A program made the position numbers and the translations under genes. From Rhodothermales bacterium (GTDB lineage: Bacteria; Bacteroidota; Rhodothermia; Rhodothermales; Bin80): a stretch of 44,337 bases of DNA. The DNA lies in the NCBI GenBank assembly GCA_022821385.1, contig JAJEDR010000065.1, forward strand, positions 1 through 44,337, written 5' to 3'. Position 1 is the stretch's first letter, and each line of letters opens with the position of its first letter. Positions 1 to 44,337 of this stretch are shown here, in pieces. The notes beneath the pieces are model-generated. The model had not been told where the DNA came from. It saw nothing but the letters and a program-made list of their open reading frames with translations, and did not search any database.

Positions 1-289
1 CAGAACTGTAAAACAATTCCGTGGCCCCACTTCCCAGTGGATCTACACCCGTACCAAGTCGGCTTTTCATAGCAGACTCAAAAGCCTCCATCTGTTCCGC
101 ATTCTCGAACTCAAACTGAGAATGTATTTGCCAGTCTGCCCCATTCGCTGTGGCATAGTTGGAACCAGTATCATTTAATGACACAATCCGATCGACAACA
201 TTCTCTTCAGTTGTCATCCCAACCTTATAAATATCTGAAGAATATCCTCCTCCTAGAGGCGGTTTTGCAATATATACTGTGTAGGGCAT
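1..289 (-). CDS. Partial GIY-YIG / T5orf172-like protein (C-terminus off the window)
   Basis: An open minus-strand frame starts at ATG 289-287 and runs off the left edge, giving about 96 residues. The protein begins MPYTVYIAKPP and contains SSDIYKVGMTTEENVVDRI, followed by SLNDTG. This matches the general look of GIY-YIG/T5orf172 domains: a Tyr near the N-terminus, then a YKVG(M/R)T stretch, then an RI..LN helix. Such domains are small nuclease folds or nuclease-derived modules found in phage, restriction and stand-alone proteins. The window does not show the later catalytic Glu/Asn positions, so activity cannot be judged. A downstream ATG (217-215) is in frame but would cut off the domain core, so the start at 289 is preferred. 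Confidence 0.65.
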   Translation of the reverse strand, partial: MPYTVYIAKPPLGGGYSSDIYKVGMTTEENVVDRIVSLNDTGSNYATANGADWQIHSQFEFENAEQMEAFESAMKSRLGTGVDPLGSGATELFYSS

Positions 290-673
290 CAAGATTCGAC
301 TTATATAGTATTGGGCAAGTAATCCTTCGGCGCATCAATCCGAGAACTCCACCCGCGATACAACACTAAGGGGATTTCCGGTGCCTAAGTTACAACAACT
401 GCCCAACTTATTGCGGGCGTTGTCCGTAATGCACCGTTCAGCAAACCGAGCGCATTTGGGTGCATGGCGAAACCTACGCGCCTTTTTTCCTGATTTCGAG
501 AATGTTGGTAACTGCACGCTGGTATGAAGCTGAGACGGCATGCCAAGATCAGATAAAACTCCAGGTGCTTCATGAGCCTTAGGTTGATATTCTAGAGTTG
601 CAAGGCACAGAGTAACCGAATAATCGTTCATGCCTGTACTATGTGGCGTGTTATCACCAATAGAATTTGATCC
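290..673. other. Intergenic stretch with no supported gene
   Basis: This 384-bp gap separates two divergent genes. Minus-strand open frames of 98 and 62 codons cross it (335-631, 385-573). Neither shows a recognisable domain, a signal peptide or a plausible start context. It presumably holds the promoters of the two flanking genes. I see no strong inverted repeat or RNA gene. Confidence 0.5.
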
Positions 674-1498
674 GTGGCCTGCATCCTAACAAACGGGAGT
701 TTTCCATCTGATTGGAACGCGCCACTGGTGGAAGTGAGTGACCTAAGCGTTCAGATCCAGAGAAAAACCATTATCCGCGATGTTCACTTTGAGTTGAATC
801 CAGGTACAATCACCGGACTCATTGGCCCCAATGGTTGCGGAAAAACTACATTACTGCGAACCATTTGCGGATATTTGCCCTACGAAGGGTCAATCCTTCT
901 GAAAAACCAACTCCTTACTGACTGGTCGCGACGGCAATTGGCGCGCGAGGTTGCCTCTGTTCGACAGGCACCCTCATTATCCTTCGATTTTACGGTCAAG
1001 GAAGTCGTGCTCCTCGGACTGTTGCCCAGAAAAGCATGGCTGGAAGGCGTATCTGACCAAGACCGTTTATCGCTGAAAACTGTACTGGACCAGGTAGGTC
1101 TCTCCGGTTTTTCCGAAAGATCACTTCAGTCACTCAGCGGTGGCGAACGCCAACGTGCCTATCTAGCCCAGGCGATACTGCAGGACTCCGAACTCCTACT
1201 CCTTGATGAGCCCACCACTCATCTAGATGTTTGTCATCAGCATCAATTCCTCAGTCTGATCAAGGAATTGGCGCAAAAAGGCAAAACTGTTCTCGCAGTC
1301 TTTCACGACCTTGGCCTGGCAACGCGGTTTTCCGACCAACTACTCGTTTTGCATGAGGGGCACCTAGTGGCAAAGGGCTACCCGAAAAGTGTTCTTACAG
1401 AGGAACTTCTGTCTGAGGTGTTCGGCATGCATGCCAAGATCGCCCAGTATGAACACGGACAGTGGGAAATCATCTACGAACGCCCCGTATCGGGATAA
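674..1498 (+). CDS. ABC transporter ATP-binding protein, FecE/BtuD family
   Basis: This is the cytoplasmic ATPase of an importer for an iron chelate, haem or cobalamin. Visible motifs in order are Walker A GPNGCGKTT, a Q-loop around VRQAPS, the signature LSGGERQR, Walker B LLLLDEPT with the D-loop that follows, and the switch His in VFHDLGLA. The length of 274 aa is normal for the family. The start is GTG at 674. The first 16 or so residues are not typical of the family, and translation may begin at a later GTG near 730. The cobalamin adenosyltransferase 163 bp downstream on the same strand suggests vitamin B12 as the cargo (BtuD-like). No permease or binding protein is in the window, so the substrate stays an inference. 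Confidence 0.88.
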   Translation: MACILTNGSFPSDWNAPLVEVSDLSVQIQRKTIIRDVHFELNPGTITGLIGPNGCGKTTLLRTICGYLPYEGSILLKNQLLTDWSRRQLAREVASVRQAPSLSFDFTVKEVVLLGLLPRKAWLEGVSDQDRLSLKTVLDQVGLSGFSERSLQSLSGGERQRAYLAQAILQDSELLLLDEPTTHLDVCHQHQFLSLIKELAQKGKTVLAVFHDLGLATRFSDQLLVLHEGHLVAKGYPKSVLTEELLSEVFGMHAKIAQYEHGQWEIIYERPVSG

Positions 1499-1661
1499 CC
1501 ATTTCTTCAAAAGCAAATCATCCCCATCGCTATGACGTACGCCTCCATCTGCGAACACCGTATCAAACTCAACAAAAACGAGGGCTCTATCGTTCTTACT
1601 CCTCATAGACCGCTGCGTACAGGAACGTCAGCCCGTACATGGATTCCAGGTTAATTCCTAA

Positions 1662-2207
1662 ATGAAAATCTACACACGTACAGGAGATGACGGTACGACC
1701 GGCCTATTCGGTGGGGATCGTGTTCCCAAGGATCATCCACGTGTACAGGCCATGGGTGCGGTGGACGAAACCAATGCTGCACTTGGGGCCGCACGAGCTA
1801 TGTTGCCGTCCGAGGCAGAACCTATGCGCGAGCTGATTTTGCATCTCCAGCACGAACTCTTCGTTCTCGGTGCTGATCTTGCAACTCCTGCCCAGTCACG
1901 AGCAAGCGTCCCGCGTATTCAGGCAAAGCACATCAAGTCTCTGGAAGAAGCCATTGATACCTGGGAGGTGAAGCTAGAGCCCCTCAAGTACTTTATACTG
2001 CCTGGAGGCACCCAAGCCGCTGCTATGTTACATCTATCCCGTGTAATATGCCGCCGCGCAGAGCGCTCACTGGTGGAAGCACTTGATACTATCTCGCATA
2101 ATTCTTACGTTCTCGGATATCTTAATCGATTATCCGATCTGCTTTTCGTACTCGCCCGACGAGCAAACCATGATATGGGACTACCGGACGTGAGATGGAT
2201 CCCGTAA
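1662..2207 (+). CDS. pduO: Cob(I)alamin adenosyltransferase, PduO type
   Basis: This enzyme transfers the adenosyl group of ATP to cob(I)alamin, producing adenosylcobalamin, the cofactor of radical mutases and class II ribonucleotide reductases. The 181-residue protein shows the family hallmarks: an N-terminal TRTGDDGTTGLFGGDRVPK ATP-binding stretch, the VDETNAALG helix, and the C-terminal RVICRRAERSLVEAL segment with the conserved arginines. It is a soluble helical-bundle protein that works as a trimer in known members. The preceding ATPase gene on the same strand may belong to the same B12 salvage unit. The 163-bp spacer shows no cobalamin-riboswitch-like sequence that I can recognise. Confidence 0.92.
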   Translation: MKIYTRTGDDGTTGLFGGDRVPKDHPRVQAMGAVDETNAALGAARAMLPSEAEPMRELILHLQHELFVLGADLATPAQSRASVPRIQAKHIKSLEEAIDTWEVKLEPLKYFILPGGTQAAAMLHLSRVICRRAERSLVEALDTISHNSYVLGYLNRLSDLLFVLARRANHDMGLPDVRWIP

Positions 2208-2246
2208 GTTGATAGCCACAAACGAAACCAACAACTTCCCTCAGGT

Positions 2247-3500
2247 ATGCGAAAACCCTCCGTCCGGCTTGCGCTTTGTCTCCTCGCGTTGCTAGTAATC
2301 CAGCTGCCTCACAGCGCTCGTATTAAGCATAGACCTGCTGCCCTCCCCCTCATTGAGCGTGACGCATTTGGCGTTCCCACGTCTGGACTTGATAAGCATG
2401 CCTCTACGGTCCAGCGGAACGAGTCCCTTGAATCAATCATGAATGACCGGAAGGTGCCTAGAGAAAAACAGCAATTGGCTTTTCAGCAGGCCGAAGCATT
2501 CATCGACTTTCGGAAGATTGGCAGGGGCGATTCGTTGTATACCTATACCGACTCGAGCGGCGTTGCCGAGTTTGTAGTCTATAAACCCAGCATTAAGGAA
2601 TTCCTCGTCTTTGACTTTGGGGATTCCGTACGGGTCCATGAAGATTCCCTTACCTCTCGAAAGGCAGTCCGGCGTGCATCTGGAACCATTGCAAAGGGCA
2701 GTTCCCTTTTTCAGACCATCCAGGACTCTGGTCTTAATCAACAATTAGCCCTGAACCTTAGTGAGATTTTCGCCTGGCAGGTCAGTTTTTTTCATTTACT
2801 CCCCGGGGACCAGTTCTCAATCCTGTATGAAGATGAAAAAGTGCATGGACAATCCATCGGAACTGAGATCAAAGCTGCCCGCTTCCGCCACGCAGACCAG
2901 GATTACTTTGCGTTCTATTTTCCTGAGGACGGTATAAGTGGATTCTACGACGAAGAAGGGCGTCCATCAGAACGTCCGTTCCTGCGTGCACCCGTGGAGT
3001 TCAGTCGAATATCATCTCAGTACAGTCGCAGACGATTCCATCCCATCCAGAGACGCTACAAGCCACATCTCGGTACGGATTTCGCTGCCCCTAGAGGAAC
3101 TCCTATCGTTGCCACCGCGAATGGCACGGTGATCAATGCTGCGTACGCAGGCGGCAACGGCAACTATGTCAAGATTCGGCATAACGATGTCTACACAACG
3201 GGGTATCTCCACATGTCCCGGATAAAAAGCGGAATCCGCCCCGGAGTACGTGTTCAACAAGGTGATGTAATTGGATATGTCGGCAGTACAGGCCTGGCCA
3301 CGGGTCCCCATGTCTGCTACCGCTTCTGGAAGAACGGCAGTCAGGTTGATGCAATGAGAGTAGAGATGCCGAAATCAGAACCCCTGCCCGACTCTATTCT
3401 GCCAAAATTCTTCGCGGTCAGAGATGGGCTATGGAAACAATTACCAAACACTCTTGAAGGTCAATTAACGCCCGAATCGATTACGGGGGCTGGTGACTGA
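2247..3500 (+). CDS. M23 family metallopeptidase with N-terminal signal and OapA/LysM-like region
   Basis: This is a probable peptidoglycan DD-endopeptidase of the LytM/M23 family, acting in the periplasm. Residues 1-24 form a signal peptide or anchor. Residues about 55-125 and 145-215 resemble the OapA-like regions of Bacteroidota M23 proteins. The catalytic domain covers about 265-375. It has His274 and Asp278 (HLGTD), His322 in GYLHMS, and His355 in GPHVCYRF. The third zinc ligand, normally the second His of HxH, is Cys357 here. I recall GPHVC as a recurrent variant in Bacteroidota members, and Cys can bind zinc, so this need not mean inactivity. The gene starts 39 bp after the adenosyltransferase. 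Its 3' end overlaps the convergent gene by 36 bp. Confidence 0.9.
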   Translation: MRKPSVRLALCLLALLVIQLPHSARIKHRPAALPLIERDAFGVPTSGLDKHASTVQRNESLESIMNDRKVPREKQQLAFQQAEAFIDFRKIGRGDSLYTYTDSSGVAEFVVYKPSIKEFLVFDFGDSVRVHEDSLTSRKAVRRASGTIAKGSSLFQTIQDSGLNQQLALNLSEIFAWQVSFFHLLPGDQFSILYEDEKVHGQSIGTEIKAARFRHADQDYFAFYFPEDGISGFYDEEGRPSERPFLRAPVEFSRISSQYSRRRFHPIQRRYKPHLGTDFAAPRGTPIVATANGTVINAAYAGGNGNYVKIRHNDVYTTGYLHMSRIKSGIRPGVRVQQGDVIGYVGSTGLATGPHVCYRFWKNGSQVDAMRVEMPKSEPLPDSILPKFFAVRDGLWKQLPNTLEGQLTPESITGAGD

Positions 3501-6362
3501 GAGCATTACTGACTCCTCAGCATCGCCCAGTTGAAAAGTCAGCTTATAATCCCCCGGAACCAGGTAATAGACGTCGTTTTCTCCGGGTTCGAGTGGTGCA
3601 TCGTCTTCCCCCATCAAAGCGTCCGCAGAAGCTTCGTCTACAGAGAGATGATAGGAAAGGAAGTTCAGGCCACGCTCGGCCTCATCTGTGATCGTGCGAA
3701 GAGCTGCATCCTCTTCCCCTTCAACCTGCACGGTAACCTGCCCCGCAGACCCGGCCCAGTAGGTGATGATTACCTCCGGCTCATTATAGTCTGCCCACCA
3801 AACAAAACGACGGCCCCAATTGGGGCTTCGTGTGATATCTGCCGGTGCATGCACTGTCAAGGCGCTCGCAATGATTTCAGGAGTCAGACGCTGTAACGCT
3901 GCAATGTCTGCGCGGTAGATTGATCGACCATGCGTACCTGCCAGCAAATGCTTTCTGCGGGCCTGGATCTTTAGATCGTGAACGGGCGCATGCGGTAGTC
4001 CATTCTGCATGGACATAAAGGATGCCCCGCCATCAATGGATACATACAAGCCATTATCCGTGCCCAAAAAGAGCAAGTCTGGATTTTCTGGATCTTCGAG
4101 AATAACATTCACAGGCTCCATCGGTAATCCTGCGTGTAACGCCTCCCATGTCTGTCCATAATCGTCCGACCGATAGACATACGGCGCAAAATGATCCCAC
4201 CGGTATCCATTGAGCGTCACATACACGCGCCCCAGCTCATGACTGGAGGCTTCCACACGACTTACCCACAGCTCTCCCCAATCTTCCCCCGAGATGTTCT
4301 CCCATGTATAGCCTCCATCTTTTGATACATGCACGAGACCGTCATCTGAACCGACATACAGCAATCCAAATCGCAGCGGCGACTCATCAATGGTAGTCAA
4401 TGTACCATACGGCACATCCCCCCTCCGCCCTCCACGCGTTAAATCATCCGACAGGGTTTCCCAGTCATCTCCCCTGTTAAAGGAGCGATGAAGCTTGTTG
4501 GAACCATAATAAAGGACATCCTGGTTGTGTCTGGACAAATGAATGGGGGTTTGCCAATTAAAACGTAGGGGTCGTTCACCCAGTGTGTGGCGTGGACGAA
4601 TTGAACTTCGGGTTCCAGTGGAAGTCTCTATACGCTGATAAAAACCAAACTGCGAACCGGTATAGATGATATCGTTCGTGCGCGTATCTATTTCCACCTG
4701 CATGCCGTCACCGCCCAGATACCGATCGTACGGATACGCACCACTCGCATGCCAATTGGTTGATGCCGTGTAGGTATGTGGTCCACCCCATACGCCGTTA
4801 TCCTGCAGCCCCCCGTAAACATGATAGGGCGTCTGATCGTCCACGCCAATGGCATAGAATTGCCCGACAGACGGAGTATTCCCCTTGAACCAGGACACGC
4901 CATCATCATAAGTGATATTCAGCCCTCCATCATTGCCATCAATCAGATGACCTGGGCGAGACGGATTTACCCAGAGCGCCTGGTGATCTGCGTGTACACT
5001 TGGCCCGCCAATGGACTCCCAAGACCTTCCGCCGTCGCTGGACGCCAGGAAGGGAACGCCCAGTATGTAAATCCGCTCAACATCATGCGGAGCAACGCGG
5101 ATTTCTCCGAAGTAGTATCCATACGAATTGTATACCCTGTCCAAGTAATTCTCATGCGTTCGCGTCCATGATGCGCCCCCATCTTCTGATCGATAGACCT
5201 CCGCTCCAATTACGGGCGTGTCAAACAGCTCTCTGTTTGCATCCTCCACATACCATACCAGATGCACTGGCTCAAGTGTACCCTCTTCCACCATTCCCCA
5301 GATTACTTCCGCACTGTATTGAGGTCCGAAATTATTATCCTCCAAATACTCCGTTATGGATTCATCATCCAGAGCTAGGAACTCATCCACAGTCATGGAG
5401 CGAAGTGTCTCGCGTGTAAGCGTCGGAACTTCCTCTTCATCTTCAGCGGGGCGTCGAGCCTGATTGTCTACAAGGGCATACAGTATCTCAGAGTTACCCG
5501 GGAAAATATCCAGACCAATGCGCCCTACCGTATCCCCACTCGGCAGTCCGTCTGCCGATAGCCGATCCCAGGAATCACCCCCGTCAGTTGATTTCCAGAT
5601 ACCCGAGTCGCTCCCACCTTCGACAAAATTCCATGCCCGCCGCTCCCGATGCCAGCCGGCTGCATACAGGATGTCTGGATTCATCGGATCAATGACTAGG
5701 TCGATCACACCGGCCTTGTCCGAGATATAGAGTGTTTGGGTCCAGGTTTCCCCACCATCACTGCTCTTGTAAACACCTCTGTGCCGGTTTGGTGAATAGA
5801 GTGCACCCACTGCAGCGACCCAAAGCGTTTGTGGATCCGTCGGGTGTAAGACAATCCGCCCGATCCTGTGTGTATCGCCCAGGCCCATATGCTCCCAGGA
5901 TTCACCACGATCGCGAGACCTGTAAACTCCTGTACCGGCATAAGACGAACGGCTGGAGTTATTTTCCCCCGTACCCACCCAAATGACTTCATCGCGTGCC
6001 CAATCAACAGCAATGTCCCCCAATGTCATGGATGCTTCCTCGTCGAAAAGGGGCTCAAATGAAATCCCATTTGTCTCGCTGCGCCATAGTCCCCCGGACG
6101 CATAAGCGACGTACATCTGCACGGGATCAAGGGGATTGGCATCAATATCTACGATGCGCCCGCTCATCACTGTCGGCCCAACGTTGTCAAACGCCACATT
6201 AGAGACCAGCGATTGGCCTGCGTTCTGGATTCGAAGGGAAAAACTGTTTAGTCGGTCGGCTGCAGGCGTCGGAGCCATTGCCGATGGCATCTCCGGCACC
6301 TGAGCGAGTGATCCCGGTGTTAGGAAAATCAGAAAAAAAAGTGCAGACAGAAAGAACCGCAT
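3465..6362 (-). CDS. Secreted sortilin/VPS10-like BNR (Asp-box) repeat protein
   Basis: This is a 965-residue exported protein with a signal peptide (MRFFLSALFFLIFLTPGSLA, cut after Ala). About ten Asp-box/BNR motifs of the form S-x-D-x-G-x-T-W recur along it, for example SRDRGESW, SSDGGETW, STDGGDSW, SEDGGASW, SSDGGRSW, SKDGGYTW and SDDYGQTW. These predict two beta-propellers, as in the sortilin-like 'glycosyl hydrolase' proteins common in Bacteroidota. The C-terminal 120 residues form a separate beta-rich part. No catalytic residues of sialidases can be identified, so the enzyme label often given to this family is not justified here. A role in binding or processing extracellular proteins or glycans is possible. 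There is no T9SS sorting motif at the end. Confidence 0.85.
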   Translation of the reverse strand: MRFFLSALFFLIFLTPGSLAQVPEMPSAMAPTPAADRLNSFSLRIQNAGQSLVSNVAFDNVGPTVMSGRIVDIDANPLDPVQMYVAYASGGLWRSETNGISFEPLFDEEASMTLGDIAVDWARDEVIWVGTGENNSSRSSYAGTGVYRSRDRGESWEHMGLGDTHRIGRIVLHPTDPQTLWVAAVGALYSPNRHRGVYKSSDGGETWTQTLYISDKAGVIDLVIDPMNPDILYAAGWHRERRAWNFVEGGSDSGIWKSTDGGDSWDRLSADGLPSGDTVGRIGLDIFPGNSEILYALVDNQARRPAEDEEEVPTLTRETLRSMTVDEFLALDDESITEYLEDNNFGPQYSAEVIWGMVEEGTLEPVHLVWYVEDANRELFDTPVIGAEVYRSEDGGASWTRTHENYLDRVYNSYGYYFGEIRVAPHDVERIYILGVPFLASSDGGRSWESIGGPSVHADHQALWVNPSRPGHLIDGNDGGLNITYDDGVSWFKGNTPSVGQFYAIGVDDQTPYHVYGGLQDNGVWGGPHTYTASTNWHASGAYPYDRYLGGDGMQVEIDTRTNDIIYTGSQFGFYQRIETSTGTRSSIRPRHTLGERPLRFNWQTPIHLSRHNQDVLYYGSNKLHRSFNRGDDWETLSDDLTRGGRRGDVPYGTLTTIDESPLRFGLLYVGSDDGLVHVSKDGGYTWENISGEDWGELWVSRVEASSHELGRVYVTLNGYRWDHFAPYVYRSDDYGQTWEALHAGLPMEPVNVILEDPENPDLLFLGTDNGLYVSIDGGASFMSMQNGLPHAPVHDLKIQARRKHLLAGTHGRSIYRADIAALQRLTPEIIASALTVHAPADITRSPNWGRRFVWWADYNEPEVIITYWAGSAGQVTVQVEGEEDAALRTITDEAERGLNFLSYHLSVDEASADALMGEDDAPLEPGENDVYYLVPGDYKLTFQLGDAEESVMLSVTSPRNRFGR

Positions 6363-6545
6363 AGGACAGCCGATTGAGTGAACCCCTAAGTTACAATCAA
6401 CGGCCCGAATGATCCGCTTATCCCCGGTTGATGCCTGCCCGCAAATTAAACGTCAGCTGATTTCTGGATATGCACCCTTCCAGACGCACACAAATCAAGG
6501 CATAACGCGCCCAATCAGCAAAAACAGGGGACCAGAGTGTGCTGG
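6363..6545. other. Short intergenic spacer between lipoprotein and BNR genes
   Basis: This 183-bp spacer lies between two minus-strand genes. Presumably it holds the promoter of the BNR gene. No convincing promoter or terminator was seen. Plus-strand frames crossing it look like shadows. Confidence 0.4.
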
Positions 6546-7271
6546 TTAATCGTCTGCTTCTGCCAGACGCTCAAGGCGTCGGAATGAAATTCTGTCACGG
6601 GCTTCTTCGCAAACCGGCATGGAGGCACCATCGCCTGAGATCGCAACAAGGAATCGATCTGCCACCCATGAATGAAGCTCACAGGATTCACGACCCTGCT
6701 CACGATGATATTTCTCATAGCTTGGGTACTCCCTTTGGCGGCTACGGAAAATACTCGTACGCTCAAAGCCTCTGTCACTTTCTTTATCAATCTCTTCACC
6801 AATCCAGTCAGACATGGCATGGGCGGCGATCCCGCTCAGAAATGCCAGATCGGCAATCACAATCGTTACGACTTGCTCTTCGTCCTCGTATTCTCCACTT
6901 ACACTTGAGAGTCCTGGACCAAAGTCGATCGTCTGTCCTTCCGTTACGTTTAGGGAAACCCCGTTAAGTCTGTTGGGCAGTAACTCCTCCAGCTCCCTCC
7001 AGTTGATCGGTGAAAGCACTGCCCCCTCCCCCAATCCATCAATCCGTAGATTCCCGTGTACGGTCAATCCACCTTCTTCGAACGCAAAGTCTTCTTCCCA
7101 GCTGTCATCTTCCGAATACATAGGCGCGTCATCCACACTTACTGCGTCTTTTGAATCCTCTGATACAGAGTTTTCATCCTCAGGTGTGATTTGACATCCT
7201 GTGGATAGAAAAAAGAAAACGATTGCAGCGAACGCCCCGGGGCGCACTGGATTGATTGAGTAGTTTTTCAT
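6546..7271 (-). CDS. Predicted lipoprotein of unknown function
   Basis: This 241-residue protein has a lipoprotein signal: a charged start, a hydrophobic core (FAAIVFFF) and the lipobox LSTGC at about residues 22-26. A very acidic Glu/Asp/Ser-rich linker of about 35 residues follows, probably tethering the folded part away from the membrane. The rest contains an amphipathic IADLAFLSGIAAHAMSDW helix and ends with a segment VADRFLVAISGDGASM. I do not recognise the family. It starts 63 bp downstream of the thymidylate kinase gene on the same strand and may be cotranscribed with it. Confidence 0.72.
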   Translation of the reverse strand: MKNYSINPVRPGAFAAIVFFFLSTGCQITPEDENSVSEDSKDAVSVDDAPMYSEDDSWEEDFAFEEGGLTVHGNLRIDGLGEGAVLSPINWRELEELLPNRLNGVSLNVTEGQTIDFGPGLSSVSGEYEDEEQVVTIVIADLAFLSGIAAHAMSDWIGEEIDKESDRGFERTSIFRSRQREYPSYEKYHREQGRESCELHSWVADRFLVAISGDGASMPVCEEARDRISFRRLERLAEADD

Positions 7272-7334
7272 GGTGCCTTCAGTTGGTGGAGACCATCTAC
7301 CTACTACTCCTTACGGTATTTTTTTCCGCAGGAT

Positions 7335-8066
7335 TCACTCGGCCTCTCTTAGCTTCGCTTCAACCGCACTCCAGACCTCCTGAGCGATGTCTTCCCTGCT
7401 CCGTAACCTGCCATCTTCATCCTGACAATTAATCTTCTCACAGGGGTACATATCATAAGACTTGATTAGGTGGTAATACATTTCATGGACCGCATGAAGA
7501 TATTTTGTGTTTTCCTCATGGATGTCATATCCCGAAGTAGGCTTTCTCATTTCTTTTAGCATCCCTATCACAATTTCGTCGTCGTCTGTATATCCACGAG
7601 CCCCCCTTTCTGAAATCAAATGTTCGGAAAATGCAACAGGCATGTCCAGAAATAATGTCAAGTCGGGCCTTGGTAGCCCGTATATCTCGTATTCAAGTTT
7701 CAGCAACCGATCAACGAACGTTGTACGAACCTCTTTTGCAACACGTGCACTCTGGTAGGCCAGATTAGACGCGACATAGCGGTCCATGATAACCAGGTCA
7801 CGCTCGGCTAATAAGCCCTCGATCCGTCCTTTACTTTCAAAACGATCCAGCGCAAACAGCGTACCTGCAAGTAGCGGATCAACTTCGTTGAGCTCCCCCA
7901 AATCACCCCTCAGGTATTCTGCAATCCACTTTGAGCTTTGCGTGATCTTGTACCGTGGAAAGGACAATAGCTTAGCGGTTTTATTCTCCTCGCGAGCACG
8001 ATCCAGGAGTTTTTTCGCCTGCGTTCCTTTCCCCGCACCATCGATCCCTTCAATTGCTACTAACAT
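7335..8066 (-). CDS. tmk: Thymidylate kinase
   Basis: This cytoplasmic enzyme phosphorylates dTMP to dTDP with ATP. The chosen start (ATG 8066) gives 243 residues beginning MLVAIEGIDGAGKGTQ, which places the P-loop at residue 8 as usual. The longer open frame upstream (to 8261) adds 65 residues with no family resemblance and is rejected. DRYVASNLAYQSAR is the DRY/dTMP-binding motif. The lid region and the DIHEENTKYLHAVHEMY segment match the branch of thymidylate kinases that carries DIHE-x-x-x-x-YL. At about 243 aa it is longer than E. coli Tmk (213), because of extra residues near the C-terminus. Confidence 0.9.
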   Translation of the reverse strand: MLVAIEGIDGAGKGTQAKKLLDRAREENKTAKLLSFPRYKITQSSKWIAEYLRGDLGELNEVDPLLAGTLFALDRFESKGRIEGLLAERDLVIMDRYVASNLAYQSARVAKEVRTTFVDRLLKLEYEIYGLPRPDLTLFLDMPVAFSEHLISERGARGYTDDDEIVIGMLKEMRKPTSGYDIHEENTKYLHAVHEMYYHLIKSYDMYPCEKINCQDEDGRLRSREDIAQEVWSAVEAKLREAE

Positions 8067-8406
8067 CTCCTTGTCGAAATTTGAGACGTAACAAGATTGC
8101 CACTCATGCCACGTGTAGTCTAAAACAGCACGCCCGGAACACCCATAATCGGATTCAGGTGTGCTGAGTCCACACGCACATGAGAATTCTCGTGCAATAT
8201 ACTTACTTGTTGCATGTAACAATAACACAACAAAGTACTTTTCCCAATTCGGACCGCGCAACTACTGAATCTCATGCATCTTGTGGCGGGTACTAGGAAT
8301 AGTCTTTTATCATTATGTGTTTACACAGTGGCACAAATGAGAGATTCGCGTTACCGGAATTCCTGAAACGTTCGTGCGTTACACTGGTCACTCATTGGAT
8401 GGAATT
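8067..8406. promoter_or_regulatory. Divergent promoter region between tmk and a TonB receptor gene
   Basis: This 340-bp region lies between divergent starts. It contains short inverted repeats: TTGTT-N6-AACAA near 8210, and TGTG-TTTA-CACA at 8316-8327, about 80 bp before the receptor start. Either could be an operator. I looked for a cobalamin, TPP or SAM riboswitch because a receptor and a SAM enzyme lie downstream. I saw none of the conserved core sequences. Confidence 0.35.
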
Positions 8407-10404
8407 ATGAAAAATCGTTCGATTTTGCTCCTTTGTGGCTTTGCACTGCTGGGCCACACACTCATGGCACAGGATTCGTCAGTTGTTTCTCTACCAGCCA
8501 TGACGATCCAGTCCACACGTCAACTGGAAACGGAAACCACCGCTGCCCGCAGCCTATATATTCGGCAACACGCTATAGTCGCTTCTGAACCTGGTCTATC
8601 GCTGCAGCGAGTACTTCGGGGGTTACCCGGACTTCAGATCAGTGAACGCGGCCACTTTGGCCTTGGTGAGCGTATCCTTGTTCGAGGAATGGGCTATCGC
8701 GCAGCGTTTGGTGTCCGTGGCTTGCAAGCTTTCCTGGACGGCATCCCGTTAACAATGCCAGACGGGCAAAGTATGCTTGATGTCGTGGATCCGGCATTCA
8801 TTGGGCGCTCGGAATTACTCCGGGGACCAAGCTCACTTTTCTGGGGAAATGCTAGTGGAGGAGTTCTACACCTTGCCAGTCTGGAAGACTCTACCCGTCT
8901 GCGAGTCCGGTACATGGGAGGGGGTTATGGTCTGAGTCATGCACTGGTAAGCACGGGCTTTCGGCGTGGAGTACATAGTGTGCGGGCTTATGCCTCACGC
9001 GTGAGCAAACGAGGACATCGGGCACACAGCAAGGGCAGTTTCCACCGTGCCGGTGTAAACGCACGGACCGTGCCAAGCTCTAATACTGCACTCCTGTTCA
9101 CGCTGAATATGGCTATCCAGGATGTCCTGTCCCCCGGATCCCTCACACTTGAACAACTATCTCTAGACCCCAATCAGGCAGATTCCAGATACGTCAATCA
9201 GTCGGCTGGAAAAGCCAGTGTCCACGTGCAAGGTGGAGTGACGCTTCATGCACAAACCCGCTTAGGCAATCTAACCGCCACGGCATACGGGATTCGTAGA
9301 ATTCTTGACAACCCCTTGACTTTTGCCTGGATTGAATTGGATCGTTTAGCCGGTGGTGTGTATACTCAGCTTCAGGCAGATATGGGGGTGGTTGACTTAG
9401 CCGTGGGGATTGACCTGCGCCAATTGCGAGATGACCGTTTCCGGTTCAACAACGATGCAGGTAACAAAGGAACGAACGTACTCCTGGATCAACAAGAACG
9501 TGTAGGTAGCATTGCTGTATTTGCAGGTGTGAACACTCAACTTTCACCACGCTTTGGGCTATCTGTCGGAACACGACTCGATCGGTTGCGATTCGAGATG
9601 ACCGATAACCTTCTCTCCAATGGTGATCAGAGTGGCGTACGAGACTTTGTGGCGCTGAGTCCATCGCTGGGAGCTTTCTACCGCACCAACACGCTGACCT
9701 GGTACGCGAATATCGGCACTGCCTTCGAGACGCCAACCACGACTGAGCTGATTAACAGCCCCTCTGGTCAGGGTGGATTTAACTCGGATCTCGGCCCGCA
9801 ACAAACTCGCGGCGTCGAAGCCGGCGTACGTGGCCAACTTGACCGTATGCGCCTCGGGTTGGACTTCGCAGTTTTCTCTCTACGTATCCGGGACAGACTT
9901 ATTCCGCAGCAGGGAGAGGATGGACGCACATGGTACGATAACGGCGGGAAAAATCGCCACAATGGCATCGAACTCGCAATGAATTGGCCCACAGGTTCAT
10001 TAATCGGCATGAGAATGGCGTACAACTATGGATCGTTTCTCTTTCTGAATGAACCCGGCGACGGTTTACGAATCCCGGGAGTACCCAGACACCAACTGCA
10101 CCTAACGCTTCACGGCGCAACACGCAACGGGTGGGGAGCCCAGATTGTTCTTGAATCCGCATCCGGGATGTGGGCCAATAATACAAATTCCGTGCAGTCG
10201 GAAGGATTTACCGTTCTAGATATTTATCTGACACGATCGAATTGGCGTCTACGCAGCATCTCTCTGCATCCTTTCGCCCGTCTTCAGAATATTCTTGACA
10301 GCCAATACGTGCGTTCTTTGGTAGTTAATGCCTTTGGGGGCCGATTCTTTGAACCAGCAGAGGGACGCTCAATACAGGCTGGTGTTGGAATCAGCCTGCA
10401 CTAA
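8407..10404 (+). CDS. TonB-dependent outer-membrane receptor
   Basis: This is an outer-membrane beta-barrel that takes up a large ligand (siderophore, cobalamin or similar) using TonB energy. The start at 8407 puts the signal peptide MKNRSILLLCGFALLGHTLMAQ at the N-terminus. The frame's earlier ATG at 8374 adds 11 residues that break this pattern. A TonB-box-like stretch follows (SLPAMTIQST). The plug domain runs from about residue 55 to 165 and includes VLRGLPGLQISERG, ILVRGMGYRAAFGVRG and ELLRGPSSLFWGNASGGVL. The C-terminal barrel has alternating strands and ends in a short GVGISLH strand. At 665 aa it is of the FecA/CirA size class and lacks the carboxypeptidase-like domain of SusC relatives. 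The ligand is unknown. The SAM hydrolase gene begins 10 bp after its stop. Confidence 0.88.
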   Translation: MKNRSILLLCGFALLGHTLMAQDSSVVSLPAMTIQSTRQLETETTAARSLYIRQHAIVASEPGLSLQRVLRGLPGLQISERGHFGLGERILVRGMGYRAAFGVRGLQAFLDGIPLTMPDGQSMLDVVDPAFIGRSELLRGPSSLFWGNASGGVLHLASLEDSTRLRVRYMGGGYGLSHALVSTGFRRGVHSVRAYASRVSKRGHRAHSKGSFHRAGVNARTVPSSNTALLFTLNMAIQDVLSPGSLTLEQLSLDPNQADSRYVNQSAGKASVHVQGGVTLHAQTRLGNLTATAYGIRRILDNPLTFAWIELDRLAGGVYTQLQADMGVVDLAVGIDLRQLRDDRFRFNNDAGNKGTNVLLDQQERVGSIAVFAGVNTQLSPRFGLSVGTRLDRLRFEMTDNLLSNGDQSGVRDFVALSPSLGAFYRTNTLTWYANIGTAFETPTTTELINSPSGQGGFNSDLGPQQTRGVEAGVRGQLDRMRLGLDFAVFSLRIRDRLIPQQGEDGRTWYDNGGKNRHNGIELAMNWPTGSLIGMRMAYNYGSFLFLNEPGDGLRIPGVPRHQLHLTLHGATRNGWGAQIVLESASGMWANNTNSVQSEGFTVLDIYLTRSNWRLRSISLHPFARLQNILDSQYVRSLVVNAFGGRFFEPAEGRSIQAGVGISLH

Positions 10405-10414
10405 TGCCGATCAA

Positions 10415-11236
10415 ATGCGTAGCTGTAACTCCACGATAACACTGACCACCGATTTTGGAAACAGCGATGGGTACGTCGGTGCCATGAAGGGCATGATGCT
10501 TGGCATCAATTCTGATCTGCTGCTTATTGACATTACCCATGAAGTAAAAGCATTTGATATCGCGGCAGCCGCCTTCGTGCTGCGTCAGGTCATCAGATTC
10601 TTCAGTGCAGGAACCGTTCATCTGGTTGTCGTTGACCCGGGAGTTGGAACTGCTCGTCGAGCAGTAGCCTTGAGGCATAACGATCAGTTTTTCGTGGGGC
10701 CGGATAATGGCTTGTTCACCCTCTTACTTGAGACCGACACCCCTGATCAATTGGTTGAGCTGAAGGCGCCCAATGATGGCCCCCTATCGTCTACATTCCA
10801 CGGGAGAGATCTGTTCGCCCCTTCAGCTGCACGCCTGGCAAGCGGAGTGCCACTTGAAGAGTTAGGTACCCCCTTTGCAAAATTAAAGCATCTGCAGTGG
10901 GCAATGCCGATTGATGATGAGGAAGGCATACGTGGCTGGATCGTGTATATTGATCACTTTGGTAACTGTATCACAAATATTTCCCGTGCACTCTTCGAAA
11001 AGCGCCAAACTGGACGCAAAACCAAAGGGTATGCGGGCAGCGGAATCATTCGGGGAATTCACAATACGTACAACGATGTACCTGTAAGTGAGCCTTTGAT
11101 GCTGTTCGGGAGCAGCGACCTGCTCGAGATCGCCATTAACCAAGGCAGCGCAGCGGATCTCTTGCACATTCAGAGGGGAACGCCTGTGAATATAGTATTT
11201 GGAGACCTCCTTGACAGCGCGTCTTCGCACCAATAA
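10415..11236 (+). CDS. SAM hydrolase (SAM hydroxide adenosyltransferase, DUF62 family)
   Basis: This enzyme cleaves S-adenosylmethionine with water-derived hydroxide to adenosine and methionine. The start chosen is ATG 10415, 10 bp after the receptor stop, because the protein then begins MRSCNSTITLTTDFG with the family's N-terminal motif in place. Residues shown to matter in characterised DUF62 hydrolases are all present: Asp74 and Arg81 in DPGVGTARR (spaced seven apart) and His129 in FHGRDLFAP. GPDNGLFT and IDHFGNCITN are further family motifs. This Asp-Arg-His triad separates the hydrolases from the related fluorinase and chlorinase, so halogenation is not expected. At 273 aa it has a typical length. 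The tight spacing suggests coexpression with the TonB receptor. Confidence 0.9.
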   Translation: MRSCNSTITLTTDFGNSDGYVGAMKGMMLGINSDLLLIDITHEVKAFDIAAAAFVLRQVIRFFSAGTVHLVVVDPGVGTARRAVALRHNDQFFVGPDNGLFTLLLETDTPDQLVELKAPNDGPLSSTFHGRDLFAPSAARLASGVPLEELGTPFAKLKHLQWAMPIDDEEGIRGWIVYIDHFGNCITNISRALFEKRQTGRKTKGYAGSGIIRGIHNTYNDVPVSEPLMLFGSSDLLEIAINQGSAADLLHIQRGTPVNIVFGDLLDSASSHQ

Positions 11237-11260
11237 ATACCGCACAGGGGTCAACTGCTC

Positions 11261-11284
11261 AGAACTAGGGTCCTCCTCAGTTCT
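11261..11284 (+). terminator. Hairpin after the SAM hydrolase gene
   Basis: Arms AGAACT-AGG and CCT-c-AGTTCT form a nine-pair stem with one bulged C and a five-base loop, 24 bp after the stop codon. There is no clear T-run behind it, so termination is only a suggestion. Confidence 0.35.
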
Positions 11285-11384
11285 AGATAGGCGGTCGATT
11301 CTTATTTGTCTACGTCAGACCTACTTGGAGGACAGCATCTTCCGTTGCCGCGAGGCACTTTCGACCTGTCGCGAGGCAGTCAAG

Positions 11385-11433
11385 CACCGGATTTCGCGCA
11401 CCTGTGGTCCATGTTGGGAATGCGCACCCGGTG
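11385..11433. terminator. Compound inverted repeat in a convergent intergenic region
   Basis: The outer arms are CACCGG (11385-11390) and CCGGTG (11428-11433). The inner arms are GCGCA (11396-11400) and TGCGC (11421-11425). They nest into one imperfect stem between two convergent genes. A bidirectional terminator or a small structured RNA are both possible. No T-run is present. Confidence 0.3.
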
Positions 11434-11530
11434 TTAGAGCAGTCACATTCCCTGCAAACGTGAAGCCGCAACGCTTATCCTATACAAAAGTGCCTGGATA
11501 CCACTTGGCTGCTGAGCCGCGTGATCTGCG

Positions 11531-12928
11531 CTACTTCACCAGTGTCATGAGACCAGCCTTATCGTACCTACTCTCCAACCCCGTCGCGGTCATCCGATAT
11601 ATGTAGGTCCCCGATGCGAGGTGGCCCGCATTCAGTTCAATCGTACGGTTAGCACCCGCTTCAAACGCCTGTGCAGGTAATTCAATCACTTTACGGCCCC
11701 ATAAATCTACTACCTGCAGCTTCACTTGTGCCCTCTCAGGAAGATCAAACTGTATCCGTGTTGACGGATTGAAGGGGTTCGGATAATTTCCATGGAGTGT
11801 AAACTCTGTCGGGATCTCTGTGGTCGTGCCCTCCACTGAGGTGGTGAGGCTCGGGAAATAAGCACCTGCGAGGATATATTCCCCTTGTATGCCGTCCGGC
11901 ATAATAGATGTCCCGTAAGCCCTCCTGAGGGTTCCCTCCTGGTCATCGTTCGGATCGTCGGGATTATCCCAATAATAGTCCACAAATCCTCCACCAGACT
12001 GGGCTTCTTGGATAATCCTCCGAACGAAAGTAGTATCACCCCTGATATCAGGGTTGTTGATAACTATCCGACCTTCACGCCACGCATCCAGTCCATGGAA
12101 TACCACAAATCCGTCGGGAGTCATGCTGTACAGATATACTAGACCGTCCTTGAAGACTCCTCCATCTTTGACATCTTTTCTGAACTCAACTTTCCAGTGA
12201 AGGACCCCCGCAAACCCCACATGATTAAACAGTTCAGTAGACCACTGCGCCGCACCTTCCACAAACTGCTTCAGGGATTCGTCGTCTACCACATCAGCAG
12301 CGGTAACAGCAGGAACTGGAATATTAGGGAGTGGTGTTACCAGAGCGCTCAAATCCTGGTAGTATCCACCAACGACAACAAGATCGGTGTTGATTGTCGG
12401 CGCGAAGTAACGCATGGCATAGCTGGGCTTGCAAGTAGCACCCGGAGCGTTATCTGAATCGTCATTCGGGTCATTCCAACAATACTCTACTCTCATTGCC
12501 TCGCTTGTGCCCGCAGCTAACATATTCTTGATTACTTCATTGCCTTCATCGTCGGTAACCTCGAGTGCTGCTATACTCTCCAAGTTCCGATTCCCAGGAT
12601 GAAATATGATGGTGCCCTTATGATCCGTCAAGTACATGAGATAGATATTATCGCCCGATCTATAATCACCGGTGGTATCATAAATTGCAGCTCGCAGAGC
12701 ATTGCCTGCCGTGATATCTGTTATCTCCGCAGATACAGCTGTAGCCCAGGTGACAAAGGCCTTTAGGGAATCTTCATTTATCTTTCCATCGGCACCCACG
12801 ACTGCGTCGGCGGTTACCTTAGGCACTTGTGCTTGAACTGCGTTTGAGTCGGATAACCCTATTCCTGCGCCCAAAAGGACAACTGAAATCACGATAACCA
12901 GTAATTTCCTGCTGAAAAAATACATCAT
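11531..12928 (-). CDS. T9SS-exported protein with two Cache-like sensory domains
   Basis: This 465-residue exported protein starts at the double ATG 12928/12925 (first ATG used here). The longer open frame upstream lacks any signal and is rejected. A signal peptide (RKLLVIVISVVLLGAG) is followed by two copies of a single-Cache-2-like domain. Copy 1 has YLMYLTDHKGTIIFHPGN, then VEYCWNDPND and a late VVGGYYQDLS. Copy 2 has YLYSMTPDGFVVFHG, then FVDYYWDNPDDPND and ILAGAYFPSL. The C-terminus is a T9SS sorting domain (GNYPNPFNPSTRIQF, DLWGRKV, SGTYIYRMT). Cache domains normally sit outside the membrane on chemoreceptors and kinases. Here there is no membrane segment or signalling module, so this is a free or surface-attached ligand binder. 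The gene is divergent from the PKS gene, and its upstream region carries an 11-bp phased repeat array. Confidence 0.82.
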   Translation of the reverse strand: MMYFFSRKLLVIVISVVLLGAGIGLSDSNAVQAQVPKVTADAVVGADGKINEDSLKAFVTWATAVSAEITDITAGNALRAAIYDTTGDYRSGDNIYLMYLTDHKGTIIFHPGNRNLESIAALEVTDDEGNEVIKNMLAAGTSEAMRVEYCWNDPNDDSDNAPGATCKPSYAMRYFAPTINTDLVVVGGYYQDLSALVTPLPNIPVPAVTAADVVDDESLKQFVEGAAQWSTELFNHVGFAGVLHWKVEFRKDVKDGGVFKDGLVYLYSMTPDGFVVFHGLDAWREGRIVINNPDIRGDTTFVRRIIQEAQSGGGFVDYYWDNPDDPNDDQEGTLRRAYGTSIMPDGIQGEYILAGAYFPSLTTSVEGTTTEIPTEFTLHGNYPNPFNPSTRIQFDLPERAQVKLQVVDLWGRKVIELPAQAFEAGANRTIELNAGHLASGTYIYRMTATGLESRYDKAGLMTLVK

Positions 12929-12966
12929 CTTTAATATTTGGAAGTCTCGCTCGTTCGACAATAATA

Positions 12967-13021
12967 TAACGAAATAACAACGAATACGTAACGCAAATGT
13001 AACGGAAACGTAAGGAACCAT
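12967..13021 (-). promoter_or_regulatory. Five 11-bp phased direct repeats upstream of the Cache-protein gene
   Basis: Repeat units begin at 12967, 12978, 12989, 13000 and 13011. They read TAACGAAATAA, CAACGAATACG, TAACGCAAATG, TAACGGAAACG and TAAGGAACCAT, with consensus TAACGnAA. The period is exactly 11 bp, about one helical turn. On the minus strand the array ends directly at a TATATT sequence (about 12962-12967) that could be the -10 element, 35 bp before the start codon. Tandem sites with this period are typical of OmpR/PhoB-type response regulators, which often replace a -35 element. No such regulator is in the window. Confidence 0.55.
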
Positions 13022-13467
13022 TGCAGTTACGCTCGCAATAAAAGCGGTTGATCGTTTAATTTCCACCGAAAAAAACGGAAGGCTCGGGATAAAAACCAAC
13101 CTATTCTCCTGCCTTCACGTTTCGTGTGAACAGATCAGTATCAAGCGCGCTTCCTTTACACTGAATAGTACATAATACTTGTTATTGATATCTGGCTCTC
13201 GATTTGGAGAGTACGCGCGAATGAGGAGGCTAGTATCCCAGATATTTCGGTTAAAAATGGGACCGTACGTTAAGGGTAGAATTCGAAAGCTATCCGCTTA
13301 TTTTTGTATCTTTTACTGTGTGGGTTTGTGATGATTGTTCCAACCTTATTGCGCGTTGAACTTCTGTCTCCAACTCCTAAAATCAGTTTGTCGAGAGGAA
13401 CATCAATAAACTCACGCTCTCGGCAACAACGGAGCTGTCGAATAGTCAAGGGGACCACGGAATCTCG

Positions 13468-13495
13468 TAATCTGGGCGAAATCATCCCCAGATTA
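13468..13495 (+). promoter_or_regulatory. Perfect 9-bp inverted repeat before the PKS gene
   Basis: The arms are TAATCTGGG (13468-13476) and CCCAGATTA (13487-13495), separated by 10 bp and ending 20 bp before the PKS start codon. It could be an operator for a dimeric regulator, or an RNA hairpin that controls translation initiation. The position favours a role in PKS expression either way. Confidence 0.5.
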
Positions 13496-13515
13496 ACCAA
13501 TAAACATAGCTTCTA

Positions 13516-16500
13516 ATGATGATAGCAAAACATCATCCTAAGGACCCCATCGCTATCGTGGGGATGGCCTGCCGCTTTCCAGGCGCACCCGATCTTGCTG
13601 CTTTTTGGCAGCTGCTTGAATCCGGCACGAACGCAGTCATACAGGGAGAGCCGGGATCCGGCGTTGGGCGAATTGGGAAACTCGCTGTTGGCCCCGATCC
13701 AAAACCCGCCTGCTGTTTTGGGGGGTATCTTGACGAGGTAGACCTGTTCGATGCAGCTTTTTTTCGCCTCTCTCCGGTTGAAGCACAATTTCTAGACCCC
13801 CAGCAAAGGTTGATGCTGGAAACATGCTGGTATGCTCTTGAGGACGCGGGGATCGCCCCGGAGACCCTTCGAGGCAGCCGCACCGGTGTCTATACCGGGG
13901 TCAGTTCCGGCCAATACTATGACCTAGTAAGGGATGCAATAGATGTTGAGACTGCAGACCCGGCTTCAAGTCTCTATGCGGCGACCGGTAATGCACCGAA
14001 TACAGCCAGCGGACGGGTCTCCTTTGCACTTGGATTACAAGGACCCGCGGTTTCGATTGACACAGCGTGCTCGTCATCACTGGTTGCAATTCACCAGGCA
14101 GTGTCTGGCCTGCTGAGAGGGGAATCAGATATAGCGCTGGCAGGGGGGGTCAACATGGTCCTGTCCGGGATGTCTATGGAGTTGCGCGCCAATGCTGGAA
14201 TGCTATCTCCGGATGGACGCTGCGCAACTTTTGACGAAGCAGCGAACGGATATGTACGGGGGGAAGGGTGTGGAATTGTTGTGCTGAAGCGGCTGGCAGA
14301 AGCTGAAACAGACAGAGATCGAATATGGGGTGTTATTCGATCTACCGCATTGAATCAGGACGGTGCCAGTTCTGGATTAACCGTCCCCAACGGAATCTCA
14401 CAGGAACGTGTTATCAAGGCCGCCCTGAAGCGGGCAGGCCTTGACCCTTCTCAGATTGACTACCTGGAAACCCACGGAACTGGTACAAGTGTAGGTGACC
14501 CCATTGAATTGCAGGCCATAGGAAACGTGTATGGCTCGGAGCGTGCTGCTGATCAGCCACTTTTGATCGGTTCTGTAAAAACAAATATCGGGCATCTAGA
14601 GACGGCAGCCGGCGTAGCAGGGGTCATCAAGGTGATTCTCTCTATGAATAAGAGATGCATTCCAGAGCACCTTCACTTCAGCAAACCGAACTCGGCATTA
14701 GCCTGGGAGGAACTTCCTATTCAGGTGACCGCCGAAAAAAATGACTGGCCAAATAATTCTGGAAAACCACCCTATGCGGGCGTCAGCGGGTTCGGTTGGT
14801 CAGGAACGAATGCCCACATCATTCTGCAAGGGTACGACGGGCCGGGCCTGAAGGCCGAACATGCTGACTTGGGTGAAAATGTCGTGGGGCTACCCAAGCG
14901 GATCCCTGTTGCATTACCCAGATCCATCGCACAGTATCCATCGGAACAACTAGCGCTCCCACGACGCAAACTTCGCATGCTTCCCCTGTCAGGCAAATCA
15001 GACGGGGCACTCGTTGATGCTGCGAAACAGTACCGGTCATGGCTAAACAAAAATAACGGGCAACCCAACTCTGATACAGCGCAGTCTCTCCTCTCAAATA
15101 TGGCTTGGACCGCCTCTACGGGGCGTAGCCACTTTTCTCATCGAGCCGGGCTCCTGTATGATGACCTTGCACGACTGCGCGAACAACTGGACGCGCTTAT
15201 TGCGGCCGGTAAAGGATCCGATCCATATAGACCGGAAAAAATTGGATTCCTGTTCACCGGCCAGGGAAGCCAGTGGATCGGGATGGGGCGGGATATATAT
15301 GAAACCGAACCGGTAGCGCGAGCGGTACTTGATCGTTGTAATGAAGTCGTACAGTCAGAACGAAACACATCGTTGCTGGATGTGATTTTTGGTCGAAGCA
15401 GTGAAGATCTGTACAATACTATCTGGGCGCAACCTGCGATCTACGCGATTGAGTGCGCCATTGCTGAGCTCTGGATAAGCCTTGGAGTTCGTCCGCAAAT
15501 GGTCATGGGACATAGCGTCGGAGAATTCGCTGCCGCGCATATTGCAGGGGTGATCAGCTTGGAAGATGGCCTCCAGATCATGATGAGGCGAAGTGAGATC
15601 TTGTCTTCGCTTCCCGAAGCCGGGGCGATGGCAGCTATATTCGCTCCGGTCTCCGACGTGAAATCTGCTGTGCATGAACAAAACGGAAAATCACAGAGTG
15701 AACGACTGGGGATTGCGGCTACGAATGGGGCACATCAGGTGATCAGTGGATCAGTGAAAGCGGTCCAGCGAGTGGCCAAGCAATTCGAATCCAGAAATGT
15801 CCGTGTAAGCTTCCTGAGGACCGATCAGGCGTTCCATAGCCCTTTGGTGGCGCCGCGCCTGGACGCACTGGAAAAACTCTTTGAAGAGATTGAAATAGCC
15901 ACACCCTCAATACAATTTATAAGTAATGTAACCGGCCAGGCGGCTAACCCAGATATGATACTTGATGGGAGCTACTGGCGCCGACATGCCCGTGAAGCCG
16001 TAGCTTTCAGCCGGGGAGTTCAAACGTTTGCAACACTCGGAGTTGACCTGGTCATTGAGGTTGGGCCGCACGCCGTACTCGGACCTATGCTCTCTCTCGC
16101 ATGGCCTGAACCGGGTAAGAGTCAACCCAACAATGCTGCTCCTCCGCGCGTGCTGTCAAGTCTTCGGCGTCCCCCGGAAGACAGTGCTGACTCCGCGGAC
16201 CAATCCGAATATGGGTTCATTGCATCCGTGGCAAACGCGTATGAGGCTGGGGTAAACCTATCATTTGAGGGATTATTTGCCGGTGAGACACGGAATCGGA
16301 TTTCGCTTCCTGGATACCCATTTCAGCGTGAGCACCACTGGGTTGATGCCCCTAAACGTCGGAAACGAGACGCCGGACATCCCCTGCTGGGGGAGCGACA
16401 CGAATCAGCCAGTGGTGAGATCTTCTTTGAGACCGAGCTGTTTCCGTCAGATCCGACATGGCTCCAGGATCACAAAGTGTTTGACCAGATTCTGGCACCA

Positions 16501-19500
16501 GGCGCATTGTACGGGGCCCTCGCGGTAGCCGCCTCTCATTCCGAAAACGGGGGAGGAGTTGTACAGGATCTGCAATTCCACACTCCGATGATCTTTTCCG
16601 GAAAAAGTTCAGACGAAGGGATTGATCACGATACGGGACGCAAGGTGCAGACTGTGGTGCGTCCATCTGAAAAGTCTCTCCAACTTCAGATTCTAAGCAA
16701 AGACGCGGAGGACGCGGAGTGGACCGTACATGCGGAATGTAATGTATTAATCGGCCCAAATGCATCCCAGGCCCCGCAGACCATCAGTCTGGATCAACTC
16801 AGGAACGCGATGTCTCCGGGGGATATCGCTGCTTTTTACCGGGACAAGGCAAATGTAGGGATTGGTTTCGGGCCGTCCTTTCATACTGTTCAAGCAATCT
16901 GGATCGGAGAAGGAGAAGCTCTGGGAGAGATTGTCTTGCCAGAGAAAAACACGCTGAGTAACGTGAGCATACATCCTCTGTTGCTGGATGGGTGCTTCCA
17001 GGTGATGTCTGCTGCCCGTCAGACTATACCAGAACAAGAGAAGATTACGTACTTGCCCTTTGGTTGCGACCGACTATGGTTCCCAGCACAGCTGCCGAAC
17101 CGAGTGGTTTGTCACGTTCAAATGAACGAAGCGGCTGAAGAAGCGAATGAATCATCGGGTACACCCGCGGAGATCATGAGTGCGGAACTGCGTGTCTATG
17201 ACACACATGGAGTTCTACTCGGTGGATTAAACGGATACATTGTAAAGCGTGCAACGCGGGAAGCACTGCTTTCTGCCGTTGACGATATAGAGGATCTTCT
17301 GTACGAGATAAGCTGGCGGGAAAATCCTCTGATCTCGACCGTGCTGCCGGCAGATTTTTTCCCATCCGCCAGAACCGTTGCTTCGAATTCGGGACTTCTG
17401 TCAGACTATTTGGCTGAAGAGGGGGTTCCAGTACAAGAGAGGACTGCTCTTCTGGATGACCTGGAGCGGTGGGCAAGCTCACGTGCACTCCAAACCTTGG
17501 ATGAATTGGGATGGCAGCGGGAGCATGGAGAAGTCGTAGAACCGGAGGTTCTGCGCGAGCGCCTGGGGGTTCTCTCTGATCACAGCCGCGTCTTTCGCCA
17601 AATGCTCAAGATATTGGCTAAGTCCGGGATTCTAGAGGAGATAAAGGACTCGTTTGTCGTCAGAATTGCGTCCGGGGAGATATTGCCCGACGAATTGCCT
17701 ATGGAACTGGATGCATTTGCGGACAAGATGGCTGCGCGATACTCACATGGCGCCACAGAGATCGGGCTCTTCAGGCGTTGTGGCCCTGCGTTGGGAGCGG
17801 TGCTCCGCGGGCAGGAAAACCCACTAATGTTGTTATTCAGCAGTGGAGATCCAACGCCTGGAGATCTGTACACAAAAGCACCGGTGGCACGGGCGGCTAA
17901 CCGTATTATGAAGGAGACCGTTCGTTCACTTATGAGCGGTTTACCCGCCGACCGCCGCCTCAGGATCATTGAGGTTGGCGCGGGCACGGGCTCCGCTACT
18001 GCCGTGATCCTTCCCGAACTCCCCGAGGGGCGTTTTGATTACGTGTATACTGATATTTCGGTGGGCTTCTTTGCGGAGGCTGAAAAACGATTTCAGGATG
18101 CTGCTGCATCCATAGAATACGTTCCCCTGAACATCGAAAACGACCCTGCTACACAGGGATTTGAGTTGCACAGTTTCGATTTACTGATCGCTTCAAATGT
18201 GCTGCATGCCACGCGATATCTTGACGAAACGCTTGGGTACTGCCTGGACTTGCTTGCACCATCTGGCCAGTTGATAGCGCTTGAGAACCTGCGCGGATGG
18301 GGTTGGATGGACTTGACTTTTGGACAGCTGGATGGCTGGTGGCGATTTGCCGATAGTTACCGCACTGACCACGTCATGGCCAGTCCAGCGGTTTGGCGAC
18401 GTGCACTTGGCGATGCAGGTTTTGGTGAAGTTGAAGTTCTGGGTATTGAAGAACCTGATTTGACAGGAAGGCAGGAAAAGGGCGTGATCATAGCACAAGC
18501 ACCAACCGTAATTCAGGAACGTGCTGGAGTTTGGATACTGGTGGGCGATCAGAACGGAGTTGCGCAAGACTTGGCTGAAGATCTATTCCTTCGTCATCAG
18601 ACGGTCATGCTGGTAGAGGCAGGGGAGGCATATCCGAAAGCCCCTGCCCCTGAATTGAATGAACCTGGCGTCATCCGGGTTACCGCAGACATCCATCGCC
18701 GGGAATCGTGGGAAACGTTGCTGCAAGGCATGCCCAAGGACCTGACGTTGAAAGGTATTGCACACCTTGTTGCCCTTGATGGAGAAAGTTCAAATGTATC
18801 GGCCGAAGAGTTAGCGCAGAATACTCAACGAATTGTGGAAAGCGCACTTGCTCTCGTACAGGCCGTGATAGATACTAATGTAGTGCCAGCTAAAGGCATT
18901 TGGTTTATTACACGGGGTGCCCAAGTAATAGAAAGGGAGTTTACAGGGCAACTAGCGGGCGCGGCATTATGGGGATTTGGTAAAGGTGTCGTCCGGGAAC
19001 TGGCTCATCTGCAGACGAGAATGATCGACCTGGATCCCGGTGAATGCGCCCCTGCCCCCGACCTGGTGGCAGAACTGCTCAATCCTGACCGTGAGAACCA
19101 TATTGCCTATCGTTCTGGCCGACGAAGTGCGGCACGTGTGGTCAGAGAGAATGTAGGTTCGGAGCGTCTCAGCTTCTCCGACAACTCGGCCTGGGTACTG
19201 ACACCAGATCCACATGGCTTAATTGAAAATCTTGACGTCAGGACGCTGCCAGATCGGGATCTGGAGCCGAATGAAGTTCGTGTAGCAGTCAAGGCCTGCG
19301 GCATGAATTACTGGGATGTCTTCCGTTCTCTTGGGTTCATTCAAGAGGATGACCTCGGCCGGGAAATGTGCGGAGATGTGCTCGAGGTCGGTGCTGATGT
19401 ATCAAGGGTTTCGGTCGGCGACTATATCGTCGGGTTGGGGTTCGGTGCATTCGCGTCGGAAATAGTGACACACGAAGAGCTGGTGGCACCCGCACCAGCG

Positions 19501-22500
19501 GGCTTCTCGGTATCGGAATTGGCGACAATGCCATGTGCTTTTGTTTCAGCTGCGTTGTCCTACGAGCTTTCGGGACTGGAAGCTGGCGACCGTGTGCTGA
19601 TCCATGCCGGATCAGGTGGTGTGGGTTTGGCTGCAATTCAACTGGCCAGGGCCGCAGGGGGTGAAGTTTTCACAACCGCAAGCGCTCCGAAACAGGGATA
19701 TCTGCGCTCGCTAGGTGTGAAGCATGTATTCAATAGCCGTGAGACCCGGTTTGGCGAAGAAATTCTCGAGGCCACAAATGGTGAGGGGGTAGATTTGGTG
19801 CTCAATAGCCTTACTAGTGAGGGATTCATTGATGCGAGTCTGTCATGTCTTGCCAAGGGAGGCCGGTTCGTTGAACTGGCAAGAAGGGATATTCTTAGTG
19901 AAGAGGAAATGGCAGCTGTGCGTCCCGATGTGAGCTATGCTATCCTTGAACTGGACCGGCTCAAGAAAACCGACCCCGCCCAAGTTGGCAAAGTTCTTCG
20001 GAACTTGGTGAGACGATTTGATTCCGGGGACCTTAATCCCCTCATTCACAGCAGATGGCCAATAGCCGAAACCGGAGATGCATTGCGATTTATGCGGTCT
20101 GCCCGCCATCTTGGTAAGATTGTTCTTACGAAATCGGCACTGGCACAGGGATCATTTAGACGGGATCGAAGCTATCTCATTACTGGTGGACTAGGGGGAA
20201 TTGGATGTGCTGTTGCAAACTGGTTGGCGGATCATGGAGCGAACGTCATTGTGCTGAACGGGCGACGCCCACCAGGAAAGGAGGCCCAGAGAGTAATTGA
20301 TGCCTTGCAAGCACGTGATATTACCGTGCATGTAGCCCTTGCAGATGTGACGGATCCCGTTGCAATGGACAAGATGCTTGCCGACATACGGCAGGAGTTG
20401 CCGCCCCTTGCCGGGGTCATCCATAGCGTGGGGGTATTGTCAGATGGCGAGTTGGGAGGCCAGAGTTGGAAACGATTCCAGAAGGTACTATGGCCCAAAA
20501 TGATAGGTGCATGGCATTTGCATCGTGCTACTGCAAATTGTGACCTGGACATGTTCCTTCTTTTTTCCAGTCGTGTAGGCGTCATGGGAAATCCAGGACA
20601 GGCAAATCACGCGGCTGCGAATGCATTTTTGGATCAACTTGCTGCACATCGCCGTGCGGTCGGACTCCCAGGCCAGACAATTGCCTGGGGGGCTTGGTCG
20701 GAAATTGGCGAAGCTGCGGAGCAGAAGGAGCGGATTGAAGAGCGGTTGGCGGCGCTTGGCAGTCGCTGGTTTACACCGCAGCAGGGCATCAAGGCACTTG
20801 ACGAACTCGTGCGCACTGACGGTACAAATCCCGTCGTAATGTCAATGGACTGGGGAGTTTACCAGGAGGCAATTCAGGACCGTCCGGCTTTTCTGGAGGA
20901 CTTGCTGGACGACGCTTCTGATGAAGAAAGCGATTCGACGGTATTGCTTGAAGATCCGCTATCGCTGTTGCGAGGAATGCCAGCGGCCGAGCACAAAGAC
21001 CTACTAGTATCCTTCCTTCAGCAAGAGCTCCAGGCCGTGCTGCGCTTACCAAATGCCCCCTCTCCCACGGTAGGATTCTTTGATTTGGGGATGGATTCGT
21101 TGATGGCAGTTGAACTGCGGAATCGACTAAACCGCGCGTTTGCCGACGAGTACGTGGCCTCTAATACAGTGGTGTTTGACTATCCAGATATCAACACTTT
21201 GGCAGGGCATTTGGCCGATGAATTAGGATCAATTGGCCCCGCTCCTGCCCCGCTACAGCTTGTTGCACAACAGCAGCAACCGGTTGCACAGAGCGATGAG
21301 GACGGCATTGCGGTGATAGGTATGGCGTGTCGCTTCCCTGGTGCACCAGACATTGAGGCATTTTGGGGATTGCTTGAATCCGGGCGCAATACCGTTTCGG
21401 ATGGACGTACTGATCCTGGTCCTTGGGAGGGGGTAATGGGGAATCCCTCTGCGGAGGATCCTGTCCTGAGACGGGGATCGTTTCTGGACGGGCTGGATCA
21501 ATTTGATGCAGAGTTTTTCAAGATCAGACCAGTCGAAGCTCGGATCATGGATCCGAGACAACGCATTCTCCTGGAAACCAGTTGGAACGCGATTGAGGAC
21601 GCTGCAATTGATCCTGACTCTCTCAGATCCAGCCGAACAGGGATCTATGTTGGGATGGGACCCAGCGAATACAGAGAGCTACTTTCCGGGAGCGGTCAGG
21701 ATTACAACTATCTTGGTACTGCTGCCAGCGTTGCAATAGGACGTATTGCTTTTCTGTTGGGGCTGATGGGGCCAGCTGTTGCGCTGGATATGACGTGTGC
21801 GTCCTCGTTGGCTGCAATCCACCAGGCAATATTGGGTCTCCGGTCTGGGGAGATAAACCTTGCTCTAGCAGGTGGTGTCAATGTGGTTCTTTCTCCCGCA
21901 ACCACAAGGTTTATGGCGGATTACGACCTGCTGTCGTTAAGCGGAAATTGCAGAACATTCGATGCAGAAGCCGATGGATTCGTTCGGGGAGAGGGCTGTG
22001 GAATCGTAATCCTCAAGCGGCTAAGCGATGCGGTATCGGATGGAGATCGCATATGGGGGATCATTCGTGGTTCTGCAGTGAATCAAAATGGTGCCAGCGC
22101 AGCACTTACGGTACCGAACGGCAAAGCACAGGAACAAGTCCTGGAAGATGCGCTGTCTCAGTCTGGGATTTCCCCCTCAGAAGTGGACTTTCTGGAAGTA
22201 CATGCAACTGGGTCACCTATGGGGGATCCGATCGAGGTTAATTCAGCTGCTTCCGTATATGGCAGGGACCGTGAAGCGGATCATCCACTTCTGCTCGGAA
22301 CCGTGAAGACAAATATTGGCCATCTTGAGTCGGCAGCAGGCGTAGCCGGCCTCATTAAAGTCCTGTTAGCAATGGACAGGAGAGTCCTTCCTAAACATTT
22401 GCATTTTGATGAACCGAACCCATATGTAGAGTGGAGCCAGTTGCCAATTCAGGTCACTTCGGAAAACGTGGACTGGCCAAGCCGAACAGGCCGCCCACCT

Positions 22501-23823
22501 CGGGCGGGAGTCAGTGCATTCTCAATCTCAGGGGCGAACGCGCATATTGTAGTGGAAGGTCACACCCAATCCAGAGATGCAACCTGTAATTCTCCGGCAG
22601 GTGCTCCTAAATCTATCCCCGTTCCAGAGTTAAGGGTGGACGTGGACATTTCAGATACTGAAAACTGGGACCAGCGACGTGTAAGAATACTGCCTCTGTC
22701 ATCAAAATCAGACAATGCACTGCGAGAGCTAGCCGGACGCCACATCCACTGGCTTGACGAGCACAGCACGATGCAGTATGCCGGGATTTCTGTAGAGGAT
22801 TTGCTCGCAGATATGACATGGACCGCAGCAACAGGACGAAGCCACTTATCCCTTCGAACAGGGATTGTGTTCGACGACGAAAAGTCACTTCGAAGCGGCT
22901 TGATGAGCGTCGCCGGGACAAATGGAAGATTACCCGTGCCTGAAAAAAGCCCGAAGCTGGCGTTTCTCTTTAGCGCAAAGGAAACCCTCGAAGTTGGAGT
23001 GGGGGCGGAATTGTATCGTACTGAACCGGTCGTGCGTGCAGTTCTGGATCACTGTGACCAATTGCTACAGGAAGAATTGGGAGCCTCGTTGCTTGATGTG
23101 ATGCTTGGGAATTCCGAAAATCTCTCTGATTTAACGATATGGCGAGTCCCAGCTCTCTTTGCACTTCAATGTGCCCAAGCTGCATTGTGGGAGAGTGTCG
23201 GGATTCACCCCGATGCAGTAATCGGGGTTGGTCCAGGAGAAATAGCGGCTGCGTATGCAGCCGGTGTTTTGAAGCTGGAGGATGGGCTCGCTCTTGCTTT
23301 GCGGCATGCTGAACTGGTTGAAGCGAATCCGCGTACCGAGGACACTCAAACCTTCCTGAACGAGATGTCATTTGCACTACCATCCACCCGTATTGTAAGT
23401 GGAATGACCGGTCTACAAGTGAGTGCTGATATGCCCATAGATGCAGCCTACTGGGCCCGACAGGCGCGTTCACCTGCGACACTTGACAAGTGCCTCTCGA
23501 CCATCACGGAAATGGAAATAACGGTCGTCGTAGAAGTCGGTCACGAAATGTCGGTGAATCCAGAGGCACCTTCACCTTGGCCAAAAAGTTCAGAGCACGC
23601 GGACACTAAACAGGTGGAACCGGGGCCGGCAGGTTCAGGAAAAGACATCGCCAACGTATCCAGCGAGAACTTTATGCGCTCGGTTGCAAGATTGTACGAA
23701 GCAGGTCTCAATCTCGATTTCTCAGGATTGTTTGCCGGAGAAAAGAGAAGTCGAATCTCGCTGCCTACCTATCCTTTCCAACGGCGCCACTTCTGGTTCA
23801 AGAACTCTGCTCCGAGTTCATGA
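13516..23823 (+). CDS. Type I polyketide synthase: KS-AT-DH-cMT-psiKR-ER-KR-ACP-KS-(eroded AT)
   Basis: This 3435-residue multidomain enzyme builds a carbon chain on its own carrier domain. Domains by residue: KS1 10-438 (Cys185, His320, His360); AT1 576-870 (GQG at 582, Ser667 in GHSVGE, His774 in AFHSP, malonyl-type); DH 955-1250 (His986, Asp1158); C-methyltransferase about 1395-1665 (EVGAGTGSAT at 1486); non-catalytic KR half about 1680-1880; ER 1890-2208 (HAGSGGVG at 2030); KR 2216-2440 (GGLGGIG, Lys2328, Ser2352, His2365 in place of Tyr); ACP about 2495-2565 (Ser2528); Gln/Pro linker; KS2 2595-3015 (Cys2761, His2896, His2936); eroded AT 3147-3350; post-AT linker to the end. There is no loading module or thioesterase, so iterative use of the first eight domains is likely. 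The order resembles fungal highly reducing PKSs and the small sponge-symbiont 'sup' PKSs. ATG at 13516 or 13519 may be the start. Confidence 0.93.
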   Translation: MMIAKHHPKDPIAIVGMACRFPGAPDLAAFWQLLESGTNAVIQGEPGSGVGRIGKLAVGPDPKPACCFGGYLDEVDLFDAAFFRLSPVEAQFLDPQQRLMLETCWYALEDAGIAPETLRGSRTGVYTGVSSGQYYDLVRDAIDVETADPASSLYAATGNAPNTASGRVSFALGLQGPAVSIDTACSSSLVAIHQAVSGLLRGESDIALAGGVNMVLSGMSMELRANAGMLSPDGRCATFDEAANGYVRGEGCGIVVLKRLAEAETDRDRIWGVIRSTALNQDGASSGLTVPNGISQERVIKAALKRAGLDPSQIDYLETHGTGTSVGDPIELQAIGNVYGSERAADQPLLIGSVKTNIGHLETAAGVAGVIKVILSMNKRCIPEHLHFSKPNSALAWEELPIQVTAEKNDWPNNSGKPPYAGVSGFGWSGTNAHIILQGYDGPGLKAEHADLGENVVGLPKRIPVALPRSIAQYPSEQLALPRRKLRMLPLSGKSDGALVDAAKQYRSWLNKNNGQPNSDTAQSLLSNMAWTASTGRSHFSHRAGLLYDDLARLREQLDALIAAGKGSDPYRPEKIGFLFTGQGSQWIGMGRDIYETEPVARAVLDRCNEVVQSERNTSLLDVIFGRSSEDLYNTIWAQPAIYAIECAIAELWISLGVRPQMVMGHSVGEFAAAHIAGVISLEDGLQIMMRRSEILSSLPEAGAMAAIFAPVSDVKSAVHEQNGKSQSERLGIAATNGAHQVISGSVKAVQRVAKQFESRNVRVSFLRTDQAFHSPLVAPRLDALEKLFEEIEIATPSIQFISNVTGQAANPDMILDGSYWRRHAREAVAFSRGVQTFATLGVDLVIEVGPHAVLGPMLSLAWPEPGKSQPNNAAPPRVLSSLRRPPEDSADSADQSEYGFIASVANAYEAGVNLSFEGLFAGETRNRISLPGYPFQREHHWVDAPKRRKRDAGHPLLGERHESASGEIFFETELFPSDPTWLQDHKVFDQILAPGALYGALAVAASHSENGGGVVQDLQFHTPMIFSGKSSDEGIDHDTGRKVQTVVRPSEKSLQLQILSKDAEDAEWTVHAECNVLIGPNASQAPQTISLDQLRNAMSPGDIAAFYRDKANVGIGFGPSFHTVQAIWIGEGEALGEIVLPEKNTLSNVSIHPLLLDGCFQVMSAARQTIPEQEKITYLPFGCDRLWFPAQLPNRVVCHVQMNEAAEEANESSGTPAEIMSAELRVYDTHGVLLGGLNGYIVKRATREALLSAVDDIEDLLYEISWRENPLISTVLPADFFPSARTVASNSGLLSDYLAEEGVPVQERTALLDDLERWASSRALQTLDELGWQREHGEVVEPEVLRERLGVLSDHSRVFRQMLKILAKSGILEEIKDSFVVRIASGEILPDELPMELDAFADKMAARYSHGATEIGLFRRCGPALGAVLRGQENPLMLLFSSGDPTPGDLYTKAPVARAANRIMKETVRSLMSGLPADRRLRIIEVGAGTGSATAVILPELPEGRFDYVYTDISVGFFAEAEKRFQDAAASIEYVPLNIENDPATQGFELHSFDLLIASNVLHATRYLDETLGYCLDLLAPSGQLIALENLRGWGWMDLTFGQLDGWWRFADSYRTDHVMASPAVWRRALGDAGFGEVEVLGIEEPDLTGRQEKGVIIAQAPTVIQERAGVWILVGDQNGVAQDLAEDLFLRHQTVMLVEAGEAYPKAPAPELNEPGVIRVTADIHRRESWETLLQGMPKDLTLKGIAHLVALDGESSNVSAEELAQNTQRIVESALALVQAVIDTNVVPAKGIWFITRGAQVIEREFTGQLAGAALWGFGKGVVRELAHLQTRMIDLDPGECAPAPDLVAELLNPDRENHIAYRSGRRSAARVVRENVGSERLSFSDNSAWVLTPDPHGLIENLDVRTLPDRDLEPNEVRVAVKACGMNYWDVFRSLGFIQEDDLGREMCGDVLEVGADVSRVSVGDYIVGLGFGAFASEIVTHEELVAPAPAGFSVSELATMPCAFVSAALSYELSGLEAGDRVLIHAGSGGVGLAAIQLARAAGGEVFTTASAPKQGYLRSLGVKHVFNSRETRFGEEILEATNGEGVDLVLNSLTSEGFIDASLSCLAKGGRFVELARRDILSEEEMAAVRPDVSYAILELDRLKKTDPAQVGKVLRNLVRRFDSGDLNPLIHSRWPIAETGDALRFMRSARHLGKIVLTKSALAQGSFRRDRSYLITGGLGGIGCAVANWLADHGANVIVLNGRRPPGKEAQRVIDALQARDITVHVALADVTDPVAMDKMLADIRQELPPLAGVIHSVGVLSDGELGGQSWKRFQKVLWPKMIGAWHLHRATANCDLDMFLLFSSRVGVMGNPGQANHAAANAFLDQLAAHRRAVGLPGQTIAWGAWSEIGEAAEQKERIEERLAALGSRWFTPQQGIKALDELVRTDGTNPVVMSMDWGVYQEAIQDRPAFLEDLLDDASDEESDSTVLLEDPLSLLRGMPAAEHKDLLVSFLQQELQAVLRLPNAPSPTVGFFDLGMDSLMAVELRNRLNRAFADEYVASNTVVFDYPDINTLAGHLADELGSIGPAPAPLQLVAQQQQPVAQSDEDGIAVIGMACRFPGAPDIEAFWGLLESGRNTVSDGRTDPGPWEGVMGNPSAEDPVLRRGSFLDGLDQFDAEFFKIRPVEARIMDPRQRILLETSWNAIEDAAIDPDSLRSSRTGIYVGMGPSEYRELLSGSGQDYNYLGTAASVAIGRIAFLLGLMGPAVALDMTCASSLAAIHQAILGLRSGEINLALAGGVNVVLSPATTRFMADYDLLSLSGNCRTFDAEADGFVRGEGCGIVILKRLSDAVSDGDRIWGIIRGSAVNQNGASAALTVPNGKAQEQVLEDALSQSGISPSEVDFLEVHATGSPMGDPIEVNSAASVYGRDREADHPLLLGTVKTNIGHLESAAGVAGLIKVLLAMDRRVLPKHLHFDEPNPYVEWSQLPIQVTSENVDWPSRTGRPPRAGVSAFSISGANAHIVVEGHTQSRDATCNSPAGAPKSIPVPELRVDVDISDTENWDQRRVRILPLSSKSDNALRELAGRHIHWLDEHSTMQYAGISVEDLLADMTWTAATGRSHLSLRTGIVFDDEKSLRSGLMSVAGTNGRLPVPEKSPKLAFLFSAKETLEVGVGAELYRTEPVVRAVLDHCDQLLQEELGASLLDVMLGNSENLSDLTIWRVPALFALQCAQAALWESVGIHPDAVIGVGPGEIAAAYAAGVLKLEDGLALALRHAELVEANPRTEDTQTFLNEMSFALPSTRIVSGMTGLQVSADMPIDAAYWARQARSPATLDKCLSTITEMEITVVVEVGHEMSVNPEAPSPWPKSSEHADTKQVEPGPAGSGKDIANVSSENFMRSVARLYEAGLNLDFSGLFAGEKRSRISLPTYPFQRRHFWFKNSAPSS

Positions 23824-25152
23824 TCCTGGAAGTGCGACCCTGAATGTTGACCCTTGGCCAACGACGGATCTCACCAATGTTAGCGACCCTCCATGATAGT
23901 CTACTACGATACGCTTGGCTAAACTGAGGCCCAACCCCCAACCTCGGGTCTTTGTGCTGTACCCCGGCTTGAAAATATTGGACCATTCGCGGCGATCTAT
24001 GCCTTTACCGTTGTCGCTGATGTCGATGTATACTCCATTGCGTCCCGCCCCTGCAATTATCTCAACTTGGGCCTGCCTATTCTCTATGGCATCTAGAGCG
24101 TTCTTGAGCAAATTTTCTATCACCCAGGCAAATAATTCTGGATTAATTGGTGCTTTCAGTTCCTTCGACACATTAACCGTCAGGGTTGCGCCGCGGCGTG
24201 GCAGGCGCCTGCGGATGTAATCTGCGGTTGACTCAATAACAGGAAACAACTGCTGGTTTTCCAGCTTTGGCATCGAACCGATATCGTTAAACCGATTCGC
24301 AATCAGACTTAATCGCTGAACATCTTCGTCGACTTCTTTCAGCACCTCATGATCCGCGTTCGGACTCGTACGCATCACTTCAAGCCAACCCAGCAGGCTG
24401 GATATTGGGGTCCCAAGTTGGTGCGCAGCTTCACGCGCCATACCTACCCATAGATTACTCTGCTCACTCCGGCGAGCAGATGAAAAGCCGAGATAGCCAA
24501 TCCCAATGAACAACGCAACAAATGTAAGCTGCAGGTACGGGTACACGCGTAGATCCCGAATAATCGTGCTCTCATCGTAGTGTACCCTCTGGACCAATGG
24601 TGCGGCAGGGGAATCTGATAGAATCTCAATCAAGATCGGCTCGAACTTTCTGTCCATCCGGGCAATACTCCGTGCAATTTGCAACGAATCCTGAGGAGTC
24701 AGGTCTAAGGAATCCGGCACCCCCAGATGTTGCCACCTGATAGGTGTTCCGTCGGCATCAACAATCGCCGCAGGAACATCAGGGGAGTGTTCGGACATAA
24801 TATTAAAGATGAAATCAATATGATCCCCCTGGGGTAGCCTACTAGCCCAGGCCAGCGCCGCCCGATTCCGCTGTGCATTTGGATCTGCGGGATCCAGGGT
24901 TTCTGCCATAGCGCGAAAATCCTGCTCATAGGGATTTTCCACGGCGGCACGTGCCATCTGCTCTATCGCACCTGCCCAAATGGTCACGCTTGTGCGTTCC
25001 CGCTCTTGCAAGTGACGAACAAGAGAGCTGGTGTACAATAGAGACGCCGAAGCAATGCCCGAAGCGAATACAATGAGCACCAGTTTTAGCTTGGGGGTTG
25101 TTAAAAAGGCTCGCATGAAACTGAATAGTCTGCAATGGGGACCATTGGTCAT
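23818..25152 (-). CDS. Membrane sensor histidine kinase
   Basis: This inner-membrane kinase has 444 residues. It has TM1 at about 23-42, a periplasmic sensor of about 160 residues without a recognised fold, TM2 at about 206-224, and then the kinase core without an obvious HAMP domain. The phospho-acceptor is His244 in AAHQLGTPISSL. The ATP-binding boxes are NLLKNALDA (N), DNGKGID (G1) and TRGWGLGLSLAKRIV (G2). The start ATG overlaps the purA stop as ATGA, which supports 25152. A second ATG at 25116 (MRAFLTTPK) would give a more standard signal-anchor. No response regulator is adjacent, so the partner is elsewhere. Its last 6 bp overlap the end of the convergent PKS gene. Confidence 0.87.
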   Translation of the reverse strand: MTNGPHCRLFSFMRAFLTTPKLKLVLIVFASGIASASLLYTSSLVRHLQERERTSVTIWAGAIEQMARAAVENPYEQDFRAMAETLDPADPNAQRNRAALAWASRLPQGDHIDFIFNIMSEHSPDVPAAIVDADGTPIRWQHLGVPDSLDLTPQDSLQIARSIARMDRKFEPILIEILSDSPAAPLVQRVHYDESTIIRDLRVYPYLQLTFVALFIGIGYLGFSSARRSEQSNLWVGMAREAAHQLGTPISSLLGWLEVMRTSPNADHEVLKEVDEDVQRLSLIANRFNDIGSMPKLENQQLFPVIESTADYIRRRLPRRGATLTVNVSKELKAPINPELFAWVIENLLKNALDAIENRQAQVEIIAGAGRNGVYIDISDNGKGIDRREWSNIFKPGYSTKTRGWGLGLSLAKRIVVDYHGGSLTLVRSVVGQGSTFRVALPGS

Positions 25153-26417
25153 CTACTCAGCTCAACGGTTTGAGCACGATTTGGTCCCGTAGAAATGGTA
25201 TTAACCCGCACACCCGTGAATGAATGAATGCGATCAATCAGGGCCAAAGCCTCAAGCGGCAACTCGTCCGCTTGGGTGCACATGCTTATATCCTGCGTCC
25301 ACCCCTCCAGCACTTCGTAACGGGGCGTAGTTATGTCTAACGCTCGGGTGTCGTTGATGAACTGAGATTTGGTCGTACCGCCATGGTCGTATTCCGTGCA
25401 TACCTTGACGGTATCCAGACCTGACAGAACATCCAGTTTTGTTACGACCAACTCCGTGAACCCGTTAAGTCTGCAGCTATATCGAAGGGCAATCAGATCC
25501 AGCCATCCACATCTGCGGGGCCGACCTGTTGTTGCCCCGAATTCGACGCCAACCTTTCGAAGGTGCGCACCAGCTGCATCCGTTAACTCAGTGGGAAATG
25601 GCCCATGCCCTACTCGCGTGCAGTACGCCTTCGTGATTCCGATCACCCGGTTGATTGAAGTTGGAGGCAGACCCAGGCCCGTACAAACACCACCCGCCGT
25701 TGGATTGCTAGACGTTACGTACGGATAGGTCCCGAAATCGATGTCCAGTAACGCCCCCTGTGCACCTTCCGCCAGAATGTTCTTACCTGCTCCCAATGCC
25801 TTGTGCACCAATTCTGTGGTGTCTGTGACGTATCCGGCAAGCTCAAGTCCGAGGTTGACATAGTCGGCTATTATTTCTTCGGCGTCCAGGCCGGGATGCC
25901 CGTATGCACCACGTAGAACTGTATTCTGCCGGGCCACCTCACTCCTTATGCGCTCGGCAAACAAATCAGGATCAACCAACTCACCAACCCGGATCCCAAC
26001 ACGGGCCACCTTATCCGTGTACGCAGGTCCGATCCCACGCCTTGTTGTACCAATCCGGTCGGCAGACAGAACCTCTTCTACCGCCTTGTGATACGGAAGG
26101 ATACAGTGAGCATTCTGGGAAATCCACAACCGGCCAGTCAGATCGTACCCCAACTCCTGAACCTTCTGGATTTCAGACACAAGTGCTTTTGGCTCGACAA
26201 CTACACCGTTGCCGATAACACAATGAACCCTTGGGGTAAATACTCCGCTCGGCAGCAGATGAAGAACTTGAGTCTGGCCATCCCATCGGATGGTATGTCC
26301 TGCATTGGCGCCCCCCTGATACCGTGCAACAATGTCGAACTGAGGCGCAAGCAGGTCTACAACCTTCCCCTTGCCTTCATCCCCCCATTGACTACCAACT
26401 ACTACCGTTACCGCCAT
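25149..26417 (-). CDS. purA: Adenylosuccinate synthetase
   Basis: This enzyme makes adenylosuccinate from IMP, aspartate and GTP, the first committed step to AMP. At 422 residues it is full length. Motifs are the N-terminal VVGSQWGDEGKGKVVD GTP-binding loop, TTRRGIGPAYTDK (IMP binding), AEGAQGALLDIDFGTYPYVTSSN, and GRPRRCGWLDL towards the C-terminus. It lies inside a minus-strand gene run (secD-secF-STAS-purA-kinase) and overlaps the kinase gene by 4 bp, which points to translational coupling. The 82-bp gap upstream contains a small TACGT-g-ACGTA symmetry at 26429-26439 that could be a regulatory site. Confidence 0.97.
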   Translation of the reverse strand: MAVTVVVGSQWGDEGKGKVVDLLAPQFDIVARYQGGANAGHTIRWDGQTQVLHLLPSGVFTPRVHCVIGNGVVVEPKALVSEIQKVQELGYDLTGRLWISQNAHCILPYHKAVEEVLSADRIGTTRRGIGPAYTDKVARVGIRVGELVDPDLFAERIRSEVARQNTVLRGAYGHPGLDAEEIIADYVNLGLELAGYVTDTTELVHKALGAGKNILAEGAQGALLDIDFGTYPYVTSSNPTAGGVCTGLGLPPTSINRVIGITKAYCTRVGHGPFPTELTDAAGAHLRKVGVEFGATTGRPRRCGWLDLIALRYSCRLNGFTELVVTKLDVLSGLDTVKVCTEYDHGGTTKSQFINDTRALDITTPRYEVLEGWTQDISMCTQADELPLEALALIDRIHSFTGVRVNTISTGPNRAQTVELSR

Positions 26418-26499
26418 TGAGATGCCGTTACGTGACGTACCTCACGCGAGTCAGACACCTCAGATGGAGCCTGCTGTAAGGAATATGTAACCAATTCTC

Positions 26500-26844
26500 C
26501 TAGTCTTCTTTGAAGCTGTCAACCGCTTCCTGAACAGAATCGAAATGTTCAAAAACAGTGACCAGTCGGGTCACTACAAGTAACGACCTGATTTTTGAGG
26601 CCGGATTCGCAAGGCGCAAGTCTCCACCGGCGTTCCGCATCGTGGTCAGTGCACTGATCAGCATACCAAGTCCACTGGAATTCATGAACTTGACCTTAGC
26701 CAAATCCACAATTACATTCAGCTTACCCTGCTCCTTGAGCTCATTCAGCGATTCGTGGAGTTTTGCGGTGGCCGGACCACCCATCACGTTGCCCTTGAAT
26801 GTGATGACCACTGCATTGTAAGAGTCTTTGACGGTGAAATTCAT
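26500..26844 (-). CDS. STAS-domain anti-sigma-factor antagonist-like protein
   Basis: This 114-residue single-domain cytoplasmic protein is of the SpoIIAA/RsbV type. In the family such proteins bind a serine kinase/anti-sigma factor and are switched off by phosphorylation of a Ser in a DSSGLG loop. Here the loop is KFMNSSGLGML (Ser56/Ser57, with Asn for the usual Asp). The fold pattern is visible: VVITFKGNV, the helix KLHESLNELKEQG, VIVDLAKVKFMN, and the LRLANPASKIRSLL strand and helix. No kinase or phosphatase partner is nearby. It follows secF by 11 bp. Confidence 0.88.
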   Translation of the reverse strand: MNFTVKDSYNAVVITFKGNVMGGPATAKLHESLNELKEQGKLNVIVDLAKVKFMNSSGLGMLISALTTMRNAGGDLRLANPASKIRSLLVVTRLVTVFEHFDSVQEAVDSFKED

Positions 26845-26855
26845 ACTACCAAGTG

Positions 26856-27797
26856 TTAACGGCGGACCGCCCTAGTGGCCGATCCAGACCGGCTATGTAA
26901 CTCGACCACCACAGGGGTGGCCACGAAAACAGACGAATACGTCCCAATAATAACGCCAATGATGAGTGCAAAGGAGAAACCGCGCAGAACCTCTCCTCCG
27001 AATATAAACAGTGTAGTCACAACTAACAACGTCGTTCCCGAAGTTATAACTGTGCGACTGAGTGTTGTGTTTACCGAACGATTAACAACAATCTTGTATG
27101 GCTCCGTTTTGAACAGGTTCGTGTACTCACGGATCCGGTCGAAAATTACGACTGTATCATTGAGTGAATAACCGACAATCGTAAGGAAAGCTGCAATGAT
27201 CGCCTGATCAATCTGTAGCGAAAACGGCAGGAATCCCTGCAGCAGGGAGAATATCCCCAGCGTTATCAGAACGTCGTGAAAAAGCGCTGCCACAGCTCCC
27301 AGCCCAAACCTCCATTCAAATCGCAACATTACGTACAGAAAGATCACCAGCAATGATCCGAGTACAGCATACAGTGATCCACGCTTCAAATCTTCCGCGA
27401 ACCTCGGTCCAACGACATCTGTCTTGACCACCTGCGGATCGCTGCCAGGAAAGGCATCCGAAATACCTTGAACCACTATGGTCTGAACCTCGGTAGTCTC
27501 TCCTTCGGTTGGGGTTCGAATCAGCAGTGCATCCCGTCCACCTGCCCCCACATCACTGTAGGTCTTAACCTCAGGTGCGGCCGGAAGTACTGAGGTCAGA
27601 GCGGTACGTACAGCTGTGGCGTCCAATTCCTGGTTGCTCTCAACAACAAACTCCATACCTCCCCTGAAATCTATACCGAGCTCCAATCCACGGGTAACTA
27701 TTGCGCCGAGGCTGAGCAGAATAAGAATCCCGCTCAGAATATAGCCGCGCCTTCGGCTCCCTACCAAATTAAAATCAGTGTTCTCAAAAATGCGCAT
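26856..27797 (-). CDS. secF: Protein translocase subunit SecF
   Basis: This inner-membrane component of the Sec accessory complex uses proton motive force to help exported proteins leave the translocon. It has 313 residues and six predicted membrane segments. The conserved GIDFRGGMEFVV motif is near the N-terminus, and the NDTVVIFDRIRE motif is in the fourth membrane region. A standard periplasmic domain lies between TM1 and TM2. It is a separate gene from secD, with a 36-bp gap, unlike the fused SecDF of many Bacteroidia. Confidence 0.96.
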   Translation of the reverse strand: MRIFENTDFNLVGSRRRGYILSGILILLSLGAIVTRGLELGIDFRGGMEFVVESNQELDATAVRTALTSVLPAAPEVKTYSDVGAGGRDALLIRTPTEGETTEVQTIVVQGISDAFPGSDPQVVKTDVVGPRFAEDLKRGSLYAVLGSLLVIFLYVMLRFEWRFGLGAVAALFHDVLITLGIFSLLQGFLPFSLQIDQAIIAAFLTIVGYSLNDTVVIFDRIREYTNLFKTEPYKIVVNRSVNTTLSRTVITSGTTLLVVTTLFIFGGEVLRGFSFALIIGVIIGTYSSVFVATPVVVELHSRSGSATRAVRR

Positions 27798-27833
27798 GGC
27801 AAAATGCCTGAATTCAAATTATATCGCTCCCGA

Positions 27834-29720
27834 TCAACCGAAGTTGACGGACATACGACGACCAATCACTGCGTAATCAAAAATGATGCGGGTAAACACA
27901 ATCGCACTGAAGAGTGAAGCCAGTATGCCCGCCATCAGCGTCACTGCAAAGCCCTGAATGGGACCTACCCCGAACGAATAAAGGATAAGACCTACAAAGA
28001 AGGTCGTGATATTGGCATCAATAATAGCACTGAGCGCCTTACTGTATCCACCATCTATGGAGGCCTTCAATGTCTTTCCAGTGGCCTGCTCCTCCCGAAC
28101 ACGTTCAAAGATCAAGACATTTGCGTCCACCGCCATGCCGATCGTCAATACGATTCCCGCAATACCGGGTAATGTCAGGGTAGCGTTGAATCCCGCCAGA
28201 ATCCCCAGGATAAAGATGATGTTGATGATCAGTGCCATATCGGCCACCATCCCTCCTCCACGATAGTAGACAATCATGAAGAGAACGACAATAACCAGTC
28301 CAACCATGAGCGACGTAAAGCCGGCTTTGCGAGCAACAACGCCAAGGCTGGGACCAACTGTCCGTTCTTCAACGATCTCCACCGGCGCCGGCAAGGCACC
28401 ACTCTTGAGCACCGTTACGATATCCGCTGCCTCTTCCTGTGAAGCCAGTCCCGTAATCTGAGATCTGCCTCCACTGATCTGGCCAATGACATTTGGATAC
28501 GAATACACCACGCCATCAAGTACAATTGCAATATTTTTTCCCACATTCGCACCGGTAAGACGCGACCATATGCGTGCACCTTCCGAATTCATCTCCATGT
28601 CAACAAGGGGTTGATTCGTGGTCTGATCAAAATCTGCCCGCGCATCCGTAATCGCATCACCACTCAACTCAACGTTCATATTGACTGCCAGTACTGGGTA
28701 GTACTCCGGGCCACTTACGCTGCTGGGATTAGCATCATACCGCAACTCAATATCGCGTGGGAGCATCGCCTGAACCTCAGGATCTGCCATGAGGGCATTG
28801 AAGGCCGCTGTATCCTGTACTGAAACTTCCCCGAAAACAACCGTACCCTGCCCTGCTGGAATAAGGACATCCAAAAGAGGATTGCCCACCCCGTCAAGAT
28901 CTTCCGTTTCAGCAAGTAACTGGCTTACATCAAAGGAGGTATCTGATTCTGCCTCCTCACTGATTTCCTCGTCATCAACATCAACCGAGTCGGCACCGGC
29001 AGCTACATCGACCTCGTAGTAACTTATGATTCGCTGAAGGGACGAAGTCAGTTCACCGGGATCCGCCATAAGGTGAAAGCCCAATCTTGCCGTACCCTTA
29101 AGCAACGAACGGACACGCTCAGGATCATCTATACCCGGTAACTCAACAACAATTCGCCGACTGCCCTGAGTTTGAATTGAGGGCTCCGTAACTCCGAATC
29201 TGTCTACACGGTTGCGGATCACCTGCATGGCACGCTCGATCGCGTCTTCGCCCTGTGCCTGCAAATACTGCGTCACTTCCGCATTGCTTGAACGACGTGT
29301 GATCTCTTCACTACGGAAATAGCGCGAAAGGCTGGCGTCGGGATCCCGATTTTCAAATTCGTCAACGAACGCGTCAATCAGGGAGACGCTTTCTACCTGG
29401 CTGCGAGCATTTGCCGCCGCCAGAACCTCATCAAATGCCTCGTCTCTGCGCTCGCCCGCCAACTCGGAAATTAAATCCCTGAGTCCAACCTCCATGGTTA
29501 TATGCATCCCACCCTGGAGATCCAATCCCAGGTTAAGTGATTTCTCCTTGATTGATTCGATCATGGAGAAATTGTCACGTTCATAATCAACCCTTTCCTC
29601 TTGACTCATACCTTCCAGCCGGTTGTTAAGGGATAACCCCCGCAACGACGGGAACAGGTACCAGGCAGTGAGTGCCAGAAAGAAAATAACTGCTCCGACC
29701 TTGAATCCGTTACCTTGCAT
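27834..29720 (-). CDS. secD: Protein translocase subunit SecD
   Basis: This partner of SecF has 628 residues. Motifs are LGLDLQGGMHITMEV after TM1, a large periplasmic P1 region with an acidic insert (DDEEISEEAESDT), and the C-terminal membrane part with GIVLTIGMAVDANVLIFERVREE carrying the conserved Asp and Arg. The acidic insert in P1 lengthens the domain compared with E. coli SecD. It is the first gene of the minus-strand run that continues with secF, the STAS gene, purA and the kinase. Confidence 0.96.
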   Translation of the reverse strand: MQGNGFKVGAVIFFLALTAWYLFPSLRGLSLNNRLEGMSQEERVDYERDNFSMIESIKEKSLNLGLDLQGGMHITMEVGLRDLISELAGERRDEAFDEVLAAANARSQVESVSLIDAFVDEFENRDPDASLSRYFRSEEITRRSSNAEVTQYLQAQGEDAIERAMQVIRNRVDRFGVTEPSIQTQGSRRIVVELPGIDDPERVRSLLKGTARLGFHLMADPGELTSSLQRIISYYEVDVAAGADSVDVDDEEISEEAESDTSFDVSQLLAETEDLDGVGNPLLDVLIPAGQGTVVFGEVSVQDTAAFNALMADPEVQAMLPRDIELRYDANPSSVSGPEYYPVLAVNMNVELSGDAITDARADFDQTTNQPLVDMEMNSEGARIWSRLTGANVGKNIAIVLDGVVYSYPNVIGQISGGRSQITGLASQEEAADIVTVLKSGALPAPVEIVEERTVGPSLGVVARKAGFTSLMVGLVIVVLFMIVYYRGGGMVADMALIINIIFILGILAGFNATLTLPGIAGIVLTIGMAVDANVLIFERVREEQATGKTLKASIDGGYSKALSAIIDANITTFFVGLILYSFGVGPIQGFAVTLMAGILASLFSAIVFTRIIFDYAVIGRRMSVNFG

Positions 29721-30105
29721 GTAAGCTCTTGACTAGTATGTTGTCCACTTTATAGCTGGGCCACCAGCATTTTGATCACAGCCCCATAGAACGCCATGAA
29801 ACTATAAAAGGTGCCAGATGTGCGTCGTCTTAGCTAACCCAAATTCACTAAACCTGACATTCGGGCATAGATATAGGCCCAGTTCGCCGTCGAGATGCAC
29901 TTATCCTGACTGATATGCTTGAATGGCGATTGCTTGCCGCAGAATACTATACAATCCTTGCACGGGGTTCGGCCCCGCCTCCGTACTTCAGATGCATTAA
30001 GGTTCCTAGACAGCCTTAGATCACCACGACGCCTGCCACATGCAATTACATCAAGGGCTCCCGCCGGGACAAGTAAACCCTGTCAGCGTAACCGTGGCAA
30101 TTCTC
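29721..30105. other. Intergenic region upstream of secD
   Basis: This 385-bp gap between two minus-strand genes has no supported coding sequence. A compact GC hairpin (CGGGG-TTCGG-CCCCG, 29963-29977) sits about 130 bp beyond the stop of the SGNH hydrolase gene and could end its transcript, but it has no T-run. The remainder presumably holds the secD promoter. Confidence 0.4.
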
Positions 30106-31809
30106 TCAGGGATCTCTGTTTACAAGTCCTTGGTACCTACGAAAATAAACCTCTGCATTCAACGTGTCTCCGGTCTGTACAAGGTAACGTGCCATATTGA
30201 AAAGCATCACGGCGGATTCAGGATAACCGGATTCAATTGATCGCAAGAGCGATCCGGCAGGCTCAAGTGCGCCCTGACGTATTCGTAAAGCCGCCAGCGT
30301 ATTCAGATAGGTCTCTGACGGTTCTCGTGCCACGATCAGCTGCATTACTTCTCCTGCCAGATTGCTTGACTGGAATGATACAAGCTCGGCGGCCTCCCGA
30401 TGTAGTCTTTCATTGAACGGTTGCCAGTACAACAGCGATCGCATATGTGCCAAAGCTCGTGCTGTGTCTTGTGCCGCCAAGTCATGTTCTTTGGCTTTCA
30501 TCAGTGCTTCGTATACAGGGAGCTGGACCGTAACTGCCAATGCGGCTAGTGAGTCTGCTGATCGTCCTGATTCGCGGTGTGCCTGTAGAATATTCTCGAA
30601 TCGACGTAATTCCTCTGCCTCCGACAATCCAACCGTAAACGGAAAACCCAAACGAAGCCGTGCAATCAACAGCCTGGCCTGCCCGGCATCTAGTGGCGCA
30701 GGCTCTGGAGCACCTAAGTCTGTGGCACTATTTGAAAGATTGTCTACCATTGCACTGACGAAAGCACGCGCCATCCGATCGTACCCCAATGCAGTGGGAT
30801 GAAGATGGTCCGTAAATAATGAATCCCGCACATCTGGCTCAAAATGTGGCGCCTGATCGACAAGGATGGCAGCATGACGCTCTGAAAGACGGAAGAGTAT
30901 CTGATTCATTTCCTCGGGAGCCCTGAACCTGATCGGATCATAATCCTTTGCCTTTACGAAAGATGTCATAGCAGCGGCTGTATCTCCTGCTGCCCAACGC
31001 TCTTTTCCACTGATCCATGCTGCACTGGCAACAGAATCAACTCCGAGCGGCGGCTGGGATTGCAGGTTTGAGACCAGCGTTCCAACATACGTTGGGATAC
31101 TTGCGTTCTCAAATCGGCCAAGAATTGCTGTCATGTTTGCTTCGAAGCTCTCCACTCCAGCCTGATATACCAGTCCCCCAAAAGCAATGGATACATCCGT
31201 GGTTGATTGTGCCATCATGGTGCGATTAGACCGAACAGGCGGGGCTATCAGGCGCTCCAGCTTCCGAAACAATACGCTCCTCTTAAACCATAAAAGCGTT
31301 CGTGTAAGTACCCTGCTCCGATTCACACTACCCGCTCCGTACGCTCCATAATATTCATTGTGTCCCGCGTAAATCAAAACGGCATCGGGTTGCATGCGCA
31401 ATACATGCGGCATAAGGTCTAGCACTACATGGCTGCTCAGCGCAGTCATGCCAAGATTAATGACCTCAATCTGTCGGGTTGGGTGGATAGCCCGAAGCCC
31501 TGCCGCCACCCTTTCTGGGAATCCCGAAGTAAACGAATAGGGGTACCCCGCAGTGGATGACCCGCCGAGCGCTATAATCCGGAAAACCGTATCCGGCTTA
31601 TGCCGATGAAACGGGTTATATGCCACCTGAGGTATAAATCCACGAAAATAGCGCCCAGCATACGCTGGGTTCACCGTCTGGTACTCGGGTTCTCCTGGTA
31701 CCGGGATCAGAAATGGTTCGTGGTCAAAGATGCGAACGATGCCCTCTGCTGCTGCAAGTAACACCAAGGGTAGCGTTATCGCTGCTATTTTAAAAAGTGC
31801 CGTTCGCAT
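30106..31809 (-). CDS. SGNH/GDSL-family hydrolase with C-terminal TPR-like repeats
   Basis: This is a 567-residue protein with an N-terminal signal-anchor (about residues 7-25). The SGNH esterase core spans about 70-350. Block I is ALGGSSTAG (Ser84 probable nucleophile), block II is INLGM, block III is YAGHNEYYG with Asn151, and block V is DHLHPTALGY with the Asp334/His337 pair. Catalytic residues are thus complete. Residues 360-567 are helical repeats of TPR type ending in TGDTLNAEVYFRRYQG. Related SGNH-TPR proteins are found in Bacteroidota and deltaproteobacteria. They may act on acyl or acetyl groups of envelope polysaccharides, but the substrate cannot be read here. It is divergent from the LacI regulator gene. 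Confidence 0.85.
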   Translation of the reverse strand: MRTALFKIAAITLPLVLLAAAEGIVRIFDHEPFLIPVPGEPEYQTVNPAYAGRYFRGFIPQVAYNPFHRHKPDTVFRIIALGGSSTAGYPYSFTSGFPERVAAGLRAIHPTRQIEVINLGMTALSSHVVLDLMPHVLRMQPDAVLIYAGHNEYYGAYGAGSVNRSRVLTRTLLWFKRSVLFRKLERLIAPPVRSNRTMMAQSTTDVSIAFGGLVYQAGVESFEANMTAILGRFENASIPTYVGTLVSNLQSQPPLGVDSVASAAWISGKERWAAGDTAAAMTSFVKAKDYDPIRFRAPEEMNQILFRLSERHAAILVDQAPHFEPDVRDSLFTDHLHPTALGYDRMARAFVSAMVDNLSNSATDLGAPEPAPLDAGQARLLIARLRLGFPFTVGLSEAEELRRFENILQAHRESGRSADSLAALAVTVQLPVYEALMKAKEHDLAAQDTARALAHMRSLLYWQPFNERLHREAAELVSFQSSNLAGEVMQLIVAREPSETYLNTLAALRIRQGALEPAGSLLRSIESGYPESAVMLFNMARYLVQTGDTLNAEVYFRRYQGLVNRDP

Positions 31810-31855
31810 CTTTTATCATACAAATAATAAATTAGGGGGTTATATTCGGCATAGT

Positions 31856-31870
31856 TGAAACAATTTTGCA
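31856..31870 (+). promoter_or_regulatory. Possible LacI-type operator in the regulator's own promoter region
   Basis: TGAAACAATTTTGCA shares the pattern TGAAA-N3-TTTT-N2-A with the site at 35972. It lies 90 bp before the LacI-family start. Autoregulation is plausible, but the symmetry is imperfect. Confidence 0.25.
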
Positions 31871-31959
31871 ATCTAGAAACGAAAGATCATCGCAAATATT
31901 CGTATAGACTCCGTTGTCGTTCATTAGAACTTATTCAGTACTGATCCCAAAGTCGCCGT

Positions 31960-32952
31960 ATGATTCCAACCGTTCACGATGTGGCACATCATGCTAAGGT
32001 ATCCATTTCCACGGTATCGCGTGTAATCAATGATTCTGCTCCCGTAAGTGCTGAGAAAAAGGAACGGGTTATCGCTGCCATCAAGGCCCTTAAGTTTACA
32101 CCTAATCCGGCAGCGAGAAGACTTCTAGGTCTGGCTTCTCGCACGATTGGCGTGATACTACCCTACATCACAGGGGAATTTTTTGCAGACCTCTTGCACG
32201 GTCTAGACACAACTGCCAAACAGCACGACTATCTGCTCATGGTAAGCTCCTCCCGACGCCTCGAAACTGATTTTATCGCAGCCTTCGAAAGCATGAACAG
32301 GCGGGTGGACGGAATGGTCATAATGGTGCCCGAATTGACTGCTGATCGCGTACTGTCAGTGGTGAACCCGGTCTTTCCTTTCGTCTTCTTGAACACCAAA
32401 TCGCAGGATCAGAAAATAAACACCGTTAATTTCGATAACTACGGAGGTATGGCTGACGTGGCACGACATATCTCCGATCTGGGACATAAACGTATTGCTT
32501 TTATTCGCGGCCCTGATGACGCTTTCGATGCACAGCAAAGAAGGCAAGGGTTCTTTGAAGCCGCTCCGAGCGAATTGGAAATCCTCGAATTCCCAGGTGA
32601 CTTTTCTTTTGAAAACGGATATGACACCGCTCAAGAAATCCTGCGCCTTCGGCCACGGCCGACTGCCATTGTCGCAGTAAACGACTTGGGAGCACTTGGC
32701 GCCTTGCGCGCCCTACTTGAAAATGGAGTCAGTGTACCAAATGAGATCGCTGTCACCGGTTTTGATGGAACAAAGAGTGCTGACTTTGCAACGCCTTCCT
32801 TAACTACTGTAAACGTCCCGATTGGTGTACTAGCCGCAAAAGCGGTGGACATATTGGTCAGTCGGATTGCCGGGGTACCTGCCGATGAGCTGCACTGCCC
32901 AGTCATGCCGTTGGAACTCATCCCCCGGGAATCTTCAATTAGGGCAACGTGA
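31960..32952 (+). CDS. LacI-family transcriptional regulator
   Basis: This cytoplasmic DNA-binding repressor has 330 residues. The N-terminal helix-turn-helix TVHDVAHHAKVSISTVSRVIN and the hinge-helix segment FTPNPAARRLLG are canonical. The periplasmic-binding-protein-like effector domain follows (TIGVILPYITGEFFADLL, HKRIAFIRGP, AIVAVNDLGALGALRAL, VTGFDG). Family members usually sense a sugar or sugar phosphate. The gene heads a plus-strand locus of two lipoproteins, a T9SS-exported carbohydrate-binding-like protein and a SusC-like receptor, so it probably controls that uptake system. Confidence 0.93.
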   Translation: MIPTVHDVAHHAKVSISTVSRVINDSAPVSAEKKERVIAAIKALKFTPNPAARRLLGLASRTIGVILPYITGEFFADLLHGLDTTAKQHDYLLMVSSSRRLETDFIAAFESMNRRVDGMVIMVPELTADRVLSVVNPVFPFVFLNTKSQDQKINTVNFDNYGGMADVARHISDLGHKRIAFIRGPDDAFDAQQRRQGFFEAAPSELEILEFPGDFSFENGYDTAQEILRLRPRPTAIVAVNDLGALGALRALLENGVSVPNEIAVTGFDGTKSADFATPSLTTVNVPIGVLAAKAVDILVSRIAGVPADELHCPVMPLELIPRESSIRAT

Positions 32953-32976
32953 GCCCTTATCTGCAATAATGTGACG

Positions 32977-34644
32977 ATGCCACGCCGCATTTGCCCGGGT
33001 GTAGCTCCCTGGCTCCCCAAGAAATATGTATTGTCTTGCCTTCTTGTGCTGCCATTGATCCTTTACGCCGGCTGTGCTCCCCCAGAACCGGAATGGCTAT
33101 TTGTCGAAATCACAGAGGAAGCAGGACTCGGTGATTTCAGGCACATAAATGGTGCAGAGGGAAATTGGTACCTGCCTGAAACTTTTGGAGCCGGAGCCGT
33201 CTTTTTTGACTACAACAATGATGAACTCATTGATCTTGCGCTTGTCGGAGGACAGTCGTGGACCAACAACTCACGCCCTGGAATCTGGCTCTACCGAGGT
33301 AACGGTAACGGGCATTTTACTGACGTAACCGAGGAAACCGACCTTGGAACGACCTCGGGTTACGGTATGGGACTCATCGCAGGGGATATTGACCTGGATG
33401 GTGATGACGACCTCTACTTTACTTCGCTTGAGCGCAATTTACTACTCATTAATGACAACCATGTATTTAGGGATGTCACTGACGCTTACGGCTTAGGCGC
33501 ACCATCAGAATGGAATGTAGCTGCATTGTTCCTGGATGCCAATCTTGACGGCTGGTTGGATCTCTATGTAACGGGGTATGTCGACTGGACTCCAGATACT
33601 GACCTAGTTTGTACCAGCGATGGTGTACAAAAGCGATACTGTACACCGGAGCTCTACACGGGCACTCCAGGGCGCTTCTATTTGAATCGGGGAGATGGTA
33701 CTTTCATTGAGTACACAGAAGAGTCTGGACTTGCAGGCTCAGGAAAAACACTAGGAGCGGTCACAATGGACATCAACAAAGACGGCTGGCCCGATATTGT
33801 GCTGGCTAATGATACTGACCCCGATCAGCTGTTCCTGAATCTTCAGAATGGTACTTTTGAAGATGTCGGGCTTGCTAGGGGAATGGCCCTGGATCTGCGC
33901 GGACGGGCACGCGCTGGCATGGGTATTGATGCAGGTATTGTCGACTCCACCGGAGAGCCAACAATTTTCATAGGTCATTTTCAGGACCAAATGAATGGCG
34001 TATACAGATATACACCATCTGGTTACTTTGAAGAACGCGGCCCGAAGAGCGGTATTGGCCCGTTAAGCATACCGGCGCTGACATTTGGGTTAGTTTTATT
34101 CGACGCTGAACTTGATGGAGATTTAGATTTACTGGCGGCCAACGGTCACATCAACCCGCAAGCCAGCGAATTCAGCGATATTTCGAGTTATAAGCAGCTT
34201 GCGCAGCTATTCGTAAACGATGGGTATGGTGTGTTCACGGATGAGGCCCCCAACCTTGGACTGACACGTCCGATGGTGGGACGGGGAGCTGCCACAGCGG
34301 ACATTGATCTCGACGGTGACCTTGACCTCCTCATTACAGAAAACAACGGCCCGCTTCACTTATTCCGTAACGACCTGCCCCTGGGGAATTACTGGTTACG
34401 CATACAACTGGATGGCCAGGCAATTGGCGCTGTGATTGAAGTCTGGACCGGAACGCTGAAGCAATCCCGCCGCGTGCGTGCTGGACACAGCTATGCTTCG
34501 CAATCCGAAAAAACAGCTACGTTTGGACTGGGGGCATTTCAAGATGCAGATACTGTTACTGTATTCTGGCCCAGCGGTCAGGTAACCCGGCATATCGATG
34601 TAGCAGCGAATACTACCTTCCGCCTACGTGAGATCGGTCAATGA
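32977..34644 (+). CDS. ASPIC/UnbV-type FG-GAP (VCBS) repeat lipoprotein
   Basis: This exported lipoprotein has about 555 residues. ATG 32977 is chosen over the in-frame GTG at 32971. The lipobox is LILYAGC, near residue 34. At least five FG-GAP/VCBS repeats with calcium-binding Asp loops can be seen (DYNNDELIDLAL, DIDLDGDDDLYF, DANLDGWLDLYV, DINKDGWPDIVL, DIDLDGDLDLLI), predicting a seven-bladed propeller. The C-terminal 80 residues form the ASPIC/UnbV domain (NYWLRIQL, RRVRAGHSYASQSEKTATFGLG, VFWPSGQVTRHID). Related proteins belong to the CRTAC1-like group common near TonB/SusD-type loci. The gene is 24 bp after the LacI gene and overlaps the next start by 4 bp. Confidence 0.9.
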   Translation: MPRRICPGVAPWLPKKYVLSCLLVLPLILYAGCAPPEPEWLFVEITEEAGLGDFRHINGAEGNWYLPETFGAGAVFFDYNNDELIDLALVGGQSWTNNSRPGIWLYRGNGNGHFTDVTEETDLGTTSGYGMGLIAGDIDLDGDDDLYFTSLERNLLLINDNHVFRDVTDAYGLGAPSEWNVAALFLDANLDGWLDLYVTGYVDWTPDTDLVCTSDGVQKRYCTPELYTGTPGRFYLNRGDGTFIEYTEESGLAGSGKTLGAVTMDINKDGWPDIVLANDTDPDQLFLNLQNGTFEDVGLARGMALDLRGRARAGMGIDAGIVDSTGEPTIFIGHFQDQMNGVYRYTPSGYFEERGPKSGIGPLSIPALTFGLVLFDAELDGDLDLLAANGHINPQASEFSDISSYKQLAQLFVNDGYGVFTDEAPNLGLTRPMVGRGAATADIDLDGDLDLLITENNGPLHLFRNDLPLGNYWLRIQLDGQAIGAVIEVWTGTLKQSRRVRAGHSYASQSEKTATFGLGAFQDADTVTVFWPSGQVTRHIDVAANTTFRLREIGQ

Positions 34645-35822
34645 GAATACATGTACTCACAATCTTGCTGATACTGTCTGCCTGCAGCTCGCGAGACAGC
34701 CATCCAGGTGTGGCAGAACTTATCAAAGCGTCGCAGGAAGCATTAATGCTCCGGGATTACCATGAAGCGCTGAGTCTGGCTGACAGCGCTCTTGCACTTG
34801 ATGACCGATCGGCGGATGCGCATTTTATGCGTGGACGTATCTATTTCGAACTTCAGCAGTGGGATAACGCCGAGGCGGCATATCTGGCCGTTGTCAATAT
34901 TGAACGAGATTATCCTGGCGTCCGACACAACCTTGGCAACATCTACTACGGGAAGCGGCAGAACCGCCAAGCTCTTGATCAATTCCTTCAGGCCGTCAAC
35001 GACAGCGCTGCTGCGATGTCGTGGCATGCCCTAGGGACAGTGTATGATGTTCTGAGCATGCCTGACAGTGCAGTTGCTGCATTCAGGCATGCAATTGTTC
35101 TGGACTCCCTGTATGCTCCTGCACATTCCAGTCTGGCTGATTGGCTGGAACGGCAGGGGAGCTACTCTGAATCCCTGGGTCACACCAGAATCGCATTGAG
35201 CATTCGGCCGAGCCACCTTGCAGATCAAGTCCGACAGGGAAGGCTCCTCGTGCGACTTGGTCGCAATGAAGAAGCTGTGCCTCTTCTACAAGACATTGTT
35301 GCCAGATTTCCCCGGAACGCAGAACCGCGATATATTTTAGGACAAGCGCTTCAGCAATTGGGGCAGTCGGATCACTCTTCCCGAATTCTTGCCAAAGCAG
35401 ACTCTTTGCGAGCTATTGAGCAAGCAGCCGGTCATTTGGCAAACACTGCGAACCGTCAACCTACAAACTTTCAGGCACAAGTCGACTATGCAACCGCACT
35501 TCGTCGCTCCGGCCGCACAGAAGAAGCTTTGAAAGTATACCTGATCGCCCGTGCACTCCGGCCGAACAATATTGATTTGCAGTTTCATATTGCAAATGCC
35601 AAAATGGCGCTAGACCGCCTTAAGGAGGCAGAACAGGAACTACTGAACATCTTGGTTGCTGACTCTAGCTACGTTCTGGCATGGTTGAGCCTGGGAGAGA
35701 TCTACGCAAAGACCAACCGTCCGGCACTGGCAAAAGAAGCTTGGGAAAAGGCTATTCGCACTGATGCAGATCACCCGGCTGTGCAAAGGATGATTAGGCA
35801 GCCACCCACGTCGCAGCAATAG
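34641..35822 (+). CDS. TPR-repeat lipoprotein
   Basis: This 393-residue protein begins with a short lipoprotein signal (HVLTILLILSAC, Cys about 15). About nine tetratricopeptide repeats then cover almost the whole length, such as DYHEALSLADSALALDD, QWDNAEAAYLAVVNIERD, MPDSAVAAFRHAIVLDS and RLKEAEQELLNILVADS. TPR proteins act as protein-protein scaffolds. This one is probably on the periplasmic face of a membrane. ATGA overlap with the ASPIC/UnbV gene indicates coupled translation and a shared job, and pairs of this type recur in Rhodothermota and Acidobacteriota genomes as I recall. Confidence 0.88.
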   Translation: MRIHVLTILLILSACSSRDSHPGVAELIKASQEALMLRDYHEALSLADSALALDDRSADAHFMRGRIYFELQQWDNAEAAYLAVVNIERDYPGVRHNLGNIYYGKRQNRQALDQFLQAVNDSAAAMSWHALGTVYDVLSMPDSAVAAFRHAIVLDSLYAPAHSSLADWLERQGSYSESLGHTRIALSIRPSHLADQVRQGRLLVRLGRNEEAVPLLQDIVARFPRNAEPRYILGQALQQLGQSDHSSRILAKADSLRAIEQAAGHLANTANRQPTNFQAQVDYATALRRSGRTEEALKVYLIARALRPNNIDLQFHIANAKMALDRLKEAEQELLNILVADSSYVLAWLSLGEIYAKTNRPALAKEAWEKAIRTDADHPAVQRMIRQPPTSQQ

Positions 35823-35849
35823 CCCGTAGTGGTGTGCTAATTGAAGTAC

Positions 35850-35879
35850 TTTTCGGTGAAACTAGGAAGAATCCGAAAA
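35850..35879. promoter_or_regulatory. Inverted repeat after the TPR gene
   Basis: The arms TTTTCGG (35850-35856) and CCGAAAA (35873-35879) are separated by 16 bp, 27 bp after the TPR stop. It might serve as a terminator or as part of the next promoter. Confidence 0.3.
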
Positions 35880-35900
35880 AAAGAGGCAAGTATACATACT

Positions 35901-35934
35901 TGATGAAGACCGCCTTATTTTTTCTGCTTCATCA
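35901..35934. promoter_or_regulatory. Perfect 8-bp inverted repeat upstream of the T9SS/TonB genes
   Basis: The arms TGATGAAG (35901-35908) and CTTCATCA (35927-35934) flank an 18-bp T-rich spacer, about 60 bp before the next start codon. A dimeric regulator site is a reasonable reading. A hairpin with a long loop is the alternative. Confidence 0.4.
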
Positions 35935-35971
35935 CCGGGGATCGGGAGCCGTTTTTGCAAATTCTGTTTTA

Positions 35972-35985
35972 TGAAAACCTTTTCT
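35972..35985 (+). promoter_or_regulatory. Candidate LacI-family operator
   Basis: TGAAAACCTTTTCT contains the symmetric GAAAA-CC-TTTTC core, close to the TGAAA-N-CG-N-TTTCA pattern bound by many LacI-family proteins. It is followed at once by TATATT (35990-35995), which could be a -10 element if translation starts at the second ATG (36038). A bound repressor there would cover the promoter. Confidence 0.4.
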
Positions 35986-35995
35986 AGCGTATATT

Positions 35996-38584
35996 ATGGT
36001 GCACTGGAAACATCGATTCACTAATCTCGCAACCGCAATGAGGCACACTGCTTTCTACTTATTTACCGTCATGCTGCTGTTTTTTGCAGCCTCGAATGCC
36101 CGTGGACAGGCGGGTCCACCGCTGGGGGATGACTTTATTTTCTTTGTTAATGGAACAAACACCCTGGTCCCCTCCTTCGATGGCAATATCGTAGACGATC
36201 CGGCCGACCCGACAAACAAGATCGTCGAATATGTGTATGGGAACTGGGCCTTCCAAGCCTTTCGCTTCTCCGCAGATGTTGGCGTAGATATGTCACAAAA
36301 CCGTGCCGATGGTGATGTGCTGCACGCCAGGATCTGGGTTGATCCGGCAAACGCCGGACAGCCAAATGTCCAGCTTATGTTTGAGGATAAGACGGACGGG
36401 AGCAGTGCTGACGACGGTTCTGCTGACCTTCCTTTTCGTCTAGCCTGGCGCATACCCGAAGACATGCGGGATGGCCAGTGGCATACAGTTTCAATCCCCC
36501 TACCCCCGGCCACTTACACAGAACTGGAGGACGCTAAAACGGCCAACACTCTGGACGGCTTGGACAGCCTATGGAAATATGTTGGAGCCTGGTCCAATGG
36601 AAGCTTTGGGGTTGGAGTCGCCGACGAACTGGGCCCCAACACAACGGAGAACGCCCACCTCTGGAAAGAATTTGAATGGACCAACGTCCAGAATATTGGG
36701 GTCTTCTTTGACAACAATACAGGCGGTGGTACCATTTATGTAGACGACGTCTACATTGGAGCAGAAAACCTGGATCTCTCCGTAGCAAATGATCCCGTAA
36801 GCGCAGTCATGGGAGTTTCGGTCGAGGCTACAGCGGATAGTAATATGATATCGTGGATGTCCGTAGACGGTGCAGACGGGTACAACGTCTATTCCAGCGT
36901 CAATGATATAACAGACATTACGGCGAGTGAAGTTAGCTTAGCTGCGCGAGTTACTGGCGGTGCAACCTCCGCCTACCACAGAATTGAGGTCCCACACGCG
37001 TCGTTGGCTCCACTCACGCTACACTACGCAGTAACAGCGCTGAGTGGGTTTGGAGTTGAAAACACCGACGTATCAATGAGTAAAGGAGAAGTCGCAAATG
37101 AGAACCTCCCCGTTCAAGCTCATATTGCCGAATTGACTGAAGCTGAAGTAGATCACCTTAACGATCTGCTCTTTGACGACATGTTTGACAATGTAGTGGA
37201 AGATGGCTTTCCTGATGGGTACATGCCTTTTGAGCTTAATCGAGCCCACTCAAAGCCTGGAGATGGTGGCCAGTTAACCCCCGACGAGGACCTGAGTGGC
37301 AAGCTCTGGGCAGGTTATGGTGCTGATCCTCCTGAGCTGTACCTCTATGTCGAGGTGACCGACGATGAAATTACCTTGCAGGGTGACGGTGGAAATCCGG
37401 CTGACGGCTGGCAACATGACAGCATTGAATTTGGATGGGGAAACTACGATGTGCGAGATGTTGGTGGCGGCGGGATCTTCACAGGTTCCCCGCATCAAGA
37501 TATTATGCGCGGAGATTTTGCAGATTATCAGTTTCGGCTCCTAGGCCAAGGCGATGGCACCAAGGCAGGTACCGTCGCAGCCGTCTTTGTCGGCTGGAGC
37601 ATAGATGCTGTTCCTCAAGGTGGAGGGGCGATTTATGATCAGCTCGCGGACGGCAGTGGCTACAGGTTGCTATCTGTGATCCCACTGGATCAGATCCAAA
37701 ATGTGGATCAAATGGATGCCATCACTCCTCTTCCCACAGGTTCGGATGTTGCGTACTTCCCGTTTAACTTCGTACTGAATGATGGCGATGGGGGAAATCG
37801 CGATAATCAGATCCAATGGTCCCTCAAAGGCAATGCCGACGGACAATGGTGGAATACGCCTGCGCAATGGCCCGCTGTAGCCTTGGCTGGCCGGGATGCG
37901 CAAGGTGGGATGAGAGCAGAAATTGAGCTTTCCGAGATGGCGGCTGGTGCTGCGATCACCACCCTATCCGTGGATGAGGCCGGGAGTCAGACCTACTACG
38001 TGAAACTCACCTCAGAACCATCGGCGGATGTGATGGTGGCGATTACAGGACAGGCTGGGACGGATCTAACTCTGGACAATGATGGGGATTCGAGTACAGA
38101 TTTCTCGGGCCTGACGTTTACAATGCAGAACTGGAACACTGCACAGGCGGTCATGATGACGGCGGCGATTGATGGAGATGGAGACGATGACATGGTGACA
38201 CTCGTGCATACTGCATCTAGTACTGATATGGACTACGATGGTAAGACCATGAACTTGGAGGTGACGGTAACCGACGTGACCCAGACAAGTCTTGAAGACG
38301 CCAATGAGCTACCAAAGGAGATTGCCTTGGACCAGAACTATCCCAACCCGTTCAATCCAACCACATCAATTCGATTCGCATTACCTGAATCCGAAATCGT
38401 TTCGCTACGTGTCTATGATACACTCGGAAGGCCGGTTGCAACTCTCCTGAATCAAAAACCATATACAGCAGGGACGCATACTGTACGTTTTGACGGTGCT
38501 GGATTAGCCTCGGGCGTCTATTTGTACAGACTCGAAGTTGGATCGTCCGTATTGAAGACACGGTACATGCAATTGATCAAATAA
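35996..38584 (+). CDS. T9SS-exported multidomain protein with CBM9-like domain
   Basis: This is an 862-residue secreted protein. ATG 35996 is listed. ATG 36038 gives a cleaner signal peptide (MRHTAFYLFTVMLLFFAASNARG) and leaves room for a promoter. The first about 250 residues form a jelly-roll-like carbohydrate-binding region ending in GGTIYVDDVYIG. A fibronectin-III-like module follows (NMISWMSVDGADGYNVY). Next is a CBM9-like domain with ELYLYVEVTDDEI and ADGWQHDSIEFGW, then a Calx-beta-like repeat (TLSVDEAGSQTYYVKLTSEP) and a C-terminal T9SS sorting domain (NYPNPFNPTTSIRF, SGVYLYRLEVG). CBM9 in known enzymes binds ends of plant glycans. No catalytic domain is visible, so it is best seen as a surface glycan-binding protein for the adjacent receptor. 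Confidence 0.82.
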   Translation: MVHWKHRFTNLATAMRHTAFYLFTVMLLFFAASNARGQAGPPLGDDFIFFVNGTNTLVPSFDGNIVDDPADPTNKIVEYVYGNWAFQAFRFSADVGVDMSQNRADGDVLHARIWVDPANAGQPNVQLMFEDKTDGSSADDGSADLPFRLAWRIPEDMRDGQWHTVSIPLPPATYTELEDAKTANTLDGLDSLWKYVGAWSNGSFGVGVADELGPNTTENAHLWKEFEWTNVQNIGVFFDNNTGGGTIYVDDVYIGAENLDLSVANDPVSAVMGVSVEATADSNMISWMSVDGADGYNVYSSVNDITDITASEVSLAARVTGGATSAYHRIEVPHASLAPLTLHYAVTALSGFGVENTDVSMSKGEVANENLPVQAHIAELTEAEVDHLNDLLFDDMFDNVVEDGFPDGYMPFELNRAHSKPGDGGQLTPDEDLSGKLWAGYGADPPELYLYVEVTDDEITLQGDGGNPADGWQHDSIEFGWGNYDVRDVGGGGIFTGSPHQDIMRGDFADYQFRLLGQGDGTKAGTVAAVFVGWSIDAVPQGGGAIYDQLADGSGYRLLSVIPLDQIQNVDQMDAITPLPTGSDVAYFPFNFVLNDGDGGNRDNQIQWSLKGNADGQWWNTPAQWPAVALAGRDAQGGMRAEIELSEMAAGAAITTLSVDEAGSQTYYVKLTSEPSADVMVAITGQAGTDLTLDNDGDSSTDFSGLTFTMQNWNTAQAVMMTAAIDGDGDDDMVTLVHTASSTDMDYDGKTMNLEVTVTDVTQTSLEDANELPKEIALDQNYPNPFNPTTSIRFALPESEIVSLRVYDTLGRPVATLLNQKPYTAGTHTVRFDGAGLASGVYLYRLEVGSSVLKTRYMQLIK

Positions 38585-41346
38585 TGCATGGTCAGCTGCG
38601 TCGCAGTTTTGCTGCGTCGCTCATACTTTTACTGATAGTTGGTGCTGGAGGGGCGGGCGGTTTATCTGCCCGCCCCCCCGGCCCGACTGGCAAGATTTCT
38701 GGAAGGGTTCTTGAAGCAGGTACTAATCAAGGCCTTCCTGGCGTCAATGTTGTTCTTGCCGGAACCGTGATTGGGGGCGTGACCGACGCTGACGGATACT
38801 ATTACATCCTCAATATTCCGCCTGGCACCTATAGCGTCCAGGCCTCCTTCGTAGGTTTCGCAACAGTCACTACCCAGAATGTGCGCGTAGTTCAGGACCA
38901 AACAACAACCGTTAATTTTGAGTTGCGTGAGGAGGCAATTGTCGGCGAGGAGATCGTAGTCATAGCTGAGCGTCCAATCGTAGAGATGGATCGCACTACG
39001 ACCACCGCTGTTATTGATGCTGAGCAACTTGAGGTCCTACCCGTTACGAATGTTCGGGATGCAATCAATCTACAGGCAGGTGTCGTTGATGGACACTTCC
39101 GCGGAGGGCGCACCGGGGAAGTGACTTATCTGGTCAACGGTGTGCCGATTACCAACGCCTTCAGCAAAGATGCCGCATTCGAAATTGAACAGAATATGGT
39201 TGAGAGCCTGGAGGTGATCAGCGGAGTGTTTAATGCCGAGTACGGCCAGGCGACCAGTGGAGTAGTGAATATTGTGACCAAGGATGTACCAGACCGATGG
39301 AGCGGCTCTTTGCTGGCCTACGCAGGTGCCATTGCGAGCAACCGGGAACTGGAATTTGTCGGTCGTACAACCGATCCCGGCTCATCACTCGCTTTCACGG
39401 ACTTCAAACCAGATACTGTCTCCTATCTGGACGCTGCAAGCCTGCCGAATCTCCTTGATGTGCAGGCTTCCCTGGGGGGACCACTGATCCGTGACCGCCT
39501 CGGCCTACAAGCAACAGTTCGATACCTGCAGGACAACTCGCACTTTATCGGGCGAAACCTGTTTGCTCCGTCAGATTCTTCCCAAAACCTGAATACCGGT
39601 TTGCCGCGCGAGGCCTGGATCATTGATTCCTCAGGAGATGGTTCGTTCGTACCCCGTAACAATACTGAGCGCCTGTCCGTGAATGCTACCTTGGGTTACG
39701 CGATTACTCCACGGTTTAACGTAGACTACAACGTCTTCTTCCAGTCTGGCACGTTCCAGCCTTACAACCACAACCTTAAGTATATCCCTGACGGCATCAA
39801 TACCGTCCATTTTCTCAATCAGACTCACATCCTCGGATTGCATTACACTATTGGCAGTAGCGCATTTGCAAATCTATCGTACAGCTACCTGCACGATAAA
39901 ACGGATGTATACCTGTTTGAGTCGCCATTCGACGAACGTTACGTGAGCAGTGACTTTTCCTTTTTGCAGGGGGCAAATGCGTTTGCCGTTGGTGGCAATG
40001 ACCTTTCTACCAGCGATCAGCTTACAGCAACTCATACTATTGTTGCCGACTACTCTCATCAGCTCAATCGCGTACACCTGATGAAAGTTGGAGTGCAAGC
40101 CCGCTGGCATACCCTGGACAACAGGGATTTTGGCATTGAACGCTCCTTCCGGACCGGTAACCTACCCCAACCCTCCCCCGACCAGTTCGCCGATAACTCT
40201 CTCCAAGCAAAACCGGTAGAGTTATCCGCTTATGTGCAGGACAAGATGGAGTTTACCGGACTTATTGTTAATGCAGGCCTGCGCTTCGATTATTTTGATC
40301 CTGATTATCTGTCACCCTTGGACTGGGGGCAGGGAGAACTTGAAGAAATACCGGACCCCGGTAACCCTGAAAATTCAATCTCTAATCGTGAACCGGCCAA
40401 AGTGGACATGCAACTCAGCCCGCGCTTAGGCGTGGCCTTTCCCATTTCCGAAACTGGCGTCATGCGATTTTCGGCCGGGCTTTTCTTCCAGATTCCCTCA
40501 TTTGGGCTTCTGTACACCAACCCGGAGTACGAAGTCAACCCCGCCTCCCTATCAAATTCATTTGGTAACCCGGGAATTAATCCTGAGCGCACACTTTCCT
40601 TCGAGGTGGGCCTGCAACAGGGCTTTACACGACGGATTGGTATGGAGATCACGATCTTTTCAAAAGATGTACGTAATCTAACTGGCCAGGAAATCGCGCG
40701 TACGCCGCAGGGAGACTTCATTATCCGGTGGATCAACCGGGACTACGGCACCATACGAGGCCTCACATTTTCACTCTTCCAGCGACCTGGTGGCATGCTG
40801 AGCTGGACCGTGGACTATACGTTGCAGTTTGCCGAAGGGACCTCATCCAGCCCGGGCGAAGCCTTTGGTCGGCAACAGGCCGGTCTGGACGAAATTCTTT
40901 CCCTTGTACGCCTGGACTGGGACCGCAGGCACGTACTTAATAATACCATTACTGTAGAACCGGTAACTGGGCTTTCCGTCACACTCATCAACCGACTGCA
41001 GAGCGGTACGCCCTACACAACTGTACGTGAGTTCATTCGATCTTCAAAAAAGAATAACGCAACCAAGCCGTCTATATTCGGCACGGATGTGCGCATATAC
41101 TATCGTATCCCTGGCATTAAAGCGAACCTGCAACTGTTCCTGCAGGCCCAGAATCTCTTTGATACCATACAGGAGGTAGGGGTTTACGAGGATACTGGAA
41201 GGGCCGATGAATCTGTTACATTAGAATTATTCCGGCGAACCGGCGCACAGGTAGGTGGACTCAACAGTCTAGACGAGTTTTACTATCGCCAGGAAAATTT
41301 TGGAGCGCCCCGCAAGGTCAGTGTCGGGCTTAATTACCGTTTTTAA
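38584..41346 (+). CDS. SusC-like TonB-dependent receptor
   Basis: This 920-residue outer-membrane receptor starts inside the preceding stop (TAATG at 38582-38586). A signal peptide and Gly-rich stretch are followed by a carboxypeptidase-regulatory-like domain (KISGRVLEAGTNQGLPGVNV, about residues 35-115). The TonB plug has VTNVRDAINLQAGV, VTYLVNGVPITN and VFNAEYGQATSGVVNIVTK. A large barrel ends in KVSVGLNYRF. In Bacteroidota such receptors pair with a surface lipoprotein to import oligosaccharides or peptides. No SusD-like gene is present here. The exported protein upstream and the large partner downstream, both coupled by TAATG, may take that role. Confidence 0.9.
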   Translation: MHGQLRRSFAASLILLLIVGAGGAGGLSARPPGPTGKISGRVLEAGTNQGLPGVNVVLAGTVIGGVTDADGYYYILNIPPGTYSVQASFVGFATVTTQNVRVVQDQTTTVNFELREEAIVGEEIVVIAERPIVEMDRTTTTAVIDAEQLEVLPVTNVRDAINLQAGVVDGHFRGGRTGEVTYLVNGVPITNAFSKDAAFEIEQNMVESLEVISGVFNAEYGQATSGVVNIVTKDVPDRWSGSLLAYAGAIASNRELEFVGRTTDPGSSLAFTDFKPDTVSYLDAASLPNLLDVQASLGGPLIRDRLGLQATVRYLQDNSHFIGRNLFAPSDSSQNLNTGLPREAWIIDSSGDGSFVPRNNTERLSVNATLGYAITPRFNVDYNVFFQSGTFQPYNHNLKYIPDGINTVHFLNQTHILGLHYTIGSSAFANLSYSYLHDKTDVYLFESPFDERYVSSDFSFLQGANAFAVGGNDLSTSDQLTATHTIVADYSHQLNRVHLMKVGVQARWHTLDNRDFGIERSFRTGNLPQPSPDQFADNSLQAKPVELSAYVQDKMEFTGLIVNAGLRFDYFDPDYLSPLDWGQGELEEIPDPGNPENSISNREPAKVDMQLSPRLGVAFPISETGVMRFSAGLFFQIPSFGLLYTNPEYEVNPASLSNSFGNPGINPERTLSFEVGLQQGFTRRIGMEITIFSKDVRNLTGQEIARTPQGDFIIRWINRDYGTIRGLTFSLFQRPGGMLSWTVDYTLQFAEGTSSSPGEAFGRQQAGLDEILSLVRLDWDRRHVLNNTITVEPVTGLSVTLINRLQSGTPYTTVREFIRSSKKNNATKPSIFGTDVRIYYRIPGIKANLQLFLQAQNLFDTIQEVGVYEDTGRADESVTLELFRRTGAQVGGLNSLDEFYYRQENFGAPRKVSVGLNYRF

Positions 41347-44337
41347 TGCAACGTGAACGAATCCGCTGGCTAATTCTCGGTCTGGCTGTCACTTGTACAC
41401 TGACCGCAACTAGCTATGGACAAAACATCTCCTCAGATCTTAGGGGAGATGAGACACTTATCGCGCGCGGTGTGCTGGACGGTAATCTCATAGAGACCAA
41501 TTTCCGGAACCACGGTGAACTTGCACGCTGGAACGACATTCCGTTCGGTGTTTGGCCACGTGGCATTGGTGGAAGGCATATTGACGGCGTCGGCATTATG
41601 GTAGCCGGCCAGGTTCCAGGGGAAAGAACCAAATGGCGGGAATTTTTTCCGGGCGCCCGGGGCGATACAACCCTAAACCCCGTCATCCTTACATATCGAG
41701 ATTTTGGGAAAAGGTTGAGCCCGGATGGATCCCTTTGGGGATGGACCCCACTACCCGGGTTCATGAACGAAAACCGCCTGGATCCGATAACTGGACAGCG
41801 GACACCAACACCGGCATTAAGCGACGATCCCACATCGTGGCCACAATTCTGGCCTGACCGGTTGAATATTCCCGATGATCCAGGTTGGCCGGGTAACTGG
41901 AATGGTTTTTTTGGCAGGGGCGTGTTCAATGCAGATCTGGAGAGTTTTTATGTGATGGATGACTTCACAGACCTGGAGTACGCCATTGACCCCGACACCC
42001 GGAGACCCCACAGTGAATACGGAGTTTTCTACCCTAGCGCCGCAGATTCCACAATTGGCGGAATGGGGTTGCAGGCACAGGTCCGCCTCTTTCAGTGGGC
42101 AAATGTGCTTGCAGAAGATCTTATGTTCATCCTCTATCGCATCACAAACGTAACCGAAAAAACCCATACAGACCTCTACCTCGGGCAAATAATGGATTAT
42201 GGCCTGGGTAACGAAGAGGGCGATGAGAACGCTGCATTTGATCCACAGCAGGACGTAGCCTACGGCTGGGATCAGGATGGAATTGGTACACGCTCCACCG
42301 GAGGCACATATCCGCTAGGTTATACCGGTTTTGCGTTCCTGGAAAGCCCCGCCCGGGCGACTGATGGCCTGGATAATGACGAGGACGGTATCACAGATGA
42401 ATCCAGATTTAATGGGCCAGGCGTGCTCATAGAAGGACAGCTAGCAATTCTTAGTGCTGTTAGCTCAATGTATGACCTAGCCAATTTTGAAGCTTACAAT
42501 GGTCCGGTTGAGTCACGCCCCGCGTATCAGGCAGGACGATGGTGGACCGGAGATGAAAACCTGGACTGGGTTGGTTTTTCTGACGAGAACAACAATGGGG
42601 TTCTGGATCCCGGTGAAGCTTATAATAATGATGTCGGGCGTGACGGACAGGGACCATTTGATCTGGGGTACCCCGGCCCAGACGATGGCGAAGCCGATGG
42701 AATACCAACCCTGGGCGAACCCAATTTTGACGAACTGGATGTAGATGAATCTGACCAGGTGGGTTTGACCGGCTTTGACCTGCAGACGCGTCCTTTCTAT
42801 GAGAGTGGGGATAACCTGCGGGACGATGCATGGATGTGGGACAGGATCAGCAACTATGCACAGTTCCCCTTAGGCACAAAACCGGACGCTTTCAAAGCAG
42901 ATCTTGAACCTTTCATATTGTTCTCTTCCGGCCCAATCGGACTTGAATCAAAAGGGACCGATTTTTTCTCCACTGCCTGGATTTTTGGCGAAGATGAGCG
43001 TGACTTTTTCAAAAACCGGCGAACAGCTCAAAGCATCTTTAATGCTGACTACAGTTTTGCCCAGCCTCCCTTCCTACCCGCTCTCACGGCGGTCCCGGGT
43101 GACGGACAGGTGGTCCTGAGCTGGGATACCGTTGCGGTTCGAAGCTTTGACCGTTTCATTCAGGAGTTTGATTTTGAGGGATTTAAACTCTATAAAGGCA
43201 CAGACCCCCTGCTCTTCGATGCCCGCACCATCACTGATGTGGACGGTGCAGCCACTTTCTTCAAACCTATTGCGCAATGGGATCTGGTCAATGACATCCA
43301 AGGACCCGTAACCGTACTAGAAGGTGAAGCCGTCTATTACCTTGGAGACAATACGGGACTTCAATTTCACTATATCGACGAAGATGTAACCAACGGAATT
43401 ACGTATTACTATGCACTTGTGGCATATGACCGAGGGGTACGTGATTCGGAGGATGCCGCCAAAGCGGGAATTGATCCTCAGGAAAATTCATTCAATGTCA
43501 GTGTTAATCAGGCCGGGCGGTTGACTGGGTTTTCGCGCAACGCTGCTGTAGTGACACCGCGGTCTGTGCCTGCGGGCTACGTTCAGGGCGGTGCCAATGA
43601 AGATTTGAGTCGTGTAACGGAAGGCGTGGGATCAGGCTCGATTTCTGTGAGCATCATCCAGGAGACAGAAGCTGACTTTGATGGTATATACCGTATCTCG
43701 TTCTCTAGCGAACTCGTGTCAGATGTCGCTGACCTCTACGAAACGACGGCCTATGAGGTGACCAACATTGTGTCCGGTGAGGTGCTCCTTGGCCCCTCTC
43801 CGATGATTGAGGCAACTCCGCCCGCCGAAGGCTTCATCATCGAAATAAATAACGTCGAATGCCCTGCACCCCTAGGCTGCGAATTGGACGAGTTACAAAC
43901 CGGCTACCTAGCTAATGAGGGTACACAAAATGAAGTGTATGACCTGGATCCACGCACGCTAGACGGATACGACACCAACTGGCTTGCCTCTGTGGACCGA
44001 GATACTACGGCCGCCTTCCGTGCCTCACCAGACGACTACAAACTGATCTGGGTTTCCCCCAGCGACTCCCTGTATCGTCCACCGCGCTTTTTTGGGTATC
44101 TGCGCGAAGAGGTGCCCATCTTCGCAATAAACGAAACAAAGGGAACACCTGCCGAACTGTTCATGCAGGACACCAATGGCAGCAGGGTATTTGATGCCGG
44201 TGACCACGCGATCATCGCTGAAAGACCTACCGGACGTGGCCCCTGGCGTTTTCGTTACCGTATCAGGTTCAGCACTGCGGATGGAGGTAGCTCTATTGCC
44301 CCTTCCGCAGGAAACTCTTTCCACGTGAGTTCAAGAA
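41346..44337 (+). CDS. Partial large exported protein, partner of the SusC-like receptor
   Basis: An uninterrupted frame starts at the ATG in a TAATG overlap with the receptor gene and runs off the right edge, giving more than 990 residues. It begins with a signal peptide (IRWLILGLAVTCTLTATSYG, then QNISS). It is rich in Trp, Pro, Gly and acidic Asp-Gly loops such as GLDNDEDGITDES, GYDTNWL and DENNNGVLDPGE. A FnIII-like segment around residues 575-700 reads ALTAVPGDGQVVLSWD. I do not know a named family. Long proteins of this look sit directly after TonB receptors in Balneolota and Rhodothermota genomes, as I recall. A T9SS domain at the missing C-terminus would be expected but cannot be seen. 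Confidence 0.85.
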   Translation, partial: MQRERIRWLILGLAVTCTLTATSYGQNISSDLRGDETLIARGVLDGNLIETNFRNHGELARWNDIPFGVWPRGIGGRHIDGVGIMVAGQVPGERTKWREFFPGARGDTTLNPVILTYRDFGKRLSPDGSLWGWTPLPGFMNENRLDPITGQRTPTPALSDDPTSWPQFWPDRLNIPDDPGWPGNWNGFFGRGVFNADLESFYVMDDFTDLEYAIDPDTRRPHSEYGVFYPSAADSTIGGMGLQAQVRLFQWANVLAEDLMFILYRITNVTEKTHTDLYLGQIMDYGLGNEEGDENAAFDPQQDVAYGWDQDGIGTRSTGGTYPLGYTGFAFLESPARATDGLDNDEDGITDESRFNGPGVLIEGQLAILSAVSSMYDLANFEAYNGPVESRPAYQAGRWWTGDENLDWVGFSDENNNGVLDPGEAYNNDVGRDGQGPFDLGYPGPDDGEADGIPTLGEPNFDELDVDESDQVGLTGFDLQTRPFYESGDNLRDDAWMWDRISNYAQFPLGTKPDAFKADLEPFILFSSGPIGLESKGTDFFSTAWIFGEDERDFFKNRRTAQSIFNADYSFAQPPFLPALTAVPGDGQVVLSWDTVAVRSFDRFIQEFDFEGFKLYKGTDPLLFDARTITDVDGAATFFKPIAQWDLVNDIQGPVTVLEGEAVYYLGDNTGLQFHYIDEDVTNGITYYYALVAYDRGVRDSEDAAKAGIDPQENSFNVSVNQAGRLTGFSRNAAVVTPRSVPAGYVQGGANEDLSRVTEGVGSGSISVSIIQETEADFDGIYRISFSSELVSDVADLYETTAYEVTNIVSGEVLLGPSPMIEATPPAEGFIIEINNVECPAPLGCELDELQTGYLANEGTQNEVYDLDPRTLDGYDTNWLASVDRDTTAAFRASPDDYKLIWVSPSDSLYRPPRFFGYLREEVPIFAINETKGTPAELFMQDTNGSRVFDAGDHAIIAERPTGRGPWRFRYRIRFSTADGGSSIAPSAGNSFHVSSR

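Follow-up and report, generated by a model that had tools for sequence, protein, structure and literature searches.

Fungal highly reducing PKSs are organized as KS-AT-DH-cMT-psiKR-ER-KR-ACP and end at the ACP. A sup-type PKS consists of one module with KS, AT, DH, MT, ER, KR, and ACP, and such mono-modular PKSs of sponge symbionts were reportedly described by Fieseler (2007) and Hochmuth (2010). Of the accounts cited here, one presents sup-type enzymes as small PKSs of a single module whose proposed products are mid-chain-branched fatty acids (PMC4245539), one places SUP clusters in several phyla (PMC9426513), and one reports a KS clade that is specific to sponges and contains no characterised (MIBiG) member (PMC10308959). 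The swf PKS is given as KS-AT-DH-ER-KR-ACP, with no MT, an altered DPQQR, and HATGT (PMC3908369). In CalA3, as outlined in the source, the KS retains its C-H-H residues, the AT is dead due to a Ser-to-Gly change, and no ACP lies behind them, release occurring by amidation or hydrolysis without condensation (PMC10006239). Pks13 is described as passing a chain from an upstream ACP to its KS, where it condenses with the unit carried by a second ACP, followed by thioesterase release (PMC9210659), and the Steely enzymes of Dictyostelium as fusions of a fatty acid synthase with a second condensing enzyme (PMC9489281). We have analyzed a synthase of a Rhodothermales bacterium, encoded within a window (the whole stretch of DNA analyzed) of 44,337 nucleotides, in which a second KS (KS2) and a degenerate AT (AT2) follow the ACP (ACP1).

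Domain organization and conserved end of the synthase

The synthase is read from a single open frame of 3435 aa, 13516..23823 on the + strand of the window, and with 2043.8 bits it passes the cut-off (1740) of the NCBIfam model PKS_plus_SDR (NF045894). Its domain order is KS-AT-DH-cMT-(psiKR)-ER-KR-ACP-KS-AT remnant-stop. A preliminary description of this DNA had given the same layout, and Pfam bears it out, with the psiKR placed by position and length since that stretch was assigned by none of the domain searches. The features are as follows.

13516..23823, + strand: C-methylating PKS, single gene, with a second, terminal KS (ORF, Pfam, NCBIfam)
13543..14835, + strand: KS1, aa 10-440, C185/H320/K355/H360 (residue check; Pfam, KS 10-388 and C-terminal extension)
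15238..16092, + strand: AT1, aa 575-859, S667 and H774, AFHS motif (residue check; Pfam, AT 578-859)
16378..17268, + strand: DH, aa 955-1251, H986 and D1158 (Pfam, residue check)
17833..18495, + strand: C-methyltransferase, about aa 1440-1660 (Pfam Methyltransf_12, 1485-1586)
18508..19200, + strand: putative structural psiKR stretch, aa about 1665-1895 (position and length only)
19267..20127, + strand: ER, aa 1918-2204 (Pfam)
20170..20703, + strand: KR, aa 2219-2396, His2365 at the usual catalytic Tyr position (Pfam, alignment)
21016..21213, + strand: ACP1, aa 2501-2566, attachment Ser2528 (Pfam PP-binding, residue check)
21298..22545, + strand: terminal KS2, aa 2595-3010, C2761/H2896/K2931/H2936 (Pfam, with C-terminal extension at 2967-3087; alignment; tree)
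22858..23796, + strand: AT2 remnant and post-AT motif, aa about 3115-3427, Gly3239 at the nucleophile position, shortened nucleophile-to-VTG distance (alignment; weaker second AT stretch in Pfam)

The checked catalytic letters of KS1, AT1, DH, KR, and ACP1 are all present with one exception, the change from Tyr to His2365 in the KR. The frame stops 8 residues past YPFQRRHFW (residues 3419-3427), which we take to be the motif that closes a KS-AT unit, so that the synthase ends at a clean domain border. Compared to the same-genus genomes G004 and G008 (L102 and L103), KS1/AT1 are 50–55% and DH 48–55% identical (window 13543-17268), and MT, ER, KR, ACP, and KS2 are 78–93% identical; the N-terminal half of the synthase has apparently been swapped within the genus.

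A search with residues 2590-3430 against 5.8 billion proteins gave 2561 scored proteins, the best 120 of which were examined. The order KS-AT-DH-MT-ER-KR-ACP-KS-AT was found exactly in 106 of these best 120 (the window protein, P0001, counted). P0032 has the same order with only the ER match absent and brings the family set to 107; the other 13 are PKSs of other kinds with several KSs. The tail past the AT2 match is 8–25 aa in the 106 proteins and 13 aa in P0032. Named family members among the best 120 include Rhodothermaceae (P0012), Deltaproteobacteria, and Gemmatimonadetes. The preliminary description had reasoned that homologues all continuing past this stop would make the window copy a truncation, and that the same KS-AT remnant end in several genomes would support a conserved design. 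The first expectation fails and the second is borne out: 107 of the best 120 relatives stop at the same place, which excludes chance or truncation as the origin of this end. Two related multi-KS PKSs, P0010 (4348 aa) and P0013 (3940 aa), likewise end in KS-AT with no ACP behind.

A single scan of genome contigs yielded 78 loci, 17 with the family architecture (L001-L015, L018, and L052) and 61 representing other PKS loci. The 17 derive from Chloroflexi/Chloroflexota, Bryobacterales, Defluviicoccus, Nitrospirales, Acidimicrobiales, Pseudomonadales, and Gammaproteobacteria; judging from isolate codes, the MAGs behind L001-L015 presumably resemble a sponge series. Four of the 17 have broken frames (L004, L006, L008, and L018), and interruptions due to assembly error or decay are also present in the family copies L103, L104, and L123 and in the hydrolase and ACP2 genes of G012.

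Alignment of the 107 family proteins demonstrates different fates for the two KS-AT units. In the first unit, all four catalytic residues of KS1 and the Ser and both His of AT1 are present in every protein. KS2 retains its Cys in 107, its first His in 106, its Lys in 107, and its second His in 107, although its HGTGT motif has drifted, with Ser replacing the final Thr in 104/107. Across 29 family loci the Cys, Lys, and second His of KS2 are found in 29/29 and the first His in 27/29, being Asn in L007 and L010. In contrast, the nucleophile Ser of AT2 is replaced in 105/107 (Gly in 84, Asp in 18, Asn in 2, and Ala in 1, with Ser in the other 2), and the distance from nucleophile to VTG is 49–68 aa as compared to 137–142 in AT1. 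AT2 is about 75 residues shorter than AT1, and in the alignment of the two window domains the gap takes out the catalytic-His stretch. Judged by these residues, AT2 is clearly no longer an acyltransferase, and an intact KS site is thus maintained beside a dead AT. The KR position usually held by Tyr (window 20608-20610) is His in 107/107 aligned family proteins; a motif search of loci outside the family found 67 Tyr and 1 His (L042). Either the KR would function without this Tyr, or full reduction would need to be rethought.

A quick maximum-likelihood tree of 116 KSs, built from sampled rows with SH-aLRT in place of bootstrap and with two long non-family rows flagged, groups 29 KS2 sequences in one clade (SH-aLRT 100) and 27 KS1 sequences in another (94), the two clades being sisters (96). 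This relationship indicates that KS2 was born by one old internal duplication, before the family spread.

Carrier and hydrolase genes accompanying the synthase

The preliminary description had stated that no thioesterase, stand-alone ACP, or PPTase is in the window. This holds for the window: Pfam recognised none of the three in 19 flanking ORFs, a set that covers the window up to 38584 apart from short overlapping frames, and family ACP2, hydrolase, and PPTase queries gave no match when run against every ORF of 55 aa or more in the window. It does not hold for the genome. The genome search that the description had proposed located a PPTase on C94 and, side by side close to one end of contig C12, a hydrolase (C12:85012-85899) and an ACP2 (C12:86158-86379). 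The hydrolase-ACP2 pair adjoins genes for a 350-aa NHL-repeat protein and a 534-aa beta-lactamase-like protein. These two neighbours match genes that flank the PKS elsewhere, at 96/89% identity in G008, 94/88% in G004, and 93/87% in G009, and in G004 and G008 the PKS sits between the hydrolase and the NHL gene. C12 therefore looks like an old PKS site, from which the PKS would have moved to its present contig C5, leaving the hydrolase-ACP2 pair behind. The pair is apart from the PKS in G003 and G005 as well. The PPTase on C94, which is 52% identical to that of the L105 operon, is the only protein in the genome to match PF01648. Also present in this genome is a 602-aa ORF with a KS-like match at 32% identity (L112 8955-10763, on C13). 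A Cache-domain protein with a secretion-sorting tail is encoded upstream of the PKS (window 11534-13099), and homologues of it flank the PKS on both sides in G005 (L100 694-2139 and 16877-18307) and G003 (L101 295-1719 and 16639-18084).

Clustering of the ORFs that flank family synthases revealed four recurrent neighbours: an alpha/beta hydrolase of about 303 aa, a PPTase, a permease, and a short ACP gene. The short gene encodes a stand-alone ACP, with a Pfam PP-binding match in 5/5 scanned (E 1.9e-9 to 8.5e-7). Partners were tabulated for 30 PKS loci, among them the fragments L109, L110, and L111, the last two of which come from one genome. By profile search, the stand-alone ACP2 is found in 24/30 loci, no more than 2.4 kb from the synthase; the hydrolase is found in 22/30 (that of L012 being a contig-end fragment) and the PPTase in 15/30. 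The gene order PKS-ACP2-PPTase-hydrolase occurs in L001, L003, L004, L005, L008, L009, and L105. The six loci lacking ACP2 are the window, L104, L012, L018, L110, and L109. In L104 the ACP2 lies in pieces about 23 kb off on the same contig, beside the hydrolase, and the downstream flanks of L012, L018, and L110 extend for just 216, 53, and 62 bases. The fragment L109 has neither ACP2 nor hydrolase in its 8.7 kb downstream flank; its genome has both elsewhere. ACP2 adjoins the hydrolase in all four loci (L120-L123) where the PKS is elsewhere. Applied to 72 non-family loci, the ACP2 profile found a short ACP in 2, both beside FabF. Two free-standing ACPs are present in each of G005 and G003, one by the PKS and one by the hydrolase (L100 13973-14197, L101 4604-4972). 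A transporter often accompanies the operon (L001, L105, L010, L012, and others), relatives of the L105 Xan_ur_permease being found in 11/30 loci and an alternative transporter cluster in 7, the two scanned of which are Sulfate_transp-STAS-cNMP proteins. PPTase and permease showed no specificity for PKS-bearing genomes.

The hydrolase and ACP2 do track the synthase across genomes. KS2-AT2 is present in 10/39 related genomes (G000, the window's own, and G003, G004, G005, G007, G008, G009, G011, G012, and G029) with scores of at least 761 bits, versus a maximum of 728 among the KS1 domains; two of these genomes, G008 and G012, have an interrupted PKS frame. The hydrolase is found in the same 10 genomes and in none of the other 29. 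The best ACP2 score is 106–119 bits in nine of the 10, the ACP2 of G012 being in two pieces (50.0 and 34.5 bits), and the best match in the other 29 is 50.3 bits (G024), the level of an ordinary AcpP. The ACP2 profile was built partly from rows of these genomes, so the high scores there arise partly by construction; the absence from the 29 does not. For the 10/10 versus 0/29 split the Fisher p is 1.6e-9, a test that ignores kinship and is inflated by it. Among 296 genomes drawn from the phylum, KS2-AT2 is encoded in 5 at E up to 1e-150, and the hydrolase in 6 at E up to 1e-30. The sixth genome with a hydrolase, G159, is a real exception, with a 47% identical hydrolase beside restriction-modification genes and no such PKS, indicating that the hydrolase family can act elsewhere.

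ACP2 has an invariant attachment Ser (17/17 aligned rows) and is an AcpP-like type II carrier, in that AcpP leads its matches in a PDB profile search; its matches to NCBIfam acyl carrier protein models fall below the cut-offs. In the hydrolase, S115, D248, and H277 are invariant in 32/32 aligned rows and, judged by position, form the presumed catalytic triad. A Foldseek search with the hydrolase model returned CurM (curacin) thioesterase chains (3qit) as the top four PDB rows, with E 1.1e-13 to 8.5e-13 and TM 0.61–0.65, for a fold so common that 1127 PDB chains match at E up to 0.001. Residues 248–276 of the model have a pLDDT under 50. The likeness to CurM may be taken as weak support for a thioesterase.

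Proposed role of the terminal KS and its alternatives

We propose that KS2 takes the finished chain from ACP1 and joins it to a unit on the separate ACP2, and that the co-occurring hydrolase likely releases the product, a reading to which we assign a probability of about 0.48. It draws on the domain order, the KS2 residues, the degenerate AT2, the duplication, the conserved stop, and the co-occurrence of synthase, ACP2, and hydrolase. The synthase is predicted to be iterative and C-methylating and to build methyl-branched fatty-acid-like chains. KS1-AT1-DH-cMT-ER-KR-ACP1 would build the methyl-branched acyl chain, ACP1 would hand it to Cys2761 of KS2, and KS2 would perform one decarboxylative condensation with a malonyl or other carboxyacyl unit on ACP2. 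ACP2 would be charged in trans, perhaps by a housekeeping FabD, with malonyl from FabD being a guess (the genome has an AT-like, FabD-sized match at C72:28666-29046). With ACP2 charged in trans, AT2 could have degenerated until it served the KS as a structural support. Cleavage of the beta-ketoacyl-ACP2 would then fall to the hydrolase. The whole unit would follow the ACP-KS-AT-ACP-TE logic known from Pks13 but distribute it among three proteins, the chain synthase being fused in front.

The preliminary description had offered condensation onto a separate carrier, release by transfer to a nucleophile, and a structural partnership as roles for the terminal KS. Transfer to a separate carrier is the best supported of these because the genomes that encode the synthase also encode a stand-alone ACP, for the most part near the synthase gene; the reaction itself we infer. 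CalA3 releases its chain with an intact C-H-H and a dead AT and does not condense, so the KS2 residues do not prove a condensation. The drift of the HGTGT motif in KS2 and the Asn in place of the first His in L007 and L010 likewise count against it. Direct release as in CalA3, in which Cys2761 would pass the chain to water, an amine, or an alcohol with no C-C bond formed and ACP2 and the hydrolase would act before or after (for example in editing), is the alternative to be taken most seriously, though we consider it unlikely. The CalA3 module as described has no ACP, an intact C-H-H, and Gly in place of the AT Ser (PMC10006239), and AT2 has Gly at that position in 84/107 proteins. Direct release nevertheless assigns no function to the co-occurring free-standing ACP, and CalA3 is described with a DH and KR past its AT, where the synthase here has nothing past AT2.

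Pairwise distances were compared over 22 loci having all four parts, with 999 label shuffles; for the window, L100, and L101, the ACP2 and hydrolase were taken from another contig of the same genome. ACP2 distances gave a partial rank correlation of 0.48 with KS2 given KS1 (p 0.001) and of 0.06 with KS1 given KS2 (p 0.182), and hydrolase distances gave 0.72 (p 0.001) and 0.21 (p 0.022), respectively. This pattern lends support to KS2, ACP2, and the hydrolase being one unit, although the hydrolase retains a weak correlation with KS1. It bears on the possibility that KS2 is a second elongating KS serving ACP1 (charged by AT1), for instance to make longer chains, with ACP2 and the hydrolase needed for release only. 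Such an arrangement fits the retention in KS2 of the residues for decarboxylative condensation and the position of ACP1 directly before it; we consider it rather improbable, because ACP2 and the hydrolase co-diverge more with KS2 than with KS1 and because KS2 follows ACP1 like a downstream module. It is more doubtful still that ACP2 gives a starter unit to KS1, with the hydrolase as a type II editing thioesterase and some other role for KS2: an AcpP-like type II carrier could hold a fatty starter, but the correlation of ACP2 with KS1 given KS2 is near zero, and ACP2 adjoins the hydrolase in the four loci with the PKS elsewhere. That KS2-AT2 is a dimerisation or packing element only, the structural partnership of the preliminary description, accords with an AT2 that is clearly not an acyltransferase any more but is scarcely credible, since a scaffold has no need of catalytic residues kept in 106–107 of 107 proteins.

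Terminal condensation onto ACP2 may extend well beyond this genome. We tentatively suggest that a split, Pks13-like ending is widespread over several bacterial phyla, in which a KS2 that arose when the first KS-AT pair was duplicated would deliver the methyl-branched chain to a type II ACP of its own, and a thioesterase-like hydrolase, likewise private to the system, would free a beta-keto (or derived ketone) lipid. To our knowledge, no member of such a split-finishing lipid synthase system has been characterised. If true, the proposal would explain how chains end in single-gene bacterial lipid synthases that have no thioesterase domain, would name ACP2 and the hydrolase besides a PPTase as the partners that heterologous expression needs, and would provide a natural system for testing how a KS-AT pair can become a terminal station for transfer or condensation. 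If the family corresponds to the sup-type enzymes of sponge symbionts, the question of their product would become a four-protein reconstitution.

Comparison with known systems

The synthase contains the one-module domain set of the sup-type PKSs, a likeness by description rather than by comparison to a SupA sequence. Accounts of the sup and swf types, among them PMC4245539, PMC9426513, and PMC3908369, make no reference to a terminal KS, a free-standing ACP, or a hydrolase, though the primary papers may do so. An assignment to the swf PKSs is ruled out because the synthase has a methyltransferase and its KS1 has DPQQR and HGTGT. Fungal highly reducing PKSs end at the ACP, whereas the synthase continues with KS2-AT2. 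In the Steely enzymes, as described, the second condensing enzyme is a chalcone synthase and not a KS-AT.

Among characterised systems, CalA3 comes closest to the KS-dead-AT end, sharing a KS with C-H-H kept, an inactive AT, and no ACP behind in the protein. It is described, however, as ending a modular line and retaining an inactive DH and KR, whereas the synthase here stops at AT2 and co-occurs with a free ACP and a hydrolase. Pks13 is nearest for the full ACP-KS-AT-ACP-TE logic. According to its description, Pks13 is one protein with an active AT and is not itself the builder of the chain; the synthase here has its chain builder fused to the KS2 end and a dead AT2, with ACP2 and the hydrolase as separate proteins. 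The NCBIfam model mycolic_Pks13 scores 1214.7 bits on the synthase, below its cut-off of 2100. We file the synthase as a new variant among the mono-modular C-methylating PKSs, outside the CalA3 and Pks13 families.
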